DNA from: an uncultured bacterium
GTDB taxonomy: Bacteria > Verrucomicrobiota > Kiritimatiellia > CAIKKV01 > CAIJXV01
Assembly: GCA_903824675.1 (NCBI GenBank)
Contig: CAIJXV010000025.1
Span: 1 to 36,329 of the forward strand
Reading direction: 5' to 3'
Length of the DNA: 36,329 bases
Notes under the pieces: generated by a model
Told to the model about the DNA's origin: nothing
Seen by the model: only the letters and a program-made list of their open reading frames with translations
Databases searched by the model: none
Made by a program: the position numbers and the translations under genes
In this document: piece by piece, positions 1 through 36,329 of the stretch
Numbering within the stretch: the stretch's first letter is position 1
How the letters are laid out: each line of letters opens with the position of its first letter

Positions 1-22
1 GACCCACCCGGCCGGGTGGGTC
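1..22. repeat. 22-nt perfect palindrome at window edge
   Basis: The first 22 bases form a perfect palindrome; each half is gacccacccgg or its complement. It runs directly into the 28-nt repeat at 7-34 that recurs near the other end of the window. The copy at 35993 keeps only the inner cccggccggg core, so the outer arms are specific to this copy. The left end may be cut by the window border, so the full extent is unknown. Confidence 0.7.
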
Positions 23-34
23 AGGAGGTACCTG
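7..34 (+). repeat. Dispersed 28-nt direct repeat, copy 1
   Basis: This stretch, running from cccggccggg to ggaggtacctg, is identical to 35993-36020 in the same orientation. Past the identity both copies continue with similar sequence containing cttgcccg. It lies upstream of the peptide-transporter operon. Two exact intergenic copies 36 kb apart imply a dispersed repeat family in this genome. No coding potential is apparent. Confidence 0.8.
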
Positions 35-144
35 GACTTGCCCGGAGTCTCTCGACTTGCGAGTCCCGGTTTTTCCCTGTATCGTGGAAAGTGCGGGTGG
101 ATTGTCTGCAGGAGTATAGACTGTAGGGGGAAGGACCATAACTT

Positions 145-1905
145 ATGAAAACCTCAATCGCCGGCCTCTTGCTCGTCGGCCTGCTCATGGGTTCCGCCTT
201 GGCCGACCAGCTTTTCCCAAAATCCAACTGGCAGGATCAACCCAACCCGCTCGCCAGCCCCTATGCCGTGCCCGGTGGCGAAATGGTCATCTATGCAGGC
301 CCCGCCCCCAAAAGTTTCAATTACTACCTCGACAACAACTCGTTTTCGGCTGAACTCTTTGGCGCCCTTTACGAAACGCTGCTGGGCATGAATCCCCTTA
401 CGCTCGAATTTGAACCCGCCCTGGCTGAACGCTGGTCCATCAGCGACGACCAACGGACCTTCACTTTCTGGCTCAATCCCCAGGCCCGCTGGAGCGATGG
501 CCAACCCGTTACCGCCCAGGATGTTCGCTGGACATTTGACGCCCTCCTGAATCCCACCAACCTCACCGGCCCTAATAAAGGCCCGCTGGAGATTTTCGAC
601 CCCCCCGAAGTCATCAATGACCGACAGATCGTCTTCCGGGCCAAACAAGTCCACTGGCGAAATCTGAATTCCGCCGGCGGGTTCCAAATCCTTCCCCGGC
701 ATATTTATGCCACTCAGGATTTCAATAAAATCAATTTCACCTTCCCGGTCGTCTCCGGACTCTATCGCCTCGGCCCCCATGTCGAGGGCGTTTCCGTGGT
801 TCTTGAGCGTCGCACCAACTGGTGGAATCGTGCCGCCCTCTCGACTCGGGGCGTTGGCAATTTCGACCGCTTGCGCTTTAAATTTTTCGCCGAACAGGAA
901 AATGCCTTTGAAGCCTTCAAAAAAGGAGAGATTGATCTCTTCCCTGTTTATATGGCACGAATCTGGGTTAATGAAACCAGCGGGGATAAATTTGACCGGA
1001 ATTGGATCCTTAAACAAAAAATAAAAAATTACAACCCGATTGGCCTCCAAGGTTTTGTGATGAACCTGCGCCGGGCGCCTTTCGATGATGTCCGTATCCG
1101 TGAAGCCTTGGCGCTCCTGCTCGATCGCCCCAAAATGAATCGGACGTTAATGTATGACCAGTATTTCCTGCATCGTTCGTATTTCGAGGATCTCTATTCG
1201 GCCGAACACCCCTGTCCGATGGAACCCGTGCCGTTCGATAAAAACCGGGCCCGTAAATTGCTCGCCGATGCCGGCTGGAAAGCTAATCCCAACACCGGCG
1301 GGCTCGAAAAGGACGGCCATCCCTTCCGGTTTCATTTTCTTTCCCGCGAAGGATCGACCGATAAATTTCTGGCCATCTATGCCGAAGATTTGCGCGACGT
1401 AGGCATTGAACTGAAAATCGACACCAAAGACGCCGCCGCCTGGACCCGCGACATGGAAGAATTCAATTTCGACATGACCTGGGTCGCCTGGGGCTCCTCC
1501 CTTTTCAAAGATCCCGAACCGATGTGGTCCACCAAGGAGGCCGCGCGCAGTGGCAACAATATGGCCGGGTTCAGCGACCCGGACATCGACGCCTTGATCG
1601 AACGACAGAAATCCCTGTTCGATCCCGTCGCGCGTCATGCCATCTGCCGGGAGATCGACCGCCGTGTTTTCGCGCAACATCCTTATGCCCTGTTGTGGAA
1701 TATCGACTACACCCGTCTGCTCTATTGGAACAAGTTTGGCACGCCTCCCACCCTCCTGGCCAAGTACGGCGATGAGCGCTCCGCCTATTGGTATTGGTGG
1801 TATGATGAAGATTCGGCCGCTGCCCTGCGGGACGCCCAACCCTCCGGCAAATCACTGCCCGCCGTGAAACCCACGGTTGCTTTTGACGACGTCTTCAAGC
1901 CGTAA
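145..1905 (+). CDS. yejA: Yej/Opp-type peptide ABC transporter, substrate-binding protein
   Basis: This is a 586-residue family 5 extracellular solute-binding protein, the periplasmic receptor of a peptide importer. Residues 1-20 form a signal peptide (MKTSIAGLLLVGLLMGSALA). The family-5 region follows (FEPALAERWSIS, WSDGQPVTAQDVRWTFDAL). The stretch RPKMNRTLMYDQYFLHRSYF, ending in S-Y-F before an acidic patch, resembles YejA rather than OppA or DppA; this subfamily call rests on recalled motifs. The length is usual for the family. A purine-rich ggggaagga sits about 10 nt before the ATG. Tataga at 115-120 could be a -10 box, but no good -35 precedes it. The permease gene starts 5 nt after the stop, so this is the first gene of a yejA-yejB-yejE-ATPase-ATPase operon. 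The exact substrate (short peptides, microcin-C-like compounds) cannot be read from sequence. Confidence 0.93.
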   Translation: MKTSIAGLLLVGLLMGSALADQLFPKSNWQDQPNPLASPYAVPGGEMVIYAGPAPKSFNYYLDNNSFSAELFGALYETLLGMNPLTLEFEPALAERWSISDDQRTFTFWLNPQARWSDGQPVTAQDVRWTFDALLNPTNLTGPNKGPLEIFDPPEVINDRQIVFRAKQVHWRNLNSAGGFQILPRHIYATQDFNKINFTFPVVSGLYRLGPHVEGVSVVLERRTNWWNRAALSTRGVGNFDRLRFKFFAEQENAFEAFKKGEIDLFPVYMARIWVNETSGDKFDRNWILKQKIKNYNPIGLQGFVMNLRRAPFDDVRIREALALLLDRPKMNRTLMYDQYFLHRSYFEDLYSAEHPCPMEPVPFDKNRARKLLADAGWKANPNTGGLEKDGHPFRFHFLSREGSTDKFLAIYAEDLRDVGIELKIDTKDAAAWTRDMEEFNFDMTWVAWGSSLFKDPEPMWSTKEAARSGNNMAGFSDPDIDALIERQKSLFDPVARHAICREIDRRVFAQHPYALLWNIDYTRLLYWNKFGTPPTLLAKYGDERSAYWYWWYDEDSAAALRDAQPSGKSLPAVKPTVAFDDVFKP

Positions 1906-1910
1906 CATCC

Positions 1911-2960
1911 ATGGAACGCTCTGCTTATTTTATCCGCCGTCTGCTGTTGATCGTGCCCACCTTTTTAGGCATCACGATCCTTTGTTTTGCCATCGCCCAA
2001 GTCGTTCCGGGGGGCCCCGTAGAACAGGCACTCCTCCAAATCCGCGGCATCGGATCAGGCGAAACCCGACCCGGCACCGGGGCCCTTGCCACCATTTCAC
2101 TCGAACAGCGCAAGGCACTCCAAATCCGCTTCCGCTTTGATCAACCCCTGCCCATCCGCTATTGGCGCTGGCTGGTTGACGACCGCATGGGCATGCGCAT
2201 GGAATCCTATCGCTTTCCCAATAAAACCGCATGGGAGCTTATTCGCCAGCGATTTCCAGTCTCTCTCATTTTTGGCCTGACCGGCTTCTTTCTAAGCTAC
2301 CTCATTTGTATCCCGCTGGGCATCGCCAAAGCCCTGCGGCAGGGCGGCGTTTTTGACGCTTTATCCAGTCTGCTGGTTTTCATCGGTTATGCCCTTCCCG
2401 CTTTCGCGTTCGGAATGCTCCTTAAGTTGCTTTTTTGCGGCACCCAGGAAGCCTTCTGGGATCTTCTCCCCCTGGCCGGCTTTCATTCCGATGGTTATGC
2501 CAACCTTTCTTTGCTCGGAAAATTTATGGATGTCACCCGCCACATGGCCCTCCCGGTTCTCTGCTACGTGATCGGAAATTTCGCCGTGCTCACGCTCCTG
2601 ATGAAAAACGCTTTACTCGAACAAATCAGCCGCGACTATGTCCGTACCGTCCTCGCCAAAGGAGGCACCTTCTCTCGGGCCGTCTGGGGCCATGCTTTTC
2701 GGAACGCCTTGATCCCGATCGCCACAGGAATTGGCGGCATTCTCACGGTTATGTTCTCGGGCTCGGTTATCATTGAGCAGGTCTTTGAAATTCCCGGCAT
2801 GGGTCGTCTCAGCCTCGAGGCCATCGTCGGCCGCGATTATGCGGTTTTCATGGGCATCGTCGCCTTGACCTCGCTTCTGACATTGCTGGGCAACGTCCTC
2901 TCTGACCTCTGCTATGTGCTGATCGATCCCCGACTTGATTTCCAGGCGAAAAACTCGTGA
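1911..2960 (+). CDS. yejB: Peptide ABC transporter permease (YejB-like)
   Basis: This 349-residue inner-membrane permease belongs to the binding-protein-dependent transport family and forms one half of the importer channel. An N-terminal membrane segment (RRLLLIVPTFLGITILCFAI) precedes a periplasmic loop with VVPGGPVEQAL. A block of hydrophobic helices follows, including the ATPase-contacting EAA region around DYVRTVLAKGGTFSRAVWGHAFRNALIP. The length suits YejB (about 360 residues in E. coli). Its stop codon overlaps the GTG start of the next permease (GTGA, 2957-2960), the classic arrangement for coupled translation of two subunits. Confidence 0.93.
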   Translation: MERSAYFIRRLLLIVPTFLGITILCFAIAQVVPGGPVEQALLQIRGIGSGETRPGTGALATISLEQRKALQIRFRFDQPLPIRYWRWLVDDRMGMRMESYRFPNKTAWELIRQRFPVSLIFGLTGFFLSYLICIPLGIAKALRQGGVFDALSSLLVFIGYALPAFAFGMLLKLLFCGTQEAFWDLLPLAGFHSDGYANLSLLGKFMDVTRHMALPVLCYVIGNFAVLTLLMKNALLEQISRDYVRTVLAKGGTFSRAVWGHAFRNALIPIATGIGGILTVMFSGSVIIEQVFEIPGMGRLSLEAIVGRDYAVFMGIVALTSLLTLLGNVLSDLCYVLIDPRLDFQAKNS

Positions 2961-4555
2961 TCTTTTTTCGTTTCCAACTCAATCCGATCGCCCGCAAGCG
3001 GTGGGCGCGCTTTCGGGGCCTGCGCCGTGCCTGGTTCTCCGCCATCGCCCTGGTCGCTCTTTTTCTTATCAGCCTCTGCGCGGAATTGATCTGTAATCGC
3101 GATCCCCTTGCCGTGCGCTATAACGAACATTGGTATTTCCCCGTTTTGAACTTCCAGCCAGAAGACCGCTTCACCGGCAACGGTCGTCTAACCCGTCCGG
3201 ATTATAAGCGCATCGCCGCCGATCCCGCCTTCCGGGCCAACTCTCACAATCGCATGTTTTTTGCGCCGATTCCGTATGGTCCCAACGAAATCATTCGACC
3301 TGAATCCATTCCCGTTCCCCCGGGGATCAGCCTCCTCTTCACCCCCCAAGGCCAATCGGGCTCCATCCAAATCGACAGTGCCGGCATCATCCGGCGCAAC
3401 CTCGGTGCCAACGCTTTTTTTCCGTCGACCGGCAATCAGCTCGAAGGGCAGTCATTAGCTGATCATTGGATTATCCCTGCGTCTTTTCAGGACGCTATCA
3501 AAACCCGTTTACGGAATGAGGCCGCGCCTTCGCTGGCCGTCGTTCTGACCCATGCCCGAAGCACCTTCCAGGCACACGCGAGCCTGGCCTCATTCCAACC
3601 TCGCAATTCCCCTCCCATCGGAATTCGCATAACCTTCGAAGAAATCATCCCTGCCGCCGCAGCTCAAGAAGTCCGGCTGGACGACGCCGTGAATCCCCTT
3701 CCCCCCATCCCCGCTCTCTGGCTCGCGTGTTCTGCTCAAACTCGCGCCCTTCTACTCGATGGGGCGCGCAAAGGCCTGTCCGAAACCCCGGATCCAATCG
3801 ATGTCGAAATCGGCACCCGGCCCTGCCGTGTTACGTTCCGCAAGCCCGAAATCCGCTGGCCTTATCCCCCCGTCGCCAACCATTGGCTGGGCATCGACAA
3901 TGCCGGGCGTGATGTCCTGGCCCGCCTGCTTTATGGTCTCCGGATTTCCCTTTCCTTCGGGCTTATTCTCGTGGGCATCGCCATGGGCATCGGGATTTTA
4001 GTCGGCGCCATCCAAGGCTATTACGGCGGACGGATCGATTTGGCTGGCCAGCGCTTCATTGAAATCTGGAGCGCTCTCCCGTTCCTCTATATCATGATTT
4101 TACTCGGAGCCGTCTATGGGCGGGGGTTTCTTCTGCTCCTCGTATGTTATGGGCTGTTTAATTGGATTGGAATATCCTATTACTTGCGCGCTGAATTTCT
4201 CCGGCTCCGTCACCAACCCTTTGTGGATGCTGCCCGCGTCATGGGGCTGAAGGACCGCGTCATCATGTTTCGCCATATCCTGCCCAATGCCCTGGTCCCG
4301 GTGATCACGTTCTTTCCTTTTTCCCTCGTCGGTGCCATCGGCTCACTCGCGGCGCTGGATTATCTTGGATTTGGGCTTCCCCCGCCCACCCCCAGCTGGG
4401 GAGAAATGCTCCAGCAAGCCCAGCAATTCCGCTGGGCGTGGTGGTTGATCCTGTATCCCTCTCTCGCCTTGTTCATCGTCATGTTGCTCGGAATTTTCAT
4501 CGGGGAAGGGGTCCGCCAGGCTTATGACCCCCATCGACCCTCCCATTGGGAATAA
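2957..4555 (+). CDS. yejE: Peptide ABC transporter permease (YejE-like) with large periplasmic insertion
   Basis: This is the second permease of the importer. It starts at GTG 2957, overlapping the yejB stop by 4 nt. Residues 24-46 form the first membrane segment. The YejE-type N-terminal loop follows (PLAVRYNEHWYFPVL, then APIPYGPNEI at about 103-111). Canonical permease sequence resumes at HWLGIDNAGRDVLARLLYG (about 309-327), with five or so further helices and the EAA loop VDAARVMGLKDRVIMFRHILPNAL. The roughly 190 residues between these blocks are extra: YejE proteins are usually about 340 residues, this one is 532. The insert has no hydrophobic helix, so by topology it should face the periplasm. 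I do not recognise its fold. The next importer gene starts only at 5576, because an inserted unit (4620-5504) lies in between. Confidence 0.9.
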   Translation: MIFFRFQLNPIARKRWARFRGLRRAWFSAIALVALFLISLCAELICNRDPLAVRYNEHWYFPVLNFQPEDRFTGNGRLTRPDYKRIAADPAFRANSHNRMFFAPIPYGPNEIIRPESIPVPPGISLLFTPQGQSGSIQIDSAGIIRRNLGANAFFPSTGNQLEGQSLADHWIIPASFQDAIKTRLRNEAAPSLAVVLTHARSTFQAHASLASFQPRNSPPIGIRITFEEIIPAAAAQEVRLDDAVNPLPPIPALWLACSAQTRALLLDGARKGLSETPDPIDVEIGTRPCRVTFRKPEIRWPYPPVANHWLGIDNAGRDVLARLLYGLRISLSFGLILVGIAMGIGILVGAIQGYYGGRIDLAGQRFIEIWSALPFLYIMILLGAVYGRGFLLLLVCYGLFNWIGISYYLRAEFLRLRHQPFVDAARVMGLKDRVIMFRHILPNALVPVITFFPFSLVGAIGSLAALDYLGFGLPPPTPSWGEMLQQAQQFRWAWWLILYPSLALFIVMLLGIFIGEGVRQAYDPHRPSHWE

Positions 4556-4619
4556 TGGCCCTTCCGAATTTAGCGTGGGATTGATCATTGAGGACAATAC
4601 ATGATTGACGGTGGAATGG

Positions 4620-4675
4620 GATCGACGAAGCAGGTCGACGAAGTGTAACCGAGTAAGTGTGGGACGAAGTGTTGG
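4620..4675 (+). repeat. Left arm of 56-nt imperfect inverted repeat
   Basis: The reverse complement of this 56-nt segment aligns without gaps to 5449-5504, with 43 of 56 positions identical by hand count. It contains short internal direct repeats (cgacgaag twice, gacgaagtg twice). The arm ends 19 nt before the ATG of the four-helix-bundle gene. Together with the right arm it brackets that gene, as the ends of a mobile or excisable unit would. Just outside, 4581-4609 is AT-richer and repeats attga-like words. No target-site duplication was recognised. Confidence 0.8.
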
Positions 4676-4694
4676 GAGATAAGGACTATGTGTC

Positions 4695-5447
4695 ATGGCA
4701 CAACTATTTGGTCACGAGAAACTCACAGTTTACCATAAAAGCATGGAATTTGCGGCGAGCCGAAGCGAATTGCTTGATGGATTACCTCGGCGAGTTGCCG
4801 CCTGCGATCACCTTGCTCGCGGAGCGGAGAGCATTATCGTAAACATTGCTCACGCTAGTAGTTCGTGGTCTCCGAAGGAACGGCTCGTCTACTTGGGACA
4901 CGCCAACGGGTCAGCGCTTGAGTGCGCCGCCTGTTTGGATGTGTTTGCCGCGAAGAAACTGGTGGCAAACCAGGATGTCTTTCCCGGCAAACGTTTGTTG
5001 GCCGAGATTGTCAGCATTCTCATGGCCATGCGGAAAACAACGGCCAACAGGGTGTGCGAAGTTCATGCCCTGTATCACACGGAGAAGGGTAGATTATTTA
5101 GTCATGAGGATCTGGACGTGTATCAGACAGCGCTCCGACTCACGGGTTGGGTCGAAAGCCTGCTCACCGTGTTCTCGTGCAGTGCGGATCTTCTTTCCAA
5201 ACTCGATGTATCAACGACGGCGATTGTTCTCAATCTAGCAGAGGGCAATGGTCGCTTCAGTAGAGCCGATCAGGCGAAGTTTCTCTCCATCGCATACAAA
5301 GCGACAGTCCAGTCGGCATCACTCGTAGATCTGGCAACGGCCAAGGTTTCTGCGAAACCTTCCCAGATAGAAGACGGCCGTGAAATGTTAAGATGTATAG
5401 CGGCAATGCTCACATCCCTCTCAAAGGTCGCTTCCCATGACACTTAG
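4695..5447 (+). CDS. Tandem four-helix-bundle protein (23S rRNA intervening-sequence / S23-like family)
   Basis: The protein has 250 residues and two copies of the four-helix-bundle domain found in proteins encoded by 23S rRNA intervening sequences. The copies start alike: HEKLTVYHKSMEF at 7-19 and HEDLDVYQTALRL at 137-149. The second has the family signature NLAEGNGRFSRADQAKFLSIA (about 180-200), conserved as N-x-AEG-x-GR-x-S. The first has the degenerate NIAHASSSWSPKERLVYLGHA (50-70). Usual members are single-domain, about 120 residues. AAGGA lies 9 nt before the ATG. The gene sits inside a peptide-transporter operon, in the same direction, bracketed by inverted repeats at 4620-4675 and 5449-5504. 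By eye its base composition is less GC-rich than its neighbours. Both facts suggest acquisition. The family's biochemical role is unknown; the fold also occurs in Avd of diversity-generating retroelements, but no reverse transcriptase is present here. Confidence 0.85.
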   Translation: MAQLFGHEKLTVYHKSMEFAASRSELLDGLPRRVAACDHLARGAESIIVNIAHASSSWSPKERLVYLGHANGSALECAACLDVFAAKKLVANQDVFPGKRLLAEIVSILMAMRKTTANRVCEVHALYHTEKGRLFSHEDLDVYQTALRLTGWVESLLTVFSCSADLLSKLDVSTTAIVLNLAEGNGRFSRADQAKFLSIAYKATVQSASLVDLATAKVSAKPSQIEDGREMLRCIAAMLTSLSKVASHDT

Positions 5448-5448
5448 G

Positions 5449-5504
5449 CGAACACTTAATCCCACCCTTTGTCGATTACGCTTCATCGACTCGCTTAGTC
5501 GATG
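5449..5504 (-). repeat. Right arm of 56-nt imperfect inverted repeat
   Basis: This arm is complementary over its full 56-nt length to 4620-4675 (43 of 56 positions). It starts one base after the stop codon of the four-helix-bundle gene. Most mismatches are scattered single bases, as expected of an old pair of arms or of an RNA stem under compensatory change. Confidence 0.8.
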
Positions 5505-5513
5505 GTTGAAGCG
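5479..5513 (+). repeat. Hairpin inside and just beyond the right inverted-repeat arm
   Basis: The arms cgcttc-atcgac (5479-5490) and gtcgat-gaagcg (5498-5503 and 5508-5513) pair as a 12-bp stem with a 4-nt bulge (ggtt) and a 7-nt loop. No T-tract follows, so a Rho-independent terminator is unlikely. The left arm lacks this fold and has tandem direct copies instead. The hairpin may mark the end of the inserted unit. Confidence 0.6.
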
Positions 5514-5575
5514 CACAGGTCCACCCAAGACCATTCAGAATTCACACGAAAAAAACGTAAGATCAAAATAACCCC

Positions 5576-6589
5576 ATGCCCCACACCCATCCTCAACCGC
5601 TACTGACTGTTCGCGACCTGCGGGTCGGATTCACCGTTGATGAAGGTTATCTGCGTGCCGTCGATGGCGTTTCGCTCGACGTTGCTGAAGGTGAAACCCT
5701 CGGCTTGGTCGGCGAATCGGGCTGTGGCAAATCGGTCACAGCATTAAGCCTGCTCCGCCTGATTCCTCAGCCACCGGGCCAAATCGAAAGCGGTTCGGTC
5801 CATTTCCGCGGTCGCGATTTACTCACTTTATCAGCGGCGGAACTCCGCTCTGTTCGCGGCCGGGAGATCAGCCTGATTTTCCAGGAACCCCAACAGGCTT
5901 TTTCTCCCCTCCACCGCATCGGCGATCAGCTCGTCGAAGCCCTCCAATTCCACCAACCCATCTCTCGACCCGACGCTCTGTGTTTGTCCCGTGAATGGCT
6001 GACCCGGGTCGGCCTCGGCGATTCCGATGAACGCCTCCGGTCCTATCCGCATCAGTTATCGGGGGGAATGCTCCAACGGATCATGATCGTCATGGCCTTG
6101 TTTCTCAATCCCGCACTCGTGATCGCCGATGAACCCACCACCGCACTCGATGTCACCATTCAGGCCCAAATTTTCAGCCTCATGAAAACTCTCAAGGAAG
6201 ACCGAACTGCCTTGATGCTGATCACTCACGATCTGGGCGCCGTCTGGGAAATGTGTGACCGTGTCGCTGTCATGTATGCCTCCCGCATTGTTGAAACCGG
6301 ACAGGTCGCCGACCTGTTCGCTCGGCCGGCGCATCCTTATACCCGGGCGTTGATGCAATCGATTCCCTCACTCGACAATCCCGAAGAACGTCTCGAAGTC
6401 ATCCCCGGCCACGTCCCTTCCCCACTCGCATATCCCGTCGGCTGCCGTTTTCGCGATCGGTGCCCCCACGCTTTTGATCGCTGCAGGAAAGACTACCCGC
6501 CCGATTATTCCAAACCCGACGGCGGAATCGTCGCCTGTTTTCTCGCCGATTCCATTCATGCGCCTTCCGGTGCGGAAGGTCTCTCATGA
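5576..6589 (+). CDS. Peptide ABC transporter ATP-binding protein (OppD/DppD-like)
   Basis: This 337-residue cytoplasmic ATPase is one of two that drive the importer. Walker A is GESGCGKS at 46-53, the signature LSGGMLQR starts near 160, and Walker B is [12 protein letters not shown] near 181. The oligopeptide/dipeptide C-terminal domain follows, with the cysteine cluster [15 protein letters not shown] (about 288-302) and a final Cys in VACF. In DppD-type ATPases such cysteines can bind an iron-sulfur cluster. The gene ends in an ATGA overlap with the second ATPase. E. coli YejF fuses both ATPases; here they are separate, as in Opp/Dpp. It lies 1 kb downstream of its permeases because of the intervening inverted-repeat unit, and no clear promoter or ribosome-binding site was seen right before it. 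Confidence 0.92.
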
Positions 6590-7602
6590 ATTCCCAACCG
6601 TTGCTTGAAATCAAGGATCTTCAGGTCTGGTTCCCCGTCCGGCGCGGAGTATTCAGTCGGACCTCCGGCTGGATTCGCGCCGTGGATGGTGTCACGCTTG
6701 ACCTTTATGCCGGTGAAACGTTGGGCCTGGTGGGCGAGTCGGGCTGCGGCAAAACAACCTTGGGACGCGCAATCGTGGGTTTAGAAAAAGTCCAGGGTGG
6801 CGACATCCGTTTTCAAGGACAGTCGTGGATGGATCTTCCGGCGGCCGAACTCCGTCGTCAGCGCCCCCATTTGCAGATGATTTTCCAAAACCCCCATCAC
6901 TCCCTCAATCCCCGGCTGACGGTTCAGGAAATCATTACCGAAGGATTGTGCGCTCATCGTCGAATTTCCGCCACAGAGCGGGAAACAGAGGCCTTGCGTT
7001 TGTTGGCGGATGTCGGAATGAATGCCGATGCATTGTACCGCTTTCCGCACGAGTTTTCCGGTGGCCAACGCCAACGGATCAGCATTGCGCGAGCCCTCGC
7101 CGTGCATCCGGAATTAGTGGTCTGCGACGAGGCGGTCAGTGCCCTGGACGTCTCGATTCGCGCTCAGATTCTCAACCTCTTGCTCGATCTCCGGACTCGG
7201 CACGGACTGGCGTATCTTTTCATTTCGCACGACTTGAGTGTAGTCCGATACATCGCCCATCGGGTGGCGGTGATGTATCTGGGAAAAATCGTGGAGATCG
7301 GCGTCGCATCCGAGGTATTGAAACAGCCCCGGCACCCCTATACCCGTTTATTACGCCAGTCCATTCTAGAGCCCGGCCGACCGCGCAAAACTGGAATCGT
7401 CCAGCTCGGTGAAGTACCCTCTCCCAGCCAACCACCCAACGGCTGCCTTTTTCATCCCCGTTGTCCTTATGCCATCGCCCAATGCCGAATCGAGCCTCCG
7501 CAACTTCTTCCCGCCCCCGGCACGCCTGCCCATCGTACCGCCTGCCATCGACAGAACGAATGGGAAGAGAAGGGCGAAAGCCGAAGCATTCCGCTGACCT
7601 GA
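6586..7602 (+). CDS. Peptide ABC transporter ATP-binding protein (OppF/DppF-like)
   Basis: This is the second ATPase of the importer, 338 residues. Walker A is GESGCGKTT at 50-58. The Q-loop region is QMIFQNPHHSLNPR. The signature is FSGGQRQRISIARAL and Walker B is LVVCDEAVSALD. A C-terminal oligopeptide-family domain has GCLFHPRCPYAIAQC, the cysteine cluster also found in its partner. The ATG overlaps the partner's stop (ATGA), consistent with stoichiometric translation of a heterodimeric motor. It is the last recognisable importer gene; the unrelated secreted-protein gene starts 41 nt later. Confidence 0.92.
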   Translation: MNSQPLLEIKDLQVWFPVRRGVFSRTSGWIRAVDGVTLDLYAGETLGLVGESGCGKTTLGRAIVGLEKVQGGDIRFQGQSWMDLPAAELRRQRPHLQMIFQNPHHSLNPRLTVQEIITEGLCAHRRISATERETEALRLLADVGMNADALYRFPHEFSGGQRQRISIARALAVHPELVVCDEAVSALDVSIRAQILNLLLDLRTRHGLAYLFISHDLSVVRYIAHRVAVMYLGKIVEIGVASEVLKQPRHPYTRLLRQSILEPGRPRKTGIVQLGEVPSPSQPPNGCLFHPRCPYAIAQCRIEPPQLLPAPGTPAHRTACHRQNEWEEKGESRSIPLT

Positions 7603-7643
7603 CTCAGCTTGCCTTTCAAGGCCTTTTCTGGCATATTCTTCGA

Positions 7644-8363
7644 ATGAAAATCTCATGGTTTTCTTGTTGTCTGTTGCTGTTGTGGGCACTCACGGCCCAC
7701 GCACAAGAGAATAGCGGCGCGATACTCGATACTAATTTTTATGTGGCTGGCGTGACTGATTGGAAGGGGAATCTCACCGTCCAAGTTCTTCCCGCAGTGG
7801 CGTTCGACGATCTCAAGAAAGCGGTTGCCCTGGATAACCGCGCGTTGAATTATGCCTATCAAAACATGAGGTCGGATTGGAGGACCAAATACGGCACTCC
7901 CACACCCACCGACCCCAAACCCAAGGTCCCTCCCTTCCCGTTGAAACGTCCGACTCCAAGAATTTTTCATTTCTACGCAAAACTACCGACCTCCGAGGCC
8001 GCGGAACAAAAAAAAACGGATCTTGAGGAACGCGAAACGGCCCGTCAAAAACGGACCGAATCCGCGAAAGAAAAAGCTTTGGCGCTATTGCCGGAAAAGC
8101 AGCAAGACGCCATAGAAGAAAAAGCCAGTTCCGAAACCGAGTTATTGGAGAAGCTGGTAGCCGAAATCAAAGATGTCAAATGGAGCCTTGAGACGGGCAA
8201 CGATCCGGTGCGCAAGCAAGACCGGACGCAAGCCAACGGAACAAAAACCAACCATAAATTGATTACGGTCCATCAAGGACCCCGATTGGGTGATATCGGG
8301 GGTGATATGGTAAAAGACTCCGACCTGGTCGAGGACGGGCCGCTCAAGAAACCCTCAAAGTGA
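7644..8363 (+). CDS. Hypothetical secreted coiled-coil protein
   Basis: I do not recognise a family. With the ATG at 7644 the product has 239 residues and begins with a signal peptide, MKISWFSCCLLLLWALTAHA, then Q. An upstream in-frame start would add about 60 residues overlapping the ATPase gene and bury the signal, so 7644 is preferred. The middle third is very rich in Lys, Glu and Ala (EAAEQKKTDLEERETARQKR and onward to KLVAEIKDVKWSLE) and should form a long charged helix or coiled coil. No cysteines follow the signal. It lies 41 nt after the peptide-importer operon and may be read with it. Its last 9 bases overlap the end of the convergent DtxR-type gene. Confidence 0.7.
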   Translation: MKISWFSCCLLLLWALTAHAQENSGAILDTNFYVAGVTDWKGNLTVQVLPAVAFDDLKKAVALDNRALNYAYQNMRSDWRTKYGTPTPTDPKPKVPPFPLKRPTPRIFHFYAKLPTSEAAEQKKTDLEERETARQKRTESAKEKALALLPEKQQDAIEEKASSETELLEKLVAEIKDVKWSLETGNDPVRKQDRTQANGTKTNHKLITVHQGPRLGDIGGDMVKDSDLVEDGPLKKPSK

Positions 8364-8999
8364 CTTCCTCCAATGGACATAAATGATTTCCGCCAACGGG
8401 CGATCCACGGCAAACTGACTATGACCCACTTGGAAAACATATGACGGAAACCGCTGGATGAGTTCGATTTTCGCCCCCGGCAGAATCCCCATCGCCATCA
8501 TTTTTTGCACTTCCCGATTGTCGCGCGTGGCCAGATAGGCCACGGCGCCTTGATCCCCCGGCTTTCCGTCGCACAAAGGAGCCACCTCCCGAATACTGTC
8601 GGCTCGCGCCCGGCGACAACACTCTCCCTCCGGGATCACCCGCCCGTGCGGACACGTCCGGGGATGTCCCAACAAGCCACAAATCCGCTCATCCAGCCCA
8701 TGTTGGAGAAGGTGCTCAAAGCGGCAGGCCGCATCGTTTAAGCGATCGGGTTTCGCCACCAGCACATCCTGTAATAAACACTCGGCGAGACGATGCCGGC
8801 GCATCACGGCGCGACCGATATCGAACCCCGCCGGTGTCAGGCGGTGGGATTCTGTTCCGGCTTCCACCCAGCCTTCCCGCCGGGCTTGCACCAGAAGTTC
8901 TGGAGGCGCAAAATCGGCATGGAATTCCGCCTGTTCGGCCTGTACGGCGTAAAGATGCTGCAACAGCTCTTCAATCTCGGGGGACACGGTCTCATTCAT
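8355..8999 (-). CDS. DtxR-family metalloregulator with C-terminal FeoA (SH3-like) domain
   Basis: This is a metal-dependent transcription regulator of 214 residues from the ATG at 8999. An earlier in-frame start at 9083 would overlap the preceding Cys-rich gene and add a non-family leader. The N-terminal winged helix starts at SPEIEELLQHLY, with the recognition region around SHRLTPAGFDIGRAV. The dimerisation/metal domain has RRHRLAECLL (68-77), ACRFEHLL (91-98) and GHPRTCPHG (111-119), typical of DtxR/IdeR/MntR metal sites. Residues about 146-210 (GDQGAVAYLATRD, MMAMGILPGAKIELI) form a FeoA-type domain. It is the last gene of the fur-feoB-Cys-rich operon, 20 nt after its neighbour. The operon lacks a free FeoA, so this domain may do a FeoA-like job or simply serve as the regulator's own SH3-like domain. 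Confidence 0.88.
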   Translation of the reverse strand: MNETVSPEIEELLQHLYAVQAEQAEFHADFAPPELLVQARREGWVEAGTESHRLTPAGFDIGRAVMRRHRLAECLLQDVLVAKPDRLNDAACRFEHLLQHGLDERICGLLGHPRTCPHGRVIPEGECCRRARADSIREVAPLCDGKPGDQGAVAYLATRDNREVQKMMAMGILPGAKIELIQRFPSYVFQVGHSQFAVDRPLAEIIYVHWRKSL

Positions 9000-9019
9000 G
9001 TCGAATCGGAGGCGTGGGA

Positions 9020-9226
9020 TCAGATATCGGAACCACACGCACCTTTCTCCTTTTTGTTTTTTAAAGATCGTCGAAACAACCATTTCACAAAGGCCGGCTC
9101 GGTCGGCATTTCATAACCGCAGTGTGGACAGCGCACATTTCGACACCCACCGAATATGGCACAGGATTTACAGGCTTTCCGCCCCTCGGACTCGTCGAAA
9201 GCATGTCCGCAAAAGGAACAGTTCAT
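9020..9226 (-). CDS. Small Cys-rich zinc-ribbon-like protein linked to FeoB
   Basis: The protein has 68 residues. The ATG at 9226 overlaps the feoB stop in an ATGA, which favours this start over a longer frame from 9274. Seven cysteines fall at 3, 6, 19, 22, 28, 33 and 36, including the pairs CSFC, CKSC and CPHC, as in a double zinc ribbon or a small metal-binding protein. The C-terminal third is basic (KWLFRRSLKNKKEKG). Small Cys-rich proteins are often encoded after FeoB, where they are thought to assist ferrous iron uptake. I see that context here but cannot assign an exact family. No signal peptide, so it is probably cytoplasmic. Confidence 0.8.
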   Translation of the reverse strand: MNCSFCGHAFDESEGRKACKSCAIFGGCRNVRCPHCGYEMPTEPAFVKWLFRRSLKNKKEKGACGSDI

Positions 9227-11232
9227 AACGTGATCCCCGTCAGTCGGAGTAAGGCTTCGGCCAACCAGCCGCATCCGACCGCCAAACCGAGCGTCAGTCC
9301 GCCAATGGCGCCTGCGGTCCGCCAGCCACGCTCTTTACCCATGATCAGGAACTGCGCCACACACGGGAGAAACAACGTCAGGGCAATCGCCGCCACCGTT
9401 AATTGATTACCATTCAAAATCCCGGCCGATTGAAGGTCATAGAGACCGGCAGCACCATAGTCACGCCGGAAAAATCCAAACAGAAAAATACGCGCCGTCT
9501 CCGGCGGCAGGTCCATCAACCTCACCACCGGTTGCAGACCTCGGATCAAAAAGTCGAAGATGCCGGTGAGTTGCCCCAGCCAGATTAAAACGCTGGCCAG
9601 AATAAAGAGCGGGAGTACTTCCTTGAAATACCAGGTCATCCGGCTCATGGTCTTGACCAGAATATTAGCCGGTCTCGGCAGGCGCAAGGGCGGCAATTCC
9701 ATGTAAAAACTAGGGCCTTGCCCCGGGATCAATCGCGAGGCCAGGAAACCCGAGGTTAAAAAAACAACCGCCACGAAACCCAACCACACACCCATGGCCC
9801 CGGGATGTCCCGCCATCACCCCCATGATAACCCCCATCTGTGCCGAACAGGGAATCGCCAAGGCCAATAAAAAGGTCGCAATCACCCGTTCCCGCCGCGT
9901 CTCAAGAGTCCGGGTCACCATCGTAGCCATGGTACCGCATCCGAATCCCAACACAATCGGAATGACCGCCCGCCCGTTCAGTCCAATACGTTTGAACACC
10001 CGATCGATCAACATGGCCAGTCGAGGTAGATAGCCACTGTCTTCAAGAATCGAAAAGGCGATAAAAAAAGTGCCGACGATGGGAAAGATGATCGCCAGTG
10101 CATAACGTAACCCTAGAGGAATAATTCCGTATTCGCCGATGAACAACTCCCGAAAAACCGGCCAGGGAATCAACGCCTGAACTAAACGGTCGGCCCAGGG
10201 TGATACATGGGCCGTAAATGCCGTTTGGATTGCATCCACCAGGTAACCAGCACCAAAGACACCCACAAACTGATACAGTCCAAAATAGAGCACGAGGATC
10301 AGGATGGGAACCCCATACAGGGGTTGCATCAACCACCGGCTCAATCGTTCCCGAAAAGGTCGTGCGCTCGCGGGTGGACACCGGACCGTCTCGGTCAGGA
10401 GTGCGGATACCTGACTTTTCAACGCGTAACTGGCATAATAATAAGCTGAATGGTCCAGCCGTCGCTGAACTTCAGCAACCACAGAAAGGACCGCCGCGAT
10501 TTGCTCCAAGGAACGACCGGGCAACAGGGAGTCGAAACCGGCCTTATCCGACTGCAACAACAATACCGCCACCGTCCGCGGAGCCAGGTGGCCTGTCGTA
10601 CCGATTTGCGCAGTCACCGCTTCCACCCCTTGTTCCAGTAGAGGACCATAATCAATCCTGAACCCGGTGGCCGGCATGACCCGGGGAATCTCCGCCACCA
10701 GCTCCCGTATTCCCGCTCGCGTCGTCGCTGTCGTGGGAATCACGGAAAGTCCCAATCGTTCCTGGAGATGAGCGATATCAATTATCATACCCAAGTCACG
10801 GGCTTCGTCGGTCATATTCAAAACCAGGATCAGCGGCAGACCCGCCTCGGCCAGTTGCAGGGTCAGGGGTAACATCCGTTCCAGGTTTTTAGAGTCCACC
10901 ACATGGATCACCGCACGGACCTTTTCCCCAAACAGGTAATCATAGGTGACTTTTTCTTCAGCCGTGATGGGATTAAAGGAGTAGATGCCGGGGGTATCGA
11001 TCACTTCAAATACACCCTTCGCGGTGTGTAACAGGCCCGAGGTCACTTCAACGGTGGTTCCGGGATAATTCGAAACCGTCACATACTGGCCGGTCAGTCG
11101 GTTGAACAAAAGGCTTTTGCCGACATTCGGACTGCCGACAATCAGCACCTTTCCGGCCGCATCAATAGGAGGCGAAACGGTCTGACCTTCCGTAACACCC
11201 AACAGGTGGAGTACTCGATCTATCCATTTCAT
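9223..11232 (-). CDS. feoB: Ferrous iron transport protein B (FeoB)
   Basis: FeoB is the inner-membrane Fe(II) transporter with an N-terminal GTPase. The product has 669 residues from the ATG at 11232, which overlaps the fur stop (ATGA). A longer frame from 11301 would add 23 residues inside fur and is not favoured. GTPase motifs are G1 GSPNVGKS (33-40), the G2 region NYPGTTVEV, G3 DTPG and G4 NMTD. A helical regulatory segment follows, then the membrane part with two gate repeats, including GFGCGTMATMVTRTLETRRER and the Cys in IPCSAQMG. The length is slightly shorter than E. coli FeoB (773). The operon order fur > feoB > Cys-rich > DtxR-FeoA points to iron-responsive control. Confidence 0.97.
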   Translation of the reverse strand: MKWIDRVLHLLGVTEGQTVSPPIDAAGKVLIVGSPNVGKSLLFNRLTGQYVTVSNYPGTTVEVTSGLLHTAKGVFEVIDTPGIYSFNPITAEEKVTYDYLFGEKVRAVIHVVDSKNLERMLPLTLQLAEAGLPLILVLNMTDEARDLGMIIDIAHLQERLGLSVIPTTATTRAGIRELVAEIPRVMPATGFRIDYGPLLEQGVEAVTAQIGTTGHLAPRTVAVLLLQSDKAGFDSLLPGRSLEQIAAVLSVVAEVQRRLDHSAYYYASYALKSQVSALLTETVRCPPASARPFRERLSRWLMQPLYGVPILILVLYFGLYQFVGVFGAGYLVDAIQTAFTAHVSPWADRLVQALIPWPVFRELFIGEYGIIPLGLRYALAIIFPIVGTFFIAFSILEDSGYLPRLAMLIDRVFKRIGLNGRAVIPIVLGFGCGTMATMVTRTLETRRERVIATFLLALAIPCSAQMGVIMGVMAGHPGAMGVWLGFVAVVFLTSGFLASRLIPGQGPSFYMELPPLRLPRPANILVKTMSRMTWYFKEVLPLFILASVLIWLGQLTGIFDFLIRGLQPVVRLMDLPPETARIFLFGFFRRDYGAAGLYDLQSAGILNGNQLTVAAIALTLFLPCVAQFLIMGKERGWRTAGAIGGLTLGLAVGCGWLAEALLRLTGITL

Positions 11233-11729
11233 CGGGATTCTCCCCGCCGCACGGACCTTTGCCTGGGTGGGGTCTTCCGGAAACCAGCGCAAGTCCGACA
11301 ACGTCCATAAATTTCCAGCCGATGGTGATCGGCAACAAAACCCTTTTGTTCACACAGCCGATCCTGAAGGCGTTCAATCGCCGGATCAACCACTTCTTCC
11401 AGCCGGCCACACTGGGAACAAATCAGATGATCATGATGTCCGTGTCCAAACAGGTGTTCATATCTCACCGCACCGTCTTCGATCCGCAGTTCCCGGCATA
11501 GTCCCGATTCGGTCAGCAACTTCATGGTGCGATAGACCGTCGCTACGCCCACGCGAGGATTTCGACGGCGTGCCAACCGCAGGATTTCATCGGCGGTCAA
11601 ATGCCGATCCTCATCCAGAAAGGTGCACAGGATGTCGCGTCGGGGTCGGCTATGCCGCAGCCCTCGTTGGGCCGTGAACCGGTCGAACACCTCTATTTCT
11701 CTGGCTGTAACGCCTGCTTTTGTTGCCAT
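11229..11729 (-). CDS. fur: Fur-family ferric uptake regulator
   Basis: This is a 166-residue Fur-family repressor. The N-terminal winged helix spans about 10-85 (RPRRDILCTFLDEDRHLTAD, GVATVYRTMKLLTESGL). The metal/dimer domain has the His cluster HGHHDH (96-101). Structural zinc would be held by CSQC (104-107) and CRTC (144-147). A purine-rich AGAGG lies 6 nt before the ATG. The gene heads an operon with feoB (4-nt overlap). A near-perfect Fur box at 11744-11766 overlaps the likely -10, so it probably represses itself and feoB when iron is replete. Zur or PerR cannot be fully excluded by sequence, but the feoB linkage and the Fur box favour an iron sensor. Confidence 0.92.
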   Translation of the reverse strand: MATKAGVTAREIEVFDRFTAQRGLRHSRPRRDILCTFLDEDRHLTADEILRLARRRNPRVGVATVYRTMKLLTESGLCRELRIEDGAVRYEHLFGHGHHDHLICSQCGRLEEVVDPAIERLQDRLCEQKGFVADHHRLEIYGRCRTCAGFRKTPPRQRSVRRGESR

Positions 11730-11743
11730 GACGGCCTCTTATG

Positions 11744-11766
11744 ATATTGATAATCTTTATCAATAT
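11744..11766. promoter_or_regulatory. Fur box (operator)
   Basis: Two perfect 10-nt inverted arms, atattgataa (11744-11753) and ttatcaatat (11757-11766), flank the trinucleotide tct. This closely follows the Fur consensus of inverted gataat-type hexamers. It lies 15 nt upstream of the fur start and covers the probable -10 box, so bound Fur would block transcription of fur-feoB. The divergent ABC exporter starts 139 nt away and could also be affected. Confidence 0.88.
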
Positions 11767-11791
11767 TCACATAACCCACTCGTTCTGTCAA
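11762..11791 (-). promoter_or_regulatory. Probable sigma70-type promoter of the fur-feoB operon
   Basis: Read on the minus strand, a perfect TTGACA (11791-11786) is followed after 18 nt by AATATT (11767-11762), a 4/6 match to TATAAT. The -10 lies inside the upstream half of the Fur box, giving a direct route to repression by iron. The -35 is clear; the -10 is weaker. Confidence 0.55.
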
Positions 11792-11840
11792 TCGTTTTCA
11801 GATTCTTCATTGCCAAGGTTGGCCATTTCCCATAATGAAC

Positions 11841-11869
11841 CTGACAGATCGTTCGTCATGTGTCATACT
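11841..11869 (+). promoter_or_regulatory. Candidate promoter for the ABC exporter operon
   Basis: CTGACA (11841-11846) and CATACT (11864-11869) are spaced by 17 nt and match the sigma70 boxes at 5/6 and 4/6 positions. They lie 36 nt before the exporter start codon. The assignment is by motif only. Confidence 0.35.
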
Positions 11870-11905
11870 GAATTGAATCTCCATTCCCGATGTTGGCGAT
11901 GATTT

Positions 11906-14167
11906 ATGAACGTTCCATCCGACCTTCCCAGCCCGTTGGCAAAAACCTTGAGTCTTTCGCACGATTCCCTCAAAGCCATTTTTGCCACCGACATCCTTCT
12001 GGATGGATCATTTGGCAAAGAATGGTTGGTCATTGACGATACCGGCCTCCAAGTCTATGCCTTATCCCCCTCCGGGGAACCCGTCATTCGGTTTCAAGCC
12101 CCGTGGTTGGCCATTAAAGCCCCTCAAACCGAGAGCCTGGTCGGAGGCGGGGCCCTCCTTCTCACCCTCGACGGACACACCCGTGAGATTCTACGCCACA
12201 GCAATGCCTGCCAAAAAGAATTCTCAAGGGTTTCCAAATACCTCACGGAATATGTCGCGTATCTCAAGGACAAAGCCGAGGGAAAAAGCCCCGAAATTCC
12301 AGTGCTGGCGGCCGACCGCGGCGTCCGACTTCGTTGCCCTCACTGCAATCTACTCTTACCGGAAGGGACTCAGGTCTGCCCGGCCTGTTTGCACAAAGGC
12401 AAAGTAATTCTACGTTTGGCGGGGTATTTGCGTCCTTATTGGGTCGAAGCCCTCTGGATTATCCTGCTTATGTTTGCGGGTTTGATTCTGAACCTGATTC
12501 CCCCTTACTTGACCCGCCCCTTGGTGGATCAGGTTTTGGTTCCCCAAAACTCCGCTTCAACCCCGCATCAACGTTTGGTTTTGCTGGGCTGGCTGGTGTT
12601 TGGGTTGCTGGTGGCTCAGATTCTGGGAACCGGGGCGACCATTTTCAGATCCCGGATTCTGGTGAGACTGGGGGCCTTGCTTTCTCATGACCTGCGACTC
12701 AAGCTCTATTCTCACCTGCAATTCATGTCCATCCGCTTTTTTGAAAAACGGCCGGTAGGCGCCATGTTGAGCCGGGTGGTTCAGGACACGGATTCTCTGG
12801 AGGAGGTGCTGGTGGAAGGGTTGCAGATCTTCGTGGGACAGCTCCTCACCCTGATCGGAATCGGCGTGATCCTGCTGATGATGAATTGGAAACTCGCCCT
12901 GCTCATCCTGATCCCTGTTCCGATCTGCCTTTGGATCTCAAATTTATGCATGCCACGACTCATTGGGTTGTGGCGCCGATCCTGGCATTTCAGGTCCCGA
13001 CTTTCCACCTCCGTCACAGAGTCTCTTTCCGGTTCCCGAGTCGTTAAAGCATTTGCCCGTGAAGAGGCCGAAATCAAACGCTTTTCGGGCCACAGTATCG
13101 ACGTGCAGGAATCCAACCGCATCGCCCATCAAAGCATCCAAACCTTTTTCCCGATGCTCTGGCTGCTGATGAGTGCCGGCAGCCTGTTGGTCTGGTATGT
13201 AGGCGGGCGGAGTATAATCGGAGGGGACATGACCCTGGGGGTCATGATGACTTTTCTGGCTTACCTAGGCATGTTTTACGGCCCCCTTAATTACTTGACT
13301 CGCCTGGCCGACTATCTGGCCCGTTCTCTGGCAGCAGCCGAACGCGTTTTTGAAATTTTGGACAGCGATCCGGACGTCAAGGAAGACCCGGGCGCAGTCG
13401 CCCTCCGTCCGATGGAGGGGCGCGTCGAATTTGTCAATGTGACCTTCGGATACGAATCGCACCGCCCCGTGTTGAAAAACATATCTCTTTCCGTTGCGCC
13501 CGGTGAAATGATCGGCCTCGTCGGACAAAGCGGTGCCGGGAAAAGCACGACCATGAATCTGATTTGTCGGTTTTACGATGTCAATGAGGGTGAAATACGG
13601 ATCGACGGAATCGATTTGCGCCGGATCAAACAGACGGACCTCCGTTCCCAGATCGGAGTGGTGCTCCAAGACACTTTTTTATTCAATGGGACCATTGCCG
13701 AAAATATTGCATTTGCCCGACCGGACGCGTCTCGGGAGGATATTTTGGCCGCAGCCAAGGCCGCCAACGCCCATGATTTCATCGTCTCCAAGCCCGACGG
13801 ATATGACACCTTGGTCGGGGAACGCGGACAATCCCTTTCCGGGGGTGAGCGCCAACGGGTAGCGATCGCGCGCGCCATTCTTCATAATCCCCGCATTCTC
13901 ATTCTGGACGAAGCCACCGCTTCGGTGGATACCGATACCGAAAAACAAATCCAGGAAGCCATCGCCCGCCTGATCAAAGGCCGGACCACATTTGCCATCG
14001 CCCATCGCTTGAGTACCCTGCGCAATGCCAACAGGTTGGTTGTCCTCAAAAATGGCGCCTTGCTCGAAGTGGGGACTCATGCGGAATTACTGGCGAAGGA
14101 AGGTGAGTTCCACCGACTGGTCAATTTGCAAAAGGAAACGTCGTCTATCATGGCGGTGGGTAAATAA
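11906..14167 (+). CDS. ABC exporter (fused permease-ATPase) with PH-like N-terminus and zinc ribbon
   Basis: This is a 753-residue MsbA-like half-transporter, probably a homodimeric inner-membrane exporter. Residues 1-120 resemble a PH-like domain (KEWLVIDDTGLQVY, LRHSNACQKEFSRVSKYL). A zinc-ribbon pair CPHC (144-147) and CPAC (158-161) follows. Then come a six-helix ABC exporter membrane domain (about 175-465) and a nucleotide-binding domain: Walker A GQSGAGKST (about 540), signature LSGGERQR (about 643), Walker B ILILDEATAS (about 664), H-loop IAHRLST. Exporters with this front end occur next to DUF1854 proteins, sometimes beside cyanophycin enzymes, and the next gene here is DUF1854 (TAATG overlap). 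No cyanophycin synthetase or cyanophycinase is in this window. The substrate is unknown. Confidence 0.88.
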   Translation: MNVPSDLPSPLAKTLSLSHDSLKAIFATDILLDGSFGKEWLVIDDTGLQVYALSPSGEPVIRFQAPWLAIKAPQTESLVGGGALLLTLDGHTREILRHSNACQKEFSRVSKYLTEYVAYLKDKAEGKSPEIPVLAADRGVRLRCPHCNLLLPEGTQVCPACLHKGKVILRLAGYLRPYWVEALWIILLMFAGLILNLIPPYLTRPLVDQVLVPQNSASTPHQRLVLLGWLVFGLLVAQILGTGATIFRSRILVRLGALLSHDLRLKLYSHLQFMSIRFFEKRPVGAMLSRVVQDTDSLEEVLVEGLQIFVGQLLTLIGIGVILLMMNWKLALLILIPVPICLWISNLCMPRLIGLWRRSWHFRSRLSTSVTESLSGSRVVKAFAREEAEIKRFSGHSIDVQESNRIAHQSIQTFFPMLWLLMSAGSLLVWYVGGRSIIGGDMTLGVMMTFLAYLGMFYGPLNYLTRLADYLARSLAAAERVFEILDSDPDVKEDPGAVALRPMEGRVEFVNVTFGYESHRPVLKNISLSVAPGEMIGLVGQSGAGKSTTMNLICRFYDVNEGEIRIDGIDLRRIKQTDLRSQIGVVLQDTFLFNGTIAENIAFARPDASREDILAAAKAANAHDFIVSKPDGYDTLVGERGQSLSGGERQRVAIARAILHNPRILILDEATASVDTDTEKQIQEAIARLIKGRTTFAIAHRLSTLRNANRLVVLKNGALLEVGTHAELLAKEGEFHRLVNLQKETSSIMAVGK

Positions 14168-14730
14168 TGAATACTTCACCTGCAGCGCCCACGATAGTGC
14201 GAACCGATCCGATCAGTCCGTCCATTCCCCCCTCTCCCGAAACCACGATGATCCGCTATTTTGACCCCTCCCATCTTTCCTTTTTCATGGCCGGTGCCAC
14301 TTTGCGGCTGACGGTTGCCGACGAATACTCCTGCCTGCAAGTGTCGGTTCACCGGATGTTCCCCCTGACCCATCCCGACCAGTATTTCAGCATCCGGGAC
14401 GGAGCCGGCAACGAGCTGGGTGTTTTGCGTTCACTGAACGCATTGGATCCGAATGGACGGGAGTGCGTTCTTCTCGCCTTGACCCGCCGTTACATGGCGG
14501 CGGAAGTGCGTAAAATTATCCGGGCTCGAGAACGATTTGGCATCGTCGAGTGGGAGGTGGAGACCCATCGCGGAGTGTGCCGCTTCTCCACTCGCGATCT
14601 TCGCGACAATATTCGCCGCCTATCCGATCGTCATTTTGTCATTCCCGACGTCGAAGGAAACCGGTATGACATTCCCGACTTGGCTGCTCTTGACACTCAA
14701 AGTCAAGCCTGGCTTCTTCAGCATCTCTGA
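14167..14730 (+). CDS. DUF1854 family protein
   Basis: The product has 187 residues and no signal peptide or membrane segment. Its ATG shares one base with the exporter stop (TAATG), indicating translational coupling. After a Pro/Ser/Thr-rich leader of about 27 residues, the DUF1854 pattern is visible: LGVLRSLNALDPNGRECVL, RYMAAEVRKIIRARERFGIV, WEVETHRGVCRFSTRDLRDN, and a C-terminal VEGNRYDIPDLAALD near the end. The family is usually encoded beside ABC exporters like the one upstream and may act as its cytoplasmic partner. The biochemical role is not established. The start may lie at the internal Met before IRYFDPSHL, but the overlap favours 14167. Confidence 0.82.
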   Translation: MNTSPAAPTIVRTDPISPSIPPSPETTMIRYFDPSHLSFFMAGATLRLTVADEYSCLQVSVHRMFPLTHPDQYFSIRDGAGNELGVLRSLNALDPNGRECVLLALTRRYMAAEVRKIIRARERFGIVEWEVETHRGVCRFSTRDLRDNIRRLSDRHFVIPDVEGNRYDIPDLAALDTQSQAWLLQHL

Positions 14731-14737
14731 GTTTGCA

Positions 14738-16030
14738 TCAGCGATTCAGCAATAAAATCGAAATATAGATATACATTACACTCGCCAGCGTCGACACGGT
14801 CCCCCAACCCAGTACATCTCGCCGCCAAAGAATCAAAGGGGGGTGTCCAGCTGGCAATCTCTCCTGGACGAGCACAGGAATGGCATGCACAATGGCCAAT
14901 AGAAAAAACAAAGGAAAAACAAAAGCGCGGCTGAGAAAATAGGCCCCGGCAGCGAACCCCCCCATGGAGGCGATCGCCAAGCCGGCGGCACGTCGTAAAT
15001 AGGCGGCATCCCCCTTGGTCTCGCTCCCCAGAAATATTCTAACGCTCCAGCATCCAAAAACCCCAGACTGGATCAAGCTGAACCAAAACCAATAGCCGAA
15101 GATGCCAATTTCGGTATAACAGGATACGAAGGCATTGTGGGCGGCGCGATCCCCAGCCACCTGCCAAAACATGCCGTATCCGAGTCCGAACACGGGATTC
15201 GATTTGAATGCGCGATTGGCCTGCCCCCAGAACGCAATCCGGTCCCGAGCGGATTCATCCATTGCAATCAGTCCTCCGGTCCCGCATAAAACCAGAAACA
15301 CGATCAATCCCAAGGGAATTAATACGATCATTGCCCGAGCTGGCAGCATCATCAAGACCATCAATCCACAGGCCGTTAGCAGGGCAATCTGTCCGCCTCG
15401 TGAATGGGTCGTCAGGACTGCGTAAAACAGAAACCCGGCGAACAGCGCACATACGCCCAAAGGGGCCGCGCTCAGACGGCGCGGTATGGCAAACACCAGT
15501 GGAATCGCGGCGGCCAATATCTGAGCCAAGTCGTTGGGATCCCCAAAAATCCCAAAAAAGAGACTACGCGAATACCATCCTTTTTCGGGTGTAAACATCA
15601 TAATCGGGGTCTGCCCGGCAAAGCCGACTCCATTTCGTTGCTGGAGCACGGCATGCACCGCCATGATGCAACACAAGCAGACAATCATCCCCAGTACGAT
15701 TCGCAGACGGCTGGGGGTATCTATGGCGACCAGCAACAACACCAGAAAAAAACAAATCTTGAAGGTATCTGGAAAGGTGTCCAGTAATCCTTGAAAATAG
15801 GTGTGGGGGACATGTGAAGCCAAGGTCGCAACCCAGAGGCCAAGCACCAAGGGAACCGCTACCGAACGAGGGAACCGAACTCGTTTTGACTGCCCCTCGA
15901 GCAAAAGACTCAAGAGGGCAACAAACGTTATGACATCCAATAAAGGCCACCCAAAGAGCCCGGGAATCAGCCACTCTTGCGGCCGCAAGAAGACCAGAAT
16001 CATAAACGTCAAGGTCAGAGCAAAAGTCAT
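14738..16030 (-). CDS. O-antigen ligase / exosortase-associated O-glycosylation ligase-like membrane protein
   Basis: This is a 430-residue polytopic membrane protein of the Wzy/O-antigen ligase superfamily. The ATG at 16030 overlaps the stop of the sugar transferase (ATGA). An upstream frame to 16192 lies inside that gene and lacks family character. The N-terminus FLRPQEWLIPGLFG resembles putative O-glycosylation ligases of exosortase systems. About 10-12 hydrophobic segments are visible. A periplasmic loop has AHNAFVSCYTEIGIFGYWFW (motif H-N-x3-x4-E-x-G), where these enzymes have their key His and Glu. It would polymerise or transfer the polysaccharide at the outer face of the inner membrane. 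It is the last gene of the exopolysaccharide operon, 7 nt from the convergent DUF1854 stop. Confidence 0.85.
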   Translation of the reverse strand: MTFALTLTFMILVFLRPQEWLIPGLFGWPLLDVITFVALLSLLLEGQSKRVRFPRSVAVPLVLGLWVATLASHVPHTYFQGLLDTFPDTFKICFFLVLLLVAIDTPSRLRIVLGMIVCLCCIMAVHAVLQQRNGVGFAGQTPIMMFTPEKGWYSRSLFFGIFGDPNDLAQILAAAIPLVFAIPRRLSAAPLGVCALFAGFLFYAVLTTHSRGGQIALLTACGLMVLMMLPARAMIVLIPLGLIVFLVLCGTGGLIAMDESARDRIAFWGQANRAFKSNPVFGLGYGMFWQVAGDRAAHNAFVSCYTEIGIFGYWFWFSLIQSGVFGCWSVRIFLGSETKGDAAYLRRAAGLAIASMGGFAAGAYFLSRAFVFPLFFLLAIVHAIPVLVQERLPAGHPPLILWRRDVLGWGTVSTLASVMYIYISILLLNR

Positions 16031-17442
16031 GGGGCTTGTCGTTCCAAACCCAAGACCATGATCCGCAAGGTGCGCAGGATGATTCGTAAATCCAGGGTCA
16101 GCGAGAGATTCATGATATAGTAGAGATCGTACTCCAGTTTGCGCCGTGAGTCCTCCACCGAGGCGCCGTAGGGATGGCGAATTTGCGCCCATCCCGTAAT
16201 TCCCGGCAGAACGTTTTCACGTTCGCGGTAAAAAGAAATGATCTTCTCCAATTCAGCCACAATCTGCGGTTGTTCCGGACGCGGCCCCACCAAGCACATG
16301 TCACCCCGAACCACATTGATCAATTGGGGCAGCTCATCCAGCCGGTATCGCCGCAGAATCCGACCCAGCCGGGTTACGCGGGGATCGTTTACCGGAGACC
16401 AGACCGCCTTCTCCCGGTCAGCGCCTGGCCGCATGGTACGGAATTTAAACATGGAAAACTCACGCCCAAAATGGCCCACCCGGCGCTGGCGAAAAAACAC
16501 CGGCGCGGAGAAATGGTCGAGCTTGATCACCAAGGCAATCGCCAAGCCCAAGGGCAGTAACAAGATCAATGCCATGCTCGCGATGATGGACCCCATAATC
16601 CGCTTCAGCCGCATCGTTTCCACGGGAGCCAAGCTGGACCCGGCATGCGTCAACCATTGCTCATCAATCATCTTCAAGGGAATCCGGCCAACATAGATTT
16701 CAGCCACCGTCAACGGATCCAGCACGTGGATTCCCTCGAATCGCAACCGCCGCAGATAGGGATACAACGCCGGCTCCTCGGGCAGATAATCCGGACTAAT
16801 GATCAGGGTCCGTACCTGAAGTCGATGCAGACATTCGGCTAGTTTCTGAGGAGACACCGTCAGCCGGGATACCCCATTCCACTGCTCCTCCGGTCCTTCA
16901 CCCCCGACCGGGCACAGGTGAAGGCCGGCCACTAAAGTATGCATCGGTCGGATCGAGGGGGCGGTCATCATCGCCGCCAACTCAACCGCAGCGGGCCCCG
17001 TCCCTAAGGTGGCCACCCGGGAGGCGAAACGGGGACGGATTAAAACATACCGGTAAAGAAGTCCATTGACTCCAAGCCATAAGATGGAATAGATCCCAAT
17101 CGCCAGCCCCAAAACTCCGCGACCCACCACCATTTCAAGCCAGGTATAGGAGGTGATACTGACGATTAACAACGCCATCAATACGGCAAACAACCAATTA
17201 ATCACCTGGTTGAACGACGACACCTTGAGCTGGAGGCCGTAACTACCGGACACATAATGCGCCAGACAAATGCTGGCGACATAAAAAATCCAGCTTTGGA
17301 CCCGATGGAATAGATATTCGCTCAAGTACTCAGGCCCTAAACGAATCAAAATGGCGGCCACAATTCCAATGGTCAAGCACACCAAGTCAAGTACCAACAG
17401 GGCTGATACAGACCCCATCAACTGACGGCGTCTTTTATTCAT
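16027..17442 (-). CDS. Undecaprenyl-phosphate sugar-phosphate transferase (polyprenyl glycosylphosphotransferase)
   Basis: This is the initiating enzyme of exopolysaccharide synthesis: it transfers a sugar-1-phosphate from a nucleotide sugar to undecaprenyl phosphate in the inner membrane. It has 471 residues from the ATG at 17442, 5 nt after the kinase stop, with GGAG at a proper distance. The longer frame to 17502 overlaps the kinase gene. The N-terminal half has four to five hydrophobic helices and a CoA-binding-like middle region (RVATLGTGPAAVELAA). The C-terminal catalytic domain has the family blocks FFRQRRVGHFGREFSMFKFRTM, NDPRVTRLGRILRRYRLDELPQ-type, VRGDMCLVGPRPEQP and LPGITGWAQI. 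Such proteins regularly accompany exosortases. Sugar specificity is not readable. Confidence 0.92.
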   Translation of the reverse strand: MNKRRRQLMGSVSALLVLDLVCLTIGIVAAILIRLGPEYLSEYLFHRVQSWIFYVASICLAHYVSGSYGLQLKVSSFNQVINWLFAVLMALLIVSITSYTWLEMVVGRGVLGLAIGIYSILWLGVNGLLYRYVLIRPRFASRVATLGTGPAAVELAAMMTAPSIRPMHTLVAGLHLCPVGGEGPEEQWNGVSRLTVSPQKLAECLHRLQVRTLIISPDYLPEEPALYPYLRRLRFEGIHVLDPLTVAEIYVGRIPLKMIDEQWLTHAGSSLAPVETMRLKRIMGSIIASMALILLLPLGLAIALVIKLDHFSAPVFFRQRRVGHFGREFSMFKFRTMRPGADREKAVWSPVNDPRVTRLGRILRRYRLDELPQLINVVRGDMCLVGPRPEQPQIVAELEKIISFYRERENVLPGITGWAQIRHPYGASVEDSRRKLEYDLYYIMNLSLTLDLRIILRTLRIMVLGLERQAP

Positions 17443-17447
17443 CCGCG

Positions 17448-19793
17448 CTACTCCAGGGGTAGGAGATGGGTTCGCACCCAATGCTGGAACCGATGCATCC
17501 AAGTCTTCATCCCTCTTCGGGAGGGATGGTTTGACTTCTTATCCTTTTCATCATAGAGGTAATAATCATACCCATAGGCATAGGCGTAGCTGTAATAGGC
17601 GTAATTGGGGTACTGATAACTGTAATAGAGACTGCTGATTCGGTTCATCTCAATACTGTTGATGATCAACCCCAAAATATTGACATCCCCCAGCATATCG
17701 ATCGAATAGCGAATCATCGGCTTCGTGGTGCGATTGGAATGGGCCACATAGATCACCGTACAAAACGGGATCCCCGCCATCACAACGGTATCGGTGACCC
17801 GCAATACCGGGGCCGAGTCCATGACCACATAATCGTATCCCTCCATCACCTCGCTCAATCGGTGGGCCAGATCGGACATGTGCAGAAGTTCCGAGGTATT
17901 TCGGTCAACCGTGCCCGCCGGAGCAAACCAGAGATTTTCAAAATTCGTAGGCCTCACCACTTCACGAAAAGGGCGGTCCTGCCGCAAACAATCAATGGCA
18001 CCGGGACTCCGCTCCATTTCGAACGATTTGTGCAAGACACCCCGACGCAAGTCCATATCCATCAGGAGCACCCGTTTGCCGGCCTTGGCCATCATGATCG
18101 CGAGGTTCAGCACCGTCAGGGTCTTGCCCTCTTTTGAATCGGCGCTGGTCACCAGCACCACTTTCCGTCCGCTTTTTTCCAGTGCGGCCATCACGTTCGT
18201 TCGCAGAGCACGGTAGGCTTCCGATGCACCGGACCGGTGTTCATCACCCACAATCGGACGAACCCGCCCGCTCATCTCTTTGCTGGCCATCCAGAATGGA
18301 ATACCACCCAGGAACGGAACGCCAACGGTCGATTCGACATCGACAATCGACTGCACCTTGTTATCAAAAGTATGAATCAGCAGAGCCAGCCCTAATCCTG
18401 AACCCAATCCGGCAACCAGAGCGCCTATCAAGATTTTAAAGGGATCCGGCCAGACCGGCTTACGTTCGGTACGCACAGGCCGGGTCACGGAAAAATGTTC
18501 ACCCTTGATCTCTTCTTCAACCCGCAGATCGTTCAGTTTGCCGAAAAGTTGGGCGTGCATTGCTTCCAGCCGGGTAACCGCCAACTGCAAGTGCCTGAAA
18601 TCCGCCCCTTTACGACTGGCCAGCAAATAGGAATTCTTCCAGCGACGCTGAGCTTCTTCCAAGGCATCCAGTTGGGCATTCAGCGCCTGGTAACGTTCCT
18701 GAGCACCCTTGTATTCCAAATCGGCATAAAACTCCAATTGTCCTTGAAGCGTCCGAATATCGGCTTCCAAGGCCCGGATTTGGGGATGATCGGCCTGAAG
18801 TTTATTGGATAAGTCCGCACGCTCCTTTTCCAGACGCGCCAACTTGACCCGCAACTCCTGCCACCCCCGCGCGTTGCGATCCCCTCCCGGCGCGGCGGCA
18901 CCGGACGTAGCCGCTTCTCCTTCTTCAGCGATCACCGTATCCGCTGCCGTTCCGTCCGGCAAGGGCGTGGATCCCGGCGCGGCCGTGGAGCTATCCGAAT
19001 TGGCCGGCCGCAGGCGCGGCGCCCGGATTCGGCCTGTATCCGCAGTCAAGTCCTTGATATTAGAAATCAGGCCGGCACTCGCCCCCTTAAGTTTCGGGAA
19101 CTGGACTTCCAACATCCAGGATTCGGTGCTTAACTGTTGCTGACGGGCCAACAATTCCTGCAAGTAGCCCAATTCAAGTTGACCCTTGGTCTGAACATAT
19201 TCCATCTGGTTCAAGCGCTGGAACTCAATCACCTCATCCTCAGCCAGACGGATCCGTTCATCCAGACGGGCTAGTTGCTCTTCCAAAATGCGAGAAGCGG
19301 TACGGGACGTGTACTGCTTGAGCGCCTCCCGTTCCGCCTGGAACGACTGGATCAACTCTTCCAAATAGGCCCGCGCATAGCCCGGATGCCGGCTGGAAAT
19401 ATTTAGATCGAGTGCGATCCCACCGGTGTTGAGTATACGACGGACCTGAACCGGCGCCTTGAGTGCTTCTGCATCGCCCAACCGCTCCGCCCAAGCCGGG
19501 GTCAGTCGCTGAATCACGCGCTCATTCAAACTCTCGCTGGACATCAGGTCGATATGTGTCTGGCCCTCTTCCCATAAATAGGACTGCCCGGCAATTCGCG
19601 TGTTGGGGTCGCGAAAAATCATGATCGCCGCGCTGGTCATGTACCGCTTGGGCACTAAATTCAAATACGCCACGGCGGCCAATAGGCAATAAAGAAAACA
19701 GATGACGATCAATTTCCATCGAAAAACCAGTATCCCCAAATAAAGTCGGGGATCGATCTGGGTGGTTTCCGTTCGATTAAATTCGGTGGTCAT
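17448..19793 (-). CDS. Wzc-like polysaccharide co-polymerase / BY-type tyrosine autokinase
   Basis: The product has 781 residues and controls export and chain length of the polysaccharide. The N-terminal Wzz domain has a membrane segment at about 24-46. Long coiled-coil regions (about 155-230 and 310-430) are split by an Ala/Gly/Pro/Thr-rich linker (260-305). The second membrane helix is near 453-473 after the Pro-rich RKPVWPDP. The C-terminal kinase has Walker A ADSKEGKT (551-558), Walker A' LLMDMDLRR (576-584) and Walker B YVVMDSAP (655-662). The tail at 723-747 holds 14 tyrosines in 25 residues, the autophosphorylation cluster typical of BY-kinases but unusually dense. The gene begins 35 nt after the end of the Wza-like gene. 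A membrane-anchored one-piece kinase is the usual Gram-negative form. Confidence 0.93.
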   Translation of the reverse strand: MTTEFNRTETTQIDPRLYLGILVFRWKLIVICFLYCLLAAVAYLNLVPKRYMTSAAIMIFRDPNTRIAGQSYLWEEGQTHIDLMSSESLNERVIQRLTPAWAERLGDAEALKAPVQVRRILNTGGIALDLNISSRHPGYARAYLEELIQSFQAEREALKQYTSRTASRILEEQLARLDERIRLAEDEVIEFQRLNQMEYVQTKGQLELGYLQELLARQQQLSTESWMLEVQFPKLKGASAGLISNIKDLTADTGRIRAPRLRPANSDSSTAAPGSTPLPDGTAADTVIAEEGEAATSGAAAPGGDRNARGWQELRVKLARLEKERADLSNKLQADHPQIRALEADIRTLQGQLEFYADLEYKGAQERYQALNAQLDALEEAQRRWKNSYLLASRKGADFRHLQLAVTRLEAMHAQLFGKLNDLRVEEEIKGEHFSVTRPVRTERKPVWPDPFKILIGALVAGLGSGLGLALLIHTFDNKVQSIVDVESTVGVPFLGGIPFWMASKEMSGRVRPIVGDEHRSGASEAYRALRTNVMAALEKSGRKVVLVTSADSKEGKTLTVLNLAIMMAKAGKRVLLMDMDLRRGVLHKSFEMERSPGAIDCLRQDRPFREVVRPTNFENLWFAPAGTVDRNTSELLHMSDLAHRLSEVMEGYDYVVMDSAPVLRVTDTVVMAGIPFCTVIYVAHSNRTTKPMIRYSIDMLGDVNILGLIINSIEMNRISSLYYSYQYPNYAYYSYAYAYGYDYYLYDEKDKKSNHPSRRGMKTWMHRFQHWVRTHLLPLE

Positions 19794-19828
19794 GGATGGA
19801 TCGTCACCCGTTCGCGGGTCGTCCTTCC

Positions 19829-21125
19829 CTAAAAGAAATTGATCCGTCGGGCGGAGACAATGATCCGATCGTTATGCTGCAATACCACGTCTTGCGTCGG
19901 ATCTCCATCCCGCATCAGTCGTTCAGCGTTGGCCAGAATTTCGGTTTCGCGTCCGTCCTTATCCCGCCGGACTATGCGAATGGCATCCGCCTTGGCAAAT
20001 CGGGGCAATCCGCCAATCTTGAACAGAAGATAGAGCAGGGTGCAGGGTTCATTATCAGCGAAACTCACCACCCCTTGGCGAGACACTTCACCCAGTAACA
20101 TAATTTTCTTTTCACCCAACCCCGTCACGCCCCCCCCCCGCCGTCGGCGTCGCCTGTTGGGCAAACACATACACCAAATCGTTGTTCGACAGGGAAAGCG
20201 TCGGAATGGTCGGCCGCCCATCATCCGACAACAAAGGATAGACCTCTCCCTGGGCGATCGGGCCAAACGGGGACAACAACCCATTGCGAATGATCTTGAC
20301 CCGGGGGAGCGCCGCTTCCGGACGCAAGCCGCCCGCACGCCGTAAAGCGTCATTCAAGCTGATCCCCGATCCCGGACCGATCTTCAACAGACCGGGCGTC
20401 ATTACCAACCCGCTCACCCCAATGCGGTCATACGACGCCTTGGCAATCCGGACACTGACCGAGGCCTTGCGCAAATACCGGCTCTCCAAAATGTGCCGCA
20501 ACTTGGCCTCGGCCATCTCCACCGTCATATCGTTCATTAAAACCAAGCCGACAAAACCAAAATCGATCGCCGAATATTCATTGACCAGATATTTTCCATT
20601 CAGACTGGGATCCTCTTCGACCGTCACCCACAATACGGTATCCGGCTGAATGGTGACATCGCGGGCGACAGAGGGAAAATCAGTGGCCGGCTTGAGCGCG
20701 GAATCCGGAACCGACTGGTCCGGTAAATCCGCCAAGTCCTCTGTCCGAACAAATGGAGCGATCGACACCGCGGGCAGATCCAACGGAGTCAGATTGGACT
20801 CAGCGACGACCTCGGTTTCGGTAGGACTGGGCGTCGTGCGACTGAATGCCGGTTCGGCTCCAGACCGCCCTATGGCCGTCTCTTGGGGAATGGAGGAGAC
20901 GCTGGTCGGCGGCCGCGAGGTAGCAACCGGAGTCGTGCCGGAGGCGGGTGTCACCACCCGAACGCTTTGAAGATCACCGAGGTTCTCTTCGAGTACCTGA
21001 TCCATATAGGAACGCTCGGCCTGGGGACCCATGCACCCGACGGCCAGTCCCCATAAGACCAAGGCACCCCAACATTTCAAGAACCCCCAGCCTGAATGGA
21101 GCAAATCTTTTTTCATATATTTCAT
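19829..21125 (-). pseudogene. Wza-like polysaccharide export lipoprotein, frame broken at a G10 tract
   Basis: This is an outer-membrane export protein in two reading frames. From the ATG at 21125 a lipoprotein signal ends in LAVGC (lipobox). A Pro/Ser/Thr-rich spacer follows, then the export domain (IQPDTVLWVTVEEDPSLNGKY) and a first SLBB domain. The frame then runs into a run of ten G (plus-strand C10, 20130-20139) and stops at 20112 after a few out-of-frame residues. The following frame encodes a second SLBB-like domain (KKIMLLGEVSRQGVVSF to QHNDRIIVSARRINFF) ending at 19829. One G fewer (or two more) would give one protein of about 431 residues, normal for the family. It could be a sequencing error, a phase-variable on/off tract or a recent mutation. 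The upstream TTG at 21224 is disfavoured because it would bury the lipoprotein signal. Confidence 0.85.
20130..20139 (-). repeat. Mononucleotide tract (10 G on the coding strand) at the frameshift
   Basis: Ten consecutive C on the plus strand (G10 on the coding strand) sit between the two SLBB-coding halves of the export lipoprotein. Runs of this length slip readily in replication and are also a common site of base-calling error. The count is read directly from the sequence given. Confidence 0.95.
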
Positions 21126-21220
21126 ATGACACCGCAACCGGAGGTCTGATAATAGATCGTCCAGCCCAATTTTAATCTGCCACAAAGAGACAGCATAATA
21201 TCGTTCCGAGCCCTGCCAAG

Positions 21221-24200
21221 TCAATGCCGCATTTTATCCAACAAATCCCGTGCGCGAGTCTCGTCAGCGCTTGACCGCCGGGGATCGGCGCGAACGGTTT
21301 CGACCAGGCGACGGGCTTCCCGCGCGCGACCGGCCGTCCACTCGATTTCAGCCGCATTCAGATACATTTCATGCCAGGCATAATCTCCTCGTTGCACCAA
21401 TTGAAGCGCGCGGCGCATCGCTTCCGTCGCCTGGGCTATTCGGCCGGATCGCAGATGAACCATGGCCAGCGTATCGAGCTGTTCAAACGATTCGGTCTCC
21501 TTCGCCAAGTCTTCCGCCAGATCCTCGGCACGCGCCAGCGTTTGAGGGCTTTGGGCCAGATAATAAACCAAGTTATTCAAAATCGCCGGATCCCGGGGAT
21601 ACAGCATCCTCGCCCGTTCAAGCAGGGCCATCGCATTCGACAGTTTCCCTTCGCTACGGGCCGCCTCGGCCGCCAACAACCACGTCCGCACCTGTATGTT
21701 ATCCCCCGCCTGGCTGTTTTTCAGAATCGGGGTCAACAAACCCAACGCCTTGCCCAATTCACCCCGCTGAAAATACACATCCCCCAACCGGCCAGCCCAT
21801 TGCCGATCCTTGGGATAACGAGCGAACAAGGCCTCCAACGCCTGAACCAAATCGGAATCCATTTGGTGCGTCCGGCTTTTTAAATCGACGATGATTTTCT
21901 GGAAAACCCAGGGCTCCACCGAAAGATTGGCGGCCTCCTGCGCACACGTCAAGGCCCAGCTCAGGTTGGTCTGGGATAAGGCGCAGCGGATCCCAAGGGT
22001 GTAGGCTGGCAAGTGTCCGTTTCCATTCTGAATCGCTCCTTCCGCAGCCCGCCCGGCCACGCCCGGCCAACCCCGACGGAGAAAGAAATCGCCCCCCCGA
22101 ACCAAGGTGGCCGGTGAATAACGCTTCGTCGTCAGGGCCGATTCCATCTCGGCGCGCCCCCAAGTTTCGTCCCGCCCGGCCTTCGTTTCCACCACCAGAT
22201 GCGCCAACCAAATCTCGGGATCGAGAGGGCATTCCGTAAAAGCAGACTGAACCACGGCTCGTTTGTCTTCGGCCAGTGCCACCCAGACCCGTTGGAAAAT
22301 CGGGGAGGTAGGATATTTTTCAACCGCCCGGTGGGCGGCGTCCCGCGCAAGCGCCAAATCACCTTTTCGTGCACTTAATATCGCCAGGGTATATAAGGCA
22401 AAAGCCTGCTCGGCCTCATCCCGTCCAAGGGCGGCCCACCGGTCAACCTTGGCCGTCGCCCCTCGCCCCCGATCGCGGAACCATTCCCGGCGTAATTTGA
22501 CCCAGCTGGACAAAAAAGGACTTTCGATCGTAGGAATCGGTTTTGCGGATGCTTCCCGTTCAAAATCGGCATCCCCCAGGGGCTCACCCATCCAGGACAT
22601 GGCCGCTTCCGCCGGCAAGGATATCAGCGGCTGGGAATGATCGGGATATCGTTCCGGATCCCCGCCGACAACGAGCTTCCGGGCGGTCACGATCCGTCCA
22701 CTCCGATACAACAAATCCGCCAGCATTTCAGCCGACACATCCGAAGGAAGGGGATTCAGTCCCAGCGTCCAAAGCGACTCCTCCGGAAAACCTTGCGAAC
22801 TCCAGACGTCCGCCAGAGCCATCCGGGCCGAATTGGATTCCGGATACCGGCTACGCGCCTCGTGAAGGATGGGCAGGGCTAATGCCCCCATATCCAAGCG
22901 CATGAGGATATTCGCCCACTGAATGCGCCCGACCAGAGATTCTTCGTCCACCGAATCCACCATCATCTGGCGCATCCTTTCATACGCCGCAGGCCAGTTT
23001 CCAACCCGCGCCAACAAACTCGCCCGTTCCATTTCCAAGTCATGCCGATCGGCGGGAAAACTGGCGATCAGTCGATCATACCAAGCCAGAGCTTCTGTCG
23101 GACGACCCAATTGACCGAGAACCCTCGGCATCATCCGTTGAAACCGGCGGTCCAGCGGACCGATTCGTTCCCGGCGCTGTAATTCTTGTAAGGATTGCTC
23201 CGCCAATTGCCGTTGCACGGATTCGAGATCCGGTTTCAGCAACTCGTCAACCATCGGCACCATATCCCAAAGGGTTTGCCAAGGAGAAATCCGACGCGTT
23301 AAACGCACCCAGGGACGCAAATCCACCGTGGTATCAGCCTGAGCATCGGGCAAACCCCAGGCATGTCGACGAAACGTGAACCAATTCTGAGCGTTGCGGG
23401 CCGGAATGAAGGTCAAGGCCGGATCGCGGGGATCACGGGCTGCAAGCTGTCGGTAGGCCAACCAGGCCCAATCGGGCCGGTATGCCAAAAAACAACTTTC
23501 GGCATAACGAGCCAGATCCTCATTGCTCAACTGCCCCAAATTAGCCTTCAAGGCGAATTCGAATTTCTTTTCCCATTCGCTCTGCGGCCGGACGATGGCC
23601 AAGGCCAGCAGGGGATCGAGAAAGCGAAAATCTCCCGGCCAGACGGACAGAACTCGATTCATCACCCCGGCGGCCCGATCCATCCGGTTCATACGCAGAT
23701 GGGCGGTCAACGCCAGAAATGCCTGTTGAGGCCGTTGATACGGCACCTCCGGGTCGGCATCGGAAATCACGGCCCATTGTTCGTGCGCGGCCAGATAGGG
23801 AAAGAGGGCTCGAATCCGGTCGGCCAGTCGCGACCAGCGGGCCGCAATTTTTAAATGTCGGTTCACTTCGGCCGGTTTATTTTTAAGGGCTGCAAACTCG
23901 GCTCGGATCATGGCCACGGCGGGCCAACTTTGGGTTTCGGCAGGCAAATCATCCAATATTTTCACAGCCCCTTCAGTGTCGCCCTGCGCCAGCCGGGCCC
24001 GGGCTTCCATGACCAGGTGGTCCAACGTGCGCTCGGCGGGCGATAGCCGCCGGAGTTCGTCCAACAACTCGGCGTATTGTCGACGAACGAACAGGAGCCG
24101 TATCCGGGCCATTCGCAAATCCCGGTTCCCGGGATCGATTTCCAATCCAGCCTGCACCGCCCGCATCGCCGTGTTGGGATCAGTCAGGGCAACCTGTTCG

Positions 24201-25240
24201 GCGACCTGGAGGATTTTATCGGCCCGGTAATGTGGGCGCATCCGCCAGAGGCCCCCCCCGATCAATGCAACCCCCAGAATAACCAGAGTCACCATCACAG
24301 TATGGCGGATTAACCTCTGCCAGAAGGGCGGAAACCGGTGTAGCTTGTCTTCTGGCTCGCCGATGAAATCGCCGGCGTCCATCAGTTCCGCGCGCCGGCG
24401 AATACCGCGGCGCCAGGCCTGCCAAAGCGCGGCTTCCACGGCCACCAGCCCCACCGCGACCAATAGAAAAATTCCCGACGTATCATGCATGATCTGGGGC
24501 GACCAGTCTGCGGGTTTGTCGTTGCCAAAGGCCACCAAGAGGGCAATGCGCAGAATGTTCAATAACAGCACCTGGAGAAGCCCCAACACCGTCGCGCCCA
24601 AGGTCTCCCAAACATTCATCCGGCGCAACAACGTCAAGCCCAATCCGCAGAATAAAACCGTGATGGCCGCTTTCATGCCACTGCAAGCAGCCGGCACTTC
24701 AAACAGTCGCAGGCCACTCCGCAACCCCAATCCATCTCCCCATGCGGCCACCCCCACCCCATGCAGCACCCATTCGGCACCGATGACCGATGCCCGTTGC
24801 ATTCCTAACTCCATGGGTCCAAAAACAACACCCGGCAGGGGATGCATCCAGTAGAGAATCACCGCCGCCCAGAACAGATCCCGATGGGTTCGGCCCGGCA
24901 GCGCCCAAACCAGCGTTCCGGTCAAAAGCAAAAGCAGACCCAACCATTCGAATTGGTGGATGGTAAAAATCAACCCGAGCGAAATGAGCAGGGTTCCTGC
25001 ACCGGCCAGACCCAATCCAACCCACCGGGGAAACGCGACCGGCGACAATTCCCCGGCTGGTTTGGGACGAAACAGGAGCAACACGGCAAAACCCAGCCCC
25101 AGCAAAAACCGGAGCATCCCATTGGGATCGGCGAACAGCCGTGTAAAATTCAAGGCCAACCATAACCCGAACAACCCCGCAGCGCCCAGGATGACCACCC
25201 ATCCTTCCCGCGTCAGGCGACTGGGAGCATTTGTTGCCAT
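21221..25240 (-). CDS. Exosortase fused to a very long TPR region
   Basis: The product has 1339 residues. Residues 1-280 are a polytopic exosortase/archaeosortase: the catalytic Cys186 in EVPAACSGMKAA, Arg231 in LLLNILRIALLVAFG and His252 in IMHDTSGIFLL give the Cys-Arg-His set of these transpeptidases. They cleave C-terminal sorting signals (such as PEP-CTERM) at the inner membrane. After another membrane helix (about 314-332), roughly 1000 residues of tetratricopeptide-like repeats run to the end (for example NRDLRMARIRLLFVRRQYAELL and PRDPAILNNLVYYLAQSPQTLAR). Typical exosortases have about 280-500 residues. The repeat arm probably binds partners of the EPS or sorting machinery; its side of the membrane is not certain. 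It starts 18 nt after the beta-barrel gene, with AGGGGAAGG before the ATG, and is followed by the Wza-like gene. No PEP-CTERM substrate is in the window. Confidence 0.88.
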   Translation of the reverse strand: MATNAPSRLTREGWVVILGAAGLFGLWLALNFTRLFADPNGMLRFLLGLGFAVLLLFRPKPAGELSPVAFPRWVGLGLAGAGTLLISLGLIFTIHQFEWLGLLLLLTGTLVWALPGRTHRDLFWAAVILYWMHPLPGVVFGPMELGMQRASVIGAEWVLHGVGVAAWGDGLGLRSGLRLFEVPAACSGMKAAITVLFCGLGLTLLRRMNVWETLGATVLGLLQVLLLNILRIALLVAFGNDKPADWSPQIMHDTSGIFLLVAVGLVAVEAALWQAWRRGIRRRAELMDAGDFIGEPEDKLHRFPPFWQRLIRHTVMVTLVILGVALIGGGLWRMRPHYRADKILQVAEQVALTDPNTAMRAVQAGLEIDPGNRDLRMARIRLLFVRRQYAELLDELRRLSPAERTLDHLVMEARARLAQGDTEGAVKILDDLPAETQSWPAVAMIRAEFAALKNKPAEVNRHLKIAARWSRLADRIRALFPYLAAHEQWAVISDADPEVPYQRPQQAFLALTAHLRMNRMDRAAGVMNRVLSVWPGDFRFLDPLLALAIVRPQSEWEKKFEFALKANLGQLSNEDLARYAESCFLAYRPDWAWLAYRQLAARDPRDPALTFIPARNAQNWFTFRRHAWGLPDAQADTTVDLRPWVRLTRRISPWQTLWDMVPMVDELLKPDLESVQRQLAEQSLQELQRRERIGPLDRRFQRMMPRVLGQLGRPTEALAWYDRLIASFPADRHDLEMERASLLARVGNWPAAYERMRQMMVDSVDEESLVGRIQWANILMRLDMGALALPILHEARSRYPESNSARMALADVWSSQGFPEESLWTLGLNPLPSDVSAEMLADLLYRSGRIVTARKLVVGGDPERYPDHSQPLISLPAEAAMSWMGEPLGDADFEREASAKPIPTIESPFLSSWVKLRREWFRDRGRGATAKVDRWAALGRDEAEQAFALYTLAILSARKGDLALARDAAHRAVEKYPTSPIFQRVWVALAEDKRAVVQSAFTECPLDPEIWLAHLVVETKAGRDETWGRAEMESALTTKRYSPATLVRGGDFFLRRGWPGVAGRAAEGAIQNGNGHLPAYTLGIRCALSQTNLSWALTCAQEAANLSVEPWVFQKIIVDLKSRTHQMDSDLVQALEALFARYPKDRQWAGRLGDVYFQRGELGKALGLLTPILKNSQAGDNIQVRTWLLAAEAARSEGKLSNAMALLERARMLYPRDPAILNNLVYYLAQSPQTLARAEDLAEDLAKETESFEQLDTLAMVHLRSGRIAQATEAMRRALQLVQRGDYAWHEMYLNAAEIEWTAGRAREARRLVETVRADPRRSSADETRARDLLDKMRH

Positions 25241-25258
25241 AGCGCCTTCCCCTGATGA

Positions 25259-26815
25259 TTAAAAAGTATACGTCCAGGTCAGCGTGAGTGAAATCGTGTC
25301 CCGCTCGAACTCAAGCTGGGGCGCATCACTGACCCGCGACACCCGTTGAACATATCCGGAAATCGTGGTGCGTTTTGTCCACAAATAGGACGTGCCTGCC
25401 ACCAAGGTCAAGGTATCGTAATCGTTGCTCAGCGTCAGATCGCCATCGAGTGGCGCGCCCGTATCCAAAGCATCGTTCATCCGCTGGTCATAAGCAGCTG
25501 AAAAATGGAGCGCCCATAAGGCATTAAGCTGCTGGGTTAAGGTTAATTGCGTCAGCCAATCCTGATGGGCATTGACCGTTGTCAACTCGGGCGTGACATC
25601 GCGCAAAGCGGTCGTGAGGCCTATGTCGGTCTGGTTGACCGCCCCGTAGATCGAATAGCGAAACTCGTCGACTTGGTCCACCCCCGCTTCGTAACCGCTG
25701 GTCAACAGCCGGCTGAATCCAAAGGAATGCCAGAGTTTTTTTGCGAGTTGGGTTCGCAGGTTGACCCGTCCCACCACGGCATCGGCCGTGCCATCTTCCT
25801 CGTAAGCACCGGCGTCGCTGAGTTCGACCTGGGAATACCCCAGCGCCGCGCTAAAGGTGCTGAACGGAGTGAGTTGCCCCACCATAAACCCCTCGGTATC
25901 GACCTGGAACTGGGATCCCCGTTGATTCTCAGGATAATCGCGGGACACCACTCCGGCACGGGCGCCAATCAGCCACTCCGTTTCAAACCGCTGCTCATAA
26001 ACCACCTGCCCTCGCTGAATGACACTTTGCTGATTGCCGATGGTGTTGGTTCCCTGAGGCAAGGTATCCGTACGGTCCACCGACAAGGCCACATTCTTGT
26101 CGCGAGCGGCCAACCAATCCACATCCACCCCAACCGTATTTTGGAACGTCTCTGATTTTTCGCCGCTTTGGTAGTCCCGGTATCCGCGTGAATCGAGATA
26201 ATCCACCCCATAGGATGGCCGGGTGTAGATTCGCGCCTTGACGTAAGGGGTCAACGCCATTTCCGACCCGATATCCGCAGAGAACCCCTGCCCGCTGTCA
26301 CTGGAATAGATCGAATAGGCATCCTTTGAATACCCGCCGAACCACCCCTCGCGCATCAGGCGAAAGGTGAAATCGCCAAACCGGGTGGCAAGCCCTTCGT
26401 CGGCCAATTCCAGCGCCCATTCGTCATCTTGAGTATCCAGGGGATAGTAAACAAATCGAAGTTGGAAGGCGACGTCGAGGTCCGCATCGGGATTCAATAG
26501 AACATAATTCCGGGAATACAGCGTCGCCGTCAGGGGAAAATCGGACCCGTCTTTCTTGATTTCCCCCCGCTCTCCATCATACAAGTAGTCAACCCCGTCT
26601 CCTGAGGTGGTAACATAGCGGTAGCCGATCCCCTGCGTAAATCGCAATTCGGAATAGAAAGGCCCCATGCGGAAGGACGCTTCAGGAGGAATAGCCAATT
26701 CCCGATAGGACTCGTAGCGCAAGGATTGCGCTTCGGCTGAAAATGAAAACCACAACCCGATTAGTCCAGCCCAGCCGGCAAACTGCTGCTTCCACCTAAC
26801 ATGGGATATATGCAT
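25259..26815 (-). CDS. Outer-membrane beta-barrel protein of the exosortase/EPS locus
   Basis: The product has 518 residues from the ATG at 26815; a GTG at 26821 would add two. AGG lies 5 nt before the ATG. Residues up to about 30 form a signal peptide ending in FSAEA. The rest alternates hydrophobic and polar residues, with many aromatic-ended strands (ATLYSRNYVLL, LDVAFQLRFVYYPL, TISLTLTWTYTF). It ends in Phe, the outer-membrane protein signal recognised by BamA. No catalytic motif is visible. Position at the head of the exosortase/EPS operon suggests a role as porin, secretin-like channel or surface anchor for exported polysaccharide. Similar uncharacterised barrels accompany exosortase loci in other bacteria. 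TTGACA on the minus strand at 26880-26875 could be its -35, without a convincing -10. Confidence 0.78.
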   Translation of the reverse strand: MHISHVRWKQQFAGWAGLIGLWFSFSAEAQSLRYESYRELAIPPEASFRMGPFYSELRFTQGIGYRYVTTSGDGVDYLYDGERGEIKKDGSDFPLTATLYSRNYVLLNPDADLDVAFQLRFVYYPLDTQDDEWALELADEGLATRFGDFTFRLMREGWFGGYSKDAYSIYSSDSGQGFSADIGSEMALTPYVKARIYTRPSYGVDYLDSRGYRDYQSGEKSETFQNTVGVDVDWLAARDKNVALSVDRTDTLPQGTNTIGNQQSVIQRGQVVYEQRFETEWLIGARAGVVSRDYPENQRGSQFQVDTEGFMVGQLTPFSTFSAALGYSQVELSDAGAYEEDGTADAVVGRVNLRTQLAKKLWHSFGFSRLLTSGYEAGVDQVDEFRYSIYGAVNQTDIGLTTALRDVTPELTTVNAHQDWLTQLTLTQQLNALWALHFSAAYDQRMNDALDTGAPLDGDLTLSNDYDTLTLVAGTSYLWTKRTTISGYVQRVSRVSDAPQLEFERDTISLTLTWTYTF

Positions 26816-26912
26816 TTTCACCTACAAGTTGGAAATTCGCAAAACTCTAATCCATTCGTCTTGAAAAGGCAATTTGTCAATTTAGGAATTATGCCTCAGG
26901 GAAACCACCCGA

Positions 26913-28829
26913 TCACGGGGCCGTCGTTCCCGGGCGATTTCCGAGAAGCTCCTGTAAAAGGCGTTTCAATTCTCCGATACGATAGGGCTTGGTAATGACA
27001 CCGACAAATCCATAATCAGCGAACCGGGCCATGACCGGACTTGTCGAATAGCCGCTGGAGACCACTGCGCGAAGGGCCGGATCGATGGCTTGCAGGCGGT
27101 GCACCAGGTCCTGCCCGCCCATGCCACCCGGCAGCGTGAGATCCAAAATCGCGAGATCATAGGGGTGCCCGGCGTGCATGGCCTCAGAGAAAATGCGGAG
27201 GGCCGTCTCCGCATCCTCGGCAGTACTGACCTCACAACCAAAACTCCGAAGCATACGCGCCCCCACCAGGAGAATCGATTCCTCGTCGTCGACGATCAGA
27301 ATTCGCGCCCCGATCTGCACCGCCGCCCGCATCTCCGGATGTTCCGCCGCAACGGTGTGCGAGGAGGGAAGCGCCGGGAGGAAAACGGAGAAGGTGGTCC
27401 CCTGCCCCACCGTGGAGGCCACGGTGATATGGCCATCATGTTTTTTAATGATGGAAAACGTGGTCGTCAATCCCAGGCCGCTCCCTTTCTGCTTGGTGGT
27501 GAAATATGGATCAAAAATGTGATTCATATGTTTTTCCGGAATGCCGATGCCGGTATCGACCACATCGATCCGGACATAGGGACCCGCGGGAAGCGGCGGC
27601 ACGTTTCCTTTGGCCAACAGGACATTGCCCGCCACAATTCGGATATTCCCGCCGGCGGGCATGGCCTGTTGGGCATTAATCACCAGGTTCTGGATCACCT
27701 GGCTGAACTGGCTGGAATCAACTTCCGCCATCCAGAGATCACTCGCCAGGTGAAAGGTGCAACCGACCGGCGAACCTCGAAGCGCAAAAGTGGCCGATTC
27801 GCGGATGATCACCGCTATGGACCGCACTTCCTTGACCGGCGCCCCCCCTTTGGCGAAGGTGAGCAGTTGATGGGTGAGATCTTTGGCCCGCAAACTCGCT
27901 TTTTCCATTTCCTCGAGAAGATGGGCGTCTTCCCGTTGAAGGTTGGTACATTGTGCGCGCAGAAGGGAAATATTACCCAGCAGCGCAGTCAAAATATTGT
28001 TGAAATCATGGGCGATTCCGCCGGCGAGTAATCCGATCGATTCTAATTTTTCGATCCGAATATACTCGGCCTCTTCCCGGCGCTTGTCTGTGACATCCCG
28101 AAAGACGAGAACCGTTCCGATGGTCCGACTTTCCCGGTCGTGGATGGGTGCCCCGCTATCTTCAATGGCACGTTCCACCCCGTCCCGCGAAATTAACACC
28201 GTATGATTGGCCAGGCCGATCACCAGGCCGGTTTGTAACACCTTGGCCACCGGATCCTCGCAGGGCTCCCGGGTGATTTCATTGATAATATTGAATATAT
28301 CGCGGATCGAGTGGCCCATCGCCTCGGCCTGGGTCCACCCCGTCAATTGTTCGGCTACGTGGTTCAGAATGACCACCTGGCCTTCCTGATTAGTGGCAAT
28401 CACCCCGTCACCGATACTGCGCAAAGTTACCGCCAGGCGCTCTTTTTCAGCCGCCAGGGCCGCTTCGTCTTTCTGGTGACTGGTAATATCTTTGACAATG
28501 GCTTCGACCAGATTTCGCCCGGTGACAGGATCCTTGACAATGAAAGAATCGTGCAGGACCCACCGGTCCTCGCCCTTGAGGGTTTTGAAATGATACAGAA
28601 AATTATGAATCTCACCTTTCTCCGTCAGCGCCTTTCGAACCGTCCCCTCTTTTTCGGTATACACCATGAGGTCGCCCAAGCACCTGCCAATCAGGCTCTC
28701 CGGTGACCCTTCAAGGTCGAGAATACGCAGGAGCCCCTGATTGGCCAGCAGAATCGACCCGTCGTCGAAAGCATAGCGATACACGCCGTCACCGGTAAAA
28801 CTCAAGAGCCGGGCAATCAGGTCATTCAT
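26913..28829 (-). CDS. Hybrid PAS histidine kinase with C-terminal receiver
   Basis: This is a 638-residue soluble hybrid sensor kinase with no membrane segment. PAS domains lie at about 8-118 and 132-250. The HisKA domain has His274 in GGIAHDFNN. The HATPase domain has the N-box NLVINAQQAM (381-390), G1 DTGIGI (425-430) and G2 GSGLGL (449-454). A receiver domain (about 508-630) has the acidic pair VDDEE (513-517), phospho-acceptor Asp563 in LAILDLTLPGG, and Lys614 in ITKPY. All phosphotransfer residues are present, so it should be active. It has no effector domain; output must go through a phosphotransfer protein or separate regulator not encoded here. It begins 21 nt after the sugar kinase gene and is probably co-transcribed with it. 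The signal is unknown. Confidence 0.92.
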   Translation of the reverse strand: MNDLIARLLSFTGDGVYRYAFDDGSILLANQGLLRILDLEGSPESLIGRCLGDLMVYTEKEGTVRKALTEKGEIHNFLYHFKTLKGEDRWVLHDSFIVKDPVTGRNLVEAIVKDITSHQKDEAALAAEKERLAVTLRSIGDGVIATNQEGQVVILNHVAEQLTGWTQAEAMGHSIRDIFNIINEITREPCEDPVAKVLQTGLVIGLANHTVLISRDGVERAIEDSGAPIHDRESRTIGTVLVFRDVTDKRREEAEYIRIEKLESIGLLAGGIAHDFNNILTALLGNISLLRAQCTNLQREDAHLLEEMEKASLRAKDLTHQLLTFAKGGAPVKEVRSIAVIIRESATFALRGSPVGCTFHLASDLWMAEVDSSQFSQVIQNLVINAQQAMPAGGNIRIVAGNVLLAKGNVPPLPAGPYVRIDVVDTGIGIPEKHMNHIFDPYFTTKQKGSGLGLTTTFSIIKKHDGHITVASTVGQGTTFSVFLPALPSSHTVAAEHPEMRAAVQIGARILIVDDEESILLVGARMLRSFGCEVSTAEDAETALRIFSEAMHAGHPYDLAILDLTLPGGMGGQDLVHRLQAIDPALRAVVSSGYSTSPVMARFADYGFVGVITKPYRIGELKRLLQELLGNRPGTTAP

Positions 28830-28850
28830 ACGCTAAATCTTTCGGATGAT

Positions 28851-30359
28851 TTAATTGATCACCGTCTTAAATATGTCATTTTGCGTGAATTTTCGAACAA
28901 CGTCAACATACCGTTGATAGACGGCCGCATAACGCTTCGTCTGGCGACGGTCCGGTTTAAAGGTCTCCCCTATCCGCACCATCTGATCGGCCGCGGCCTG
29001 TAGGGTGGGAAAAGCTCCCACCCCATAGGCCCCGAGCATGGCCGCGCCCAGCAGGGTGGCCTCCGGATCGGACAGCGAGCGAACCGTCCGACCATACAGG
29101 TCCGCCTGAATCTGATCCCAGATTGACAGGGACGAACATCCACCGGTTAGCCGGATCTCCCGGATCGGCACCCGCAGGGCCGTAAAGACATCCAGAATCT
29201 GTCGGCTTTCAAGGACGACCCCTTCCATCACTGCCCGGACCAGGCAGGCCGCCTCGTGTTGTGGTCGAAGCCCCAGGAACGTACCCGTCGCCTCCGCGAT
29301 CCAGTGCGGGGCCGAAGCCCCTGCAAGATAGGGCAGGAAAAGGACGCCTCGCGACCCGGCGGGCACCGCAGCCACATGGGCCAACGCCGTTTTGGATAAC
29401 CTTTCGGATCCCAACAGCGTACGGGTGGCCCATCGCAGACTGTCACCCGCCGCGTTCTGCAGTCCTTCCAAATTCCAACACCCCGGAACCACGTGGGCAC
29501 AGCAGGTAATCCGCCGCTGGGGATCGAAAACTGCCCGATCCGAATGGCAGAAACTGACCCCCGCCGTACCCATGGTGACCGAGCAGAGACCCGAACGCAC
29601 GACCCCCGCCCCGGCTCCGGCGCACTGTTGATCGCCCCCGCCCATAATCAGCGGCGTTCCGGCGCGCAGACCGGTCAGCCGAGCTGCTGCCGGCGAGAGA
29701 CCGCCGACGGACTGTCCGGATGGAACCAGGGATGACAGGCGGGTTCCGGCAATGCCGGCGAGGCGAAGAATATCGGGACTCCACCGGAGGCGGCGGATAT
29801 CCAACAGACCGGTCAACGATGCATTGGAATAATCGACCAAATAATCGGGGCAACCCAAGGCCCTCAACAGGTAATCCTGGACCAATACGAAACGGCTGGC
29901 CCGGCGATACTCCTGGGGCGCATCTTTTTTGAGGTGCAAGAGCTTGGCCAGGGTAAAGACCGCATGAATCGGCAAGCCCGTGATCTGATAGTAATCGGCC
30001 TCGGACATCTGTTGACGCAGACGCGCAAGGGCAGGGGCGCCGGTCATGTCCTGCCAACTGATCGCCGGCTGCAAAGGTTCACCGTGACGATCCAAGGCCA
30101 GTACGGTGGCCCGTTGATTGGCGATGCAGATCGCCGCCACCCGCCCCGGCGACACGCGATGATCGGCCAATGCACGGCGCAAGGAACGAAAAACCGCGTG
30201 GAGGATTTCACCCATGTCCTGGGTGACAGGGCCATCGGTGTGAAATTGACAATGGATCGGTGTCGTCGCCAGGCTGACCCGTCTTCCCCATCCGTCAAAA
30301 AGGCCAGCTTTAACTGTCGACGTGCCGCAGTCAACACTCATGTAGAGCGTTTTGGGCAT
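28851..30359 (-). CDS. FGGY-family carbohydrate kinase (xylulokinase-like)
   Basis: This 502-residue cytoplasmic sugar kinase of the FGGY family phosphorylates a ketose or polyol with ATP. The N-terminal domain has MSVDCGTSTVKAGLFD (phosphate-1 loop) and ISWQDMTGAP (substrate region). The second domain has GGGDQQCAGAGAGVV with the likely catalytic Asp, the adenosine-type motif VTMGTAGVSF, and RLTGGCSSLSIWDQIQADLY. The overall pattern is closest to xylulokinase, but related family members cannot be excluded. AGGA precedes the ATG by 7 nt. Upstream, TTGACA on the minus strand at 30408-30403 may be the -35. The next gene on the strand is the hybrid histidine kinase, 21 nt on. No isomerase or sugar transporter lies nearby. 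Confidence 0.88.
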   Translation of the reverse strand: MPKTLYMSVDCGTSTVKAGLFDGWGRRVSLATTPIHCQFHTDGPVTQDMGEILHAVFRSLRRALADHRVSPGRVAAICIANQRATVLALDRHGEPLQPAISWQDMTGAPALARLRQQMSEADYYQITGLPIHAVFTLAKLLHLKKDAPQEYRRASRFVLVQDYLLRALGCPDYLVDYSNASLTGLLDIRRLRWSPDILRLAGIAGTRLSSLVPSGQSVGGLSPAAARLTGLRAGTPLIMGGGDQQCAGAGAGVVRSGLCSVTMGTAGVSFCHSDRAVFDPQRRITCCAHVVPGCWNLEGLQNAAGDSLRWATRTLLGSERLSKTALAHVAAVPAGSRGVLFLPYLAGASAPHWIAEATGTFLGLRPQHEAACLVRAVMEGVVLESRQILDVFTALRVPIREIRLTGGCSSLSIWDQIQADLYGRTVRSLSDPEATLLGAAMLGAYGVGAFPTLQAAADQMVRIGETFKPDRRQTKRYAAVYQRYVDVVRKFTQNDIFKTVIN

Positions 30360-30510
30360 AGCGTATCCTTATTAGTGATAGCAAACAATAGCCCGAGCGG
30401 CGTGTCAATGACTTTATTGGGAAAATGGCTCTGGCTCGGGTATCTGCCGTCGGAAGAACCTCCGTTAAAGCGCTCGCCTTTTAGCCTTGTGGCGGTTAAT
30501 TTTAATCCCG

Positions 30511-31773
30511 ATGAATGGAGATCACCCCCCAACTGTTGTCGTTATTGGCGGTGGACCCGCCGGAATGATGGCGGCCATTGCCGCGGCCGAATCTGGAGCG
30601 TCGGTCATGCTGTTCGAGCGTCAGAAACAGCTCGGCCGAAAACTGGCCGCCTCCGGCGGCGGCCGCTGCAATCTCACCAATACCCTCGAACCGGCGGCCC
30701 TGACCCGCCGGTTCGGTCCCCGCGGCCGATTCATGATCCCGGCCTTGCAACGGTTCAGCCGCAATGATCTGCTCCGACGGATGCAAGAATGGGGCGTTCC
30801 CTGTGCGGCGGAAGACGGATTCCATTATTTCCCGGTCTCCCAATGCGCCGAAGACATCCTTAAAGCACTGGAATACAGACTGCGAAAGTTGAAAGTCCAA
30901 ATCCGCCTGGAATGCCGGGTCGAAGCGCTCGATTTGAAGGATGGGAAAATACACGGTCTTCGGACAGACTCCGGCTCCGTACGCACCCCCGCGGTGGTGG
31001 TGGCCGCAGGGGGAGTCGCCTGGCCCGCGCTCGGCGGCTGTTCCCTGGGCTACACACTGGCCCAACAGGCCGGACACGATATCGTGGAGCCGACGCCGGC
31101 CTTGGTCGGATTGACCACCTTGGAAAAATGGCCGCACCAATGTGCCGGAGTGACCCTCCCTGAAGCGACGGCCTGGATGGATCTTCCGGGATTCCGTAAA
31201 TCAATCACCCGGGGAATCCTCCTCTTCACCCATGACGGCGTGTCGGGCCCCCTGATTCTGGATCTTTCCGGACAGGTCACCACCCAGCTTCGGCAACAGC
31301 CTTCGGTCCCCCTCAAGGTGTGCTTGCAGCCCGACCTTTCGCGCGAGACCTGGCGAAACCAGATTGAAGAATGGCGCATAGCCCGGGGGAAAAAAACGGT
31401 CAGAAATTTGGTGGGTGAAATCTTCCCCCACTCGCTCGCTTTTGCCCTCTGCGACGCCTGCGGCCTTGATCCGGACGTCCCGGCCTCGCGCATGACCGCA
31501 CCGACCCGCGACCGGCTCATCGACTGGCTGACCGCAGTGCCCTTGACCATTATCGGGTCAGCCGGCCTGAAACAGGCCATGGTCACTCGCGGCGGGGTGG
31601 CGCTGAAAGAAATTGATCCCGCCACCCTGCAAAGCCGACGGGTTCAGGGTCTTTTTTTCGCGGGCGAAATCTTGGATCTGGATGGACCCTGTGGCGGCTA
31701 TAATCTGCAATGGGCCTTCTCAAGCGGTGGGTTGGCCGGCTATTCCGCAGCCGTTGAAGGAGCACGCAAATGA
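30511..31773 (+). CDS. HI0933/YhiN-type FAD-dependent oxidoreductase
   Basis: The product has 420 residues from the ATG at 30511. An in-frame TTG at 30487 adds eight unlikely residues. The N-terminal FAD-binding Rossmann motif is VVVIGGGPAGMMAA, with a following acidic residue in MLFERQKQLGRK. Family signatures are GGRCNLTNT near residue 50 and GEILDLDGPCGGYNLQWAFS at the C-terminus. These match the HI0933/YhiN (BaiN-like) flavoproteins, whose physiological substrate is mostly unknown. Its stop overlaps the start of the pseudouridine synthase gene (ATGA), so both are probably one transcript. It is divergent from the sugar kinase gene; the 151 nt between them hold no strong box for this strand. 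Confidence 0.92.
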   Translation: MNGDHPPTVVVIGGGPAGMMAAIAAAESGASVMLFERQKQLGRKLAASGGGRCNLTNTLEPAALTRRFGPRGRFMIPALQRFSRNDLLRRMQEWGVPCAAEDGFHYFPVSQCAEDILKALEYRLRKLKVQIRLECRVEALDLKDGKIHGLRTDSGSVRTPAVVVAAGGVAWPALGGCSLGYTLAQQAGHDIVEPTPALVGLTTLEKWPHQCAGVTLPEATAWMDLPGFRKSITRGILLFTHDGVSGPLILDLSGQVTTQLRQQPSVPLKVCLQPDLSRETWRNQIEEWRIARGKKTVRNLVGEIFPHSLAFALCDACGLDPDVPASRMTAPTRDRLIDWLTAVPLTIIGSAGLKQAMVTRGGVALKEIDPATLQSRRVQGLFFAGEILDLDGPCGGYNLQWAFSSGGLAGYSAAVEGARK

Positions 31774-32435
31774 AATTCTTGCCGGAAAATATCTCCCTCT
31801 TGTATGAAGATCGCTCCCTTGTGGTGGTCGACAAACCCGCTGGACTGCTGACCATCGCCACGGAATCCGAAAAACGCCGTACGGTCTATGCCGTGCTGTT
31901 CGATCAACTCCGACGACGACGTCCCCCCGAACGGCTGTTCATTGTGCATCGTTTGGATCGCGAAGCGTCCGGCCTGCTGGTCTTTGCTAAAACAGAATCG
32001 GCCAAACTCCACTTACAGGATCAATTCAAGGATCACTCTGCGCACCGGACCTATCGGGCGGTCACCGAGGGGCGCATGACAGAGGATACCCGCACTCTTC
32101 GCTCTTACCTGGCCGAAAACGCTGCGTTTAGATGCTATTCCACTCGGGATCAGGCCAAGGGGAAACTGGCCATAACGCATGTCCGGGTGATCCAGCGAAC
32201 GGCCTCCAAAACTCATGTGGAGGTTGAGTTGGAAACCGGCCGTAAACATCAGATCAGGGTCCACCTGGCGGAGTTGGGCCATCCCATCGTCGGCGATCCA
32301 TTTTATGGCAACAAAAAAAGCCCCATCCGGCGACTGGCCCTGCACGGAATAAAATTGTGTTTCAAGCACCCGGTGACTGAAAAAAATATGGAGTTCGAAT
32401 CCCCACCCCCCGCGAACTTCTCGCGCCTTCTGTAA
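31770..32435 (+). CDS. RluA-family RNA pseudouridine synthase
   Basis: This 221-residue enzyme converts uridine to pseudouridine in rRNA or tRNA. The catalytic block HRLDREASGLLVFAKT contains the invariant Asp after HRL. The family motifs VVVDKPAGLLT (N-terminal) and ELETGRKHQIRVHLAELGHPI (C-terminal) are intact. It lacks an N-terminal S4 domain, as do RluA and TruC but not RluC or RluD. The target base cannot be assigned by reading. It is coupled by ATGA to the upstream flavoprotein gene. Confidence 0.93.
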   Translation: MKFLPENISLLYEDRSLVVVDKPAGLLTIATESEKRRTVYAVLFDQLRRRRPPERLFIVHRLDREASGLLVFAKTESAKLHLQDQFKDHSAHRTYRAVTEGRMTEDTRTLRSYLAENAAFRCYSTRDQAKGKLAITHVRVIQRTASKTHVEVELETGRKHQIRVHLAELGHPIVGDPFYGNKKSPIRRLALHGIKLCFKHPVTEKNMEFESPPPANFSRLL

Positions 32436-32493
32436 CCTTGAAAATCAGACTTGTTGTCATCTGGACCCCGTGTTATCTTCCTCCGCCAATGCG

Positions 32494-32511
32494 CGGCCAG
32501 TGGTCTGGCCG
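32494..32511. repeat. Short perfect hairpin between the rluA-type gene and psd
   Basis: The arms cggccag and ctggccg form a 7-bp stem with the loop tggt in the 105-nt gap before psd. No T-run follows, so it is not an obvious terminator. It might influence psd-pssA expression. Confidence 0.4.
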
Positions 32512-32540
32512 TCCGATCTTGGGATTATTCGGCCTATTTT

Positions 32541-33158
32541 ATGGATGTCATTGCCCTCATGAAAATCGCACCCGAAGGATTGCCTTTCATCCTCATCACC
32601 GCACTGATCTCCCTGCTCGCCATCGGGCTTTGCGGTTTTATGTTCTATTTCTTCCGCGATCCCGAACGCCAAACCCCGCATCGGCCTGACGCGTTCATCT
32701 GCCCCGCCGACGGGCGCATTCTCCTCATTCGCCGGGTCGAATCCCCCTCACCCCTGGGGAAACCCTGTCTCCAGATCAGTATCTTCATGTCCCCTTTCAA
32801 CATCCATGTCAACCGCGCCCCTTGCGACGGAACCGTCAGCGCCGTTACCCATCATGACGGACAGTATTTCGCCGCTTACAAGGACGAAGCCTCGGTCCTC
32901 AACGAAAACACTGAAATGACCCTCCTCACCGCCCAGGGACCCATCTTTGTCCGGCAGGTTGCCGGCTTCCTCGCCCGCCGGACCGTGTGCCGCGTTCACC
33001 CGGGCGAGACCCTCAAGCAAGGCCAACGGTTCGGGATCATCCGATTCGGATCGCGGGTCGATCTCTATCTCCCCGAACAGGCCGTGCCCTCCGTCAAACC
33101 CGGCGATGTCGTCCGCGCCGGGGAAACCATCGTTGCGGTCCTGCCCGCAGCCTCGTGA
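32541..33158 (+). CDS. psd: Phosphatidylserine decarboxylase proenzyme
   Basis: This enzyme decarboxylates phosphatidylserine to phosphatidylethanolamine at the inner membrane. It has 205 residues from the ATG at 32541, the short PSD class. A longer frame from 32451 adds 30 residues of no family character. One hydrophobic anchor covers about 15-38. Conserved blocks include FFRDPERQTP, CPADGRI and SIFMSPFNIHVNRAPCDG. The self-cleavage site is in RFGSRVDLYLP: cleavage before Ser171 would give the pyruvoyl cofactor on the alpha chain. The next gene is the matching phosphatidylserine synthase, 15 nt on, so substrate supply and decarboxylation are encoded together. Confidence 0.95.
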   Translation: MDVIALMKIAPEGLPFILITALISLLAIGLCGFMFYFFRDPERQTPHRPDAFICPADGRILLIRRVESPSPLGKPCLQISIFMSPFNIHVNRAPCDGTVSAVTHHDGQYFAAYKDEASVLNENTEMTLLTAQGPIFVRQVAGFLARRTVCRVHPGETLKQGQRFGIIRFGSRVDLYLPEQAVPSVKPGDVVRAGETIVAVLPAAS

Positions 33159-33173
33159 TTGGAGCCTTCCGCT

Positions 33174-33950
33174 ATGTCGATGAAAAAAGGCATTTATATC
33201 CTGCCGAACAGCATCACTTTGTGCGGAATGACGTGCGGCATTTACGCCATTCTCCAGGTCGTTAAATATCCCGACGACCCCCGCCATTTGGAAATGGCGG
33301 CGTGGGCCATTCTCCTGGCGAACATCTTCGACGCGCTCGATGGCTGGATCGCCCGTCTCACCAATAGCGCCAGCCGGTTTGGTGTCCAATTGGATTCTTT
33401 ATCAGATCTTCTCACCTTCTGTGCAGCCTCTTCCATTCTGCTTTACAGTTGGGAGCTGAATACCCTGGGCCGGTATGGATGGGCCGCGTCCCTGTTTTTT
33501 GTGCTCTGCGGAGCCATGCGGCTCGCGCGTTTCAATGTCCAGGCGGAATCGATCGAAAGCCGTAATTTTACCGGCATGCCCACTCCCGCCGCCTCCACAA
33601 TCCTCACGTCCGGGGTCCTCCTTTGCCTCAACTACTGGGAGGCTCCATTAACCCCGCCCCGGTGGATCGCCTATTTAGCCTTGGGCTTAACCTTTCTCAT
33701 CGCCTTTCTCATGGTCAGTACCGTCCGCTATCGCTCGGCGAAAGAAATTTTGATGCGCCAACGCAAACCCTTCTGGTGGCTGGTCCTCTTTGCCGGCCTC
33801 ATTTACCTGCTCGCCATTCATCCCGGCCCCGTCCTGTTTCTCGGATCCATCATCTACCTCCTCTCTGGGCTGATTGAACATGTTTATCGAAAACTGGCCA
33901 AGCCCCTCTCTCGGCCAGCGGCCCCGCATCTCCCTCCGTTGCAGAAATAG
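33174..33950 (+). CDS. pssA: CDP-diacylglycerol-serine O-phosphatidyltransferase
   Basis: This membrane enzyme makes phosphatidylserine from CDP-diacylglycerol and serine. It has 258 residues from the ATG at 33174, with GGAG 9 nt upstream; an in-frame TTG at 33159 would add five. The CDP-alcohol phosphotransferase motif is complete: DALDGWIARLTNSASRFGVQ followed by LDSLSD (D-x2-DG-x2-AR-x8-G-x3-D-x3-D). It has six or more hydrophobic helices. The N-terminus MKKGIYILPNSITLCGMTCG is typical of the Bacillus-type, membrane-integrated PssA class, unlike the soluble E. coli enzyme. It lies directly after psd. Confidence 0.94.
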   Translation: MSMKKGIYILPNSITLCGMTCGIYAILQVVKYPDDPRHLEMAAWAILLANIFDALDGWIARLTNSASRFGVQLDSLSDLLTFCAASSILLYSWELNTLGRYGWAASLFFVLCGAMRLARFNVQAESIESRNFTGMPTPAASTILTSGVLLCLNYWEAPLTPPRWIAYLALGLTFLIAFLMVSTVRYRSAKEILMRQRKPFWWLVLFAGLIYLLAIHPGPVLFLGSIIYLLSGLIEHVYRKLAKPLSRPAAPHLPPLQK

Positions 33951-33964
33951 GCGCGGAGGGTTAT

Positions 33965-35917
33965 GTGACGGATCCCTTGATAGCGTGTTTGATTCCCCAA
34001 CCGCGAATCATTCATCGTCAGCCCGGCACCGACCCCGTCGTCCCCTCTCTCACCTTAACCGTCCAGGCGCCCTCGCTCTTTGAACAATCCGCCACAGAAG
34101 CGGCCGCCGACTTCATCCTGAAACCCTGGATGGATCGGCAACAGCCCGCCCGGCGCCTGATCCTGACACTCGATCCTTCGCTCACGATCGCCCCCCGGGG
34201 CACCGGCCCCGCCATCGCCGATCAGGCCTATGCCCTCGCGCTCGGACGAGACATCCGCATAGCTGCCCGCTCGACGGCGGGTCTCCGCCATGGCCTGCAA
34301 ACCCTCCGACAACTCCTCGAAAGCGCAACGGATGCCACCCTCTCCCATCTGCCAAGGTTGTCCATCTCCGACTGGCCCCGCCTCGCCACCCGCGGAATTC
34401 ACCTCGACCTCGCCCGGGAAATGGAATACCGGCCCGCTCATCTCCGTAAAGTCGTTGAACACCTCGCCTACCTGAAATTCAACACGCTTCATCTCTATCT
34501 GGAAAATAAATTCGTTTTCCCGTCCGCCCCTGAATTGGCCCCGCCCGGCGTCCTGACTCCCGATCAGGCGCGCGACCTCTGCCGGTTTGCCGCCCGGCTG
34601 GGTGTGCAGATCATTCCCCAAATAGCGACGCTCGGCCACATGGAACATCTCCTCCAGGGGCGCTTTGCAGAACTCCGCGAAAATCCCGCGTCGTCCTTCA
34701 ATCTCTGCCCCTCACACCCCAACGCCCGCCCCTTCCTCTCCGCACTCATCACCGATATCCATGCCGCGTTTAAAGCCCCCTTCATCCATGTCGGTTATGA
34801 TGAAGCCCATTCCGGTGTCTGTCCCCGCTGTCAACAAAAAGGAACCCCACCGGAAATCTTGGCCGACCACCTCAACTGGCTCAATGCCCAGATTCGCAGT
34901 CAGGGCGCCCGGACCTTGATCTATGGCGATCAGTTTCTGTCCACGGCTGATTTTCCCCGCTCCGATGCCATCAATGGATCATCTCCTGAATCCGCCCGAC
35001 AGGCCCTCGCCCGGGTTGATCGCAACATCATTATTACGGACTGGCACTACACCGCCCCCTATGGCGGCACCGTCCGGCACCTCGTTAACGAGGGCTTTGA
35101 AGTTCATATCGCTCCCGCCACCAATATCTATTGGCACGATTCGATCCCTCTCCATCGCGGCCATCACTGGATCGTGCCCACCATCGATAACGCCGTTGCG
35201 GAAGGCGCAAGCGGCGTAATGCACACCAATTGGGAATATTATCGCGGCCAGTTTTTCGATAATTTCTGGTATTTTCAAGGTCTCTCCGCCGAGCGCGGCT
35301 GGACCGATACGCTCCATGATTACGCCACCTGGGGCCGCCGGTTTGCCCGCCGATTCTGGGGCTTGGCGGAAGATCGATATTCGGAATTGGCCGGTCTCGC
35401 CGAATCCCTGCCCACCGGGCGGCGTCGTTTTTTCGTCGATTCCCACGTGCTGGCAGTCGAAATTCCTTCCGCGCTGAATCCCCTCTATCCGGAATGGCGT
35501 CAAATTCGCTTCGATCACACCGAAACCGGCGAGGAACTCATTCGTCAAGCTCGGCAGGTGAAGCGGGAAGCCCGCCGAAACGGTGATTCTCTCCGCATCC
35601 TCGACATGCCCGGCCAGATCGCGCGCTACCTCGGAGTGCGCGCGGTCGCCCGGGAAGCCCTGATCACCTGTGCCCAGCGGGGCGACCGATCGGGCGCACT
35701 CCATCAACTCGCCCAGATGCGCCAGGCGGCATGCCAGATTCTCAATCGTCTAGAATTCGGTTTCCGCGTCTACGGGGGCGCGGTTCAGGACCGGTCTCGA
35801 ATCCAAACGCATATTGCAGACCTTGATCGGCTGGTCCGGTTTGTCCGCCGTCTCCCGGCCACCAGCTTGCGCAAGTTGAATGTCGAAACCCTGATCACCG
35901 CGTTAAAGAAGAACTGA
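33965..35917 (+). CDS. GH20-like beta-N-acetylhexosaminidase
   Basis: The product has 650 residues, starting at GTG 33965 with GGAGGG just upstream. Residues 1-135 form a GH20b-type alpha/beta domain (IRIAARSTAGLRHGLQTLRQLL). The TIM barrel begins at RGIHLDLAREMEYRPAHLRK (143-162), continues through HLAYLKFNTLHLYLENKF and VQIIPQIATLGHMEHLL, and carries the catalytic Asp-Glu pair of GH20 in HVGYDEAHSG (D279-E280). Family members remove terminal N-acetylhexosamines by substrate-assisted catalysis. The region after 300 keeps barrel elements (TLIYGDQFL, IITDWHYTAP), then a helical C-terminus of about 200 residues. No signal peptide is visible, so it is probably cytoplasmic, acting on imported or recycled sugars. 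It starts 14 nt after pssA. Confidence 0.88.
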   Translation: MTDPLIACLIPQPRIIHRQPGTDPVVPSLTLTVQAPSLFEQSATEAAADFILKPWMDRQQPARRLILTLDPSLTIAPRGTGPAIADQAYALALGRDIRIAARSTAGLRHGLQTLRQLLESATDATLSHLPRLSISDWPRLATRGIHLDLAREMEYRPAHLRKVVEHLAYLKFNTLHLYLENKFVFPSAPELAPPGVLTPDQARDLCRFAARLGVQIIPQIATLGHMEHLLQGRFAELRENPASSFNLCPSHPNARPFLSALITDIHAAFKAPFIHVGYDEAHSGVCPRCQQKGTPPEILADHLNWLNAQIRSQGARTLIYGDQFLSTADFPRSDAINGSSPESARQALARVDRNIIITDWHYTAPYGGTVRHLVNEGFEVHIAPATNIYWHDSIPLHRGHHWIVPTIDNAVAEGASGVMHTNWEYYRGQFFDNFWYFQGLSAERGWTDTLHDYATWGRRFARRFWGLAEDRYSELAGLAESLPTGRRRFFVDSHVLAVEIPSALNPLYPEWRQIRFDHTETGEELIRQARQVKREARRNGDSLRILDMPGQIARYLGVRAVAREALITCAQRGDRSGALHQLAQMRQAACQILNRLEFGFRVYGGAVQDRSRIQTHIADLDRLVRFVRRLPATSLRKLNVETLITALKKN

Positions 35918-35992
35918 AGGAGATCAAATCAGGGTCGTTCCCCCCCTCGTTCCGCTTCGACTTTCCGTACTATATCTTCCGCCCCGCCTTCT

Positions 35993-36020
35993 CCCGGCCG
36001 GGTGGGTCAGGAGGTACCTG
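35993..36020 (+). repeat. Dispersed 28-nt direct repeat, copy 2
   Basis: This copy is identical to 7-34 in the same orientation and is followed by ccttgcccgaaaggccggg, in which cccg and cggg can pair. It lies 75 nt downstream of the GH20-like gene. With copy 1, it defines an intergenic repeat family. Confidence 0.8.
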
Positions 36021-36075
36021 CCTTGCCCGAAAGGCCGGGATCTGGAATTCGTTCTGCGCGCGGGGTGACACGAGT

Positions 36076-36097
36076 GCGGCGACTTGGCGCCGCTTTT
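36076..36097 (+). terminator. Possible Rho-independent terminator
   Basis: A 6-bp GC-only stem (gcggcg / cgccgc, loop acttgg) is followed directly by tttt. It is the first such structure after the plus-strand lipid/GH20 gene string, about 160 nt past the last stop. As it lies within repeat-like DNA, it could equally be part of the repeat. Confidence 0.4.
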
Positions 36098-36252
36098 CTC
36101 AGGGCCGACTCGGCGGCCCGACGCACCCACGCCTAGGTTCTCAGGGGGCGCATGGAAATTCCGTGGGTGAAACAGCGTTCGGTCGGGCTTGCTCCTCGTC
36201 CCGGTAACTTTCTTTGATTTCGCACCCGGTACGAAGGTGTAAAAAAATCGAC

Positions 36253-36272
36253 GGACGGCGTGGCAGCCGTCC
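36253..36272. repeat. Perfect 7-bp hairpin, REP-like
   Basis: The arms ggacggc and gccgtcc enclose the loop gtggca, flanked by ccctccc. GC-rich short palindromes like this are often dispersed between genes. Only one copy is seen in this window, so family membership is inferred. Confidence 0.45.
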
Positions 36273-36329
36273 CTCCCGTGTAAAAACCGGCGGATATTCT
36301 TAGGAATTGGGAGGGTCGGGTGCCACCCC

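Follow-up and report, generated by a model that had tools for sequence, protein, structure and literature searches.

A tandem four-helix-bundle gene between inverted repeat arms in a peptide-transporter operon: a probable copy of a small mobile element

In a 36,329-nt contig of an uncultured bacterium of the Kiritimatiellia (the window), a YejE/OppC-like permease gene (2957–4555, forward strand; PF00528) and an oligopeptide ABC transporter ATPase gene (5576–6589, forward strand; PF00005 and PF08352) are held apart by a stretch that contains a single gene between two inverted repeats. The locus raises the question of what this stretch is and how it came to lie within an operon. The reading preferred here, to which we give a probability of roughly 0.7, is that it is a mobile-element copy in which a single gene, for a non-catalytic IVP protein, sits between inverted arms of tandem repeats, with the repeat unit matched to the encoded protein.

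The arms occupy 4620–4675 (forward strand) and 5449–5504 (reverse strand). Without a gap, 43 of 56 positions of the first are identical to the reverse complement of the second; among 2000 shuffles of the flanks of the gene the best arm match was 31 (mean 25.8, s.d. 1.4). Each arm carries four degenerate units starting with GANNAAG at offsets 4, 17, 31 and 43 (4624, 4637, 4651 and 4663 in the 5' arm), and the register is the same in both arms, with the 3' units on the opposite strand. The units are spaced 12–14 nt apart, a periodicity that is not significant in the window arms taken alone. Arms were scored as the best inverted match between the 300-nt flanks of a gene, with a threshold of at least 36, which the window gene alone reaches when it is set among 212 ordinary genes from 400 kb of the genome and the window. 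The gene between the arms (4695–5447, forward strand) encodes a tandem PF05635 (23S_rRNA_IVP) protein, matched in two stretches (E 1.4e-25), domain 1 at 4716–5021 and domain 2 at 5106–5414, both on the forward strand. A transposase is absent from the element, whose sole gene is the IVP gene, and no reverse transcriptase gene lies beside it, the only one found in the genome being on contig C65. The window matched no defence-system model, the protein had no match among plasmids and phages, and a search of the element's own genome returned neither a second copy of the arms nor a near-identical second copy of the element. GC content is 52% in the gene, 46–49% in the intergenic parts and 55–58% in the neighbouring genes. 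The difference in base composition proposed by the sequence-only reading is thus real, but small.

The protein scores above the curated cut-off of two family models, with 89.9 bits for PF05635 (cut-off 33.8) and 75.4 for TIGR02436 (cut-off 24). Its AlphaFold model (pLDDT 90) consists of two four-helix bundles. The earlier claims of gap-free pairing between the arms, and of a tandem four-helix-bundle protein as the only gene between them, both stand. Among solved structures, Foldseek ranks first the Xanthomonas campestris IVP protein (2gsc; TM 0.89, relative to the target length); 2rld is also matched, and Avd (4dwl) appears with a score below the IVP structures. The 2gsc protein is a pentamer (PMC4990558; reference cited in PMC3936711). 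Comparison of the window gene with two relatives gives dN/dS values of 0.16 and 0.14, and the values among IVP copies range from 0.04 to 0.29, indicating that the IVP protein is being kept by purifying selection.

The stretch has been inserted where two operon genes meet. In relatives where yejE and the ATPase gene were both located side by side, the two genes overlap or are separated by at most 71 nt, with one exception that has its own insertion; in the window the distance is 1020 nt (4556–5575, of which 64 nt precede the 5' arm and 71 nt follow the 3' arm, so that the outer borders are approximate). The proposal that the unit parts yejE from its ATPase gene was therefore correct, and not every relative has the gene at this junction. 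An 84% identical protein is found in a genome of another family of the same order, where YejE is only 55% identical and yejE and the IVP gene lie on separate contigs. The resemblance between the window and a further copy (L074) sets in at the outer boundary of the window's 5' arm. The exception among the junctions (L032, in genome G018) carries 891 nt that were inserted independently between yejE and the ATPase gene, with a GxxExxY (PDDEXK_3) gene inside, flanked by inverted arms of CGCAGATT repeats (26 nt, 24 identical).

The same architecture is general, a point that the sequence-only reading missed, together with the tandem-repeat nature of the arms and the dependence of their unit on the protein. 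PF05635 genes occur in 100 of the 116 genomes of the class, with up to 16 per genome; the Verrucomicrobiota data are mostly metagenome assemblies. An arm score of at least 36 was found at 87 of 100 sampled loci, against 5.8% of mismatched upstream/downstream cross-pairings and 2 of 86 neighbouring genes (Fisher 7e-36 against the IVP loci). Five genomes assigned to other phyla have arms at 16 of 24 loci, against 2.9% of cross-pairings. Three contrast proteins from the genome of the window, with weak PF05635 similarity and a longer frame, either have no arms (L006 and L008) or a weak arm (L012). Copies that are 70–93% identical in DNA have the gene and arms in common and unrelated surroundings, similarity being lost within 300 nt of the arms in 204 of 208 pairwise comparisons. 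Exact borders could not be drawn from the similarity of diverged copies, which fades inside the arms already. Two copies (L053 in G035 and L054 in G007) keep both arms intact around a gene reduced to 55 or 47 residues, and some copies are kept at orthologous sites (L148/L149). The two arms of one copy are more alike than homologous arms in 101 of 119 pairs at 65–72% gene identity. Arm pairs are thus conserved within copies while homologous arms drift between diverging copies, which indicates that the two ends evolve together. In a subgroup (L135, L136, L137, L144 and L125) the ends are long imperfect palindromes, sometimes in adjacent copies. An Acido-Lenti-1 RNA (L076:357-401) and a cobalamin riboswitch (L099:2109-2297) each lie upstream of an IVP gene.

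The arms are degenerate tandem repeats, and the length of their unit, read as the self-match of an arm at each lag, varies with the clade of the protein: proteins with one domain go with units of 6 or 7 nt, those with two with units of 12–13 nt. The lag peaks are at 12 nt for double-domain loci, 6 or 7 nt for single-domain loci and 9 nt for GxxExxY loci. A 12–13-nt unit is present at 46 of 50 double-domain loci and at 0 of 69 single-domain loci. Phylogeny places all single-domain proteins with 6-nt units in one clade (21/21, SH-aLRT 99), and those with 7-nt units make up the remainder of the tree. All 50 first and all 50 second domains of the double proteins are nearest to 6-nt single-domain proteins; the double-domain proteins thus appear, from their sequences, to descend from the 6-nt clade, and doubling of the domain therefore accompanied doubling of the unit. 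For cyanobacteria it was predicted in advance that the clade of a single-domain gene would decide whether its arms have 7-nt or 6-nt units. Of the 15 single-domain loci there, two have a unit of 8 nt and the others one of 7 nt, multiples included, so that the prediction holds at 15 of 15 only when 8-nt units are allowed; inverted arms are significant at 13 of the 15. This correspondence suggests that each four-helix bundle may read one repeat unit. However, the evolutionary switches are few (6 to 7 nt once or twice, 6 to 12 nt perhaps once), so shared descent could give part of the rule. The repeat runs are ~30–35 nt long in every IVP class, or about five units of 6–7 nt.

GxxExxY genes (L187–L215 and L069–L071) have inverted repeat arms at 30 of 31 loci, against 4% of cross-pairings. 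By their sequences they would represent a second cargo with the same architecture and a unit of ~9 nt, for which support is weaker than for the arms themselves. At two loci (G055:C68:2043-4267 and G056:C4:54141-56004) IVP and GxxExxY genes lie within 2 kb of each other.

Mobility can be followed in complete cyanobacterial plasmids, which were compared for occupied and empty sites. Between plasmid C of Trichormus variabilis and plasmid2 of Nostoc linckia, which are 97–99% identical, there is a clean 423-nt insertion with a 5-bp duplication, GTAAT. A third plasmid, from Scytonema, has an insertion of the same 423-nt type in which one arm is shorter by 14 nt, corresponding to two heptamers. Two Nostoc plasmids have reciprocal occupied and empty sites. 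A gene-less insertion of 270–330 nt with CAGGAGT heptamer ends (L287, ~373–700, on pC052_B of Nostoc C052) is absent from pNsp_b. In Nostoc UHCC 0302, a 515-nt insertion is present in one of three homologous plasmids and replaces 21 nt of the target. A target-site duplication is seen as 5 bp in one relative, and the others have none or have lost target sequence; with one 5-bp duplication and one 21-nt loss the junctions are not uniform. Taken together, the empty sites, the copies elsewhere in unrelated surroundings, the derivatives with internal deletions and the purifying selection on the gene support well the suggestion, made at the outset as one of two, of a small mobile element. A solitary 40-nt arm on plasmid 4 of Nostoc UHCC 0302 (L290, ~600–640) has 100% identity with one of the Trichormus arms, and no IVP gene is annotated nearby. 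Three IVP elements (L266, L270 and L271) lie within CRISPR-cas operons, at cas6/cas4 and cas10/cmr3; in Picosynechococcus PCC 7002 the cas10/cmr3 site carries no element. IVP genes inside cas loci have been reported without a mechanism, and insertion of such elements may explain these published 'CRISPR-associated' genes (PMC3936711, PMC10910872).

The other suggestion made at the outset was an RNA processed at a long stem. Under this explanation the element would resemble the 23S rRNA IVS: the arms would pair in the transcript, RNase III would cut the stem and free the gene as an RNA fragment, and complementarity would be kept for processing. The predicted fold of the window RNA does pair the arms, the joint evolution of the two arms across copies is as expected of a stem, and RNase III cuts the 28-bp stem at the ends of the rRNA element of Coxiella, which also has heptamers near its 5' end (PMC4990558). 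Orientation points the same way. Between co-directional genes, 54 elements are in sense and 2 are not, compared with 140 and 43 ordinary genes (P = 0.00035). However, mismatches in the arms do not lean towards changes that would allow G.U pairing in the sense strand (213 versus 291 the other way), so selection for a stem in the sense RNA is not supported by them. Neither the window nor any of 39 related loci contains rRNA, and selection on a stem alone explains neither the tandem repeats nor a unit that tracks the protein. The sense orientation keeps this explanation in play, but we consider it unlikely.

Sense insertion into transcribed regions would also fit retrotransposition in trans, in which a reverse transcriptase of the cell would copy the element RNA and the IVP protein would help as Avd, a protein of the same fold, does in diversity-generating retroelements. 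Against this, reverse transcriptase genes were found in 56 of the 116 genomes and IVP genes in 100, and none was detected in several of the genomes rich in IVP genes, G032 (16 genes) and G029 (9 genes) among them; the presence of reverse transcriptase does not track that of IVP genes, which speaks against it as the mobilizer. The 423-nt plasmid insertion has neither an A-tail nor 5' truncation, and this explanation is more doubtful still. Least probable, by a small margin, is a settled regulatory gene whose ring would bind repeats in the operon mRNA and adjust how well the following gene is translated, like TRAP, spreading by ordinary gene transfer: strong purifying selection, the sense position in operons, copies kept at orthologous sites and the closeness of arms to start codons, which they immediately precede (several cyanobacterial copies have an arm that starts beside the upstream stop and ends beside the IVP start), would agree with it, but presence and absence between near-identical plasmids, unrelated host genes and flanks around 70–93% identical copies, and the existence of decayed copies do not.

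For the mobile element, the following mechanism is proposed. The IVP protein would form a ring, as in pentameric 2gsc, and each four-helix bundle would bind one repeat unit, so that about five units (30–35 nt) would load one ring per end. The IVP gene may be read from the host transcript, because a promoter would hardly fit into the 5' arms of cyanobacterial copies (~35–40 nt, some with AGGAG resembling an SD), and such reading would explain the sense orientation. In the weakest part of the proposal, the ring would hold both ends together for an enzyme supplied by the cell that cuts. Reverse transcriptase is unlikely to be this enzyme because many IVP-rich genomes have none detected. A broader generalization, for which we see about even odds, is that IVP rings are modular readers in which a bundle binds one 6- or 7-nt unit, that transposase-less element families are defined by a protein and end arrays that match each other, with GxxExxY as a second class of ~9 nt, and that many heptamer repeats, including the cyanobacterial STRRs, are ends or remnants of such elements.

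The window element probably belongs to a very common and, judging from the open-licence literature, apparently undescribed family of mobile elements. In that literature no paper was found that connects repeat arms or mobility with IVP genes located outside rRNA. Elhai et al. reportedly described very small mobile repeats in cyanobacteria in 2008. If the reading is true, these very small mobile elements of ~0.4–1 kb, with up to 16 genes per genome here, would form an abundant class that is currently annotated only as 'four helix bundle protein', and a domain-by-domain reading of short sequence units would be suggested. Since around 1990 no function has been assigned to IVP/S23p proteins or to the rRNA sequences in which they are encoded (PMC4990558), and the cyanobacterial heptamer repeats are described without a known role (PMC2670836). 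The match between unit and protein suggests a link between the unexplained bacterial heptamer repeats and IVP elements. If the encoded protein sets the unit length, IVP function and the role of the heptamers could both be tested by one binding assay.

Among known systems, the 23S rRNA IVS of Salmonella, Leptospira and Coxiella encode S23p/IVP, and the Coxiella rRNA element has tandem GACAGAT heptamers before its gene (PMC4990558). The window element shares with them the protein family, inverted terminal repeats and a gene in the loop. It differs in its place in a protein-coding operon, its two domains, its 12–14-nt units and its copies at many varied sites, and it is not classed as an IVS because its location is not in rRNA. 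The cyanobacterial STRR heptamers and other heptamer arrays are intergenic, mostly 7-nt and patchy in distribution, suggesting horizontal transfer. They are of the same kind as the arms around single-domain IVP genes; however, the passages considered here link them to no encoded protein or mobile element (PMC2670836, PMC4692102, PMC4679880), whereas the IVP arrays are the ends of elements. MITEs and REPIN/RAYT systems are likewise small units with inverted ends, intergenic spread and gene-less derivatives, and REPIN/RAYT also pairs a protein with short repeats. In contrast to both, the IVP protein has no known catalytic fold, the ends are tandem arrays rather than a fixed sequence or palindrome, and target duplication is seen in one case only; relative to REPIN/RAYT, the window element also has neither a Y1-type transposase gene nor a palindromic REP. 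Avd of diversity-generating retroelements is a pentameric four-helix bundle with a nucleic-acid role, but the window has no reverse transcriptase and no template/variable repeat pair, and 4dwl ranks below the IVP structures. Finally, TRAP is a ring protein and RNA regulator that binds regularly spaced triplet repeats. Although its fold is unrelated to that of IVP and it is a regulator rather than part of a mobile element, it resembles the proposed IVP binding in that one repeat unit is taken up by each subunit of the ring.
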